From a virus, in the IMG/VR virus record IMGVR_UViG_3300025913_000024, positions 1-47,477 of that record: DNA of 47,477 bases; one strand, given 5' to 3'. Under the pieces are notes generated by a model, which was not told the DNA's origin, did not search any database, and saw only the letters and a list, made by a program, of their open reading frames with translations. Positions 1-47,477 of the stretch are shown one piece after another. The stretch's first letter is position 1. Each line of letters opens with the position of its first letter. The position numbers and the translations under genes are program-made.

Positions 1-1214
1 AAGTTGTTCAGAACTTCTGAGTACAAGAGGTACAAAGGAGCTTGGATAGGAATAGGATCACTGCTTCCATCAAGAACCAAGGTTCCTGTCGAGGTAGTTA
101 GGTTAACCCAATCTCCTCTGGTGTTCTTCACATAGATAGGAGTTGTGTGTCCTGAACCTAACCACATGAAGGCATCAGGGTCAGTAACCCAAGGAAGAGT
201 AGGATCTGATGGATCTTGTCCTATGTAACTTCCTAGACCACCGCCTGTTCCACCAACTCCGTTCTTAGGGAAGAAGGCACCTGTGATGAGAAGGTCTAGA
301 GTAACGTACCATCTTCCAGTGTCAGAATCTTGAAGAACGAGAGGCGAACCAGCGTTAGACTGGAACTGAGCTTGAAGATCTTCTTGAGGAGCCAAACTGT
401 ATGTCTGGTGCACAGACTCGAACCCTGGGTTAGTACCAGTGGAAGGAACTGGTGCAGGAACAAGAGCCCCAGAGTACTGAGGGATCTGGTAGAAGACTTG
501 TCCGTTATCAACCAAAGCTGCCAAACCGAGGTTTCCTGAGGTGGTCTCTTGTTCATAGTGAGGAATTCCAACCAAAGGAACGGCCACAGGAGTTTGTGGT
601 AAGAAGGTCATTCTGATAGCTTGTTGGTCTGGGTTGGCTGAAGGAGTCAATCCTTCTGTCAAGATCAAGTAAGGAGGATCATCTGTTTGAAGGTTGTGGA
701 TCTCGGCGATTTGGACCGTGTTGAGATCTCCACCTCCATGAACGGCAGGAACTGCTCCTTGAATCTCTTGGAAGTCTGCTCCAGACTCCAACCAAGAAGC
801 GTAGGTCTCATAGATTGGGGTGTAAGACAAGACTCTTGGGTTTGAGACACCTGTGATAACTCCAGCTTGTTGTACAAGGTCAAAGTCTGTAACAGAGAGT
901 TCAGCAAAAGAGTTGTCAATGTAGTTTCCAAGACCATCACACAACCAAATGTTTTGGAGAGCGCTGTTCTGGTTTCCAACCAAAGCTCCAGTCGGATCTA
1001 TCTTGTAGAGATTAGCGTTCTCTGAAGGAAGAGGATATCCATTTTGGTGGATATAGAACGGAGAGTCTGGGTTGGTCAAGGACAAGTTGGTTCTTGGCAA
1101 GTAGATTCTGTTAGCGTAGGTCTTGCTATCTACAGGAAGAACAAACTGGATTGGGAACTGTCCAGAGACGGGGTCTGAGAAGGACTGAAGCTTGAGAGAG
1201 GGATTCCAGACCAT
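1..1214 (-). CDS. Virion protein downstream of the giant baseplate gene, partial (runs off the window)
   Basis: An open frame runs without a stop from an ATG at 1214 to the window edge (404 codons seen). The protein starts MVWNPSLKLQSF and is rich in Asn, Pro, Gly and aromatic residues, like the neighbouring structural proteins. It has no motif I can name. By position after gp25-, gp6- and gp7-like genes it is likely another baseplate or tail-fibre part; this is inference. The start overlaps the end of the upstream gene by 85 bases, in the -1 frame, and no ribosome binding site precedes the ATG. It may therefore be the continuation of the upstream protein through a frameshift rather than a separate gene. 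Confidence 0.7.
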   Translation of the reverse strand, partial: MVWNPSLKLQSFSDPVSGQFPIQFVLPVDSKTYANRIYLPRTNLSLTNPDSPFYIHQNGYPLPSENANLYKIDPTGALVGNQNSALQNIWLCDGLGNYIDNSFAELSVTDFDLVQQAGVITGVSNPRVLSYTPIYETYASWLESGADFQEIQGAVPAVHGGGDLNTVQIAEIHNLQTDDPPYLILTEGLTPSANPDQQAIRMTFLPQTPVAVPLVGIPHYEQETTSGNLGLAALVDNGQVFYQIPQYSGALVPAPVPSTGTNPGFESVHQTYSLAPQEDLQAQFQSNAGSPLVLQDSDTGRWYVTLDLLITGAFFPKNGVGGTGGGLGSYIGQDPSDPTLPWVTDPDAFMWLGSGHTTPIYVKNTRGDWVNLTTSTGTLVLDGSSDPIPIQAPLYLLYSEVLNN

Positions 1215-4200
1215 TCTTTATCGATAGGTCTAATTGTGTTGAAGGCAATGAGAAGGATCTTAGAGAGCTCTCCAGGTGCAAAAGCGTCGGTCGTGATCAA
1301 GCTCTCTGACAAAGTGATTCTTGTGCTTGAGATGTTCACAGCGTAGTGATCTCCAACCACGAACTCTGTTCCACCTGTGACTGAGGTACCTGCGAAGAAG
1401 CTGTGACTCAAGGTGTCAATCAAGATGATCTCACCCATGAAGACAGCAGATGAAACGATGTTTCCAGAGGTGGCCAAAGTTCTGCTTTGAGGGTCGGTGT
1501 CTGTGAGAGGGTTGAAGACGTACAAGGTTCCGGTATTACCGTAGTAGTACCACGTTCCTAGAGAATAAACCATCCCCAAGATGGTCAACGTCGTGTTGAC
1601 AGCATCAATGGATGATCCTGTCCAAGTAGCTCCGCCGTCTGTGGAGGTCAAGAGCTGCTTAGTAGCATCTGTAGTGACACCAGAAGCAACCAAGTTGATA
1701 CCGTCGGTGGCAAGAGCGTTGATCTGTCTGTTTGTAGCTCCAAGCTCATCAGTGATGACACCAAAGATTGGAGGAGTGATCAAGTCAGTCGTGAGAAGAA
1801 TGGCTGCGTTAGATGATGGAACGTTACCAGCGATGGTCCACTTTCCATTCAAGAAGATCACCTCTGTGAAACTAACACTGGTCCAAGAGAAACCTCCTGG
1901 AGCTCCAGGTGGCAAGAAGGAAGAAAGATCATAGACGTTGAAGACCAGAGCTGAGGAAGATCCTTCAGTGTAGTCAAAGTACATGATCTGTCCACCGTCT
2001 CCAACAAGCATGACTCTCGTGGTCCATAGTCCAGAGGTTTGGACTGAGCTTTTTCCAAGAGAGTTGATGGCTTGTCCTGGAGTCCAACTTCCTGTCAAGA
2101 GGATCTCATTGACAGTTGGAGTTCCACTACCTGCGACCGAGGTCACAGAGTAGAGTCGGCCTGCTTGAGTAGAAACGATCCATGAGAGAGTAGCTTCTGA
2201 GTAGATAAGTCCAGTAACAGCTGTACTTTCGTCTGAAGCCAAGATTCCTGTTACCCAAACTCCTGGAGTAGCTTGAGATGGATCAACTCCACCTGCCAAG
2301 ATAGCGAACTCACCAGTTGCGTTACCTAGGAAGTAAGTTCCTTGGTAGTCATCAATGATGGTTGGAGCCGTAAGAGGAAGATCACTTGTTGCTGTGGTGA
2401 AGATCGTTCCTTTCTGGAACATGAACTGTTGAATCGTGTCACCAGAACTAAGCAACTGAGATGCCAAGGTAAAGGCGTGTTGGTCTGAGGTAGAGGTTGA
2501 AAGAGGAAGAAGAGTGTTCAAAGTTGAAGGGTCTGAACCGTCATAAACGATCTGAGCTGCAACCAAGAGAAGGTTCTTGAAGTAAACTCTCTCAAAGGAA
2601 CCGTCGTAAAATCTATCGTAACCGTACGCTGCTGAGTTGATCAAGTCTCCAACGATAGGAGGACCATCACTGTTAGCAAGCAACGTCAAGAGAGACGTTC
2701 TGAACTGGTCAACTCTTGTAGGATCGGAGCTGATCGGAACCAATTTCGTTGGAGCAGGATCAGAAGGATTAACTCTTTCCATGACACCGACCAAGTCAGT
2801 GTATTGGTTGGTGTACAAGGTCTCTTCAGAAGGAAGATAAGCATTTCTGAAAAGAACCTCTTGAGCAGTTTTGACCTGGTCGAATAAGGAAACTTGAGAG
2901 ATGTCGAAAGGAACACCAGAAGCAGGAATGATGGTTGTTGAGTTATCATCAATCTTAGAGATCGTTCCGGCTAGAGGTAGAAGGTTCTTGAAGTACTTAG
3001 GTTCCTTGAAGTCCAAGGTGTGCTTGATGTCAGAAGCGTCAGTCAAGACGTAAGAGACGTTTCCAAGTTGATCTTTCTCTTGAAGAACCGGACCTGATGA
3101 AAGGTCAAAGGTTGTTCCGTGGTTGTCAACACCCTGAGCTGGAAGAACTAGAGGGATCAAGAAGTCACCAGAACCTTGAGCGATCAAGGTGTGAGGAAGA
3201 TCAAAGATGGTTGAGAACTCATCAAGAGCATTAGCTCTCATGGCTACCAATGCTTGAAGGATAGCTCCAAGCGTTACCTCAGTGTAGTTGATAGGAATGT
3301 TGAAGAGATCTGTTTGGTGAGCCCAAGTTGCTTTCCAAGAAGGAGAAACTTCACCATGTTCTTGGGAGTAGATGATCCAGTCGTATTTATTGACCTCTGT
3401 TCCAGGAGGAAGACCTGATGGAGTTCCAGAGACATCTCCGTTTGCAATGAAGTAGTAAGTATCTCCTGCTGCGACCATGTCTGGAATGTTAGATCCTGAA
3501 GGAACTTCAATAACTGAAGAGAAGTTGAACGTGGTTAAATCTGGAGGAGATAGAACGTTGTAGATTCCAAGAGGCTTCCACTTCTTGTAAGTCCAAGCAG
3601 AACCAGACCAGATGATCCAATCTCCAGCGAAGTAAATGATGCTGTCAATCTCAACAGAGTTGCTGAGAGAGTAGTATTGGTTGATTGCTGTTCCATCGTC
3701 TGGGAAGATCGGTCCAGAGGTTCCAATCAAGAGGTTCCATGTTCCAAGAGAAACAAATGGAGTGAAGGATCCTGTCTTGTAGGTGATGTCTTGGTAGATG
3801 TGTTGGTCTGCAACGTTAACTTCATTTGGAAGTGGGATCGTGACGTCAATCGTTCTTTCTTGGAAAGTTGGAGTGATTGCTCTAACGGTGTTGGAGTTGG
3901 AGTTAGGATCCGTGAGTTTAGTAAACTCATACTCCCCAATCAAGGTCTCAAAAAGAGGAATTTCAAGGCTGCTGTTCGAGGTAGAACCTCCACCACCAGA
4001 ACTTCCACCAATCAAAGCCTTTGGAGAGGCATACATACCTCTGTTTAGGATGTTTCCATCAATAGGTTGGTTTATGTCGAAGTGAGAAGCTCCATACATT
4101 GGAGGTCTAACCGTGTCAGAAGAAGAAACGAACAAACTTGATCTGCTGAAACTTCCAAATCCACCAGAACCAATCTTAACAGAAGCTGGGATTGAATCGA

Positions 4201-6745
4201 TGGCGTAGATCTCAGGGAAGACAATGAAAGAGGCCTGGATGTTAGGGTCCGAGAAGGTCTGGCCAGGGAAGATGCTTGAGTAACCGCTGTTGTCAGTGGA
4301 CAAGTTGATCTGGGCTCCAACAGAAACAACCTCAGACGCTTTTTGAGCATTCACAAGGTCTGTGTAAAGGTGATCCAACCATGGAAGATCCATCAAACAC
4401 AGATAGATACCAGCAGACTTTAAGTTCAAGCTGTTCTTGTGGTAAAGCATTCTGTTGATGCCCACGTCAAGGAACAACTCTCTTTGGTACTGAACCGTAG
4501 CGTAAGGACGATCCAAGTAATCTGTGGTCATCAAAGGATGGATGAGACTTCTAGGGTCGTAAAGGTTGAGGTCTTTGAAACCATCAACGTAATCCAAGCT
4601 TGGAGTCTTCCAATCTTGACCTGCCCAAAGGAACACAAAGGCATTGTTGATCAGGTTAGGGAAAGCTGAGAGGAAATCAGACTTAAATTGGAAAGGAGGA
4701 ACTTTTCCGTTAGGAAACTCTCCTAGGACGAAAGCAGTGAAGTTGTAGGTTCCATCAGGATAGGCAGACAACTCATTTTGGAGTCCACCAAGAACGATCA
4801 CGTTGTCTTGGATGGTCTGAATGTAAACTCCAGTTCCTCCAAGAACAATGGACTGAATCTCTGTACCAGGCTTGAAGTTATTTGCGATGTTTTGATTCAG
4901 AGCATCAATAAGAGTGATGGTTCCGCTGGAGAAGTAACCAGAGAATGGAACTTGAGAGATAGTGAGAGGCGCGGTCTCAAATGCTGTAGCAACTCTGGTC
5001 TTCCAATCAAGGAAGGTCTCAGGCGTGAAAGGATCTGGGATCGTTCCACTGATCAAGTTGTCTAGGCTTTGAGTCATCAAATATCCTAGATTAAAATCAA
5101 GTAATCTAGCACCTGTGATGGAGGTCATCGGAGACCAAGCACCGGTCGTACCATTGATGTTGTAGAAGCTAAGTTGGAAACCTCTTTGAACCGGAGTTTT
5201 AACACTGATAATAGGGTCTCCGATGCAAATCTTCTGGTAGTTATCTTCTCCGGTGACCGGGTTAACAGCTGGGATTGCACCAAACATGAAAGTAGCAGAG
5301 TTCTTGATATTTGGGTTGATCTGAAGCGCACCTTGAATGGCGATGGTGGCATCTACTGAAACAGCAAGACCATCAGAGTTCTCAACGTACTCATAGAAGG
5401 TGATCAAGACTCCCCTAGAAGCCGTGACCTCATTGATGGTGGATCCTAAGTACTCGTTGAACTCAAAAGATAATCTACCTGTGACCTTTTGGATGATCTG
5501 AGCAAACTCTGTGGTCAAAACTCCTGTATTAGGAGGAAGGAAACTGTCTGCCACAACTCCGTTTAAGGTGAACAAGGTGTTCAAGGAAGACGTGGTAACG
5601 AAGTCTCCGATTGGGATAACTTGAGGGTAAAAGTCAACAATATCAGAAGGCGCAAGAGTAAAACCACCGATGATCTTTCCAGATGGTGTAAGCTGAGCAA
5701 AGCCTGGACTAGAGTCACTGATCGTTCTATAGATCGTGTAAGATCTGACAGAAGGCTCAATGTAGTTGTCGATGTTCACAGCTCTTACACCTTGAGTGGT
5801 GTTCTCAATGATGCTAAAACCGCTTGAATCAAATCTGATGTAAGGAGTGTACTCGTCTGTGGTGATCGAGGTATCTTCTATGTCAGAGAATAGATAGACT
5901 CCTCCCTTAGGGAATTGCGCTACTTGAGAAGATGCATCGAACTCGTTGAGAGTTGGAAGCTCATAAACGATATCAGAAAGTCCTGGTTCGACAATTCCTG
6001 AGAACATGACCTTTTGGGTTTGGGTGTAGTGTTTGTCACTATCACCGTAAAAGTCAATTGCTCTGAAGACCTTTCCTTGGATAGGATTGGTAGGATCATT
6101 GAGTTGGTAGGTTGAGACTGGGAAAACAGAGCCGATCGTGTAAAGACCTGAGAACAAGCCTTTGTACCCTGCATGAGATCCAAAGAACTTTCTCTTGTAA
6201 GCGATGCTTCTGATATCTCTGATCTTCCACTTGAGTTCTTCTCTCAAGTCTTCCATGCTTCCTGCAGAAAGAGAAGCTGCCCATTTCTCAGAGAACTTGT
6301 AGTCTGGAGAGTAACCAAGCAAGGTTGCAATGGCAACAAAGCTGTCGTCAATCTCAACTTGAGTCAGAAGTTGTGTGTAGTCTGGATGGTCTGGATAAAG
6401 ATTGTCTAGATATCTATAAGGTTCGTGTAGGAACAAGTCCAACTCTGGTTGAGTGACACCTTCAACGTCCATGGAGTAGAAGGTTGGCATTGGACTGGTC
6501 GTTGGAGGTACCAATGATGGGCCATAGACTGGAGCAACAACACCGTTGACTGTTTTGGTCGGATGAATTGATGCTGACGATGAAAGGGACAGACCTGGGA
6601 TCGTCTTTGTCTTTCCCATCAAGAACTGCCAAAAAGGGTTTTGGAGAGCAGATGGAAGAAGATTGTTTAAAGAGATGGATGGGAGTTCATTGGTGATCTG
6701 AACTCGTTTTACTAGATTGAACTCGGAATCTGAGGTGTATCCCAT
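1130..6745 (-). CDS. Giant baseplate wedge / tail structural protein (gp7 position)
   Basis: An 1871-residue protein encoded directly after the gp6-like gene, the place that gp7 holds in T4. T4 gp7 is about 1030 residues, so this is much longer. The N-terminal 230 residues are charged and helical; the middle is beta-rich and Ser/Thr/Gly-rich, with a Gly/Ser linker around residue 940. Near residue 1700 there is an Asp-box (STDGGATW), typical of beta-propeller sialidase-like repeats, and residues about 1450-1800 look like a propeller. That suggests a carbohydrate-contacting or scaffold domain fused to a wedge protein. The ATG at 6745 has no Shine-Dalgarno but is preceded by CACTAATTTCTTT. The last ~30 residues are low-complexity Ser/Pro and overlap the next frame; see the finding on the frame handoff. 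Function inferred from position. Confidence 0.7.
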   Translation of the reverse strand: MGYTSDSEFNLVKRVQITNELPSISLNNLLPSALQNPFWQFLMGKTKTIPGLSLSSSASIHPTKTVNGVVAPVYGPSLVPPTTSPMPTFYSMDVEGVTQPELDLFLHEPYRYLDNLYPDHPDYTQLLTQVEIDDSFVAIATLLGYSPDYKFSEKWAASLSAGSMEDLREELKWKIRDIRSIAYKRKFFGSHAGYKGLFSGLYTIGSVFPVSTYQLNDPTNPIQGKVFRAIDFYGDSDKHYTQTQKVMFSGIVEPGLSDIVYELPTLNEFDASSQVAQFPKGGVYLFSDIEDTSITTDEYTPYIRFDSSGFSIIENTTQGVRAVNIDNYIEPSVRSYTIYRTISDSSPGFAQLTPSGKIIGGFTLAPSDIVDFYPQVIPIGDFVTTSSLNTLFTLNGVVADSFLPPNTGVLTTEFAQIIQKVTGRLSFEFNEYLGSTINEVTASRGVLITFYEYVENSDGLAVSVDATIAIQGALQINPNIKNSATFMFGAIPAVNPVTGEDNYQKICIGDPIISVKTPVQRGFQLSFYNINGTTGAWSPMTSITGARLLDFNLGYLMTQSLDNLISGTIPDPFTPETFLDWKTRVATAFETAPLTISQVPFSGYFSSGTITLIDALNQNIANNFKPGTEIQSIVLGGTGVYIQTIQDNVIVLGGLQNELSAYPDGTYNFTAFVLGEFPNGKVPPFQFKSDFLSAFPNLINNAFVFLWAGQDWKTPSLDYVDGFKDLNLYDPRSLIHPLMTTDYLDRPYATVQYQRELFLDVGINRMLYHKNSLNLKSAGIYLCLMDLPWLDHLYTDLVNAQKASEVVSVGAQINLSTDNSGYSSIFPGQTFSDPNIQASFIVFPEIYAIDSIPASVKIGSGGFGSFSRSSLFVSSSDTVRPPMYGASHFDINQPIDGNILNRGMYASPKALIGGSSGGGGSTSNSSLEIPLFETLIGEYEFTKLTDPNSNSNTVRAITPTFQERTIDVTIPLPNEVNVADQHIYQDITYKTGSFTPFVSLGTWNLLIGTSGPIFPDDGTAINQYYSLSNSVEIDSIIYFAGDWIIWSGSAWTYKKWKPLGIYNVLSPPDLTTFNFSSVIEVPSGSNIPDMVAAGDTYYFIANGDVSGTPSGLPPGTEVNKYDWIIYSQEHGEVSPSWKATWAHQTDLFNIPINYTEVTLGAILQALVAMRANALDEFSTIFDLPHTLIAQGSGDFLIPLVLPAQGVDNHGTTFDLSSGPVLQEKDQLGNVSYVLTDASDIKHTLDFKEPKYFKNLLPLAGTISKIDDNSTTIIPASGVPFDISQVSLFDQVKTAQEVLFRNAYLPSEETLYTNQYTDLVGVMERVNPSDPAPTKLVPISSDPTRVDQFRTSLLTLLANSDGPPIVGDLINSAAYGYDRFYDGSFERVYFKNLLLVAAQIVYDGSDPSTLNTLLPLSTSTSDQHAFTLASQLLSSGDTIQQFMFQKGTIFTTATSDLPLTAPTIIDDYQGTYFLGNATGEFAILAGGVDPSQATPGVWVTGILASDESTAVTGLIYSEATLSWIVSTQAGRLYSVTSVAGSGTPTVNEILLTGSWTPGQAINSLGKSSVQTSGLWTTRVMLVGDGGQIMYFDYTEGSSSALVFNVYDLSSFLPPGAPGGFSWTSVSFTEVIFLNGKWTIAGNVPSSNAAILLTTDLITPPIFGVITDELGATNRQINALATDGINLVASGVTTDATKQLLTSTDGGATWTGSSIDAVNTTLTILGMVYSLGTWYYYGNTGTLYVFNPLTDTDPQSRTLATSGNIVSSAVFMGEIILIDTLSHSFFAGTSVTGGTEFVVGDHYAVNISSTRITLSESLITTDAFAPGELSKILLIAFNTIRPIDKEWSGIPLSSFSPSQTPSLDSSQSSLFFL

Positions 6746-6763
6746 AAAGAAATTAGTGGGATT

Positions 6764-9244
6764 TTAGTTAGCCGTAATTTGTTGAACAGTAACGGTTATG
6801 TCGTTAGAAGCAACTGCTACGATGTCATTCCAGTTAGATGGTGCAATATCGTTCAACAATGGAATGGCTGCGACCTCTACTTGCACGATCGTTGACAAGT
6901 AACCTGCAACTTGAGAAGCGTTGGTTGGATCGATTCCAGATGGTACGTTGAAGTAACTAAGAGGAAGAGTCAAGATTCCTGTTGCATAGTCTGGGTTCGA
7001 GGTGTCATAGATCTCAGAGAAGGTCAAGTTGAAGTTGTTGATGTATCGTGTGTCGATCTGGTAACACTGAGCTCCACCAGGAAGAGGAACTTGGAGGTTG
7101 GTAGGGACATCTGAAAGAGCGAAGATCTTCTTGTTACCTTGAGAGTCTGTAACATAAGGTCTGATCTCAAAAGGAGACTGGTTAGAAGATCGTGCCCTGG
7201 TCAAGACGAAAGAAGGAGTTGTTACCTCAGAGATCTGAGGATACTGAGCAAGACGAATTAAACGAGTGTTGTAGTTGTCACCAGTTTCTTGTGGCATCTC
7301 CCAAGCGGTGTTAGGATTGTCCACTGGGAAGGTCTGTCCAGCCAAGTTCTCAGAGTAACCATCGTTGAAAGAGACAGTAGAAGGGTTTCCACCCGTGAAT
7401 AAGTTTCTCTGATCGTAAACCAAGAAGGTTCTGTTAGATTGAGCTGCAGCACTTGGGTTGTTCAAGAAGTTGAGTTCGATCCTGAAGATGTAAGGCGTGT
7501 TCTCCTTGTAACTCTGGAAACCAGAGGACAAAGGAGTCTCTCCATAAACCTTGTCGAAGGTGAAAGGAATGTTAACCAAGGTAGGTAGAACGTTTCCAGA
7601 GTCAATCGTCAAGGTGATGTTTGAGAGAGGTGTATCTGCTAGAGCTTCAAGAAGTGTCTCAACATCATCAGCGAAAGCAAAGGACTTGGCAAGGAAGTTA
7701 AACTCAGAATCTCTGAAGATGGACTTGAAATCTGCAGCAAAGATAGAGAAGTTGTCCAAGAGAAGTTGTTGCTCCATGGCTACGATCTCAGACTCAGAGG
7801 TATCTGTGCTCGTTGTTGAGACAACAACACCTAAAGCGAGAGAGATGATGTTAGGATCAATGTAAGTAAGAACGTCTGTAGGACTCATGAGGTCAGCCAT
7901 AGCTTGAGCAACTGGTCCAACCAAAGTAGCTTGACCATTGGCAAGAGCTGTACCATCACTTGAGATGGCTGTGACATTAACAGTAGAGTACTTTTGATCG
8001 CTAGATGCAATGGTGCCAGGGAAGACCTTGACCTTGTTCAAGCCGACTTGAGAGTAAGTCTTGATTTGAGACTCGTAAGCTCCGATTGTTGCGATAGCGT
8101 AAGAATCTAGATAAGAAGAAGGTGCAGTTTCTCTAAGAGTTGAGATATTGTCAGCGTCAGACCCACCCAAGATTGAGTTGATGTTGGAAGCTTGAAGGAA
8201 CTTTGACACTGCTCCAGTTCTTGGGTCAATGATTGATCCGTTGTTTGGAGGGATGATTCCGGTGATCTGATACTTGGTGTCTAGGTTTCCAAGAGAACCT
8301 GCTGTCTGCAAGTACTCCATGGTGATCTTTGCTCCAGGAGGCAGGGTTGCTCCTGTAACTCCGTCACCTGTCTTGAATAGAACTCCAGAAAGATCTGGTA
8401 GATTCACGGCCTCGAAGACTTGATCTATTGGACCTGCCAACAAGATGTTGTCAGTTTGAAACCACTCGACCTTTTGGTTAGGATCATTCGTGGTGTTGAC
8501 GAAGTACTTTAGAAACTGTCTTGAGATGTTGTTTGAAGCATCTTCGCAGTTATTGACTGGAAGAAGAAAAGACTCAAACTTTGTTCCTTGGGCCATTCCC
8601 AAGTCGTAGCTTTGAATCTTTCCTTGGATGACTGGGATCTCAAGATACTTTATGCCTGACCATCCACCTTGCTGATAGAAGTCTTCAAGTTTTGTTGGGT
8701 CAGATGAGATGTTGCTCCAAGCTTCTTTCAAAGTTCTTGATGCAACGTTCGTTGTTGCTATGTATTGGTATCCGTTAGAGGCCGGGAAGACCGTACCTTC
8801 GATGACCGTGTAACCTTTTGGAAAGGTCCATGGAACCAAGGCTTGGGTTCTTGACAAGACCTGAGGATCTGGGTCTTCTGAGATATCATCAAAGTTGGAT
8901 TGATCATCTAGACCGAAGAAGGTTCGACCAAAGTTAGGAAGTCTTGATGTTCCTTGAGGGTCTGTGTGAGAAACAATGATCACTCCGATGGCACTTCTTG
9001 GTCTGTGAGCTTTGTAAGCGATCAACGGAGCCATGGTCATCAGAGATGAAAGGTTCTGGGCAGCGTTCCACTTCTTCTCAGCGAGCAAGTACTCCATGTA
9101 TCTGGAGATCTCGGCAAGGCCGTCAGAGAATGTTCCGAAAAGAGCTTGAATGGTTCCATTCTCAGAAAGAAGGGCCCAATCAACGTCTGTTCTCATTCTT
9201 GAGAGTAGTCTTGCTAGAATTGCTGAAGGGTCAAAGCGTAACAT
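6764..9244 (-). CDS. Baseplate wedge protein, gp6 / baseplate J-like
   Basis: An 826-residue protein. The N-terminal part (about residues 1-110) has the helical opening and the AYKAHRPRSAIGVI stretch typical of gp6/J-type wedge proteins, in which a conserved Arg/Ala-rich segment precedes beta structure. Its place directly after a gp25-like gene is the conserved 25-6 pairing of T4-like and P2-like phages. In the virion, gp6-type proteins form the ring that joins the baseplate wedges around the hub. The C-terminal half is beta-rich, with no other recognised domain. T4 gp6 is about 660 residues, so this version is longer. The start ATG follows CACTAATTAAACACG rather than a Shine-Dalgarno. Identity rests on fold-level features and synteny, not on a strong motif. 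Confidence 0.72.
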   Translation of the reverse strand: MLRFDPSAILARLLSRMRTDVDWALLSENGTIQALFGTFSDGLAEISRYMEYLLAEKKWNAAQNLSSLMTMAPLIAYKAHRPRSAIGVIIVSHTDPQGTSRLPNFGRTFFGLDDQSNFDDISEDPDPQVLSRTQALVPWTFPKGYTVIEGTVFPASNGYQYIATTNVASRTLKEAWSNISSDPTKLEDFYQQGGWSGIKYLEIPVIQGKIQSYDLGMAQGTKFESFLLPVNNCEDASNNISRQFLKYFVNTTNDPNQKVEWFQTDNILLAGPIDQVFEAVNLPDLSGVLFKTGDGVTGATLPPGAKITMEYLQTAGSLGNLDTKYQITGIIPPNNGSIIDPRTGAVSKFLQASNINSILGGSDADNISTLRETAPSSYLDSYAIATIGAYESQIKTYSQVGLNKVKVFPGTIASSDQKYSTVNVTAISSDGTALANGQATLVGPVAQAMADLMSPTDVLTYIDPNIISLALGVVVSTTSTDTSESEIVAMEQQLLLDNFSIFAADFKSIFRDSEFNFLAKSFAFADDVETLLEALADTPLSNITLTIDSGNVLPTLVNIPFTFDKVYGETPLSSGFQSYKENTPYIFRIELNFLNNPSAAAQSNRTFLVYDQRNLFTGGNPSTVSFNDGYSENLAGQTFPVDNPNTAWEMPQETGDNYNTRLIRLAQYPQISEVTTPSFVLTRARSSNQSPFEIRPYVTDSQGNKKIFALSDVPTNLQVPLPGGAQCYQIDTRYINNFNLTFSEIYDTSNPDYATGILTLPLSYFNVPSGIDPTNASQVAGYLSTIVQVEVAAIPLLNDIAPSNWNDIVAVASNDITVTVQQITAN

Positions 9245-9263
9245 CGTGTTTAATTAGTGTTTC

Positions 9264-9704
9264 TTATTGAAGATGGGAAATTCCCTGATAAAGGTTTCCA
9301 ACGTATCCTGTTAGAGTATCCTTAGCCACGATCTTAATCCTCCAGCCAACATTGGCATAGTCAGGATCAACGGACAAAGCAAGAATAGCGATAGAAGGGA
9401 ACTGAGCAGAGATAGCATTGAGAAGATCTGCACCGAGTTGTTGAGCACCTTGAGCACTCAAGGTATACTTTCTCAATCCATCAAAGAAACCACCAAAACC
9501 TGGTCGTCTGTAGTAGTCTCCACCTGTTGATTGAAGCCAGATTTCTAGATCGTTGACGATAACTTGACCATATTGGACATCAATTGTCAAAGCTCCAGAA
9601 GGAGGAGTTGAGTACTTGACGTCGAGATAGTTGACAGACTGCTTGTATTGAGAGTTGAGGTTCTTAACACCTTGGCTAATGATAGATCCGACAGAGACGC
9701 TCAT
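9264..9704 (-). CDS. Baseplate wedge protein gp25-like
   Basis: A 146-residue protein with the gp25/GpW lysozyme-like pattern: a beta segment, then GGDYYRRPGFGGFFDGLRKY (residues 65-84), then helix and a C-terminal beta pair ending in RIKIVAKD. The conserved element in this family is a Pro-x-Phe-Gly turn after an acidic or Gly run, seen here as RPGFGG. The family initiates sheath assembly at the baseplate. The start is taken as the ATG whose A is shared with the stop TAA of the upstream gene (TAATG), which implies translational coupling; a longer in-frame start 24 bases upstream lies inside the upstream gene and is unlikely. The gp6-like gene follows directly, as in T4. Confidence 0.72.
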   Translation of the reverse strand: MSVSVGSIISQGVKNLNSQYKQSVNYLDVKYSTPPSGALTIDVQYGQVIVNDLEIWLQSTGGDYYRRPGFGGFFDGLRKYTLSAQGAQQLGADLLNAISAQFPSIAILALSVDPDYANVGWRIKIVAKDTLTGYVGNLYQGISHLQ

Positions 9705-10321
9705 TACATGTACCCCTGAAGAACCCAAGTTTGACCTTGATCTGGTGTAGCATCAAACTGGACCATTCTATACTTGTAGGTGATTGAGTAGTCTGCTCCA
9801 TCTTTGTTCCAACCAAGTTCAAGATCTGGAATAGATGTAGGTTTGAGTCCCCAGAATGAGAACCTAAACTTTGGGATCATTTGATCCCAAAGATAGTCGT
9901 AAACTATGATCTCTGCGTGCTTAAGTTTTCCGACCTTTCCACTGATGAAGGTGTCTCGAACTCTGTCGTAATATCTAGCTAACCATCCTTGATGAAATGT
10001 CCAAACTGGAAGATAGTTTCCTTCATACCATGTGAAAGTGACTTCATTAGGGACATCAACTCCCGTGACAAAGGAATCTCTGTATGAGACGTGAACGTCA
10101 GAGAACTTAAGAGTTGGATTCTTGATTTGAACTCCGTTGCAAAGCAACGCGATGGTCTGAGTGTTGTCTGCGTTGGTGCTATCTTCATATCCGACTTCAT
10201 CGGTTATCTGAACTTGAAGAAGGTTCGGATTGAATGTGGTTCTAAAGACTGAACCATCAACCAACGGGGATGTAAAGGTTCCACCGTTAGCGCCTGCAAT
10301 CGTTAAAATGTCGTTAGCCAT
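9704..10321 (-). CDS. Tail tube / baseplate tube-cap-like protein
   Basis: A 205-residue beta-rich protein. Residues 75-130 contain VPNEVTFTWYEGNYLPVW and an aromatic WLARYYDRVRD helix, which resembles the strand-helix arrangement of the three tail-tube-like proteins encoded just upstream, though the FTPP and FRVDA motifs are not obvious. It is probably a fourth, diverged member of the gp19/gp48/gp54 tube fold or a baseplate hub adaptor. The ATG is preceded by AAGGAAAG at a good distance. Its stop overlaps the gp25-like start. Exact role not determined. Confidence 0.55.
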   Translation of the reverse strand: MANDILTIAGANGGTFTSPLVDGSVFRTTFNPNLLQVQITDEVGYEDSTNADNTQTIALLCNGVQIKNPTLKFSDVHVSYRDSFVTGVDVPNEVTFTWYEGNYLPVWTFHQGWLARYYDRVRDTFISGKVGKLKHAEIIVYDYLWDQMIPKFRFSFWGLKPTSIPDLELGWNKDGADYSITYKYRMVQFDATPDQGQTWVLQGYM

Positions 10322-10331
10322 CTAACTTTCC

Positions 10332-11117
10332 TTATGGTGCTGGGACAAATGGAAGTCTTTGTCCTGGGATGCCTGTAGCTGGTGCATCTGGTGGATTTTG
10401 TGCTACGGAGTGTCTGATCATATCTTGCATCGCAGTAGAGTCATTACTGGTCGTGTCTTGTTGGAAGGTCTGGAAAGAAGCATCAGGATCTTGGTTGTCC
10501 AAGAATTGATAAGGGTAAGAGCTAGTGTAAGGATCGAAGTAAAACGTAACCTCTGTTTCTAGAACCGAGGCTTCTCCAGTGGTGTAAGTAGGAGGAGTTA
10601 CTTCTGTGACATACACGTTTCTGAAGATCCAAAGGTATCCAGCAGTCGTGTCAGACGTGTCTGTTGCGTCTTCTAAGTACTCTAGAACTCCAAGTCCTGA
10701 CTTATAAATCGCAGATGAACTTTGGCCTTGAATAGGAACCTTGATGTCAATCTCACTGATCGGGTTTCCATATTGGTGTCCAGCTTCTGGACCTAATGTT
10801 CCTGAGAAGTTTCTTTTTGCTCGTTGAAGAAGCAAGAAGAGTTGATAGTTGGCGTCTACTCTGAACCTGATCTTGAATGTTGGGTCTCCTTCTTGTCTAG
10901 AACCTTGTCTAGGAAGGTTTGTTGCCCAGTACTTTACCATCTGAGTGTCTGTTTTGAACTCAGGAGGGGTGAAGTCCTTTAATCTCCATCTGAAATCACT
11001 GGATAGGCTAGCCGTAAGTTGTTCCTCAACAAAGTTGGGGTTCCACTTAATCGTAGCCACAAAGAGATTAGAGAAGGCATCAGGAGTGATTGGAAGTCTA
11101 GTGTTCAGGGTTCCCAT
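10332..11117 (-). CDS. Tail tube paralogue, gp48/gp54-like candidate
   Basis: A 261-residue protein that shares three motifs with the next two genes: DFTPPEFK near residue 50, FKIRFRVDANYQLF near residue 87, and WIFRNVYVTEVTPPTYTTGE near residue 165. These match the strand order of contractile-tail tube proteins (gp19 family). In T4 the tube initiator proteins gp48 and gp54 carry a gp19-like domain and cap the baseplate, so an extra copy lying between the tube gene and gp25 fits that role. The ATG at 11117 was preferred over an in-frame TTG six bases upstream; it follows TTACTAATTGTTC with no Shine-Dalgarno. Confidence 0.62.
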   Translation of the reverse strand: MGTLNTRLPITPDAFSNLFVATIKWNPNFVEEQLTASLSSDFRWRLKDFTPPEFKTDTQMVKYWATNLPRQGSRQEGDPTFKIRFRVDANYQLFLLLQRAKRNFSGTLGPEAGHQYGNPISEIDIKVPIQGQSSSAIYKSGLGVLEYLEDATDTSDTTAGYLWIFRNVYVTEVTPPTYTTGEASVLETEVTFYFDPYTSSYPYQFLDNQDPDASFQTFQQDTTSNDSTAMQDMIRHSVAQNPPDAPATGIPGQRLPFVPAP

Positions 11118-11143
11118 GAACAATTAGTAATTAGCTAGGGCTC

Positions 11144-11971
11144 TTAAAATGTTCCACCAGCTACGCCTAGACCAGACTGAGCTTGTTGTTCAGTTTGGAT
11201 GTTGTCGTCTAGATCATACTCTGGCGTGTCAAAGTCCTGGAAGATAAAGTCAATCTTGATCTTTTGAGGTGAATCAGCTTCACCAGTCTTAAAGGCAACT
11301 GGTTCGATACCAACAATTCCTACGTTGAAGAACACCCAAGTAAGAGGAGCAGGTCCTCCACCAAGAAGAGCTGTTAGAGTAGAGGTGTCATTGGATGTGA
11401 TGATCCCATCAGAGACACCTTGACTATCATCCTGCCATCTTGTTCTTTGACTTGTGTCAGAACCACCAAATTGATGAAGAGGAGCAGATGCTGCAGACAC
11501 AGTAACAGTTCCCAAGAACTGAGGATCATTGAATCTGGTATAATCTACAAGTCCAGTTTCAGGACTGAAGAAAGCGTTTCTCCAGATCACGAATCTCTTG
11601 TAAACCTGATAGAAGGCGTCGATTCTGAACTCAAGAGAAAAGAACCTGTCACCTTCAATCTGAGGCTTTACCAATGTGGCACCTCCTGTGAGGTACCTGT
11701 TCATGTAAGTCTCCATCTTGAATTGAGGTGGAGTAAAACCATCTACACGAATGGAGTCGGTTTGAAGAGTGAGTGGGTCTGGAATGTTAAGGACAGTTGG
11801 ATATTGAATCGCAAGGTCAAAAAGATTGGCCTGAGCGTCTCCACCTTCAGCGTAAAGAGATTGAGCTTGTGTGACTAAAGGTGTGTTACCTTCACCGATA
11901 GACCCAATGATGCTGCCGATGTTTCGAACAGCACTAGATGCACCGGTGAGGGCAGTGACAAAGTTTGCCAT
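11144..11971 (-). CDS. Tail tube paralogue, gp48/gp54-like candidate
   Basis: A 275-residue protein, paralogous to both neighbours. Motifs in order: VDGFTPPQFKMETYMNRY (near residue 75), FSLEFRIDAFYQVYKRF (near residue 110), and WVFFNVGIVGIEPVAFKTGE (near residue 225). The helical N-terminus (residues 1-60) contains TQAQSLYAEGGDAQANLFDL, similar to the opening of the tail-tube gene at 12705. The C-terminal 25 residues are Gln/Gly-rich. Most likely a tube-initiator or baseplate cap protein that shares the tube fold. Upstream lies TCTAATTAGAAGTAGGCC, without a clear Shine-Dalgarno. Confidence 0.62.
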   Translation of the reverse strand: MANFVTALTGASSAVRNIGSIIGSIGEGNTPLVTQAQSLYAEGGDAQANLFDLAIQYPTVLNIPDPLTLQTDSIRVDGFTPPQFKMETYMNRYLTGGATLVKPQIEGDRFFSLEFRIDAFYQVYKRFVIWRNAFFSPETGLVDYTRFNDPQFLGTVTVSAASAPLHQFGGSDTSQRTRWQDDSQGVSDGIITSNDTSTLTALLGGGPAPLTWVFFNVGIVGIEPVAFKTGEADSPQKIKIDFIFQDFDTPEYDLDDNIQTEQQAQSGLGVAGGTF

Positions 11972-11988
11972 CTAAGGCCTACTTCTAA

Positions 11989-12705
11989 TTAGAATGAGTT
12001 TCCGTAAAGAGGGAAGGTAACAGGATCAAGCCAGTCACCGAAGTTCAAGGTAACCTTGGTCATGATCTTACCATCTTCTCCGTTCTTAAAGGAAGGAGGA
12101 TCGACTTGCTCAACCCAAACGTTTCTGAAGGCCCAAGTATCAACTCCATCAGCATCGGTGAAGGAACCAGAAGTAACTCCATCTGCTGTGAAGATCGCAG
12201 CGCCGTCTGCTGAGTAGATTGGTCTGTTTAGAGCTCTGACGTAAACATATCCAAAGACGTTGTTAACGTCTGGAGCACCAGAGGTAGCTGGATCGTTAGC
12301 TCCGGCTCCCCAGAGTGCAGAAGTTGAGTAACCCGTTGTTGCGTTAGAAACCAGAGACTTCCAAGCGTTGAAGAACTTGTAAACTCTGTAGAAAGCATCT
12401 ACACGGAAAGAAAGCTCAAACGTTCTCTCCATGTCAACCTTGGTTGAAGGCATCTTGACAGAAACAGTCTTGTAAGAGTTTTCGTAAGTCTTGATCTTTG
12501 GGTTAGGAGGAGTGAAACCTTCAACACGGACTAGCAAAGAGTCTAGGAAGGCAGGATCTCCTGAGAAGCTGTTAGCTGGGTCGCTGATTGCGGCAGCAAC
12601 ACCTGCGAGACCAGCTGGAGGAATGATAGCAATGTCGAACATGTTCTGCATTGCATCTGCGCCGGCTCCATAGAGTGCTTGTACTTGAGTGTTTAACGAT
12701 GCCAT
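11989..12705 (-). CDS. Major tail tube protein candidate (gp19-like)
   Basis: A 238-residue protein and the likely major tube subunit. It carries VEGFTPPNPKIKTYENSY (near residue 60), FELSFRVDAFYRVYKFF (near residue 96) and WAFRNVWVEQVDPPSFKNGE (near residue 190), the pattern common to the three paralogues. It is chosen as the major tube gene because it alone has a strong Shine-Dalgarno (AAGGAGAT, 7 bases before the ATG) plus a TTTTCTCACTAATTAATC element upstream, a configuration also seen before the tail sheath gene. Tube protein polymerises inside the sheath to form the DNA channel. Confidence 0.68.
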   Translation of the reverse strand: MASLNTQVQALYGAGADAMQNMFDIAIIPPAGLAGVAAAISDPANSFSGDPAFLDSLLVRVEGFTPPNPKIKTYENSYKTVSVKMPSTKVDMERTFELSFRVDAFYRVYKFFNAWKSLVSNATTGYSTSALWGAGANDPATSGAPDVNNVFGYVYVRALNRPIYSADGAAIFTADGVTSGSFTDADGVDTWAFRNVWVEQVDPPSFKNGEDGKIMTKVTLNFGDWLDPVTFPLYGNSF

Positions 12706-12728
12706 TGATTCATCTCCTTAACGATTAA

Positions 12729-13121
12729 TTAGTGAGAAAAATCTAATGGACTTTCGTCAAGTGGGTCATCAGGTGGGAGACTAACATCCCAGCCTATTTG
12801 ATGAAAGATCATGGCTACCTCAGACTCTGTAGTAGCTTTTTTCACTAGCTCCATCGCAGGACTCTTTTTCTTCTTTCCCTTAAGAGCTTCTGTGATCATC
12901 TTTCCAAGAACTTCAGTCTTTACTTCTTCGGCAAGAGACATAGGAAGAGCAGAGAGCCAACCGTTCAGCACAGCATCAAAGATGAGTTCCTTTTGAGTTT
13001 CAGCCAAATCAGGATAAAGAACCTTGTCTTCTAGCATGTTAGTGACAGCGCTAATAGTGAACTTTACAGCAAAGAGAAAACGTTCTTTTAGTTGTTTTTG
13101 AGTTTCATCGTAATTTGACAT
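12729..13121 (-). CDS. Unknown protein between tail genes
   Basis: A 130-residue, mostly alpha-helical protein with a Lys-rich segment (LKGKKKKSP near residue 82) and an acidic Pro-rich end (PPDDPLDESPLDF). I do not recognise the family. Its position just upstream of the tail tube gene is one where contractile-tailed phages often place a tail assembly chaperone; no slippery heptamer for a chaperone frameshift was found inside it. The ATG follows TTGATTAATTAAC. Confidence 0.6.
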   Translation of the reverse strand: MSNYDETQKQLKERFLFAVKFTISAVTNMLEDKVLYPDLAETQKELIFDAVLNGWLSALPMSLAEEVKTEVLGKMITEALKGKKKKSPAMELVKKATTESEVAMIFHQIGWDVSLPPDDPLDESPLDFSH

Positions 13122-13122
13122 G

Positions 13123-13488
13123 TTAATTAATCAATGGTTGAACGTTGAAGATAGGAAACATTTGTTTGACTCCATCGTCATCTAGATCAAAAGTATAGTC
13201 TTCAGAGAAGATTTCTTTCATTGGCCTCAAGTAATCTCCAAATTTGTCAAACACTGATGTGTCTGGACGATCTGAGAACAAGTTGTAATTTCCCCATCCT
13301 TTCTTGTTTAGATTTTCTAAGTACATAGATCTTTGAGATTCATCAAAAGATGAGCCAAATTCAAATTTTGTAGATAAATATCTGTTAATTCTAGTATTGG
13401 AGTCAGACACTAAAGTTCTGACTCCCTTAAAATGAAGAAGTGGATAATGAAGAGTGAGTTCATTGATTGAACTAAACTTAAAAAACAA
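13123..13488 (-). CDS. Unknown tail-region protein, start uncertain
   Basis: A 121-residue protein starting at a TTG (FFKFSSINEL...). No ATG exists in this frame and no Shine-Dalgarno precedes the TTG. The frame is open for 10 further codons upstream, back to the stop at 13519-13521. An ATG at 13493 lies in another frame and reads into a T6-A run (TTTTTTA), a classic -1 slippery heptamer, that would bring it into this frame. The protein is rich in aromatic and Asp residues, with no known motif. Location suggests a tail or baseplate component, inference only. Confidence 0.55.
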   Translation of the reverse strand: MFFKFSSINELTLHYPLLHFKGVRTLVSDSNTRINRYLSTKFEFGSSFDESQRSMYLENLNKKGWGNYNLFSDRPDTSVFDKFGDYLRPMKEIFSEDYTFDLDDDGVKQMFPIFNVQPLIN

Positions 13489-13518
13489 TTCATGGGCAGC
13501 TAAGGTATAATTTGAGTT

Positions 13519-14343
13519 CTATTGTTTTCCATACACAAGACAAAACTTTGGGATCAAACTACTGTCTATACTATAGCCTATAAGCTCTGATCGTAGATAC
13601 GTGTAAAAAGTGTAAGGATTTCCATTTTCTCGTATAAAGAAGGACTCTATGGGAGTCTTTGTTTTTGTTACGTCATCGAACAAAGATATCCACATTCCTT
13701 CTTCAACCTTCTCTGAACTTAAGTTGTAAGGTTTACTTTCAATGTAGTACTCATATTCTTTTTCTTTCATTAACTCCCAAACATCCCACATGTTTGATTG
13801 AAGTTGATAGATCTCTTTAGACTTTAATAATCCACAAAACTCTTTGAAGGTTTTATGACTCTTAGGAAGAGGAATGAACTCATCTAAATCTACAAATAGA
13901 TTCCAACATCCTTTACCTATTTTATTCCAAAGAGAACGAAAGATTCCTAATTGAAAGAAGTTAAAAGGCATTCCTAACTCAACAGGGTTTTCGATAAAAA
14001 AACAATCGAAATGAAGACTAAACAATTGTTTAGCTACATCTGCATCTGGAAAATTATTGTCAAGAAGGACTACAGCTCTAGTCTTTGATGGAAGTCTAAG
14101 ATGATAATATTCAATGAACCTTGGAAGATCGAGTACTGAACCACAAACCACCCAAAGAATAAACTCAGTCTTTGGTAGATTAAAGAAAGGATCGTTTTTA
14201 TTGATCAATCCTTGAGTTCTTGAGTTCTTAGGAAACTTTGAGAATTTATCAGTAGATAAAGGTTGAAGAACCTCTAGAGGTTTAGAGTGATGAACTTCTA
14301 ATCTTTTTTGAATCAGGTTTTGGTTTAAATTTTTGGTAAACAT
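13519..14343 (-). CDS. Glycosyltransferase, GT2-like with DxDEF motif
   Basis: A 274-residue protein. The region near residues 65-100 (EFILWVVCGSVLDLPRFIEYY) and the motif FVDLDEFIPLP (near residue 150) match the family 2 / family 92-like glycosyltransferases, in which DxDEF binds the metal and nucleotide-sugar. The substrate is unknown; phage versions modify virion proteins, DNA bases or host surface glycans. The gene is AT-rich compared with the tail genes on both sides, which together with the next entry suggests a later insertion in the tail cluster. The ATG lies 62 bases inside the 3' end of the upstream gene and has no strong ribosome binding site. Confidence 0.68.
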   Translation of the reverse strand: MFTKNLNQNLIQKRLEVHHSKPLEVLQPLSTDKFSKFPKNSRTQGLINKNDPFFNLPKTEFILWVVCGSVLDLPRFIEYYHLRLPSKTRAVVLLDNNFPDADVAKQLFSLHFDCFFIENPVELGMPFNFFQLGIFRSLWNKIGKGCWNLFVDLDEFIPLPKSHKTFKEFCGLLKSKEIYQLQSNMWDVWELMKEKEYEYYIESKPYNLSSEKVEEGMWISLFDDVTKTKTPIESFFIRENGNPYTFYTYLRSELIGYSIDSSLIPKFCLVYGKQ

Positions 14344-14650
14344 ATCTTATGTTGTCTTTTAATTTATCATAGTCTGGAAATACGAGTTTGTTGTCTCTTA
14401 CTGCACCGATTGGATCGTTTAATCCATCCAATCCTATAATATAGGAAGTATAAAAGATCTCAAGGTTAGGATAGTTCTTATGAAGAGAGAATAAAGGTGT
14501 CAGAAATCGTTTAGGAGAGTCCCAAAATGAGAAAACATACACACATAAATGTATGTCTGGATCATACTTTTTGACCTCTCTCTTAACCCTAGAACAAATG
14601 TCTTTCTCTCCATAAGGAAAGAAAAAGAAACCTAAGTTGATGGTTGGCAT
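14282..14650 (-). CDS. Unknown small protein paired with glycosyltransferase
   Basis: A 122-residue protein starting MPTINLGFFFFPYGEKD. The pattern (beta strand, then a helix with conserved charged residues, then strands such as HLCVYVFSFWD and LEIFYTSYI) is compatible with a small Rossmann-like domain. It overlaps the glycosyltransferase start by 62 bases and shares its AT-rich composition, so the two were probably acquired together and may act together. No specific function is recognised. Confidence 0.5.
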   Translation of the reverse strand: MPTINLGFFFFPYGEKDICSRVKREVKKYDPDIHLCVYVFSFWDSPKRFLTPLFSLHKNYPNLEIFYTSYIIGLDGLNDPIGAVRDNKLVFPDYDKLKDNIRYVYQKFKPKPDSKKIRSSSL

Positions 14651-14670
14651 GTTAACTTAGTACAAATGAA

Positions 14671-14694
14671 AATGGGTCCCTTTCGGGACCCATT
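14671..14694 (-). terminator. Rho-independent terminator after the tail sheath gene
   Basis: A perfect 10-bp stem (AATGGGTCCC / GGGACCCATT) closed by a GAAA tetraloop, followed on the minus strand by TTCATTTG. It lies just downstream of the tail sheath stop. The same GGTCCC-GAAA-GGGACC core recurs at 29304-29319. Confidence 0.8.
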
Positions 14695-14709
14695 TCTTAA
14701 TTAGAGCTA

Positions 14710-17175
14710 TTAGACCGAGCTTGTTTGAGCTACGTTTCTGAAGATCAAGGTGACCGTTTCAGAGTAGACGTAAACCTTAACGTCAACTTGGAGTCTGAAG
14801 TCTCTTGCTGCCATAACAGCAGGAGTGTTGACTGCTCCAACGATTGCTGTAGCAGACTGCCAAGCAGGGCTTGATCCGCTAGTCCATTGGTTAAGGATAG
14901 CGTTGGTCTGTTGCTGTCTAACTCCCTGGTAGTAAGGGTTGTTAGGCTTACCAATCTGAGGGAACATGACGTTGTCTCTGATCTGGCGACGTGCCTTGTC
15001 GAAGGCCATGGTGTGGCCGAAGTAAGACCAGTCAGTCAACTGAGTTGGGTCTTGTGTGGTCTTTTGACCAGCAAGCATAACTCCGTTGGTTGGGTCCAAG
15101 ATGAGAGGGATAAGTCCGATCTGATCAAGAGTTTGCTCAATCTGTTGTCCAAGACTGTCCGTGATGGAAAGATCGTACTCTTGGTCGATGACCACTGCGG
15201 CCAGCTGTCCACCATAACCACCAGAGATGTTCTGGTACATAGGAGCCCAAGCTCCAAGCTTGTCCTGGATGATCTTGGAGTACTGAACACCAGCGAAACC
15301 AACAAGGGTTGCGAAGTAAGTCTTTCCAGTGTTAACGTCCTGACGAAGCATTCTGTTAACGATCTGTCCAGTACCAGTCAATCTTGCAGAAACAACTATC
15401 GTTTGGTCGTTAGCATACTCAGAAGGCTGAAGAATTCTGGCAGAGAGGAAGGAGCAAAGTGGTCTGTTTCCAGCTCTCAAGTTGAACAAGAGAGGCTTAA
15501 GATCTTCGATTCCTGTGACTTCCATTGCAACAGAAACCTTATCATAGTTGGACTTAGCGAACTCGTTCCAACCAAGAGTAAGGATTGGGGTGAAGTTGTC
15601 ATCCAAGGTTCCACCGAGATCTCCTTCAGAAATCAAAGTATCAACAACGTTCTGAGTGTATCTCTTTCCAACGATGTTGTAGATAACTGGAGAAGGACTG
15701 GTAAGAGGATCAACGAGCTTGAGACCAGTGTAGAAGCCATCGGCTCCAACATCGGCATCGAATGGTCTAAGAACGAAGACCTGAACTAGGCTGGTTGCAT
15801 CATCAGGAAGGATGTTAGGGAAGAAGATGTTTCCTCCAGAAGCATTCTGTCCCTTAGGTAGAAGAGAACCGGTGAAAGATCCGCCATTAAGAACGGTTCC
15901 AGTGATAGGAGTGGTCTCCTGAACACTGAAGGTGATCTGGTTGTAGTTAGGGTTGGCCTTAAGAGTCGTGGTTTGAGCAACAACTCCTGTGATGTCAACG
16001 TAGTAAACTGTTCCAATGATTGGAGGATCTGCTGCGGAGATTCCAGTGTCGATACCACCAACAGTAGAACCAGCACCAGAGATCTTAATGTACTTCGTTC
16101 TATAATTGGCCGTAACATCTGTGATCACGGAACCAACAAGGGTGTAAACTCCTTGTGCCCAGTAAGATGGGTTGTTGTTAGCGTTAAGAGCAACGAAGTG
16201 AGTACCGCCGATCAAGAGAGTCGTAAGAGCGGCTCCAACTGGAAGGTTCTTGTAAGCAGGCATCTGGGTGTCGATGGTCCACTTGTCATAACCAAGAGCA
16301 GATAGGGTGATCTGAGTTGGGATCTCGGTAGGAGACTTCTGAGTAACTACCATGTAGGTACTTGGCTTGATGTCGACGATCCACTTGAGTCTCTCAAGAA
16401 GTGCAGTAGTTAAAGCTGCCTTGTAAGAAACCTCATCAAGGGTGTCATCTGTGGTGTAATTAGCCGTAGGAACCAAGGCATTGAAGTCAAGATACAACCA
16501 AGTTCCAGAACCTGCGGTTCCGGTGATGGTAAGAGTTGTTCCAGAAAGAGCACCAACCTGCTGAGGAGTGGCGATCGCTGTAGGAGCTCCCATGAGTTGA
16601 CCATTAGAAAGAGTCAACTTGTAAGTTGTTCCAGAGTGTGAACCAGTCCAATAGGTAAGGTCAACCCCGGTGATCAACTCAGCAAGATCTGCTCCGATTC
16701 CAGAGATAACGATTGCGTTAGCTGTGATGCCAACGTCGACACCTGCAAGCTGCTCGGTTAGAGCTGTGTTGGCTGCGACGTTAAGTCCGGCTTTCTCACC
16801 GGTGATTGGTGAGTTAACAAGGAAAGTAACAGCCTTTATGTGTTGAAAGACTCGTTTTCTAAATTGGAAGACACCACGGTTAGTGATGTAAGATCCACCA
16901 AAGTAAGAAGGATAGTTCGTTGAACTTCCTGGAGGGGCGGAGACCCAGCAACCGAATTGGCCGTTGTAGTCAATCAACTCCTGAATATCTGGCCAGTCAG
17001 GGCTAGATTCGCCAACCATGGCTTGGATGACATTGGGAGAAGCCTTAGGGATGTACAACGCTGAGGTGTTTCCCTTTGGAGCTCTGATGGACATGAATCC
17101 TACTTCCTTAGAATCTGGGACGGAAGTGTTGAAAGATTCATCGCTAGTGATGAAATTTAAACGCCATGAAGTCAC
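14710..17175 (-). CDS. Tail sheath protein
   Basis: An 821-residue contractile tail sheath subunit (T4 gp18 type, which has 659 residues). Sheath hallmarks are in the last 250 residues: GGYGGQLAAVVIDQEYDLS, then a long helical segment with LDQIGLIPLILDPTNGVMLAG and WSYFGHTMAFDKARRQIRDN, and a C-terminal strand (FRLQVDVKVYVYSETVTLIF) that interlocks neighbouring subunits in known sheaths. The N-terminal part (FMSIRAPKG...) is beta-rich. The start is taken as GTG at 17175 because GGAGG lies 8 bases upstream; an in-frame TTG at 17190 would place that site inside the gene. The gene has its own CACTACTAATTA element upstream and a strong terminator downstream, consistent with high late expression. 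Confidence 0.88.
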   Translation of the reverse strand: MTSWRLNFITSDESFNTSVPDSKEVGFMSIRAPKGNTSALYIPKASPNVIQAMVGESSPDWPDIQELIDYNGQFGCWVSAPPGSSTNYPSYFGGSYITNRGVFQFRKRVFQHIKAVTFLVNSPITGEKAGLNVAANTALTEQLAGVDVGITANAIVISGIGADLAELITGVDLTYWTGSHSGTTYKLTLSNGQLMGAPTAIATPQQVGALSGTTLTITGTAGSGTWLYLDFNALVPTANYTTDDTLDEVSYKAALTTALLERLKWIVDIKPSTYMVVTQKSPTEIPTQITLSALGYDKWTIDTQMPAYKNLPVGAALTTLLIGGTHFVALNANNNPSYWAQGVYTLVGSVITDVTANYRTKYIKISGAGSTVGGIDTGISAADPPIIGTVYYVDITGVVAQTTTLKANPNYNQITFSVQETTPITGTVLNGGSFTGSLLPKGQNASGGNIFFPNILPDDATSLVQVFVLRPFDADVGADGFYTGLKLVDPLTSPSPVIYNIVGKRYTQNVVDTLISEGDLGGTLDDNFTPILTLGWNEFAKSNYDKVSVAMEVTGIEDLKPLLFNLRAGNRPLCSFLSARILQPSEYANDQTIVVSARLTGTGQIVNRMLRQDVNTGKTYFATLVGFAGVQYSKIIQDKLGAWAPMYQNISGGYGGQLAAVVIDQEYDLSITDSLGQQIEQTLDQIGLIPLILDPTNGVMLAGQKTTQDPTQLTDWSYFGHTMAFDKARRQIRDNVMFPQIGKPNNPYYQGVRQQQTNAILNQWTSGSSPAWQSATAIVGAVNTPAVMAARDFRLQVDVKVYVYSETVTLIFRNVAQTSSV

Positions 17176-17238
17176 TGTTATTTCCTCCAAAGGCTACATA
17201 TGAAGAGCCTGTGATGGATAATTAGTAGTGAGAAAATA

Positions 17239-18537
17239 CTAACGTTCTACGGGTTTAGATCCCCAAGTTGTGCCTTTTAGAGGTCCAAGTCTTCGACGCT
17301 GAGGAAGATCTGGAGTCTCGTGTTGACCTGGTACGGCTAGAGTTGTCACAGTAAGGTGGAAGTCAGTGATTCTTCCACCGATGGAGTAGAACAACATGAC
17401 AACACTGTATTGAGAGTTAGGATAAAGTCCAGTGATCCAGACCTCTTTGATTGAAGGATCATCAATGATGATAGGATCTCGGCCTTGAATCAAGATCTTG
17501 ACTTGTGCTAAGTTAGGCAAACTCTCTTGAGAGACCTCCCACTTAAGCAAGAAACCGCTCTCTGTGATGGTGTCTGACGGAACCACAGCCAAATCAAGCA
17601 TGATGTCGGTAGAGGCTTCAAAATAACCTTGAATGACGTCTTGGAGCTCTGTTGTTCCAGTTGAGTCTAGAACAGGTTGAGATGGTATGATGTCACCATT
17701 GATCTCTTCTGGGTTTCCAGAAAGATCCGTAGGTCCATCTGCTCCACCAGTTGTAGAAGCATCTGTCCAAGCCTTTGACTCAGCAAAGGCCAAGAGAACT
17801 CTTTCGGTGATATAGACTGCATTATCTGCATCAGACTTTGCTCCTGTGTTCCAAACAGATGTTTCTGGGATCTGGTTGGTAAGAAGATCTACTTGATACG
17901 GATAATATAGAATGTAGGTTCTTAGCGTGATCTTGAGGTTGATTGGAAGAATTCGTTGCTTCTTAAGCCAATCTCCCTCTTTGTACTCTGGATTGTACTG
18001 AAAGCTCTCGATGGTGAAGAACGTAGGAATTGAGATGTCCGTGTTCTTCCAAGTAACCGAGCTAGTAAACTGAATTGGACCCTTTGGGTTGTATTCCCAA
18101 AGAAGTTTCTCAAAACCAATACGAGCATCTTGGTCACTGTCATAGAAGATGGTGATGTCAAAGGTTGTCTTGACAGCCATGGCTTTCATGGCAGTTGGAA
18201 GACCTGCTTGCCAAAGACCTCTTACCATTTGAGAGGTGTTTTGAACGTTAGGCCTGTCATCTAGCTCCCAAAACTTTCCATTCTCGTACCAATATGTGAT
18301 GAAAGGAAAACCTAGAGCAGATGCTTGAATGGTCTTGAAGTTAACACCGTTGTTGGTGTCGTTTTGTTGCATCCTTCTTCTGAAGGACATGTCTGGTGAA
18401 GTCCAGACAACTCTAGTCAGGTCTCCTCTTAAGAACGCCTGACTAAGAAAGAACTCTAGTGGGATTAGAGCTGCATTGAATGAGTCACTATAGTATTTTC
18501 GAGAAAAGAAGAACTTCTGTGCGAACTCTTGAGCCAT
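17239..18537 (-). CDS. Virion protein with C-terminal FN3-like domain, neck or tail candidate
   Basis: A 432-residue protein encoded directly upstream of the sheath. The N-terminal half is aromatic and Arg-rich (FFFSRKYYSDSFNAA; WEYNPKGPIQFTSSVTW near residue 165) and looks like a structural beta domain. Residues about 320-405 (ESGFLLKWEVSQ... WITGLYPNSQYSVVMLFYS) have the strand and Tyr pattern of a fibronectin type III or Ig-like module, common on phage surfaces. It may be a neck, tail-terminator or decorating protein; no firm family match. The sequence GACTAATTGATCTATA precedes the ATG, where the upstream gene also ends. Confidence 0.6.
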   Translation of the reverse strand: MAQEFAQKFFFSRKYYSDSFNAALIPLEFFLSQAFLRGDLTRVVWTSPDMSFRRRMQQNDTNNGVNFKTIQASALGFPFITYWYENGKFWELDDRPNVQNTSQMVRGLWQAGLPTAMKAMAVKTTFDITIFYDSDQDARIGFEKLLWEYNPKGPIQFTSSVTWKNTDISIPTFFTIESFQYNPEYKEGDWLKKQRILPINLKITLRTYILYYPYQVDLLTNQIPETSVWNTGAKSDADNAVYITERVLLAFAESKAWTDASTTGGADGPTDLSGNPEEINGDIIPSQPVLDSTGTTELQDVIQGYFEASTDIMLDLAVVPSDTITESGFLLKWEVSQESLPNLAQVKILIQGRDPIIIDDPSIKEVWITGLYPNSQYSVVMLFYSIGGRITDFHLTVTTLAVPGQHETPDLPQRRRLGPLKGTTWGSKPVER

Positions 18538-18543
18538 TATAGA

Positions 18544-19587
18544 TCAATTAGTCTGAACCACAGGCGTGGGAGGAACAATAAGTTCTCTCACGATCTTCAA
18601 AGTTTGTCTTGAGATAGGAGTTTCTCGGGTCTTCAAATACTCTGTGAAAACATCAGCGATGTTCTCGGCATAGAAATCATCAGACGATAAAGCAAGTTGA
18701 GAGTTTCTGACTTTCTTGACCATAGAAACAGACCTGATGAAAACCCCAGGATAAGCTTGTTCAGCAATGGACTTGGTCTCAACTCCCAACACAGTCCAAA
18801 CTGAAACTTTTGCATCTGTTTCAGGAAGAGGTTTTGGATATTCTACAAAGTAGTAACCGCAAAAGACTGGAAGCTCCAACTCTTCTTTAGAGACTCCAAC
18901 ATCCGTTTTCTTGATCTTCCAAATTGCTCTAGGAAGAAGAGTCTCGTGTTCGGAGATCTTGCAAGCATAGGCAGATCCGGTGTAGTGATCATTCCATCTT
19001 GAGTGGATGTCACCTAAACAAACTAGGTTTGTCTTGATTGGGTTCAAGTTGATCTGATGAGCGTAGATCTTATCTGAGGAGTTGTCTGCAAAGTGGCCAA
19101 GGACAACGTCATACTCTTGGTCTAAGATGTTCTGAGGTAAGTTGGAGTAGTAAAGATTCATTGGAGGAAGATCTACTCTGTAGTTATAGTGAGGAAGAGA
19201 CAAAAACTTCAGGCCAGAGATGTGAAGAATCTCTGCAGGCTCACGAAGAATGGTGATCCTATCTCCAGACAAGAAGCTAAATGAAAGATGTGGCTTTCCT
19301 TTGAAAAGCTTCAGGTCATGGTTTCCTACCATGAGAAAACTATGGGTGAACTTGTCCAGAAGAATCTTTCTGAACCTTTCTAATTGATCAAGAACTCCAC
19401 CTACGTTTGAGGCATCGTCCATCAAGTCACCAAGACAGATGAAGATTGAATCTGGTTCAACTTCAAACTCAAACTCAAACCAATCTAGGAAAGCATCACC
19501 TACAGCCGGTCGCCATTCTTGGTTAGCTGAAAGGTGAAGATCACCTAAGATATAAACAGATCTGTTTTTATCAATTATTGACGACAA
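18544..19587 (-). CDS. Calcineurin-like phosphoesterase, gp47 / SbcD-Mre11-like nuclease subunit
   Basis: A 347-residue metallophosphoesterase. All family motifs are visible: GDLHL (near residue 15), GDLMDD (near 53), GNHD (near 91), GHFADNSS (near 172) and GDIHSRW (near 200), which bind two metal ions. This layout and length match T4 gp47 and bacterial SbcD/Mre11, which pair with gp46/SbcC to process DNA ends for recombination-dependent replication. The gp46 partner is not in this window. The start is a TTG that overlaps the end of the upstream HNH gene. It lies in the same strand block as primase. Confidence 0.82.
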   Translation of the reverse strand: MSSIIDKNRSVYILGDLHLSANQEWRPAVGDAFLDWFEFEFEVEPDSIFICLGDLMDDASNVGGVLDQLERFRKILLDKFTHSFLMVGNHDLKLFKGKPHLSFSFLSGDRITILREPAEILHISGLKFLSLPHYNYRVDLPPMNLYYSNLPQNILDQEYDVVLGHFADNSSDKIYAHQINLNPIKTNLVCLGDIHSRWNDHYTGSAYACKISEHETLLPRAIWKIKKTDVGVSKEELELPVFCGYYFVEYPKPLPETDAKVSVWTVLGVETKSIAEQAYPGVFIRSVSMVKKVRNSQLALSSDDFYAENIADVFTEYLKTRETPISRQTLKIVRELIVPPTPVVQTN

Positions 19588-19996
19588 TTAAGGTTTCCAA
19601 CTTGTTTGACACATTTTCTTCGAGCTCTTTCCTGTTCTTCACGTTCATGAGAGCTCGCCATTGTTCAGGACCGCAGATCCTTTCCCACCAAGCCAAGTTT
19701 TGTTCCATCGTCATGATCTTTCCTGTGATTGGATCTTTCATATTGTCGATACACTCATGGGCATATCTATCCAAGAGAACAACATTTGAGATCTCATAGC
19801 ACATCTCTGGATGTGCACCCACAGGAAAGATATGAGCGACGTCTAATCTTTGAAGCTGAGAGGGGGTTGCGTTTTTCTGTAAGATAAGAGCTTCTTTCAT
19901 AGAAAGAACTCGCATGATGCGATCTTTGCCAAGGTCCCTTTTTCGAACCTTGGCTTTTAGCTCTTGCCACTTGAGATCAGAAGAATCTCTTCTCAA
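19571..19996 (-). CDS. HNH-type endonuclease
   Basis: A 141-residue protein. The core is LDVAHIFPVG followed by EISNVVLLDRYAHECID, the HNH beta-beta-alpha arrangement in which the first His of the usual DH pair is in an Ala-His context. The C-terminal half includes a WWERICGPEQW helix. The start is a TTG with GGAG nine bases upstream. It overlaps the gp47-like gene by 17 bases. Free-standing phage HNH proteins are often homing endonucleases, but some serve packaging; which applies here is not clear. Confidence 0.7.
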   Translation of the reverse strand: MRRDSSDLKWQELKAKVRKRDLGKDRIMRVLSMKEALILQKNATPSQLQRLDVAHIFPVGAHPEMCYEISNVVLLDRYAHECIDNMKDPITGKIMTMEQNLAWWERICGPEQWRALMNVKNRKELEENVSNKLETLIVVNN

Positions 19997-20002
19997 GAAT
20001 TA

Positions 20003-20578
20003 TCACTCCGTTTGTGGATCGTCAGTCTCGTCATGGTTAAGAGTACTCAATAGTTGACTGTTCTTGAAAAAGTACTCTGCGGCTGATTCAAGGGTGAATC
20101 TTCCTGCACGATAGTTCTTTAAGAAATGAATACAACTTTTATTCATCTTATAACGAAGCTGTTCCTCCGAACCTTCCTGTTGAATAAGGAAGATGTCCTT
20201 GTAAACCAGGACACGGGTGATGGTCCAAAGTATCTCTTCCACCTGAGTCTTTGTGGCTGGAATCTGATCTGGTTCTAGACCAGACTCTAGAGCAGCGGCG
20301 ACTTCTTGTGGTGTTAGAGCTACCTCAGATTCAATCTGTTGAAGCATTCTAGGATAATGCACCAAGATCTTCATCTTGATGTCATAAATGAAAGTTTTAA
20401 CTGGAGTCTCAAAATCCCATGGGAACTCGTACCTTGTGTTCGAGTTAGAATGGATGATGGTCACTCCCTTATCTGAAGTTATGAACTTCAGAAGAATCGG
20501 AGCCTTGTCACAGAAGTTTGATAACTTCTTGATCAAGATTCCTTTGTACGTTTCTGCGGAGATCTTTTGATGAAGCAT
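20003..20578 (-). CDS. Unknown protein
   Basis: A 191-residue protein starting MLHQKISAETYKGI. It has a beta-rich first third (VTIIHSNSNTRYEFPWDF) and a helical C-terminus, with an acidic end (NHDETDDPQTE). I do not recognise it. It lies between a DsbA-like gene and an HNH gene. AAGGAT upstream of the ATG is a usable ribosome binding site. A role in late transcription or replication could be guessed from its neighbours but nothing in the protein proves it. Confidence 0.6.
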   Translation of the reverse strand: MLHQKISAETYKGILIKKLSNFCDKAPILLKFITSDKGVTIIHSNSNTRYEFPWDFETPVKTFIYDIKMKILVHYPRMLQQIESEVALTPQEVAAALESGLEPDQIPATKTQVEEILWTITRVLVYKDIFLIQQEGSEEQLRYKMNKSCIHFLKNYRAGRFTLESAAEYFFKNSQLLSTLNHDETDDPQTE

Positions 20579-20654
20579 TTATTCGCTTATATCCTTTGAG
20601 TAGAACTCATGATGTTTGATTAGGTTTTACTACTCACAAAATTAGTGATTAGTC

Positions 20655-20942
20655 TTATTCTCCATCGCCTTCTTCATCAGCGAAGGCCTCATCGACAGTA
20701 GCCATAAGGGTGTAGAAGTCCTCGTCGTTTACATCAATGGTTCCCTTCTTGAGTTCCTTGTAACGACCGTAGGCCTTGTTGATCAACTTGACTTCAACCT
20801 CAGCATCAGAGGCAAAGGACTTGAGTCTTTCTGCACGAGCCTTGGTCAACTCGCTAGCCTGAGACTTAAGCTCAGAGGCCTTGCTATCTTCTTCATATGC
20901 AGCTTCAAACTCTGCAATGATCTCATTTTTGGTAACCTTCAT
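20655..20942 (-). CDS. Small acidic helical protein, DsbA-like dsDNA-binding candidate
   Basis: A 95-residue protein. Its second half (LKSFASDAEVEVKLINKAYGRY, then DEDFYTLMATVDEAF) resembles the layout of T4 DsbA, an 89-residue dsDNA-binding protein that stimulates late promoters: a helix with a conserved basic/aromatic turn followed by an acidic helix ending in Val-Asp-x-x-Phe. The resemblance is by eye and weak. The ATG is separated by one base from the primase stop, so the two genes are co-transcribed. If correct, this would be a third part of a late transcription system that includes the gp55-like sigma factor. Confidence 0.6.
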   Translation of the reverse strand: MKVTKNEIIAEFEAAYEEDSKASELKSQASELTKARAERLKSFASDAEVEVKLINKAYGRYKELKKGTIDVNDEDFYTLMATVDEAFADEEGDGE

Positions 20943-20943
20943 G

Positions 20944-22044
20944 TTACTCTCCTTCTAATTCATTTTCTCCGAAGTTAAATGCTTCGGAGTATCTTTGATG
21001 CAAACTTGATCTAATTGTGTCTAACCATTTTCGTTTTCTAAAGGACTCAACGGTCTTATTTAACTTTTTGGTTATGTCGCCAACATCCTTAATATACATG
21101 GTTTTAACTACGTGGGTTTTAGGATCAATACCTTGATATTGAATCTTTGGGATCTCAAGAATTGAGAAAGAAAATCCTAATTCTTCTTTTAGTTTTTTGA
21201 CTACTTTCATCCCAGCGATGTCTCTATCTGGAATTAGAATGATTTGAGAAAATCTTTTTAGCAGATGAATCTGCCTACGAGAAATTGATGCGCCAAAGAT
21301 GGCTGTGCTGTTCTTGAAAAAAGGATCTGTTCTAAGGATCGCTAGGTCCATTAATCCTTCAACAACATAAAGGGGTTTTGTTGGATCTAAGTTCTCAAGA
21401 TCATAAAGAGAAGAAACTGTTGTGCCAACAGGATATAGAACCTTTTTATCTTGATCACCAACTACGTCTCGACCTTCAATCGAGATTAGTTTATCGCCTT
21501 CGTAGATGGGTATGACCAATCTGTTAGTAAAATGAGTGTAGTAATCTAGTTCTTTAGAACCCTTGATCTTGATATTAGATGCCCAACCCATTTGCATGGC
21601 ATGTGCCACTTCAAACGGGATGCCTCTAGATCGTAGGTACTTAACAGCTAAGGGACTACTTGAAAATGGTTCAATCGAGCCTTCTTTCATCTCAATTTGA
21701 ACATCTTTATCCAGGATATCTAAGTTTTCTTGTTCGTAATTAGAATGATACTCCATCGCTTGTTGATGGAACTCATCGTTCGAAAGGCCGAGATCTTGGT
21801 AAAGAGATCTCTCTGTGAGATCCCAATACATACCTGCAATTGTTCCAGATTTACTGCAACCAAAACAGTGATAAATGCCGAGATCTACGTTGACTGCACA
21901 AGAAGCAGTCTTCTCATCATGAAATGGGCATCGAATAAAGATGCGATGGTGCCAAGAACGTTCTGGCGTGGCACAATGTAAGTGTAATCTATGAACGGCT
22001 TCAGATACCAAAACTTTTGGATCTATCGTGTGTTGGAGAGGCAT
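20944..22044 (-). CDS. DnaG-type DNA primase
   Basis: A 366-residue primase. An N-terminal CHC2 zinc finger is formed by C39, H42, C60 and C63 (CPFHDEKTASC ... HCFGC). The TOPRIM catalytic core has the metal-binding motif VVEGLMD near residue 227 and LIPDRDIAG near residue 276. It lacks a C-terminal helicase domain, so a separate helicase is expected elsewhere in the genome. It makes RNA primers for lagging-strand synthesis. Upstream lie two CRP/FNR-like palindromes (22062-22118), a rare arrangement for a phage replication gene. The ATG is preceded by AAGGGTTAAAT. Also unusual: it lies in the same strand block as tail genes. Confidence 0.88.
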   Translation of the reverse strand: MPLQHTIDPKVLVSEAVHRLHLHCATPERSWHHRIFIRCPFHDEKTASCAVNVDLGIYHCFGCSKSGTIAGMYWDLTERSLYQDLGLSNDEFHQQAMEYHSNYEQENLDILDKDVQIEMKEGSIEPFSSSPLAVKYLRSRGIPFEVAHAMQMGWASNIKIKGSKELDYYTHFTNRLVIPIYEGDKLISIEGRDVVGDQDKKVLYPVGTTVSSLYDLENLDPTKPLYVVEGLMDLAILRTDPFFKNSTAIFGASISRRQIHLLKRFSQIILIPDRDIAGMKVVKKLKEELGFSFSILEIPKIQYQGIDPKTHVVKTMYIKDVGDITKKLNKTVESFRKRKWLDTIRSSLHQRYSEAFNFGENELEGE

Positions 22045-22061
22045 ATTTAACCCTTGATGTG

Positions 22062-22118
22062 TGTAATATAAGTTACATTACTATGAAATTCTAACACCAA
22101 TGTGTAACTTGTGTCACA
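22062..22118. promoter_or_regulatory. Paired CRP/FNR-like palindromes upstream of primase
   Basis: Two 16-base dyads of the form TGTRA-N6-TYACA: TGTAATATAAGTTACA at 22062-22077 and TGTAACTTGTGTCACA at 22103-22118. The start-to-start distance is 41 bases, close to four helical turns. The flanks are also shared (TGTGTAA at the left, ACATTA at the right). They fill the gap between the upstream gene stop and the primase start. Such sites bind CRP/FNR-family regulators in bacteria; here the binder could be a host regulator or a phage repressor. Confidence 0.55.
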
Positions 22119-22601
22119 TTATCTTCTAGCGAATGGAAGTGAAGGGCTCGTATTAGTCGATGGTGATTTAACGCTTATGTCTAGAGGGTTGGGAATAGCT
22201 TCTAGAGCAGGAATGGTCGGAACTACTCCAGCCAAGTTCTCTGCAGGGTTAATAGATTCTTTATCTTTTTGTGCTCTAGCCTTAGCTTGAATGTTAAGTT
22301 CCTTCTGTCTATTGATGATCTGTTCGGACATGGGTCCTAATCGTTCCAATCGAAGCCTTTCTCTATCAAGAAGCCAGAACACACCGTAGCTATTCAAAGC
22401 TTCTGAGATTCTAGAGCCATATTGAGGTCCGATTGTTTCATTGGTCAACTTCAAGAATTCTTCAAATGAAAGTAGTCTGTAATCTTCGTCCCCGTCTGGT
22501 TGAACCTTAACCATCTCTCTGGTAGGATCACAGGAGAAAGTCAAAAAGTAATAGCTTAGGAGAGATGGGTTCGATAACTGAACCATGGGAGTCTTAGTCA
22601 T
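22119..22601 (-). CDS. Unknown protein upstream of primase
   Basis: A 160-residue protein. Residues 1-100 look folded (LSYYFLTFSCDPTREMV; YGSRISEALNSYGVFWLLDRERL); residues 100-160 are Pro/Ser/Asn-rich and probably disordered. I do not recognise it. It is the first minus-strand gene left of the divergent control region. The ATG follows GACTAACTGATC, a member of the recurring CACTAAYT-type element. No strong Shine-Dalgarno is seen. Confidence 0.6.
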   Translation of the reverse strand: MTKTPMVQLSNPSLLSYYFLTFSCDPTREMVKVQPDGDEDYRLLSFEEFLKLTNETIGPQYGSRISEALNSYGVFWLLDRERLRLERLGPMSEQIINRQKELNIQAKARAQKDKESINPAENLAGVVPTIPALEAIPNPLDISVKSPSTNTSPSLPFARR

Positions 22602-22810
22602 GATCAGTTAGTCTCTATCTTCAACCTCTTCTCAATTTGGGCTGGCCCTAAGTATTTCTATTCTTATTATGTTAGATTCTTATATATGCTATCTGACTTG
22701 CACACTGTTCATAGTAGTCAATCTAACAAACTATAGACTAAATAGATAAAACATAATTCATTTACGGTGAACAGGTTCTCGAGTATACTCTGTCAATAAG
22801 GAGTACGGGG
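22602..22810. promoter_or_regulatory. Divergent control region between minus and plus gene blocks
   Basis: A 209-base AT-rich gap with no gene. A 9-bp inverted repeat, TGTTAGATT at 22670-22678 and AATCTAACA at 22720-22728, spans 59 bases. A sigma70-like promoter facing right can be drawn from TTTACG (22761-22766), a 17-base spacer and TATACT (22784-22789), giving a transcript that begins next to the AAGGAG at 22798-22803. A left-facing promoter may lie around CATATATAAGAATC, but no good -35 was found. Promoter calls are by eye. Confidence 0.45.
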
Positions 22811-23311
22811 TTGTTAAAGATTACACCACGAACTGTCAGACGCCAAATCAAAGACGCTGCCGAGTTCATCCAGTACAAAAACATCTCTCCAATGGAAGAG
22901 ATGAGACAAGACGCAAAGCCTGTGAACTTCGGACTTATGTTCGGGTCCAGTGCCAGAACGTTCGTTAACGCTGTTCTAGAAACCCGTTGGACAGAACAGC
23001 AGTGTGACGATTACATAGAGTCCAACAACCTCTATGACTTAAAAGACCAAATCATCGCTAGGAACCCAAGAGACACCCCTGTGTTTTGGAAGTACTTGAC
23101 CTGTGCCTCAGACATTCGAAACAAGTTCTTCAACACCTACAAAGGACTGAAGGAAAGAATCGACCGAGAAAGGGTCTTTGCTTATCAGCACGGATACGTC
23201 AGAAGTTGGCATGGCCAGGTAAGAAGAATCCCAGAGCTCTTCATCATGGACCACACTGATGCAGGTCGACCATCTGGAGACGACAACTCTCTTTACTCTA
23301 GGGTCATCTGA
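22811..23311 (+). CDS. Family A DNA polymerase, C-terminal region, first fragment (ends at in-frame TGA)
   Basis: A 166-residue fragment of a Pol I-like polymerase. RQDAKPVNFGLMFG near residue 37 is motif B (the fingers O-helix, which binds the incoming dNTP). A finger/palm stretch follows (FFNTYKGLKERIDRE, YVRSWHGQVRRIPEL). The 3'-5' exonuclease domain and palm motif A, which should precede motif B, are absent, and upstream DNA holds no frame that could encode them. Yet the TTG start has AAGGAG seven bases upstream, so this looks like a deliberate start of a split polymerase subunit. The frame is interrupted by TGA at 23309-23311; the polymerase sequence continues in the same frame beyond it. 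Confidence 0.75.
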   Translation: MLKITPRTVRRQIKDAAEFIQYKNISPMEEMRQDAKPVNFGLMFGSSARTFVNAVLETRWTEQQCDDYIESNNLYDLKDQIIARNPRDTPVFWKYLTCASDIRNKFFNTYKGLKERIDRERVFAYQHGYVRSWHGQVRRIPELFIMDHTDAGRPSGDDNSLYSRVI

Positions 23312-23767
23312 AACCTTCAGAACATTGCTTCTAACACCTCTATTCAGAATTTCGAAGCAAGCATAGTCATGCCTGCCATCATTGAACTTCATATGTGGTT
23401 TCATGAGAACAAGATGAAGAGCTTCATCTGGAACTCTGTTCACGACTCTATTGACCTTTGCATCTATCGACCAGAGTTGGACATCGTGGCAGCTAAGATC
23501 AAAGAAGTCTGTACAGACTCTAAGATCTACAAGAACCTTGGTCTTTTCAAAGATTGGGGACTTAACATGGATATCGACATGATGGTAGCTGACTTGACAG
23601 ACCCCAATGAGTACTACAAGGGTGGAAAGAAGTACAAGTTCAAGGACGATGTCGAGGTTACTCCTTCTACGAAGATCAAGATAGACCCAAAGCTTAGAGA
23701 GATGGAAGAAGCTTGGTTCCCAAAGAAGAAAGTTCCAACCCGTAAAGTACGGTCTCAAAAGTCTTGA
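23312..23767 (+). CDS. Family A DNA polymerase, second fragment with motif C, in frame after TGA
   Basis: Codons after the TGA continue the polymerase without a frame change: NLQNIASNTSIQNFEAS corresponds to the conserved palm helix with Asn and Gln before motif C, and FIWNSVHDSIDL contains the catalytic His-Asp pair of motif C. If translated alone, the first ATG is at 23369, which would lose the Asn/Gln helix, and no good ribosome binding site precedes it. So the fragment is either reached by TGA readthrough, or the gene is a recent pseudogene, or the TGA is a sequencing error. The tail (residues after 100) is Lys-rich. It ends in TGA 12 bases before the ligase start. Confidence 0.7.
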   Translation, partial: NLQNIASNTSIQNFEASIVMPAIIELHMWFHENKMKSFIWNSVHDSIDLCIYRPELDIVAAKIKEVCTDSKIYKNLGLFKDWGLNMDIDMMVADLTDPNEYYKGGKKYKFKDDVEVTPSTKIKIDPKLREMEEAWFPKKKVPTRKVRSQKS

Positions 23768-23779
23768 GATATTGTAGCC

Positions 23780-25159
23780 ATGCTTGAAGCCTCATTTCCC
23801 AGCTTGCGCTCCTTCGTTCAGGAGTGCCAGGCGAATACTTCCTCGAACGCTAAGAAAGAGATTCTTACCAGGTACCCTGACCTGAAAGAGATTTTTCAGT
23901 ACGTTTACAATCCGTACATCAAGTTCTACACCACCTCTGACAACGTGAAAAAACAGAGCAAGGCTCTTCAGAGTGAAGGTCCGAACCTCTTTGGAGGGAA
24001 GGGATTGCCTCTTGGAAATCTCAACGTCCTTCACGGAGCTCCTGCTCCTAAGGACTTCAAGGAAGTCTTGGATCAACTCTCAGCCAGAACCTTGTCTGGT
24101 TTTGAAGGAATCAAAGCCATCCTCAAGGTTGTCAAGAACAACAAGCTCTATGAGGATCTGATCTACATGATCCTGGACAAGGATCTGAAAGTTCGAATCG
24201 ATGTCAAGTCGATCAACAAGGTCTATCCTAAGTTGATCCCGACCTTCAACGTGGCTTTGGCCAACAAGTACAAGGACGTTGAGGATAAGGTTGACTTCGG
24301 AGCTGATGAGTGGTTCGCCTCTCACAAGCTGGACGGTTTCCGTTGCATCACGGTTGTGGATGGAAACGGAAAGGTCACTTGTTACACTAGAACAGGAAAT
24401 GAGTACAAGACCTTAGGTCGAGTGATCGAAGAGATCAAGCGTCTTTATCCCACCTTGAGAAACACCGTGTTTGATGGTGAACTCTGCATCGTGGATGAAA
24501 AGGGAGCTGAGCACTTCGACTGGATGCAAAAAGAGTGGAACAAAGACAACCACACCATTGCCTTCCCAAGGTATAAACTCTTTGACATGTTGACCCTCGA
24601 CGAGTTCACGACTGAAGAATCTACCAGAGATCTTCTTACCCGTCTTGAGGCCTTGAATGACATGCTTCTTCCTTCCAAGATCCTTAACATGCTCGAACAA
24701 AAGATAGTTATGAGCAAGATTCATCTTGATGATATGGCCAAAGACGCCGATGATAAGGGTTGGGAAGGTTTGATCATCAGAAAGAACGCTCCTTACCTTG
24801 GAAAGCGCAGCAACGATCTTCTCAAGGTCAAGACGTTCGAAGATATTGAAGTTGTAGTTGAAGGTATTGAAACCGGACCCTTCAGGTACGTCAAGAACAA
24901 AGCCGAAGCCGAAGAAGAGATGATGACCTCCATTTACTTCACATTCTTTAGCGAAAAGCTTCAGAAGAGTAACCGTGTGGACGTCGGCTCTGGTTTCTCA
25001 ATCGAACAGCGTCAAAGGTTCTTTGCTCACCCTGAGGAGATCATTGGAAAGACCATCACGGTTAAGTACTTTGAAGAAACAATTAACTCAGATACAGGAC
25101 TTCCTTCTTTGCGTTTTCCAGTGTTGAAGACCATCTGGGAAAATGGGAGAGATGAATAA
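23780..25159 (+). CDS. ATP-dependent DNA ligase
   Basis: A 459-residue ligase. The adenylation motif I KLDG has the nucleophilic Lys at residue 183 (ASHKLDGFRC). Motif III is FDGEL, motif IV EGLIIR, motif V LLKVK. A C-terminal OB-fold contains GSGFSIEQRQRFF and IIGKTITVKYFEE. The N-terminal ~170 residues form a helical DNA-binding domain. It seals nicks in replication and recombination. No Shine-Dalgarno is seen before the ATG, which lies 12 bases after the polymerase stop inside a TGAGATATTGTAGCCAT segment also found upstream of the rIIA-like gene. The next gene overlaps it by one base (TAATG). Confidence 0.92.
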   Translation: MLEASFPSLRSFVQECQANTSSNAKKEILTRYPDLKEIFQYVYNPYIKFYTTSDNVKKQSKALQSEGPNLFGGKGLPLGNLNVLHGAPAPKDFKEVLDQLSARTLSGFEGIKAILKVVKNNKLYEDLIYMILDKDLKVRIDVKSINKVYPKLIPTFNVALANKYKDVEDKVDFGADEWFASHKLDGFRCITVVDGNGKVTCYTRTGNEYKTLGRVIEEIKRLYPTLRNTVFDGELCIVDEKGAEHFDWMQKEWNKDNHTIAFPRYKLFDMLTLDEFTTEESTRDLLTRLEALNDMLLPSKILNMLEQKIVMSKIHLDDMAKDADDKGWEGLIIRKNAPYLGKRSNDLLKVKTFEDIEVVVEGIETGPFRYVKNKAEAEEEMMTSIYFTFFSEKLQKSNRVDVGSGFSIEQRQRFFAHPEEIIGKTITVKYFEETINSDTGLPSLRFPVLKTIWENGRDE

Positions 25160-26058
25160 TGGGCTGCTGGAGTGAAACTTGCGGATTCTCACATCTGCCG
25201 ATCAACCACGGCGACAAGGTCATGTGCTTTGTTATTCGAGAGAACAGATATGGAGATCCTTCAAAAAGAAAAGCTACTCAGAACTACTGCTACCCCTATG
25301 ACCCGTTTGAGCCGTATCTCCTTCCTGTTATAGGAAAGTACGATGATTATGGGTGTGTTGAAGAAGTAAAAGACAATGTTGCCTCAGCTTTTCTTTTAGA
25401 ACACTTTGAACAAAAGTTGTCTTCTGGAAAATTTGACAATGCTGGTTGGTCAGAATATTACCCTAAGCCTGAGAAGTTCGAGACGATTGAAGTTCTTCTT
25501 AATCATATTGAGAGAGGACATCTTTACGAAAATTCAGGGTCTATTTTTTATGGGTATCGATTGTACATGGTACATTTTGATATCTTTAAGACCTTAACTA
25601 AGATCTCAGTTAAAAAATCTGAGATGGCAAAAGCTTCTTGGAAAAGATCTGAAACAGATGTTGATGACCGAATGTTTGGGTTGTTATTCTCCAATGAAAA
25701 AAATAAGATCATATTGGAGATGAGAACTCCTGAAGAAGAAAAACTGGTCGAAAAGCTTAGAAGTAAGTGGAGTGATGATCGACTGGACTTAGGAAGAAGT
25801 GTAGATCACAGATTTAATGATCTGGGAAAACTTCTTCCTTTTCTTCCTACAGAATCCTACTACCAAGATCTCCAAAATCTGATGCAATATGTCGTGGTTG
25901 TATCTAGGACTCGTCGAAGCTTTGCTCCTACTGCTGGTACTGGTAGTCAGGATAATGATCTTGTTTGGCATAAGAAAGCTCAAAAGGTCATCAACGCACA
26001 AATCAAGAAAAGAGAAGACGAGATAGAACAATGGGAGTACGAAAATGAAGATGCTTGA
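25159..26058 (+). CDS. Unknown phage protein, MGCW-SETCG family
   Basis: A 299-residue protein beginning MGCWSETCGFSHLPI. Proteins with this Cys-rich opening occur in many large phages, without a known function as far as I can recall. Residues 1-100 are compact and aromatic; the last 40 residues form a charged helix (KKREDEIEQWEYENED). The start A is shared with the ligase stop, which implies coupled translation. The two Cys near the N-terminus (C3, C8) could bind a metal, which is only a suggestion. Confidence 0.65.
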   Translation: MGCWSETCGFSHLPINHGDKVMCFVIRENRYGDPSKRKATQNYCYPYDPFEPYLLPVIGKYDDYGCVEEVKDNVASAFLLEHFEQKLSSGKFDNAGWSEYYPKPEKFETIEVLLNHIERGHLYENSGSIFYGYRLYMVHFDIFKTLTKISVKKSEMAKASWKRSETDVDDRMFGLLFSNEKNKIILEMRTPEEEKLVEKLRSKWSDDRLDLGRSVDHRFNDLGKLLPFLPTESYYQDLQNLMQYVVVVSRTRRSFAPTAGTGSQDNDLVWHKKAQKVINAQIKKREDEIEQWEYENEDA

Positions 26059-26539
26059 TAAGAGCGTTCTTGAAAGTTTAGGAATGAAGTATCCCACTTT
26101 TCTTCCTTACGGAACTGACATTCGAGGATTGAGTTTCCTCAACGGTTTTTCCTTCTACCATCGAAACTATTATTACGTCATGCAAGGAAAATTTCCTTAC
26201 ACTGACGCCAGAAAATTGTTCGATTCTGGAATCAGTAAGAGACTTGCCATCCGAGAAGCTGGGATGGGAAATGGCATTGATCCTGAAAAGTGGATCACCT
26301 CCGACGCTTATCAAGCCATTATTGAAAAAGAAGTGCTTGAATGGTGGCAAGCAGATCCTAAACCCAAATCTCATGACGAGTTTGAAGCAGAGATAAACGA
26401 TCTCAAAGACAAGATGATGAAAGAAGACATCTCCCTTTGGTATCTCAAAGAGTATCACATCGATACTGATGAGGGATTGATGTACATGATCAACTATCTG
26501 AAAGAAAAAGACATCCATTCTGTTTGGAGCTTTGAATGA
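26045..26539 (+). CDS. Unknown protein
   Basis: A 164-residue protein, aromatic-rich (GFSFYHRNYYYVMQGKF near residue 37) with an acidic helical C-terminal half. It overlaps the upstream gene by 14 bases and the next gene by an ATGA, so it belongs to the ligase operon. No family was recognised. The central FPYTDARKLFDSGISKRLA could be a DNA- or protein-binding helix. Confidence 0.6.
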   Translation: MKMLDKSVLESLGMKYPTFLPYGTDIRGLSFLNGFSFYHRNYYYVMQGKFPYTDARKLFDSGISKRLAIREAGMGNGIDPEKWITSDAYQAIIEKEVLEWWQADPKPKSHDEFEAEINDLKDKMMKEDISLWYLKEYHIDTDEGLMYMINYLKEKDIHSVWSFE

Positions 26540-26772
26540 AAGTCAAGTACGTGATGTTTCCTGAGAATAGGTTCATCATACTTCCGTTGAACATGTCTCA
26601 CGACAGCGTTGGAATGGGAGTTAGACCTGTTTCAGCAGGGTTCGTATGGCTAACAACCACCGAAGACGGAAATTGTGAGGCAGAGGTCGCTGGTGAAAGC
26701 GTTTCTCTTGGGATCAAGTCAAGGCCAGAAGACGCGAAGACCATTGCTTGGTACTTTTCTACATGCAAGTAG
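26536..26772 (+). CDS. Small unknown protein
   Basis: A 78-residue beta-rich protein, whose start overlaps the upstream stop as ATGA. It has a single Cys near residue 51 and a Cys at the end. Unknown function. Its tight coupling to neighbours supports it as a real gene. Confidence 0.5.
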   Translation: MKVKYVMFPENRFIILPLNMSHDSVGMGVRPVSAGFVWLTTTEDGNCEAEVAGESVSLGIKSRPEDAKTIAWYFSTCK

Positions 26773-26957
26773 AATTAGACGAAGAAGACAACCCAGAGTG
26801 GCCTAACATTCTTCAAGAAGTTGGAAGATTGGCAAGTCAAGAAGCTAGAAAGAAGGCCTTTGAGAAAGGTCTTTCTGTAGTTTATGCTGAAGGTGGAAAG
26901 CTTCTTAGAGAACATGCAGATGGAACCATTGAGGTTCTAGGAGACACAACAGCATGA
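26763..26957 (+). CDS. Small unknown acidic protein
   Basis: A 64-residue protein starting MQVELDEEDN at the ATG inside the last codons of the upstream gene; an in-frame TTG at 26748 would add five residues. The stop overlaps the next start as ATGA. The second half (VVYAEGGKLLREHADGTIEVL) looks like a short beta-hairpin domain. Function not known. Confidence 0.5.
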   Translation: MQVELDEEDNPEWPNILQEVGRLASQEARKKAFEKGLSVVYAEGGKLLREHADGTIEVLGDTTA

Positions 26958-28105
26958 AGATCGCCTACGGTTGTAATGGAGAAGGTTTTGGCCATGTCTC
27001 TAGATTGACCACACGTCTTAACCATCTTGAGAACAAACACGAAGTAGGTGTTTTTCTTCCTCACTCTGTCTTAGATTATTTCCACTCTAAGACCTACGGG
27101 TTTCATAGAGCGATCCATAAAATTCCAGGACTTCACTTTGTTCAAGTCCATGGTCGAATCGACTTCTTCAAGTCCATCATTCTCAATCTTCCCTTTATTC
27201 TCACGTTTCCTCTTTCTGTTTTTCGCTTGTCGAAACACCTGAAGAAAGAGAAGTATCAAGTTGTCATCTCTGACTTTGAACCTCATATGGCTTGGGCAGG
27301 TTTTCTTGCTGGTATTCCTGTGATTCAGCTAAATCATCCTGGAGTCATGAAGAAGATTCAAGATAAAGAACCTGTGGATCTCACAGCTCTCTTGGTTGCT
27401 TACCTGATGGAAGGACCTTGGAACTATCGAGTCATTGTTTCTTTCTTTGATGGAGATGTTGGTCCTCTGATTCGTCCAAGTCTTCTCTTCAAGAGGCACA
27501 AGACCAAAGACAAGGGTTTTCTTGTCTTCAATCTGAAAGAGTCTTACAAGCACAAGGTCATGAAGGTCTTGAAGAAATTTCCTGATCTCAAATGGAAGCT
27601 ATTTCCTTCTAAGACAGAAGATTTTGATAAGGCTTTGAGACACTGCACAGCGGTTGTTACCTCGGCTGGTCATCAGATCATCGCCGAAGCTCTCTTTTTG
27701 AAGAAACCTGTTTTGGCCATTCCTCAAGAAGGTCAAGCAGAACAGGTTCTTAACGCCAACAAGCTTGAAGAATCCGGAAAAGGCATAGTAGGGTCTCTTC
27801 AGACCTTAGATCAAGATCTAAGACATCTCTTGATGAATCTTAAGCATCTCAAAAAGAACAAGCTTCCTAAGTGGTGTATCGTCGAAGATGGAACCATGGA
27901 TCTTCTTAAGAAGCTTGAGAAGTTCTTTTCTAAGATCCAGTCTTCTGGAACTCAGGCAAATCTGGGTAATGAGCCTTTATCCAAGCGATGGCATCAGTCT
28001 TCTCCTGTTCCGTCAAGTCCTCGAACGCAGGTAGACGATCCTTCTCTTCTCTCTGGTAGTTCGAACTCTCTTGTATCTGTTCTAACGTCTGTCCCCGGTA
28101 TGTGA
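26954..28105 (+). CDS. GT-B fold glycosyltransferase, MurG/GT28-like
   Basis: A 383-residue protein. Its opening GCNGEGFGHVSR is the Gly-rich N-terminal loop of GT-B enzymes such as MurG, and the C-terminal domain has TSAGHQIIAEALFLKKPVLA near residue 235, the nucleotide-sugar-binding motif of family 28. It would transfer a sugar from a UDP- or TDP-sugar. The acceptor may be DNA, a virion protein or host wall. The enzyme-like sequence ends near residue 325. The last ~58 residues are low-complexity Ser/Pro and lie entirely antisense to the HNH gene that converges from the right. Confidence 0.75.
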   Translation: MKIAYGCNGEGFGHVSRLTTRLNHLENKHEVGVFLPHSVLDYFHSKTYGFHRAIHKIPGLHFVQVHGRIDFFKSIILNLPFILTFPLSVFRLSKHLKKEKYQVVISDFEPHMAWAGFLAGIPVIQLNHPGVMKKIQDKEPVDLTALLVAYLMEGPWNYRVIVSFFDGDVGPLIRPSLLFKRHKTKDKGFLVFNLKESYKHKVMKVLKKFPDLKWKLFPSKTEDFDKALRHCTAVVTSAGHQIIAEALFLKKPVLAIPQEGQAEQVLNANKLEESGKGIVGSLQTLDQDLRHLLMNLKHLKKNKLPKWCIVEDGTMDLLKKLEKFFSKIQSSGTQANLGNEPLSKRWHQSSPVPSSPRTQVDDPSLLSGSSNSLVSVLTSVPGM

Positions 28106-28526
28106 TGACGTCCTGACGAACATTAAGGTTAGCGCACTTGAAGTTCATCAAGTGACCAAGAGCTAAGTGATGGTTCTCTTCTGGTTTTCCAGACTCTGTT
28201 TCGCAGAGAGTGATTAAATTTGGTGCCCACTCTTCAAGAGAAGGAAAACCAAGGTTGATAGCGTAGTCAAACGGAAACACATGGTGGACTTGAACTGCGT
28301 CGGTCTTTCCACAAGCTTCACAAGCTGGATGGTCTTTCAAAAACTTGTTCTTGAAAGCTCCCCAAGTTGAACTCCTCTTTACATTATGAAGAACAACTCC
28401 ATGATCTTCAGATTGAGGTTCCTGAGAAGGAACTGGAGTTTTAACGACAGGCGTTGAAACAGTTGGTTTTGGAGGAGTAGAAACACTTTGTGTTTTTCTT
28501 CCTCTTAAAAAATCTAGAATACCCAA
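27930..28526 (-). CDS. HNH endonuclease, convergent with glycosyltransferase
   Basis: A 198-residue protein. The HNH core spans about residues 68-125: CEACGKTDAVQVHHVFPF, then PNLITLC and NHHLALGH, with a CxxC pair for zinc. The N-terminal 60 residues are Pro/Thr-rich linker. The start is TTG with AGGAGG seven bases upstream. It is a single minus-strand gene within a plus-strand block and overlaps the glycosyltransferase 3' end by 176 bases, both as expected for a mobile free-standing homing endonuclease. Confidence 0.75.
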   Translation of the reverse strand: MGILDFLRGRKTQSVSTPPKPTVSTPVVKTPVPSQEPQSEDHGVVLHNVKRSSTWGAFKNKFLKDHPACEACGKTDAVQVHHVFPFDYAINLGFPSLEEWAPNLITLCETESGKPEENHHLALGHLMNFKCANLNVRQDVITYRGQTLEQIQESSNYQREEKDRLPAFEDLTEQEKTDAIAWIKAHYPDLPEFQKTGS

Positions 28527-28568
28527 AATTGGACCTCCTAAGGTGTATACTAACTAGTAAGGAAAAAA

Positions 28569-28600
28569 TCAAAAGAAGTTTCGTTGTACTCTTCTTTTGA
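28569..28600. promoter_or_regulatory. Perfect 10-bp inverted repeat upstream of hsp20
   Basis: TCAAAAGAAG (28569-28578) and CTTCTTTTGA (28591-28600) form a stem with a 12-base loop in the gap between the divergent HNH and hsp20 genes. A second small dyad TGGTC-GTT-GACCA follows at 28606-28618. Neither is followed by a T-run, so an operator or a leader RNA structure is more likely than a terminator. Confidence 0.5.
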
Positions 28601-28648
28601 AGTCGTGGTCGTTGACCAGGCTAGTTATTCCATACTAGGAGGTTCTAT

Positions 28649-29281
28649 ATGAACCCTACGTTTAACTCTCTGTCTAAGTGGACAGATGATCTTTTTTCAG
28701 CTATTGATACAGTAGCTAATGATTTCAACAACTCTATTGTTGGAAACAACTCTAACAGTGGATATTGGGTAGGAGATTATCCTCCTTCTTTTCCTGTTGA
28801 TCCGTGGCCCACAAAGTGGATCTACGAGCCTTACATCAAGTTCTATCCTCAGATCATTGAGGTCATCACGACTGTGGTGAAGGACCAAGGCTCTCCATGG
28901 AGAGATTCTCCAAACTTCCCTCCTGTCAACATTGATCTAAACCCTGTCACGAAGGAACTTCGTTTCACTTGGGCTCTCGCTGGTGTCCGTAAGGACCATG
29001 ACGTCGAGATTGAGTTTGATTCTGATAAGTTGATCCTTCATATTAAGGCCAAGGAAACTGATACTGAAACTAAGGATTCAGAAGAAGTAACCGGAGAGAT
29101 CAAATGGGCTTCTCTAAAACAAGGAATCAAGACCAAGGTCGTTGGAGACTACTCTTACGATGTGGCTGGTTCCAGATATGATGTAGCCAAGGCTGTTGCT
29201 AAGTGGGATGATGGTCTCTTGACTGTTACTCTTCCTCTTAGAGAAGAGGCTAAGCCCTTCAAGGTTCAGATCCAGAGTTAA
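28649..29281 (+). CDS. Small heat shock protein, Hsp20 / alpha-crystallin family
   Basis: A 210-residue protein. The alpha-crystallin domain covers about residues 85-205: VNIDLNPVTKELRFTWALAG, VEIEFDSDKLILHIKA, and the C-terminal AKWDDGLLTVTLPLREE, the last matching the A-x-x-x-G-L-L-T-V-x-L-P consensus strand. The N-terminal ~85 residues are Trp/Pro-rich and variable, as usual. Such chaperones prevent aggregation and occur in T4-like phages of marine and other bacteria, where they may help virion assembly. Shine-Dalgarno AGGAGG lies 6 bases before the ATG. A strong terminator follows. Confidence 0.85.
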   Translation: MNPTFNSLSKWTDDLFSAIDTVANDFNNSIVGNNSNSGYWVGDYPPSFPVDPWPTKWIYEPYIKFYPQIIEVITTVVKDQGSPWRDSPNFPPVNIDLNPVTKELRFTWALAGVRKDHDVEIEFDSDKLILHIKAKETDTETKDSEEVTGEIKWASLKQGIKTKVVGDYSYDVAGSRYDVAKAVAKWDDGLLTVTLPLREEAKPFKVQIQS

Positions 29282-29298
29282 CTAGATCTCACAAAAAG

Positions 29299-29324
29299 AA
29301 AAAGGTCCCGAAAGGGACCTTTTT
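29299..29324. terminator. Bidirectional terminator between hsp20 and the minus-strand gene
   Basis: AAAAAGGTCCC / GGGACCTTTTT, an 11-bp stem with a GAAA loop, with A and T runs on both sides, so it can stop transcription from both strands. Its right edge touches the stop codon of the -1 frame extension at 29324-29326. Confidence 0.85.
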
Positions 29325-29541
29325 TATTCAAAAGTGATCTCGATGTGCCACTTGGCATCATTCTTCTCTACAAAATCGGCTGACCAAGACTTTCCATCAA
29401 AGATTCTATTGATACAGGAGAAAGCCCATCTTAATGGGTCCCACTCACCTTCGTATGTGGTCAGTTCAAAACCGTTCTTCTTGAGATCGCCTAAAGAGAC
29501 TAGAGTTCCAATAAGTTGGGTCTCTAGTTCATCGTAGAATT
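29324..29541 (-). CDS. -1 frame extension of the gene at 29524-30639 (probable frameshift product)
   Basis: After the A9 run the -1 frame is open for 71 codons (FYDELETQLIGTLVS... to ...KWHIEITFE) and stops with TAA directly at the terminator. The frame has no ATG, GTG or TTG between its upstream in-frame stop (just before the A-run region) and the run itself, so it can be entered only by a shift from the upstream gene. Its composition is that of a real folded protein (three Trp, aromatic and charged residues), not of shadow sequence. The slippery heptamer and a possible stem-loop are described in the findings. A homopolymer sequencing error would give the same picture. Confidence 0.7.
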
Positions 29542-30639
29542 TTTTTTTACCTCTGATGTAGACTCGGTCTTCCTACCATGGTAAGAAGGACCGACCTGAT
29601 CTCGATAAGCTTCGTAGGCTTCTTTCTTTGAAAAACCGTACTTCATCAAGTGTTGGATGATATCGTCAGTTGTTAGGTCTTTGTTAGCCATCATGTGGAT
29701 GGCATGTTTGATACCAAAAGATCTCGCGTCAGACTCGTTCAAGTTCTCTCCTTCTCCGGTATACCAATCTTCGTCCTTTACATCTTTGGCAGAGTCAGAC
29801 TCGGTCAAAGGTTCTTTAGGATTTAGACTCTTGATTCTAACTTGGGTGTAAGGAACTCCAGTCGCCTTAGAGAACTCAGACTTAGCATGTCCAGCTGTGG
29901 AGTTATTGTAAACGATTGGAGTGATGTCTTCTCGGCCAAGAGCTCTTGCTTCGTAAGAACCGACCTTTCCGACTGGTGTCTTAGGAGTGGATCTGCTGAC
30001 AAGAGACTTGTAGGACTTGTCAACAACGTCTAGAGCTGAGAGTCTGATGAAGTCGTCTTCTGTCTTTCCATACTTTGAGGTAAAGATGTCGAAAAGATCT
30101 TCGTCTGAATATCTGTTTGTGATCCAGAAGTAAGCTTTCTCTTGGTCGATTCCAAAGTCGTTGGTAAGATAAAAAGAAGCAAGTCTTGCGATCTTGTCTG
30201 CGATCTCCATGTCTCTGTTCTTTAGGATAGCTTCTTCGATTCTAGGAAGAGGAGATTGTTCTAACCACTCTCCAAGAAGTTGGACAGCAAGCCCTTTGAT
30301 GAACTCTTGGTCTTCTGGGTCTTCTATCTTTTTACCGTCACCGACAGCTTCAACAGCTCCAGTGATGACAGCGGACATGTCGTCTTCATTCTCGATCTTA
30401 TCGGGATCGAGCATACCAAGGAGATTGGTGATCTTTTCTTGAGCTTCTTCACGAAGGTCTTTTCCAATGATCTCGAAGTCTTTGACTTGAGAAAAATCGA
30501 CGAACTGTCCTCTTTCGTTAACGATGACCAATCTGTCATCTTTCTTTCTAAGAAAGCCAACAAACTCCTTTTCAGTAAGAAAAGTTTTGTCAGTGTAAAC
30601 AGCTTCTAACAATTGACCTATCATGAGACGGTGGTTCAT
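29524..30639 (-). CDS. Unknown phage protein with probable programmed -1 frameshift near its end
   Basis: A 371-residue protein in the zero frame. The ATG at 30639 was chosen because GGGAG lies five bases upstream; a longer start at 30702 would overlap the divergent fibre gene. It is acidic and helical (DEDLFDIFTSKYGKTEDDF near residue 185) with short helix pairs near the end (GFSKKEAYEAYRD). No family recognised. Close to the stop it has GTA AAA AAA AAT, containing the slippery heptamer A AAA AAA in the right phase. A -1 shift would give a 438-residue product. The gene stands alone on the minus strand between plus-strand genes and is divergent from the fibre gene; CACTAACT lies upstream. Confidence 0.72.
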   Translation of the reverse strand: MNHRLMIGQLLEAVYTDKTFLTEKEFVGFLRKKDDRLVIVNERGQFVDFSQVKDFEIIGKDLREEAQEKITNLLGMLDPDKIENEDDMSAVITGAVEAVGDGKKIEDPEDQEFIKGLAVQLLGEWLEQSPLPRIEEAILKNRDMEIADKIARLASFYLTNDFGIDQEKAYFWITNRYSDEDLFDIFTSKYGKTEDDFIRLSALDVVDKSYKSLVSRSTPKTPVGKVGSYEARALGREDITPIVYNNSTAGHAKSEFSKATGVPYTQVRIKSLNPKEPLTESDSAKDVKDEDWYTGEGENLNESDARSFGIKHAIHMMANKDLTTDDIIQHLMKYGFSKKEAYEAYRDQVGPSYHGRKTESTSEVKKNSTMN

Positions 30640-30675
30640 AGGGACTCCCTGCATATGAATAGTTAGTGTCGAAAC

Positions 30676-30683
30676 CACTAATT
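30676..30683 (+). promoter_or_regulatory. CACTAATT element before the fibre gene
   Basis: CACTAATT ends four bases before the ATG of the fibre gene (CACTAATTTCTC ATG), with no Shine-Dalgarno. The minus-strand gene at 6745 has the nearly identical CACTAATTTCTTT ATG. A CACTAACT copy at 30661-30668 faces the other way toward the divergent gene. See the finding for the full list. Confidence 0.4.
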
Positions 30684-30687
30684 TCTC

Positions 30688-31620
30688 ATGGCTGAACAAC
30701 AAGGCTCTATCAGATTCAACGCGACTTCTCTTCTATGGGAAGCTTCCTCAAATACGGCAGGAGGCGATGGTTCATTCGTCAACATCTCATTGTTTGGCCA
30801 CCAACACACATCAGCAGACATAACTGATGCTACCAACGCCCCTACTCCAGAAGTCATAGCCGAGAGAGACAGTTTGGGTGGTATCTCTTTTTCCTATATC
30901 AACATAGGAGCAACAGCAGAGAACCTTTCTACGGCTTCCATCGGTCCAAATAGGTTAACGTTAGGACCTCAAGACCCTTCCATGATCACCCAAAACCAAC
31001 AGGGACTCTCCTTGAGAGTGGGTGGAACAACGCCTCCCCTAAAGACCTTGTTGAACGATGGTTCTAACATCACTCAAGTCTTGAACGCCACAAGAGGAAC
31101 CACTGTTGTTGTTGGTACCTCGACTTATAACCCTCAGTACGTAGTCACAGGGACAGCAGCAATGATTGAGTTTGGCCCTACTCTTTGGAGATTCTCCACA
31201 GCACCTTCTGGAACTGCAGGAAACCCAATCACTTGGACCTCTCAGATGAGTTTTGAGTCTGGTGGCTTTAACATTGGACCGGTTGGTTCTCCTACCTTCG
31301 CAGTAGCCGTAGGTGGAGATGCAGTCTTTGCTAACAACGTCACCGCTGTTGCATTCAAGACAGTTTCTAAGATGTCTTTGAAGGAGAACATCAAGAAATT
31401 TGAAGAGTCTGCTCTATCTGTTATCTCAGATCTTAAGATCGTCTCCTTCAATTACAAAAAAGACAAGAAGAAGGTTCCAAGAGTCGGTATCATCGCTGAC
31501 TGGACTGATGATACTAGAATCTCAGGCCCTAAGAAAGACTCTTTTGACCTTGCCAACACTGTTGGTCTTCTTCTCAAAGCAGTTCAAGAACTTAATGAAA
31601 AGATCGAGACAAGGAGATAA
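30688..31620 (+). CDS. Tail fibre/spike protein with C-terminal S74 intramolecular chaperone
   Basis: A 310-residue protein. Residues 1-220 are beta-rich and Ser/Thr/Gly-rich, like fibre shafts. The C-terminal ~85 residues form a peptidase S74 chaperone: SKMSLKENIKKFE with the Ser-Lys dyad of autocleavage, then SVISDLKIVSFNYKKD and VPRVGIIAD, and a final coiled-coil helix (LLLKAVQELNEKIE). In this family the domain guides trimerisation and then cuts itself off. It is short for a full receptor-binding fibre, so it may be a tip or head fibre. It is a late protein on the plus strand, far from the minus-strand tail cluster. Confidence 0.8.
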   Translation: MAEQQGSIRFNATSLLWEASSNTAGGDGSFVNISLFGHQHTSADITDATNAPTPEVIAERDSLGGISFSYINIGATAENLSTASIGPNRLTLGPQDPSMITQNQQGLSLRVGGTTPPLKTLLNDGSNITQVLNATRGTTVVVGTSTYNPQYVVTGTAAMIEFGPTLWRFSTAPSGTAGNPITWTSQMSFESGGFNIGPVGSPTFAVAVGGDAVFANNVTAVAFKTVSKMSLKENIKKFEESALSVISDLKIVSFNYKKDKKKVPRVGIIADWTDDTRISGPKKDSFDLANTVGLLLKAVQELNEKIETRR

Positions 31621-31623
31621 ATT

Positions 31624-31893
31624 ATGTCAGATTCCGATAATACTACACCACAGCAGCCTACTAAAGCTCATGAGGTCTCACCTGGAGTGATCTCCATGAT
31701 GAGAGTTCAGGTTCGTAAAGCTGTGAACGTAGGTATTTTTCTATCAGTTGCAGGAGTAGCTTTGGCAGGAGCCTTAGCTATCATCGGTTCTCGTTTTGAA
31801 CTTGTTCCTGTGGCCTTAGCTTTGATCGCAGGAGGACCAGCTCTTATATCAACCGCTCTTGCATGGAAAGCATGGCAAGCTCAGGCTGAGTAA
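31624..31893 (+). CDS. Small membrane protein with two transmembrane segments, holin candidate
   Basis: An 89-residue protein with two hydrophobic segments, about residues 35-54 (VGIFLSVAGVALAGALAII) and 60-80 (LVPVALALIAGGPALISTAL), and a polar N-terminus. It lies three bases after the fibre gene, with AAGGAG upstream, so the pair is one operon. Small two-segment membrane proteins after fibre genes are often holins, but no endolysin is nearby, so holin is only a possibility. Confidence 0.6.
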   Translation: MSDSDNTTPQQPTKAHEVSPGVISMMRVQVRKAVNVGIFLSVAGVALAGALAIIGSRFELVPVALALIAGGPALISTALAWKAWQAQAE

Positions 31894-31905
31894 GAAAGGA
31901 ACTTT

Positions 31906-32130
31906 ATGGGTGAATGGATGATTCAGTCGGATTCTGGTGAGTTCGACGAAGCTTTTATAGACGCGGTGAGAGACATAGGAAGCATCGACGAGTTATACTC
32001 TATGACAGATGGAGACATCGATGATGCTGCAGAAACCATAGTTGGTACTGCTCATTTCCTCAGCAACATCCCAACTGATAGGTCTGTTGTAGAACAGGCC
32101 ATCGATTTTCTTCTAAACAATGGTTTTTAA
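31906..32130 (+). CDS. Small acidic unknown protein
   Basis: A 74-residue, strongly acidic, helical protein (GDIDDAAETIVGTAHFL) with AAAGGAA upstream of the ATG. It follows the membrane protein in the same operon. No known family; acidic mimic or inhibitor proteins look like this, but nothing more specific can be said. Confidence 0.55.
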   Translation: MGEWMIQSDSGEFDEAFIDAVRDIGSIDELYSMTDGDIDDAAETIVGTAHFLSNIPTDRSVVEQAIDFLLNNGF

Positions 32131-32186
32131 CGGAGAATCTTTATGAGATATTATCTATAGATACGTAAACATGACGGAGGTAGGAC

Positions 32187-32813
32187 ATGACAGACATTCT
32201 CAACACCCCTGTGCTTGTCTTGAACAAGCACTACGTTCCTATTGATACCACCACTGTCAAGGATGCCTTCGTTAAGCTCTGGGGCGAGATCGCCGAGGCC
32301 GTCATTGTTACGGAGCACGGAGCTTACGAGAGCTACGACTTCAAGTCTTGGGCTGATTTGACAGCTTACAGGGAGATGTTCGACGAGGCTGAGTTCATCT
32401 CAACCCCTTCGATCGAGTTGATGATCCCCAGGATCATTCGTACGATTCACTACGATCGTATGTCCCAGAAGAAACTTCAGCCTTCTCGTAGGAACATCTA
32501 CGAGCGAGACGGATACACTTGCCAGTACTGTGGAAAGAGGAAGCCGACCAAGGAACTCAACTTGGACCACGTTCTTCCTCAGGCTCAGGGTGGAAAGAGC
32601 ACTTGGACCAACTTGGTCTGTGCTTGTATCAAGTGTAACTCCAGGAAGGACTGCAGAACTCCTGCTGAAGCTCACATGCCTTTGCTTCGTCAGCCCTTCA
32701 TGCCTCACGTTTCTTTCAGGATCGGGGTTCCCCTTACTGCAAGAAAGCACTACAAGTCCTGGGACCACTTCATCAGTACGATGTACTGGGAGACTCCTCT
32801 CAAAGAGGATTAG
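32187..32813 (+). CDS. HNH endonuclease with zinc-binding Cys pairs
   Basis: A 208-residue protein. The N-terminal domain (VLVLNKHYVPIDTTTVKDA) is the opening common to a widespread bacterial and phage HNH family. The nuclease core is near residues 105-150: ERDGYTCQYCGKRKPTKELN, LDHVLPQAQGGKSTWTNLV, and CIKCNSRK, giving a CxxC...CxxC zinc site and the His of the active site in LDHV. These act on DNA, as homing or packaging nucleases. GGAGG stands upstream of the ATG. A TGAGATATT segment lies 35-43 bases before the start. Confidence 0.82.
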   Translation: MTDILNTPVLVLNKHYVPIDTTTVKDAFVKLWGEIAEAVIVTEHGAYESYDFKSWADLTAYREMFDEAEFISTPSIELMIPRIIRTIHYDRMSQKKLQPSRRNIYERDGYTCQYCGKRKPTKELNLDHVLPQAQGGKSTWTNLVCACIKCNSRKDCRTPAEAHMPLLRQPFMPHVSFRIGVPLTARKHYKSWDHFISTMYWETPLKED

Positions 32814-32837
32814 GTTTCAGATAAGGAAGGTCCATAA

Positions 32838-33347
32838 ATGGGATCGATGTCGGACAGCCATCTCCAGTTTCTTCTTCACGAAGAGCTGGAGACCTCACCC
32901 GGCCACATGTTGATCGTGATTCGTGGTCTCCCTGGTTCAGGGAAGTCCACTCTGGCTAAGAAGCTGAAGAGCTACTTCGACGGAGCCGCTGTGAGTGGTG
33001 AAGATGCCTTCCACAAGGCCGAACACTTTGAAGCTGACATGTTCTTCACCAAGCCTGACGGTTCGTACAACTGGACGCCTCAGGCCGTGGGCTACGCTCA
33101 CAAATGGTGTCAAGAATCCGTGTCCAAGGCTCTTGAAGATCATCAGGTCGTGATCGTGAGCAACACCTTCACTCAGATGAAGGAAATCAATCCTTACTTG
33201 GAGATCGCGAGCAAAGCTTCGGCTAAGGTCGTAGTTCTGTCTAAGGACTTGAACGTCAACTACGGTAACGTTCATGGAGTTCCTTCTGAGACCCTGACGA
33301 AGATGAAAGAGCGTTGGGTTCCGTTCAAAGGGGAGATCATCCTCTAA
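32838..33347 (+). CDS. P-loop kinase, NEDD4-binding protein 2 (N4BP2)-like / polynucleotide kinase-like
   Basis: A 169-residue P-loop protein. Walker A is GLPGSGKS at residues 30-37. The rest matches the N4BP2-like kinase family: EADMFFTKPDGSYNW near residue 55, the helix AVGYAHKWCQESV, and VVIVSNTFTQMKEINPYLEI. Relatives include T4 polynucleotide kinase and host N4BP2-like ATPases that phosphorylate nucleic acid ends or nucleosides. It could repair nicks together with the ligase, or phosphorylate a modified base; neither is shown. It ends just before a terminator. Confidence 0.78.
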   Translation: MGSMSDSHLQFLLHEELETSPGHMLIVIRGLPGSGKSTLAKKLKSYFDGAAVSGEDAFHKAEHFEADMFFTKPDGSYNWTPQAVGYAHKWCQESVSKALEDHQVVIVSNTFTQMKEINPYLEIASKASAKVVVLSKDLNVNYGNVHGVPSETLTKMKERWVPFKGEIIL

Positions 33348-33370
33348 ACAAAGTTTTCTTTGTTACCATA

Positions 33371-33397
33371 AAGGTCGTCGAAAGACGACCTTTTTCT
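33371..33397 (+). terminator. Rho-independent terminator after the kinase gene
   Basis: AAGGTCGTC-GAAA-GACGACCTT followed by TTTTTC, nine base pairs with a GAAA loop and a T-run in the plus direction. It separates the HNH/kinase operon from the clamp-loader operon. Confidence 0.85.
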
Positions 33398-33411
33398 TTT
33401 ATATTACCTAT

Positions 33412-34533
33412 ATGCAAAATTGGACAATTTCAAAACGACCCACAAAACTCTCAGAGCTTTGGGGTCTCGAAGGTCTGAAGACTTATCTATCAGACAATAA
33501 ATTTCCAAAAGCCCTACTGTTCCGTGGACAGTTTGGGTCAGGAAAAACTACCGTAGCAAAGATCATCGCTTCAATGTTGGTCTGTCAAAACCCTGGTGAT
33601 CATGGAGATCCTTGTTGTGAGTGTGCCTCGTGTAAGGCAGTTATCAACGAGACTTGGGATCGTGACGTTCAGATGATCGACGGAGGAAACTCCGGAAAGT
33701 CTGATGTTCAAGATAGGATCTCAGAGTTCGTAGCAACTGGACCTTTCTATGATCGAAACAAGGTCATGATCATTGAAGAGATTCAAGAGCTATCAGACGC
33801 AGCAAGGAACTCTTTGCTCAAGTACCTAGAAGCTCCAAGAGAGAAGATCTACTTCATCCTCTTGTCCATGGAACTCTCTAAGAGTTCAGGCTTCAACTCA
33901 AGAACAGTTCCTTTCAACTTTAACCCTGCTCCTGTCAAAGACATCATGCTCTACCTTAAGACCATGATGGAATCAGAAGGTCTTTGGAACGACGAGAACA
34001 TTCCAAAAGAGTTCAAGATCAAAGGTCTTGCTACCATCGCCCAGACTTCGTCTGGTAGTTATCGACAGGCTCTTCAGACTCTTGAGCAAGCTCTTAAGGG
34101 AAAGTTCTACACACCTGAGTCCATCAGAGACAACATGGGATTGGTGGACGATGAAGAGGCTGTCGAGGTTCTTCTTCAGTTGATGGATCTTGATGTTGAG
34201 GTCTTCACCAAGATCTACAAGAACAAGAACCTCTTCCAGTTCTTTGGAATCGCTATCAGAATTCTTGGAGATGCCAAGGTCTATAAGACTCTTGACTTCC
34301 TCCCATACGAGGACAACACTCCTTTTGCTGAGAACACCAAGAGAGTTGCTGGACACAAAAACCTAAATGCTTTGGTCAAGACCTTTATGGATCTTGAACC
34401 TCTTTCAAAGCCCTATCTCAGAGATGCCGAGTTCATTCTCCATCTTGTGAAGTTCTTTGAAGATAACCAAGGACCTTCTGGAGTTACAAGAATCCAAGAA
34501 CCTGTGGTTAGAACAAGGGCGGTAAAGCAGTAA
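33412..34533 (+). CDS. Clamp loader ATPase, DnaX-like
   Basis: A 373-residue AAA+ protein. Walker A GQFGSGKT is at residues 39-46. It is followed by a zinc knuckle with pattern C-x9-C-x2-C-x2-C (CQNPGDHGDPCCECASC), which is typical of bacterial DnaX rather than T4 gp44. Walker B is VMIIEEIQE, with Glu-Glu in place of the usual Asp-Glu; sensor/finger SRTVPFNF near residue 163 holds the DnaX Ser-Arg-Cys-type Arg. The C-terminal part is a helical oligomerisation domain. It opens and loads the sliding clamp (gene at 40172). The next gene begins at the last base of its stop. Confidence 0.85.
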   Translation: MQNWTISKRPTKLSELWGLEGLKTYLSDNKFPKALLFRGQFGSGKTTVAKIIASMLVCQNPGDHGDPCCECASCKAVINETWDRDVQMIDGGNSGKSDVQDRISEFVATGPFYDRNKVMIIEEIQELSDAARNSLLKYLEAPREKIYFILLSMELSKSSGFNSRTVPFNFNPAPVKDIMLYLKTMMESEGLWNDENIPKEFKIKGLATIAQTSSGSYRQALQTLEQALKGKFYTPESIRDNMGLVDDEEAVEVLLQLMDLDVEVFTKIYKNKNLFQFFGIAIRILGDAKVYKTLDFLPYEDNTPFAENTKRVAGHKNLNALVKTFMDLEPLSKPYLRDAEFILHLVKFFEDNQGPSGVTRIQEPVVRTRAVKQ

Positions 34534-34841
34534 TGAAGACCACAGTCAAGGCTCTTGAGAAAGAACACCAAGAATCTGAAGAGATGGATCAATCGTTCGA
34601 GAAGAATCCGGCCAAGAGAGCCATTCAAGAACTCTTCTCAGGTCCATTTCATGGAAATGCTTACAAACGATACTCTTTGGCACAGATCAAGGACAGAGTT
34701 GTAGAAGCTCTAGACAAGGCCATTGAGGATCCAAAGATCATGATCTACAAGGCCACAGCAACCCGTCTTCTTGCTAAAGTCAAGAAGATCAAAGACTCCA
34801 ATGAGCTCCTACTCGTATTGAACGAGTATCTGTTTACCTAA
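34533..34841 (+). CDS. Small protein coupled to clamp loader
   Basis: A 102-residue, charged, helical protein; residues 25-100 (AIQELFSGPFHGNAYKRYSLAQIKDRV...) look compact. Its first base is the last base of the clamp-loader stop codon, so the two are translationally coupled. It could be the small clamp-loader subunit in the sense of T4 gp62, though it is shorter (gp62 has 187 residues) and no motif proves this. Confidence 0.6.
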   Translation: MKTTVKALEKEHQESEEMDQSFEKNPAKRAIQELFSGPFHGNAYKRYSLAQIKDRVVEALDKAIEDPKIMIYKATATRLLAKVKKIKDSNELLLVLNEYLFT

Positions 34842-34842
34842 A

Positions 34843-35700
34843 ATGTCAGAAAAAATAACCAAATATTCCTCGTCCAGGTTGGGAACCTTTGAATCCTGCA
34901 AGTTGAAGTATGATCTTTCATACAATCAAGGTTTGTACGCAGATGATTCCCAGCAAGCTTTAGTCACCAAAAAAGGAACAGCGTTCCACGATTTCGCAGA
35001 ACGTTACACACCAGATTGGACCGAAGAGAAGATTGAAGCAGAGAGACTTGCCATCGAGACAAAGTTCTCTCTTCCTCCAGAGTTCTCTCTTAAAAACCCA
35101 GTCAAGAGGTTCATCGAGTTCTACAATCTTGTGATCCAACCAGTCATCGATTCGGGTGGAAAGTTCCACAGAGAGATCGCATTTGACTTCAGCTTGGATG
35201 GAAAAAGTTTCACAGGTCGATTGGACATCTTGCTTGAGAAAGCAGATGGAACCTTTGTGATCCTTGACCACAAGACCAAGAAATCTACTTCTACCTCGTA
35301 CTACGCAGACCAGATGCTTCTTTACGTCTGGGCTCTTCATAAGCAATTTGGGATCCCAGAGAACGAACTCGCTAGACGAGTCTCTATCTCGATCTTCTTC
35401 CCCTTTGCAAACCCTGATGAACCTGAGGTTTCAAAGTTGATCAAGGCCGTGAAGTTCACGGATGTTCAACTTAATCAAACCAGAGAAAAGAAGAAAGAGT
35501 TGATCCAGATCATTGAATCTGGAGAATGGGAACCAGAACCTACCATCTCTAAGATCTGTGAGTTCTGTTCCTTTGCAGGTATGAAGAAGTACTGCAAACT
35601 ATCCGCCGACGTAGGAATTGTCCCTACTAGGGGAATCATCATAAAGACAAGAGAGTGGGCTCTAAATGTTGAGAAGACTATACCTGTTCGACGTAGATGA
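34843..35700 (+). CDS. PD-(D/E)XK nuclease, RecB/Cas4-like with probable Fe-S cluster
   Basis: A 285-residue nuclease. The active-site motifs are GTAFHDFAERY (His box), FTGRLDILLE (the Asp), and VILDHKTKKS (the D-x-K), which is the RecB/Cas4 order. Cys residues occur once near the N-terminus (FESCKLKYDLS) and three times near the end (CEFCSFAGMKKYC), the spacing used for a 4Fe-4S cluster in Cas4 and AddB. QMLLYVWAL is the conserved Gln-Tyr motif. It probably trims DNA ends during recombination. It sits one base after the small clamp-loader gene and overlaps the HAD gene by 35 bases. Confidence 0.85.
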   Translation: MSEKITKYSSSRLGTFESCKLKYDLSYNQGLYADDSQQALVTKKGTAFHDFAERYTPDWTEEKIEAERLAIETKFSLPPEFSLKNPVKRFIEFYNLVIQPVIDSGGKFHREIAFDFSLDGKSFTGRLDILLEKADGTFVILDHKTKKSTSTSYYADQMLLYVWALHKQFGIPENELARRVSISIFFPFANPDEPEVSKLIKAVKFTDVQLNQTREKKKELIQIIESGEWEPEPTISKICEFCSFAGMKKYCKLSADVGIVPTRGIIIKTREWALNVEKTIPVRRR

Positions 35701-36241
35701 TACTTTAGTCATCTCTAAATCTCAAGTTCTTGTTAAAGTCAAGGGAGAAACCTTAAGACTTCCAACAACCAGATGGAGACATTTCAAAGCAGAGAACCCA
35801 GATGCTGAGGTCTCTTATGAAGAGTTCATGGGTGTAGAGTCTTTGACAGAAGGTGAGTTCGGTCCTGCTTTTTCTCTCTTTACCTATTGGTGTTCAAGAA
35901 AGTACGAAGATATTGATGTCGGGATCTTGACAAATAGGTCTACAGAACCTGGAGTCATCTTCCAAGGTCTTACTGAGTTGTGTCAAAAGTTTAATGATTC
36001 TGAATGTCATGTCAATCCAAACTTGATCTTTGCAACCAATAGTGCTTTCTACTATCCTCTGTTAAAGCACATGTCTCCATCTGAACAAAAGGCAGAGATC
36101 GTAGAAGCCATGATTCCTGAATATTCTACCATTTTTTTCATTGATGATGACCATGCTAACTTGGCTGCAGTTGGAAAGCTTCATCCTAAGATCATCACGG
36201 TTGATCCTCATAGGTATGCCAAAGATTACTTGGCGTCTTGA
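35666..36241 (+). CDS. HAD-family phosphatase
   Basis: A 191-residue HAD hydrolase. Motif I is FDVDDTL (residues 8-14), motif II VGILTNRS, and motif IV IFFIDDDHANL. The Lys of motif III is probably in KAEIVEAM. Such phage proteins may act on nucleotides or on the 3'-phosphates of nucleic acids, as in the T4 Pnkp phosphatase domain; a pairing with the P-loop kinase at 32838 is possible. It starts 35 bases within the upstream gene. Confidence 0.78.
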   Translation: MLRRLYLFDVDDTLVISKSQVLVKVKGETLRLPTTRWRHFKAENPDAEVSYEEFMGVESLTEGEFGPAFSLFTYWCSRKYEDIDVGILTNRSTEPGVIFQGLTELCQKFNDSECHVNPNLIFATNSAFYYPLLKHMSPSEQKAEIVEAMIPEYSTIFFIDDDHANLAAVGKLHPKIITVDPHRYAKDYLAS

Positions 36242-36270
36242 GACGTAATCGTGGATTTTCCACTAACTAT

Positions 36271-36285
36271 CCTATCAAAGATAGG
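36271..36285 (+). promoter_or_regulatory. Hairpin that covers the ribosome binding site of the AAA+ gene
   Basis: CCTATC-AAA-GATAGG forms a six-bp hairpin whose right arm ends within the Shine-Dalgarno AGGAG (36283-36287) of the AAA+ gene, with a CACTAACT element just upstream (36261-36268). It would partly hide the site in the mRNA, so translation may be controlled. This is by eye only. Confidence 0.4.
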
Positions 36286-36293
36286 AGATCTTC

Positions 36294-38189
36294 ATGGCAG
36301 AATTGAAGCCCGGCATTTGGCCTGTCAAACCCACTCAGTTTAAGCAAATTGACCCCAACTATCCTCATAGTGGTTTTCTACCAGCAGAACCTGGCGAGCA
36401 AGAAGGCTTTGTAACTCCTTTCAAACACAGGTATCCATCTGATGGTGGTTCTCAGAACATCCATCCTTCCCAAACCAGCGAGATCTGGAAGAACAGAGGA
36501 AAGGACAAGTATCGAGACATCAACCCAACTGAAGCTCCAGACTTTGACCGCTATTCAACTCCTCAGAGTGCCATTCAGGCTGCTAACAAAGGTGTAGCGG
36601 GAATGGGAAACCCTAACGAAGCTGATGCCTCAAACCTAGGAGCAATTGTGCAAAAGAACGATCTAGCTGTAAGGTCCAAGAGACCATCCGGTTCCTTCAA
36701 GGAAGCCATCGACATCGCCTTAGAGTATGACTCTGAACAAGACGATGAAGACTCAGAAGGTCTTGATACCCTTGAGCATGCTCACGAGCATCCTCACACT
36801 GAGACTGAAACCACCGAAACTTACAAAGAAAGAGTTAAGAACACCGCCATCAGACTTGTTGAAGCTACCGCAAAACAGGAATCTGTTGCTGAGTTCGTTA
36901 ATATGAACCCACAAGGAACTCTTGACGACTACTTGGCTTGGGCCAAGAAGAACGGAAAGCCTCCTGTTTCTTACGTCTCTTACAGAGTCATGAGACAGAA
37001 CATTCTTTCTGGAATGGCTAGTTACTTGACTCCAGAAGCTCAAGCAGCTTCTCAGAGACCTGAGTTTGACAGATCTAAGGCAACCGGTCCTCTTGCTGAC
37101 CTTTTGAACCTAGTTGACACAGCAACTGATGAAGAACTCAGAACCGAAGCTTCGGTTGCTGAAAAGTTCTCTTCTATCTGGGCAACTGCTTACAACTGTG
37201 CTAGAGGAAAGTCCATCAAGAGACACGCCTTCATCTGTGGTGCTCCTGGTGTTGGTAAGACCTTCACCTTGAAGACCGCTATTGAGAAAGGTCTTGCTCA
37301 AACCTCCGATACTCTAGTCAAGAGACGCGGTTCTATCGGTAAAGCACAATCAGACATCCTAGCCTTCCTCTATGAGAAGAAAGATGGCCACGTTATCGTT
37401 CTTGATGACTGTGACGGCTTCCTTACCGGAGCTGATGACGACGTTATCAACATCCTCAAGGCCGCAATGGACCCAGACGATCCTGAAGTTTCCATCTCCA
37501 GCACGATGAGAAGAATGGTTGCTAAGAAGCTTGGTCTTCTTGGTGAGTCTACTCGTCATGATGGTGTTAAGTTTCTCCAAGACAGACTTTATGGTCGTAG
37601 ATTCACCGAGGACGAAGATGACCTTGCCGGCGGTGATGAGGAAGAAGAAACCCCAGAACAACCAGAGAGCGAAGACATCGAGGCAGAAGGAGAAGAGGAC
37701 TTTGGAGAACTTCCAGAGACTTTCAAGTTCCTTTCTAGGATCATCTTCATCTCTAACCTCCGCAGAGCAGACGTTCCAGAAGCCATCATTGACCGTTGTA
37801 AGGTCGATGAGCTTGTTCTTTCTAGAACTGAGATCATGGAAAGAATCCGAGAGGTTCTTCCTGAGCTCTTGAAGAACGAAGACAAGTATACTCCAGAAGA
37901 ACTTGATTGGGCAAAGACCAACGTTTACAAGTGGTTAGCTGCTACCGTTCAGGCAGATGCTGAAGGTGCTTCTATTCCAACTCCTCAAGGAGCTATCGCT
38001 CCGGACATCAAGGTCAGCATTACCTTCCGACTCTTTATTGACTTGGTTGATACCTGGTTGTTCATGTCTACTCAAGGCTACCAAGAAGGATTAACTCTTG
38101 AAGCTCTTGAGAAGAAGATGACCCTCCCATTTATCATCAGAGTTATCTTCCCAGCTCTTAAGGGTGACGCAAGACCAAAAAGGCGCTAA
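36294..38189 (+). CDS. AAA+ ATPase with disordered N-terminus and acidic insert
   Basis: A 631-residue protein. Residues 1-130 are Pro/Asn/Gln-rich with no predicted fold; 150-190 are acidic and His-rich (EHAHEHPHTETETTE). Walker A GAPGVGKT is at residues 316-323, Walker B VIVLDDCD near 368, and IIFISNL (sensor 1) with DRCK (possible Arg finger) near 485-505. Between these, an acidic insert (residues about 440-470, EEEETPEQPESEDIEAEGEE) interrupts the domain. I cannot place it in a named AAA+ family; it is not clearly a terminase, helicase or clamp loader. Its Shine-Dalgarno is covered by a hairpin. It is followed by a partner gene five bases away. Confidence 0.7.
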   Translation: MAELKPGIWPVKPTQFKQIDPNYPHSGFLPAEPGEQEGFVTPFKHRYPSDGGSQNIHPSQTSEIWKNRGKDKYRDINPTEAPDFDRYSTPQSAIQAANKGVAGMGNPNEADASNLGAIVQKNDLAVRSKRPSGSFKEAIDIALEYDSEQDDEDSEGLDTLEHAHEHPHTETETTETYKERVKNTAIRLVEATAKQESVAEFVNMNPQGTLDDYLAWAKKNGKPPVSYVSYRVMRQNILSGMASYLTPEAQAASQRPEFDRSKATGPLADLLNLVDTATDEELRTEASVAEKFSSIWATAYNCARGKSIKRHAFICGAPGVGKTFTLKTAIEKGLAQTSDTLVKRRGSIGKAQSDILAFLYEKKDGHVIVLDDCDGFLTGADDDVINILKAAMDPDDPEVSISSTMRRMVAKKLGLLGESTRHDGVKFLQDRLYGRRFTEDEDDLAGGDEEEETPEQPESEDIEAEGEEDFGELPETFKFLSRIIFISNLRRADVPEAIIDRCKVDELVLSRTEIMERIREVLPELLKNEDKYTPEELDWAKTNVYKWLAATVQADAEGASIPTPQGAIAPDIKVSITFRLFIDLVDTWLFMSTQGYQEGLTLEALEKKMTLPFIIRVIFPALKGDARPKRR

Positions 38190-38193
38190 TTCC

Positions 38194-39495
38194 ATGCAAG
38201 AAAACGGTGCCATCCTCGTCACAGACGTCAGGTACAAGTCTAATCCTTTCCTAGTTAAGCAACTTAACTGGTGGAAAGAAAAGACCTTGTACGACGTTCT
38301 GGTGAATGGAGACCTAAACTCATTGGTGTCTCATGCCTTCAAAGAAGGATATGAGCACCTCATTGTCTTGTCTCCTGAGAATGACATTGATCTTCAGGAA
38401 CAAACCATTTACAGATCCTATGATAGGATGTTCGAGTCCATCAGGTTTGTAGAAGAGGTTGGACCAAGAGTTCACATGAGAGAAGCAGACCCTGCTCAGG
38501 CTCAACAACCTGGAACTCAGCAAGCTGCTCAGCCACAGCCTCAACCAGCTCCTGCCAACAGTCCAGCATCTCTAACTCTGTTTGCTATGAACGCCAACCC
38601 TCCATTGAAGGGTTTTAAGAATGTCATCAGTTCTTTCTCTGGTTTGAAACTAGCACAAGGAACCAAACTTCTTAAGGTCTTGATGCCTCCTGAGGCTAAC
38701 ACCCTTGGAGCAGACTTCAGATTCAGCATCCTTCCAGAGTTCTATCCAGACGCAGCAAAGTCAAAAGCTTTTGATGAAAAGGATTGGTTTCCACTAGGAA
38801 CTGATCAACCAATAGCCACAACCATCCAGGGAATACTCACAGCCATGAAGGTGGCTAACCCAGCGGCCTTCCCAATCTATGTAGGTGGTAGCCAAGTTGC
38901 TGCAGCCAAGTTGATTCAGGCTCTTCAAGCTGGAGGGTTTGCTCTTCAACAAGGTCCTCAAGTCAACGGTTCTGACAATGTAGACACGACCATTGGACCA
39001 GCAGCTGTTAAGATCTGTGACCAAGCCAACATCACTGGAAAGAAACCAGAAGAGGCCAAGAAGATCAGAGACACAGCTACCAAAGGTAAGGCTGTTAAGA
39101 TCGATGAGAAGCAGAAACTTGCTGTTAAGTTGTTCTTAGGATATTGGTCTTACGCCAACAACCTCATTGACCTCAAAGCTAACCCAAGATCTGGTAAGAA
39201 CCTTGCTTACTTCAAGAACCTTCTTTCTGCTGAAGACAAAGCTGTTGTGGATGAAGTGTCTGATGCCATTGGTATCAAGAACGCTGTTACTGCTGCTCAG
39301 AACATTGGTAGATTGGTTGGATTGGGTCCTAACGACGAAAAAGATAAGGACAAGGACAAGAATAAAAAAGAGGAAGACAAAGCTCCCTCTCAAGATACCA
39401 CCATCTCTCCAGATGGCGGAAAACACGTATTCGATGTTGCTGCTATTGTTCTTGCTCCAGAGTTTCAATCACTCTACTCTAAGCTTGACCTTTAA
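38194..39495 (+). CDS. Unknown protein with Pro/Gln linker, partner of the AAA+ gene
   Basis: A 433-residue protein from the ATG at 38194; an in-frame GTG at 38164 lies inside the AAA+ gene and is less likely. Residues 1-95 form a compact domain (KSNPFLVKQLNWWKEKTLYDV ...). A linker of Gln, Pro and Ala (about residues 97-125) follows, then a second domain and a C-terminal Lys/Asp-rich segment (KDKDKNKKEEDK). Unknown function. Tight spacing with the AAA+ gene suggests they form one complex. It ends at a TTAA shared with the stop of the converging sigma gene. Confidence 0.65.
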   Translation: MQENGAILVTDVRYKSNPFLVKQLNWWKEKTLYDVLVNGDLNSLVSHAFKEGYEHLIVLSPENDIDLQEQTIYRSYDRMFESIRFVEEVGPRVHMREADPAQAQQPGTQQAAQPQPQPAPANSPASLTLFAMNANPPLKGFKNVISSFSGLKLAQGTKLLKVLMPPEANTLGADFRFSILPEFYPDAAKSKAFDEKDWFPLGTDQPIATTIQGILTAMKVANPAAFPIYVGGSQVAAAKLIQALQAGGFALQQGPQVNGSDNVDTTIGPAAVKICDQANITGKKPEEAKKIRDTATKGKAVKIDEKQKLAVKLFLGYWSYANNLIDLKANPRSGKNLAYFKNLLSAEDKAVVDEVSDAIGIKNAVTAAQNIGRLVGLGPNDEKDKDKDKNKKEEDKAPSQDTTISPDGGKHVFDVAAIVLAPEFQSLYSKLDL

Positions 39496-40169
39496 AGCTT
39501 GAATCTGTTGGAGATCTCTTCAACTAGAGACTCTAGAGCTTTGATCTCTTTGATCCCCAAAGTATACACTTTCTCAAAAGACTCTTTCCAATTCTTGAGT
39601 CTAGGCTTTCTGATGTACATCAAGATGTAAGGTCTAGCTATCATCCTTAGATGATAAGGAGCGATCTCGTCAAAGTCCTTCAAGGTCTTTTGAACCACTT
39701 GAAAGAAGTCTTGTTCTGAGTTGTGATCAAACTCAGGTTCGTAACTCTCATTGTGAGAGTTCACAGCACTCAAATGGAACCGCTCTGTCAACTCGCCTAA
39801 CTCTGTGCTATGGTCTGTGCCATCTCCAAGAGCTGCATTGAGTGATAGTTCGCTATCCACATTTCGTTGCTTACTGCTGTAAAGAGTCTCAAGAACCTTC
39901 CACTTTAACAGACCACCAAATGATGCTGTGACGATGAAGTCATCCTGTTCTAGATACCTAGACATGAACTTGCTGGCAGCATCGATAGCGACAGCCTGAA
40001 CGTGGTCAGGATCAAGAAATTTCCTGTTCTTCGTCATCTTCAAAGCCAAAGATCTTGCGTACAAGATCAAGACCTCATACATCTTCTTCCAGGCATCAGG
40101 ATCCTTGGTTTTGAGATAGATGGTTTGGAGATTTTCTAGATCAACTTCAGTCTTAGGCTTAGCTGCCAT
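39492..40169 (-). CDS. Late transcription sigma factor, gp55-like
   Basis: A 225-residue protein with a sigma70 region 2-like core at about residues 30-105: YARSLALKMTKNRKFLD, DHVQAVAIDAASKFMSRYLE, then ASFGGLLKWKVLETLYSSKQ, which matches the core-binding and -10-recognition helices. In T4, gp55 is such a minimal sigma that depends on the sliding clamp for activity. The gene lies two bases after the clamp candidate gene, which supports the role. The C-terminal part (EKVYTLGIKEIKALE...) may bind the clamp. GGAG stands upstream of the ATG. Confidence 0.75.
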   Translation of the reverse strand: MAAKPKTEVDLENLQTIYLKTKDPDAWKKMYEVLILYARSLALKMTKNRKFLDPDHVQAVAIDAASKFMSRYLEQDDFIVTASFGGLLKWKVLETLYSSKQRNVDSELSLNAALGDGTDHSTELGELTERFHLSAVNSHNESYEPEFDHNSEQDFFQVVQKTLKDFDEIAPYHLRMIARPYILMYIRKPRLKNWKESFEKVYTLGIKEIKALESLVEEISNRFKL

Positions 40170-40171
40170 CT

Positions 40172-41380
40172 TTACTCCGTCAACTTTGCAAACACAACGT
40201 CAAGGTCTCTTTGTCCTGAAGAGTTCTCAAGATAGAATCTAACACCCGCTCCGTTCTGTTCATCTGGTTTTGCATCGTTAAACTCAAGAGTGACTTGGTC
40301 ATCATCGCTGAGTGGTTCAATAGTTGTCTTGAGTGCATCACTGATGAGGATGAACTCTGCGTTCTCAATCTCTGGTTGAGTCTGTTCAATGATCTCTTCT
40401 ACATCAAGAACCTTGTTGATGTCTGTGGTAGGATGTTGATACTTGAGGTTCAAGATCTTTTGATCGGTCCACTCAAACGTGATTGGCTTCCAGATGCTAG
40501 CCTCGTACATGCCTGAGAAGAACTCAATAGCTTCCTTGAGCTTAGAAACCTTGATACCTAGTCTGGTTCGTCTAAGAGCATCAGGTGTGATTGCTTCAAG
40601 GTCTGAGTCACTAGGGATTGAGATGTTACAGGTTTCCACCATGATAATGAACCTGAAGTTCTTCACATAAGGGTGTTCCCAACAAACTGTTCTAGTAGCT
40701 TCGTCATAGTAGACAACGTCTGTCTGCTCTAGAAACTCGAAAAGACTGAGAACGTTCTTATGTAGAGAAAAGAAATCCAACTTGGAGTTTCCATAGTTAG
40801 CTGTCCCGTTCTCTCTGTAGATGATCGTTCTGTCAGCGTAAATCAAGTGATCCGGATAAACAGCGATCGAGTTGTTCTTGATGTTCACCCCCATGAAAGA
40901 CATGGCTTTCTTAGAGAAGGTCATGAACTCAGGAGAGAGTTGAAGCTGAACACCCTTGTCCTTGATCGCAGGAGATCTGTTGTCATAGAATGACATCAAC
41001 TCCACTAGATCTGGATTGGTGAGTTCAATGTTGTTGACACTCAAGGTGATCCTATCATCCACAGCACCCTGAAGTCTCAGGGTGGTAGGAGTGAAGGTAT
41101 AGATCATTTGAAGGTCGCCTTGTCCTGCGGTCTTCTTTGCTGCGTTGACAAACTTAGAGATGTCACACAATACAGCGAAAGGAGTCTCTACCTTTTCCTT
41201 GAGAGGGATCTCATAGGAGAACATGGACTTCACTCCCTTCAAGTAAACCTTGAGGGAGGTGTCCTGTAGAACGAGGTAAGATTTAGAAAAGGATGACATG
41301 AGGTAACTGAAAAGCTTGTTCTTGAGGACGATAGCTTTTACAGAATCATTTGATAGAGTTGTTCGTACTATGTTAGCCAT
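40172..41380 (-). CDS. Sliding clamp candidate (DNA polymerase processivity factor)
   Basis: A 402-residue protein that looks like a clamp: repeated beta-alpha-beta segments (MFSYEIPLKEK, LQMIYTFTPTTLRLQG, ITLSVNNIELTNPDL), and an end (RDLDVVFAKLTE) that recalls the C-terminal strand of beta clamps. The length is closer to the bacterial beta clamp (about 366) than to T4 gp45 (228). Its neighbours are recA/uvsX upstream and the sigma gene downstream, and the clamp loader is also in this window, so the role is well supported by context. No decisive motif exists in this family. Confidence 0.65.
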   Translation of the reverse strand: MANIVRTTLSNDSVKAIVLKNKLFSYLMSSFSKSYLVLQDTSLKVYLKGVKSMFSYEIPLKEKVETPFAVLCDISKFVNAAKKTAGQGDLQMIYTFTPTTLRLQGAVDDRITLSVNNIELTNPDLVELMSFYDNRSPAIKDKGVQLQLSPEFMTFSKKAMSFMGVNIKNNSIAVYPDHLIYADRTIIYRENGTANYGNSKLDFFSLHKNVLSLFEFLEQTDVVYYDEATRTVCWEHPYVKNFRFIIMVETCNISIPSDSDLEAITPDALRRTRLGIKVSKLKEAIEFFSGMYEASIWKPITFEWTDQKILNLKYQHPTTDINKVLDVEEIIEQTQPEIENAEFILISDALKTTIEPLSDDDQVTLEFNDAKPDEQNGAGVRFYLENSSGQRDLDVVFAKLTE

Positions 41381-41400
41381 TTGATTAATATAAGATCTAG

Positions 41401-42492
41401 TTAGTCTTCAGATGAAGCATCACTTAGAACTTCTTCAGGGTTGATCTCAGGAGGAAGTGTTTCATCCTCGTCATCGTAACCAGTAGCTCCCTCAACGTCA
41501 AGAATCGTGGTTCCCATCAACATCTGGTTGATTTGATCCTTGATCTCTTTGTACTCTGCTGGGTGAGCATTGAGCCAATCTTGAACCTTCTCAAGTCCAT
41601 TTAGGTTGAATCCGTACTTCTCAGACTTGTACCAAGCACCTGCACGAGTGATGACTCCTAACTGAGTAACAAAGTCAATGTACTCACTGTCGACATCAAA
41701 ACCAGTTTTGAAGTTCAAGTTGAGTTCAGCATCTCGGAATGGAATGCCTGCTTTGTTCTTACCGTTTCGAACACGAATGACGATACCAACGATCTCACCC
41801 TTGTCCTTGATGGTATCGATCTTGGTGATTCGGTTTCTAACTGAAGCGTAGAACTTGATGGCCTTTCCATCAGCAACTCTGAAGTCTGGTCCTGGTCCAA
41901 AACTCTGGTTCTCACGTTCCTGGCTGACGATGATCATTCCAACGTCGTATCGTTCCAGAATAGGGTTGAATTTCTTAAGTCCAGCTGCGAACAGACGTGC
42001 CGTTCCGCCGAAGTCAGCTTTTCCAAACTCTGCTGCCATAACTGCTGCAGAAGGAGTGGTAGAAGCACTGTCCCAGATGATCAAACCAATGTCGTTAGGG
42101 TTGGCTTTTAAGATCTCTTCAACAACTGCGAAACCCTCCTCTCCATTTTCAGGACGAATGAAGACGAACTTGTCTTCACTGATATCAAGACCTAACTTAA
42201 CAGCAAAATCCTTGTCAAAGGTTCTCTCAAAGTCAACATAGATGATGACATTGTGGTCTGGCTGCTTCTGAATCTCAGCTGCGATGTAGGTAGAGAGAGT
42301 AGACTTTCCAGAGGACTCAGGTCCGTGAAACTGGAAGATACGTCCAATAGGAAAACCACCACCGAACAAGAAGTTCAATCTAGGTGAAGATAAGAACATT
42401 CTCTTGACAACACCTGAGACATTAACGTCTCGAATGGTAGACTGGTAGTTCTTTTTAATTTTTGCTAGGCTTGCCTTAAGATTCGAGGCCAT
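41401..42492 (-). CDS. uvsX: RecA/UvsX-like recombinase
   Basis: A 363-residue strand-exchange protein. Walker A is GPESSGKS at residues 57-64. Walker B is GLIIWDSAS near residue 136, FERTFDKDFAVKLG is the adenine-side loop, and the disordered L1/L2 DNA-binding loops fall in the AEFGKADFGGTARLF and ENQSFGPGPDFRVADGKAI stretches. The length and absence of the RecA C-terminal domain resemble T4 UvsX. It drives recombination-dependent replication with the gp47-like and RecB-like nucleases. A good Shine-Dalgarno (AAGGAG) precedes the ATG. It overlaps the upstream winged-helix gene by 17 bases. Confidence 0.88.
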   Translation of the reverse strand: MASNLKASLAKIKKNYQSTIRDVNVSGVVKRMFLSSPRLNFLFGGGFPIGRIFQFHGPESSGKSTLSTYIAAEIQKQPDHNVIIYVDFERTFDKDFAVKLGLDISEDKFVFIRPENGEEGFAVVEEILKANPNDIGLIIWDSASTTPSAAVMAAEFGKADFGGTARLFAAGLKKFNPILERYDVGMIIVSQERENQSFGPGPDFRVADGKAIKFYASVRNRITKIDTIKDKGEIVGIVIRVRNGKNKAGIPFRDAELNLNFKTGFDVDSEYIDFVTQLGVITRAGAWYKSEKYGFNLNGLEKVQDWLNAHPAEYKEIKDQINQMLMGTTILDVEGATGYDDEDETLPPEINPEEVLSDASSED

Positions 42493-43279
42493 GGATTCTC
42501 CTTAATAATAGATCCGTGTATGCGTATTTTTGTTCTGAGTAGTGAACCTCAGGAGTGGTCTTTGAGTTAGACAAGAACGAAGAGATGAACTTGTCAAAAG
42601 AATGGTAATTGAAACCGTGCTTAAGAACGTCGATGTCAAGAGTTCTTGTGACTAGAGAAAAGTCAAGAACCTTTCCTGTCGTTCTGTTTCTCACCCAATT
42701 GATGATCTGTCCAGTGAGCTTAGAATCCCACTTCAGTGGGTTCTTAGACTGACTCAACCATGAGTGGGAGAGAAGAGTGATAACTCCACGAGCGTCTGTT
42801 CTCATCTTATCAAAGAGTGCATCGAGAGTAGGAACTGGATCAACCATCTCAAAGGCCATGGCCATTCCAAGGTTGATCTTCTCATAGAAGGACTCTTTCT
42901 TGTAAGCTTCAAGTTGAGCCACCTGCTTGGCGTTAGCAAAGACACTTAACATCGTATCAAAGTTGATCTTGATGTATCGAGCTGCTGGGAAGCCACGAGT
43001 GGATGAGTTGATTAGACTTTTCTTTTCAAGGAGTTCGAAGGCTCTCTTTTGACGAGCAGCTGGAATTCCTAACTGCTTTTGAAAGAGCCTAATTGGACAA
43101 GGAAAAGCACCATCAGGCTCAAGTTGGTCCTGATTCTTGTTCATCTTGTGGAGGCCAATTAACTCTCCAAACAAGATTGCTGCTGTGCCAGAGTTAACAT
43201 AGCACAGCAGCTTTTTATTTACCTTTGTGAAAGCATCTTCATCAAACGCTAAAACGATATCTTCGACGTCTGTTACCAT
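42476..43279 (-). CDS. Winged-helix replication protein candidate
   Basis: A 267-residue protein. Residues 28-105 resemble a winged-helix initiator domain: LLCYVNSGTAAILFGELIGLHKM, then PIRLFQKQLGIPAARQKRAFELLEKKSLI and a strand pair with GFPAARYIKIN. This is the pattern seen in DnaD-like and phage replication-initiator proteins. The C-terminal part may contact other replication proteins. Position just before uvsX agrees. No ribosome binding site is obvious before the ATG. Confidence 0.6.
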   Translation of the reverse strand: MVTDVEDIVLAFDEDAFTKVNKKLLCYVNSGTAAILFGELIGLHKMNKNQDQLEPDGAFPCPIRLFQKQLGIPAARQKRAFELLEKKSLINSSTRGFPAARYIKINFDTMLSVFANAKQVAQLEAYKKESFYEKINLGMAMAFEMVDPVPTLDALFDKMRTDARGVITLLSHSWLSQSKNPLKWDSKLTGQIINWVRNRTTGKVLDFSLVTRTLDIDVLKHGFNYHSFDKFISSFLSNSKTTPEVHYSEQKYAYTDLLLRRIHGLES

Positions 43280-43302
43280 TCAAAGTAGTATAACAGACGC
43301 GA

Positions 43303-44250
43303 TTATTCTTTCATTGAAGAGACACTTCCGAAAACAAATGACTTTTGAGCTTGTTTAATTCCAAGTGCTATCTCGACAGAGTTTGTGATAATTGATGAGT
43401 TTCTACCAATACAAACTCGAGATAAGAAATGTTTCTCGCCAATAGGCTGAGCTTCAACAAGTTGCAAGTTAATCTGGAATTGACTTGGATCATTTTTAAT
43501 TGCAGATAAGATCTTGTAAGAATCAGCATCTTTGTGAGATGCAATCTCTAGATAAGTCTCTGCAAGAGGGTTTCCATAAAGTTTGATCAACTCTTTGAAC
43601 TCTTCAACATTGTTTGTGTTATGAGGAAGAAGATGAGGAATGTTGTCCGCGTCATCTCCAAACACAGACTTGTAAAAAGTCACGCTGTTCAAACTTGGAA
43701 GATACCCTTTTTCTTCTAAGAAATCTGAAGGAGTCTTTGGTTCTCCATCTAAGTAAGGGAGATAATGAACTTGACTAGACAAGTATCTTGTCCAATCTGA
43801 GTCATTTGTCACCAACAACGCTGACTGTTCTTTCTCTAAGTAAGAGAACACTGGAGCAACAAGATCGTCAGCTTCTCTATTCTGAATCTGGATGGTGATG
43901 TAATGAGGATCTTGGGCCAAGAAATAGTAACGAAGAATCGACAAAGAGTTGATGAACTCTTGTGATGCTAATCTTCTATTTCCCTTATAGTTCTCATAGA
44001 TCTGTTTTCTTCCAGAGAAGTTCTTAAAAGGTTTCTTTACAGAGGTGGAAGGCGAGAAGTAGTCAAAAAGAAGGTAAACCTTGGACTTTTCATCTCCAAA
44101 CTTTTCTTTAAGTTCTTTGATCTTTTGGATGATCTTTCCAACCAAGATTGGATAGATCTCCTTTGGTCCTACGGTCTCACTAGTCTCAGTTCTGTCATAC
44201 AGTTTGTGAGCTAGGTTAAAAACATCGAGAAGAAGACAACTATAGCGCAA
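43303..44250 (-). CDS. 5'-3' exonuclease, FEN/T4 RNase H-like
   Basis: A 315-residue nuclease of the FEN superfamily. Metal-binding motifs are LLLDVFNLAH near the N-terminus, READDLVAP near residue 128, VTNDSDWTRYLS near 148, and FGDDADNIP near 200, the last being the helix-hairpin-helix entrance motif. It removes RNA primers and 5' flaps, preparing ends for the ligase. It starts with TTG, with AGAGG close upstream, two bases after the small gene before it. Confidence 0.85.
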   Translation of the reverse strand: MRYSCLLLDVFNLAHKLYDRTETSETVGPKEIYPILVGKIIQKIKELKEKFGDEKSKVYLLFDYFSPSTSVKKPFKNFSGRKQIYENYKGNRRLASQEFINSLSILRYYFLAQDPHYITIQIQNREADDLVAPVFSYLEKEQSALLVTNDSDWTRYLSSQVHYLPYLDGEPKTPSDFLEEKGYLPSLNSVTFYKSVFGDDADNIPHLLPHNTNNVEEFKELIKLYGNPLAETYLEIASHKDADSYKILSAIKNDPSQFQINLQLVEAQPIGEKHFLSRVCIGRNSSIITNSVEIALGIKQAQKSFVFGSVSSMKE

Positions 44251-44251
44251 G

Positions 44252-44437
44252 TTAACCTCTTATTCTGGTCAAGACTTTGTTAACGCCTGGTGACACTTCC
44301 ATGATCTTTTGGTTGCCAGCTAAGTTCTTCTTAGCTTCTTCTAGCTGCTCAGGTGTAAGACCTGGCTTGCTAGGAGCTGGAGCTTCTACTGGCTTGTGTT
44401 GCTCTCCAAACTTTGGAGTAGCAGTGGGTTCGCTCAT
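44252..44437 (-). CDS. Small Pro-rich unknown protein
   Basis: A 61-residue protein, Pro/Ala/Lys-rich, with a short helix (TPEQLEEAKKNLAGNQKI). AGGAGG lies before its ATG. It is in the same operon as the 5'-3' exonuclease. Function unknown. Confidence 0.6.
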   Translation of the reverse strand: MSEPTATPKFGEQHKPVEAPAPSKPGLTPEQLEEAKKNLAGNQKIMEVSPGVNKVLTRIRG

Positions 44438-44450
44438 ACGTTCCTCCTAA

Positions 44451-44588
44451 TCAATATGGATGGTGATCTTCCTCACCATCATCATAAAAGTCATCGGTAT
44501 CAATACCGAAAACATCCTCGACATAGTTATCATCCCAGATCTCAGAAGGATCTAAGGTTTCATCTATATCTTTTTCTTGTTCACTCAA
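44451..44588 (-). CDS. Very small acidic protein
   Basis: A 45-residue open frame starting at TTG 44588 with GGAG seven bases upstream; it ends TGA at 44451. The sequence is very acidic (DDNYVEDVFGIDTDDFYDD) and ends EEDHHPY. It overlaps the stop of the upstream gene by four bases and is followed by AGGAGG of the next gene, so it fills a gap that would otherwise be empty. Possibly a nucleic-acid mimic or a short regulator; unknown. Confidence 0.5.
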   Translation of the reverse strand: MSEQEKDIDETLDPSEIWDDNYVEDVFGIDTDDFYDDGEEDHHPY

Positions 44589-45046
44589 GACTTTTCTCCA
44601 AAGCATTCCTTAGGACCAATGAAGTTGGTAACCGGAGGGTCCTTAGGGTTCAAGAGATTTAGTAGCAAACCGTATCTGGAGAGATCTTTTCCCTTTTTCA
44701 CAGTGATAACGTACTTTTGCTTGTACCACATGACATCGTGGTAGATGATTGGTATGACCGCAGAGTACACGGTTTGATTCAGAAGAAGGGGCTTCTTTAC
44801 TTTCTTGTTCTCATTGGTGACCCAAATTTCTGAAGTTGGATCAAAAGAACCAGGATGCAATGTGAAGACAGCTTGTTCGTATCTTTTGTCTCCTGGAAAG
44901 TCAATAGAGGAAGGGTAATCTAACTTAAGTGTCTTGAATAGATCCAAACTGAGGTTTGAACTTTCAGATCCACTTACGATTAATTCTTGGCCATCTTTAG
45001 ACTGAAGCTCTATGTAACCTAGTGTCAGATCCACTAAAAATGGCAC
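44585..45046 (-). CDS. Unknown protein
   Basis: A 153-residue beta-rich protein (LGYIELQSKDGQELIVSG; KYVITVKKGKDLSRYG). It starts with GTG at 45046, with GGGGAAA nearby, and overlaps the 3' end of the upstream gene by 50 bases. No family was recognised. Confidence 0.55.
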   Translation of the reverse strand: MPFLVDLTLGYIELQSKDGQELIVSGSESSNLSLDLFKTLKLDYPSSIDFPGDKRYEQAVFTLHPGSFDPTSEIWVTNENKKVKKPLLLNQTVYSAVIPIIYHDVMWYKQKYVITVKKGKDLSRYGLLLNLLNPKDPPVTNFIGPKECFGEKS

Positions 45047-45992
45047 GTCTTTCCCCTTTTGTAAAGAATTTGAGTCCTTCTGGACAGATACTTAGTAGGA
45101 ACCTACCCCAATACTTCATGTACCGATTCCACTTAAATCGGTTCACGAGGTTCCACCACTTCGTTCTCTCCCACTTTTCAACATCTACCTTTCTCATCCA
45201 AAGGTGAAACAAGTATTGAGTTTTTGTGACCCTGAACTCTTCTGGACCTTCATTTCTCCAACTAAGGAGAGTGGTGATCGGAAGATTGTGAAGATCAGCG
45301 ACTTGACACATCAAACCCTGTTCTGCATAAACAGAAGGCCAACCACCTAAACCGTCTCTTTCTTTTTGGGTCAAACTGGCCTTTGAAACAACCGTGTTGT
45401 CCTTCACAAAAGAGTCGAACAAATAGAAGAAGTGTTCTCTAGCTGAACCAGGAGGGAAATAAAAGAGAGCTGTGTTTTGTGGGTTCACCGACCAATCTAA
45501 CTTCACATCCATAGGAAAGTGTGGACCGAATGGGATTCCATTCTTTCTAGGATACATTCCTCTAGGGTCTTTGTGGAGAAAGAACGGTGGTTTTGGAAAG
45601 AGGAAAGAGGTCTCGAAGTCTTGGAGAAGCCAAAGGTCTGTGTCCAAACCAATGGACTCTCCATTGTTCTTAAGAGAATCTCTCCAGGCTTCAATCTTAG
45701 GAGCTCCCCATAACCCGTTAGGATATTCAAGATCTCCAGTGAACTCTTTTTTGTACTTTGTAAGAACATCGGAGTCAATCTTATCCCAAAGCTCTAAAAG
45801 ACCAGCTTCGGTGATTTGACTCAACGACTCTTTGTCAGTGTAGAGAAAGACATCACCGATCCCAAACTTCTTCCAAGATATAACAGAGAGAACATAGCCA
45901 AGCTTGGTGTTGAGAAGAAGCTTCTTTGGCCTGTTGTGGTACTTGTTCTTTTTGCTGTTTGGAATCTTGTAGATTGATTGTGTTGCGTTCAT
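44997..45992 (-). CDS. Glycosyltransferase-like protein with DxD motif
   Basis: A 331-residue protein. The stretch ESIGLDTDLWLLQDFE near residue 112 contains a DxD that in GT-A enzymes binds the metal and nucleotide-sugar; it sits after a region like those of capsule and glycan transferases. The rest is Trp-rich. A sugar-transferase activity is a guess from this motif and two other glycosyltransferases in the window. It starts with ATG, six bases after the ThyX stop. Confidence 0.55.
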   Translation of the reverse strand: MNATQSIYKIPNSKKNKYHNRPKKLLLNTKLGYVLSVISWKKFGIGDVFLYTDKESLSQITEAGLLELWDKIDSDVLTKYKKEFTGDLEYPNGLWGAPKIEAWRDSLKNNGESIGLDTDLWLLQDFETSFLFPKPPFFLHKDPRGMYPRKNGIPFGPHFPMDVKLDWSVNPQNTALFYFPPGSAREHFFYLFDSFVKDNTVVSKASLTQKERDGLGGWPSVYAEQGLMCQVADLHNLPITTLLSWRNEGPEEFRVTKTQYLFHLWMRKVDVEKWERTKWWNLVNRFKWNRYMKYWGRFLLSICPEGLKFFTKGERRAIFSGSDTRLHRASV

Positions 45993-45998
45993 TTTATT

Positions 45999-46805
45999 TT
46001 ATGAGAGTTTCTCTTCCAATGCTGGGAAAAGTTCCTTAAATCTAAGAGTTCCTTTTGTTCCAAAAGCTAGCTCAATCTTTTCTTTCAGTTGACTATCTTT
46101 TAACAGATACTCTTCTACGATAAAAGTTACCTCTTCTTTAGTAAGTTGAGCACCAAAGAAGACAGCGTTTTCCCAAGCAGTCACAGCAACTGGAACAATA
46201 GGCTTGATGAGTTCCAAGACCTTTTTGGCCAAGTCTCGAATCTCCAACTGAGCATGGTGATGCAATCTCAAACCTAAGAAGTGAAGCAAGTTATGAAGGT
46301 CAATTGTCCACATCATCTCTGTCATCGTTGCGACAGGAAGGTTGATTCTAGACAATTCCTTAGCAGCGTTCATCGCTGTCATCTTCTTGTACAAGGAGAA
46401 AGACTCTGCCATGTTCTCATTGTACTCTGCAACCATCTCGTCAGAGTTTTCTAAGAACTCTTCTTTTCTCCCTTGCTTATTCTTGTCGGACTGAATAGGG
46501 AACGAGTCTGGAAGAAAGTAATCCTCAGGAAGATCTACGTAACGTCCGCTGATCTCATTGAAAGAACTTGTCCTGTGTCTCATCAACTGACGAGCTACAA
46601 AGATAGGAAGCTTTACTCGGAAAGTAAATTTCACACTCTCAAAAGGAGTGGTGTGTCTGTTTCTCATCAAGTAGTTGATGAGACCCTTGTCTCCCTCGGT
46701 CAAAGAGGCAGAGTGTTTTCCATAAGAAACTCTTGCACAATTGACAATTCGAAGGTCATCGCCCATGTGATCTACGAGCTCGACCTTGATCTGATCTAAT
46801 CCCAA
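45999..46805 (-). CDS. thyX: Flavin-dependent thymidylate synthase ThyX
   Basis: A 268-residue ThyX. The signature RHR-x7-S-x-R is RHRTSSFNEISGR at residues 76-88, with HTTPFES and FTFRVKLPIFVARQ before it. It converts dUMP to dTMP with FAD, NADPH and methylene-THF. Phages carry it to raise dTTP supply. It starts with TTG, and AAGGAG lies seven bases upstream. It heads the left-facing replication operon. Confidence 0.92.
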   Translation of the reverse strand: MGLDQIKVELVDHMGDDLRIVNCARVSYGKHSASLTEGDKGLINYLMRNRHTTPFESVKFTFRVKLPIFVARQLMRHRTSSFNEISGRYVDLPEDYFLPDSFPIQSDKNKQGRKEEFLENSDEMVAEYNENMAESFSLYKKMTAMNAAKELSRINLPVATMTEMMWTIDLHNLLHFLGLRLHHHAQLEIRDLAKKVLELIKPIVPVAVTAWENAVFFGAQLTKEEVTFIVEEYLLKDSQLKEKIELAFGTKGTLRFKELFPALEEKLS

Positions 46806-46844
46806 AATTTTCTCCTTAATTCTTTAGTATAAAAAGAAAAGTTA

Positions 46845-46861
46845 TGAGATATTGTAGTCAT
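46845..46861 (+). promoter_or_regulatory. TGAGATATTGTAGTCAT motif upstream of the rIIA-like gene
   Basis: The 17-base string recurs with one mismatch at 23765-23781, across the ligase start, and its first nine bases at 32144-32152 before the HNH gene. All three lie just 5' of plus-strand genes. The gap 46806-46885 also contains TATAAA. It may be a promoter part, but the sequence does not prove it. Confidence 0.35.
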
Positions 46862-46885
46862 ACCTATCAGGAGTCCTATACTCGT

Positions 46886-47477
46886 ATGAAAGACCATGTG
46901 ATCACCGACAACGTCATTACAAACATGCCTTCGTCAGGTCGAAACTTTACCATCAAGGCATCGAGAAAATCCTTCCAGGTTTTGTCCAGCGGTCTTTATG
47001 AAGACAAGATCAAGGCCATCATCAGGGAGATCTCTTGTAATGCTATCGATGCACACGTTGCCGGTGGACAAACAGAAAAGAGATTTCAGGTCCATCTTCC
47101 TACCAACTTTGAACCTTGGTTCTCGGTCAAAGACTTCGGTATCGGAATGGATGAAAACACCGTGAATGATGTTTTTACTTCTTATTTTACATCCACCAAA
47201 AGTACTTCCGATGATTACATCGGAGCTATGGGACTCGGTTCAAAGAGTCCCTTTTCTTACACGGACTCCTTTACTGTCACGTCAATCAAGGATGGGATCA
47301 AGGTCAAGTTCGTAGCCGTTATCAACAATGAAGGCGTCCCTGATCTTCTTCCTCCTTTGGAGAATGGTCCCACGGATGAGCCTTCTGGAACGGAACTTTC
47401 CTTCCCTGTTGATACCACAGATTGTGAGACTTTTGCTGAAAAAGCTGTTAGAGTCTTCATGCACTTTGATGAAGATA
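46886..47477 (+). CDS. rIIA: rIIA-like GHKL ATPase, partial (cut by window edge)
   Basis: An open frame from the ATG at 46886 to the end of the window (197 codons seen). The N-terminal GHKL (HATPase) motifs are plain: REISCNAIDAH, VKDFGIGMD and GAMGLGSKSPFSYTDSF, matching T4 rIIA protein and not the histidine kinase or MutL variants. T4 rIIA with rIIB acts at the membrane to overcome lambda Rex-type exclusion. GGAG lies 12 bases upstream of the ATG. Confidence 0.82.
   Translation, partial: MKDHVITDNVITNMPSSGRNFTIKASRKSFQVLSSGLYEDKIKAIIREISCNAIDAHVAGGQTEKRFQVHLPTNFEPWFSVKDFGIGMDENTVNDVFTSYFTSTKSTSDDYIGAMGLGSKSPFSYTDSFTVTSIKDGIKVKFVAVINNEGVPDLLPPLENGPTDEPSGTELSFPVDTTDCETFAEKAVRVFMHFDED

What the first reader, a model, noticed from the sequence alone, without database searches (positions are those of the whole stretch)
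22811..23767. Split family A DNA polymerase with an in-frame TGA between motif B and motif C
The fragment starts at a TTG with a proper Shine-Dalgarno, after motif A would have ended, so the exonuclease and half of the palm are missing. A single TGA (23309-23311) then splits the remaining catalytic part, with conserved polymerase sequence continuing in the same frame. TGA serves as a normal stop for many neighbours, so it is not a general sense codon. Possible readings: a polymerase assembled from separately encoded pieces, regulated readthrough, or a decaying gene. Its downstream part carries the catalytic HDS, so loss of readthrough would abolish it.
Basis: partly seen in the sequence, partly recalled or inferred. 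Interest (0 to 1): 0.8.

Follow-up and report, generated by a model that had tools for sequence, protein, structure and literature searches.

The report
Phage DNA polymerase in two genes

Summary
The window is part of a 111 kb fragment of a circular, roughly 305.7 kb phage genome; a nearly identical, complete sister contig (G001, IMG/VR) exists. (1) The TGA at 23309-23311 is in the window, but the sister has GGA there. It is the only difference in 957 nt, no opal suppressor tRNA was found, and other differences also break genes in the window's record. It is most likely an error or a defective variant. (2) The split is real. The missing half (693 aa: exonuclease, thumb, motif A) is encoded in the sister 96 kb away on the opposite strand, with its own start and stop. 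The 318-aa half in the window carries motifs B and C, so the catalytic aspartates sit on different proteins. The break is in the fingers loop before the O helix; both halves have extra residues there, with no detectable intein or intron. No other DNA polymerase of family A, B or C was found. (3) A 115-bp element occurs three times in the genome: 76 and 78 nt before the two polymerase genes, and before a helicase gene. Best reading: a co-regulated two-subunit family A polymerase assembled without splicing, like the T4-type 43A/43B split but in another family, unlinked, and cut through the active site.

The parts
22621..22735 (+). shared upstream element (115 bp), 76 nt before the C-half start codon; core ATTCTTAT-N8-ATTCTTATATATGC at 22660-22689
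   Evidence: 75% identical to the element 78 nt before the N-half gene and 73% to one 55 nt before a helicase gene; exactly three copies in G001 by nhmmer (E<=1e-32; next best E=3)
22799..22804 (+). Shine-Dalgarno AAGGAG
   Evidence: read from sequence
22811..23767 (+). C-terminal half of a split family A DNA polymerase (318 aa when the TGA codon is Gly, as in the sister genome)
   Evidence: DNA_pol_A and phrog_17 matches; intact open frame in sister contig G001:298926-299882
22811..22903 (+). N-terminal extension of the C half before motif B; no detectable homology
   Evidence: motif A-B spacing 134 residues over the split against a median of 53 in 72 phage PolAs; predicted low-confidence helix
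22904..22945 (+). motif B (O helix), RQDAKPVNFGLMFG
   Evidence: R32, K36, N39, F40, G41, G45 invariant in alignment A6
23309..23311 (+). in-frame TGA; GGA (Gly) in the sister genome; probable base error or defective variant
   Evidence: only mismatch in 957 nt; other coding-strand G-to-T differences in the same record, one also making a stop
23441..23446 (+). motif C His-Asp (VHDSID)
   Evidence: H211, D212 invariant in alignment A6
20944..22044 (-). neighbour: DnaG-type primase
   Evidence: phrog_47 E 2e-35
23780..25159 (+). neighbour: ATP-dependent DNA ligase
   Evidence: phrog_114 E 8.6e-80

Best explanation
A large phage encodes its only detected DNA polymerase, of family A, as two polypeptides. 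The N half (693 aa; sister contig G001:90522-92603, minus strand) carries the 3'-5' exonuclease, thumb and motif A. The C half (318 aa; window 22811-23767) carries the fingers O helix (motif B), the rest of the palm and motif C. SHOWN by sequence: two separate genes, each with its own start and stop; nearly all catalytic residues conserved across the two; the break in the fingers loop before the O helix; extra residues on both sides of the break; a shared upstream element at nearly equal spacing. INFERRED: both genes are co-expressed from that element, and the two proteins fold and bind each other without covalent joining, using the extensions and the shared palm sheet, to make one active proofreading polymerase. 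The TGA is inferred to be a one-base error or a rare defective variant, not a feature of the gene.
For: N half found in the 305,833-base sister contig (phrog_17 642-1050, E 2e-65), C half 1051-1259, with no other phrog_17 match; N half is L011:10522-12603(-), ATG start, TAA stop, the stop overlapping the next gene's AAAGGAG. G000 and G001 are 99.97-99.99% identical; a 123-b terminal repeat makes G001 circular, so the halves are 96,349 b apart on opposite strands. Residues invariant in 51 phage PolAs are kept: D305, Y361, D365, D595 and others in N; R32, K36, F40, G41, H211, D212 in C. No family B or C polymerase in G001. Element before both genes (76 and 78 nt) and a helicase only, three copies in the genome. 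Models of both halves match PolA structures. TGA is GGA in the sister. Precedent for assembly: 43A/43B of Aeromonas phage 25 co-purify and are active (PMC2988022).
Against: No relative with the same split was found in the viral, isolate-phage or genome collections, so conservation over evolution cannot be shown. The N half is seen in one assembly only. Motif A has Gln600 in place of the nearly invariant Glu, and the C half has Asn171 at a nearly invariant Arg, so activity is not certain. No complex could be modelled; the monomer models are only moderate (pLDDT 75-76) and the extensions are low-confidence. The C-half model matches PolA with low TM-scores.
Confidence: 0.76

Rival explanations
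1. Protein trans-splicing: the N-half tail and the C-half head are a divergent split intein that ligates the two halves.
For: Phage split inteins at broken genes are known (e.g. split PolB of MIJ3, PMC6892783). By eye, the tail VKTTKGVKPAYSLKPEDELVF and the head MLKITPR resemble Hint-domain stretches. A PolA gene elsewhere (G003) carries a long in-frame insert that looks like an intein.
Against: About 80 extra residues in total is shorter than a usual Hint fold; no intein family hit for the tail plus head at E<=5 in Pfam and no PDB sequence hit at E<=10; no Cys/Ser nucleophile at a plausible junction and no terminal His-Asn plus Cys/Ser motif before motif B.
Confidence: 0.07
2. RNA trans-splicing: the two transcripts are joined by a split group I or II intron.
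For: Group I introns in phage polA are common; one lies at motif B in Aeromonas phage HJ05.
Against: No intron match near either half at E<=1, while the same search finds the HJ05 intron at E 0.0026. The N half ends in a TAA that overlaps the next gene's ribosome site, and the C half has its own ribosome site and start codon.
Confidence: 0.04
3. Decay: the split polymerase is a dead remnant and the phage replicates with the host's or an unrecognised polymerase.
For: Motif A Glu to Gln and an Arg to Asn change in the C half; the TGA in this record; no relatives to show selection.
Against: Two long intact ORFs in the sister with nearly all catalytic and exonuclease residues; a common upstream element at matching spacing; C half beside primase and ligase; no other polymerase found.
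Confidence: 0.1
4. The TGA is real and biologically used (regulated readthrough or recoding).
For: It is in the record's consensus; conserved sequence continues in frame.
Against: GGA in the otherwise identical sister; no tRNA with a TCA anticodon; the same record has a second coding-strand G-to-T stop (13521) and frame-breaking differences at 1194 and 86506 relative to the sister.
Confidence: 0.03

Closest known systems
Split gene 43 (43A/43B) DNA polymerase of T4-related Aeromonas phages 25 and 44RR (PMC2988022, citing Petrov et al. 2010)
   Same: A phage replicative polymerase made as two polypeptides by two genes; the pieces co-purify and are active.
   Different: Family B, not A; split by a seg endonuclease gene or an untranslated spacer, so the pieces stay neighbours. 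Here the genes are 96 kb apart on opposite strands.
Split family A polymerase of OM43 phages MEP401/MEP402 (ORF13/ORF15, PMC10580990)
   Same: A family A polymerase in two ORFs.
   Different: Adjacent genes with a small ORF between, possibly an intron. Their cut lies before motif A, so the second piece starts with motif A and keeps motifs A, B and C together; here motif A is separated from B and C.
T5-like and other phrog_17 phage DNA polymerases
   Same: Domain order, motifs and remote sequence similarity (about 20-28%).
   Different: One continuous gene; motif A to B spacing about 53 residues, not 134.
Split minimal DNA polymerase III alpha of group 2.2 jumbo phages (PMC7824862)
   Same: Two distantly located genes predicted to reconstitute one polymerase.
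   Different: Family C (pol-beta-like) fold, accompanied by a family B replicase; here family A and no second polymerase found.
Split polB with intein of jumbo phage MIJ3 (PMC6892783)
   Same: Jumbo phage polymerase gene in two pieces.
   Different: Family B, neighbouring genes, recognisable intein blocks and an HNH endonuclease; none detected here.

Membership tests
DNA polymerase family A (Pfam PF00476) | significant match to the family profile | tested here: met
   C half 63.2 bits, N half 70.4 bits against a cut-off of 34.3
DNA polymerase family A (Pfam PF00476) | catalytic Asp of motif A and of motif C, motif B R...K...FG | tested here: met
   D595 in N; R32, K36, F40, G41 and D212 in C, invariant in 52-sequence alignments
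DNA polymerase family A (Pfam PF00476) | Glu of motif A (E710 in E. coli) | tested here: not met
   Gln600 in the N half (sequence; column nearly invariant Glu). The residue is described as accessory in phage Tt72 pol (PMC9324360), so this lowers confidence in activity more than in descent
DNA polymerase family A (Pfam PF00476) | all motifs on one polypeptide (usual, not defining by descent) | tested here: not met
   motif A on G001:90522-92603(-), motifs B and C on G001:298926-299882(+)
split polymerase working as assembled subunits (43A/43B-like) | two separate intact genes with complementary parts | tested here: met
split polymerase working as assembled subunits (43A/43B-like) | pieces bind each other and polymerise | not testable with these tools
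   needs co-expression and an assay
split intein | recognisable intein N and C parts at the break | tested here: not met
   no Pfam match at E<=5 and no PDB sequence match at E<=10 for tail plus head
trans-spliced group I/II intron | intron halves flanking the break | tested here: not met
   positive control in HJ05
stop-codon readthrough or recoding | stop codon conserved among close relatives | tested here: not met
   GGA in the sister genome
stop-codon readthrough or recoding | phage-encoded suppressor tRNA for TGA | tested here: not met
   47 tRNAs with a read anticodon in the pieces scanned, none TCA

The most novel reading that the evidence does not exclude
An obligate two-subunit family A replicase whose metal-binding aspartates lie on different proteins encoded at unlinked loci. 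The extra residues at the break act as a dedicated docking module, and a shared leader or operator balances the two subunits and a replication helicase, possibly by feedback from the polymerase itself.
Probability: 0.35. Interest if true: 0.75.

Novelty: new variant of a known kind. Interest (0 to 1): 0.58.

Why it matters
Split replicative polymerases are known in T4-like and a few other phages, but in the cases found here the broken pieces are neighbours or keep the polymerase motifs together. A family A enzyme cut through the fingers, with its active site shared between two proteins made from genes 96 kb apart that share a unique upstream element, would be a natural example of a two-part PolA. 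It would offer a naturally chosen site for dividing a Klenow-type polymerase and a case where co-regulation of an unlinked two-gene enzyme can be studied. It also shows that the suspected recoded stop is probably a data error, which matters for scans of this kind.

Tried and rejected
Searches of IMG/VR with the C half, the N half and three degenerate motif patterns found only the sister contig, apart from one unsplit polymerase 29% identical to the N half. One genome-collection scan found no relatives. Loci that at first looked like other split PolAs turned out to be single frames with a long insert (G003), truncated by contig or locus ends, or first-Met artefacts. Terminase profile phrog_2 found nothing, so the phage was not placed. 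RNA folding of the shared element gave no support (z 0.48, -1.08, 0.13), so a DNA-level promoter or operator is more likely than an RNA structure; sigma-70-like hits there are at chance level. The HNH-like ORF before the third element has no Pfam match. MAFFT at first aligned the N tail to motif B; the homologues were trimmed before modelling. A one-base stitching slip in my first reading of the phage fragment was corrected.

Full report
CHECK OF THE OBSERVATION. Read through, the frame is the motif B to motif C part of a family A DNA polymerase. The window's record (G000) is a 111,477-base virus record, and a search of all of it finds no other PolA piece.

THE SISTER GENOME. One close relative was found in IMG/VR: contig IMGVR_UViG_3300009093_000034 (G001, 305,833 b), identical over the 957 nt except at 23309, where it has G, giving GGA (Gly) in place of TGA. 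G000 matches G001 at 99.97-99.99% over its whole length, running across the ends of G001, which carry a 123-b repeat; G001 is therefore a closed circle of about 305.7 kb.

THE TGA. Fewer than twenty base differences, plus a tandem duplication, separate the 111 kb of G000 from G001 (two of the listed ones, at 47477 and 65999, were a stitching slip of mine, corrected). The four clean single-base differences inside genes of the window (13521, 16838, 23309, 25459) are all G in G001 and T in G000 on the coding strand. Two of them make stop codons in G000 (23309 and 13521, the latter splitting a 407-codon frame), and indels at 1194 and 86506 break frames in G000 that are longer in G001. At 41156 the frame is longer in G000, so G001 is not free of errors. 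The phage encodes many tRNAs but none with a TCA anticodon was found. The simplest inference is damage or read error, or a rare defective variant; readthrough has no support. Reads were not available.

THE MISSING HALF. In G001 a phrog_17 search returns two places only: 298986-299813(+), the C half, and 90675-92051(-), profile 642-1050. The second is a 693-aa ORF (G001:90522-92603, minus) with exonuclease and polymerase domains. Its TAA overlaps the ribosome site of the next small gene, and the C half has its own ribosome site and start, so this does not look like a break left by misassembly in mid-gene. The loci are 96,349 b apart on opposite strands; G000 simply ends about 9 kb short of the N half.

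ANATOMY. Against 51 other phage PolAs, the N half keeps the exonuclease residues (D233, E235, D305, Y361, D365) and motif A Asp595; the C half keeps R32, K36, N39, F40, G41, G45 (motif B) and H211, D212 (motif C). Two near-invariant residues are changed: Glu to Gln600 in motif A and Arg to Asn171 in the C half. The break lies between the helix after motif A (DLHSLTAFNVF) and the O helix. In 72 phage PolAs the spacing from the motif A Asp to the motif B Lys is 53 residues at the median (range 50-149), so this loop tolerates inserts; here 99 + 35 = 134 residues span the break. The extra residues match nothing. AlphaFold models of each half (pLDDT 75-76) match PolA structures in the PDB; both extensions are low-confidence. 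In the N-half model the palm around motif A is less confident (about 60-70) than most of the exonuclease and thumb (about 90 or more), as expected if its sheet is completed by the C half (inference).

SHARED ELEMENT. A 115-bp stretch upstream of the C half (window 22621-22735) is 75% identical to one upstream of the N half, including an identical 31-base run (ATTCTTATTATGTTAGATTCTTATATATGCT), and the two end 76 and 78 nt before their start codons. A third copy (78% to the N copy over 166 bp) stands 55 nt before a helicase gene with a Helicase_C domain. nhmmer finds exactly these three copies (E<=1e-32; next E=3), and in a self-comparison no other dispersed family with three copies like this stands out in the genome. 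No RNA structure is supported. I infer a promoter or operator for a small replication regulon that includes both polymerase halves. A remnant of the event that split the gene, or another function, is not excluded.

NO SPLICING DETECTED. Rfam finds no intron at either locus, although the same search finds the group I intron at motif B of Aeromonas phage HJ05 polA. No intein family matches the junction residues. No family B or family C polymerase was found in G001.

COMPARISON. Split polymerases that work as assembled subunits are known: 43A/43B of Aeromonas phage 25 co-purify and are active (PMC2988022). MEP401 and MEP402 have a split family A polymerase, but in neighbouring genes and cut before motif A, so that motifs A, B and C stay together (PMC10580990). 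Group 2.2 jumbo phages have a split family C-type enzyme at distant loci (PMC7824862). MIJ3 has a split PolB with an intein (PMC6892783). I found no report in the held literature of a family A polymerase split between motif A and motif B at unlinked loci, though most subscription papers are not held.

VERDICT. The best-supported reading is a two-subunit, co-regulated family A replicase assembled without splicing. Activity and assembly are inferred, not shown.

Noticed in passing
G001:159775-159849 (L039:19775-19849): A tRNA with amber anticodon CTA (ARAGORN calls it Pyl) at the end of a large tRNA cluster (about 108-160 kb); possible amber suppressor, so TAG may be read as sense in some genes. 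Not tested.
   Followed up: no
G001:178720-178843, helicase gene from 178888: Third copy of the element shared by the polymerase halves stands before a helicase gene; the ORF just upstream (177982-178716) has an HNH-like Cys/His pattern but no Pfam match.
   Followed up: partly
window 13519-13521: A premature stop in the window's record splits a 407-codon frame that is open in the sister genome; again a G-to-T difference on the coding strand.
   Followed up: partly
G000:79.7-79.9 kb: A roughly 105-bp tandem duplication in the window's record that is single in the sister genome.
   Followed up: no
L011:12797-14485 (G001:92797-94485): A GroEL-like gene is divergent from the N-half gene, with the shared element close to its start; the window also has an HSP20-type gene (28649-29281).
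   Followed up: no
L019:3240-3930 (Aeromonas phage HJ05): Group I intron with an HNH-like ORF interrupting the polymerase gene at motif B; the two exons are annotated as separate hypothetical proteins.
   Followed up: partly
G005:2372-4135 (record behind L111): Another phage PolA frame with one in-frame TGA in a viral contig.
   Followed up: no
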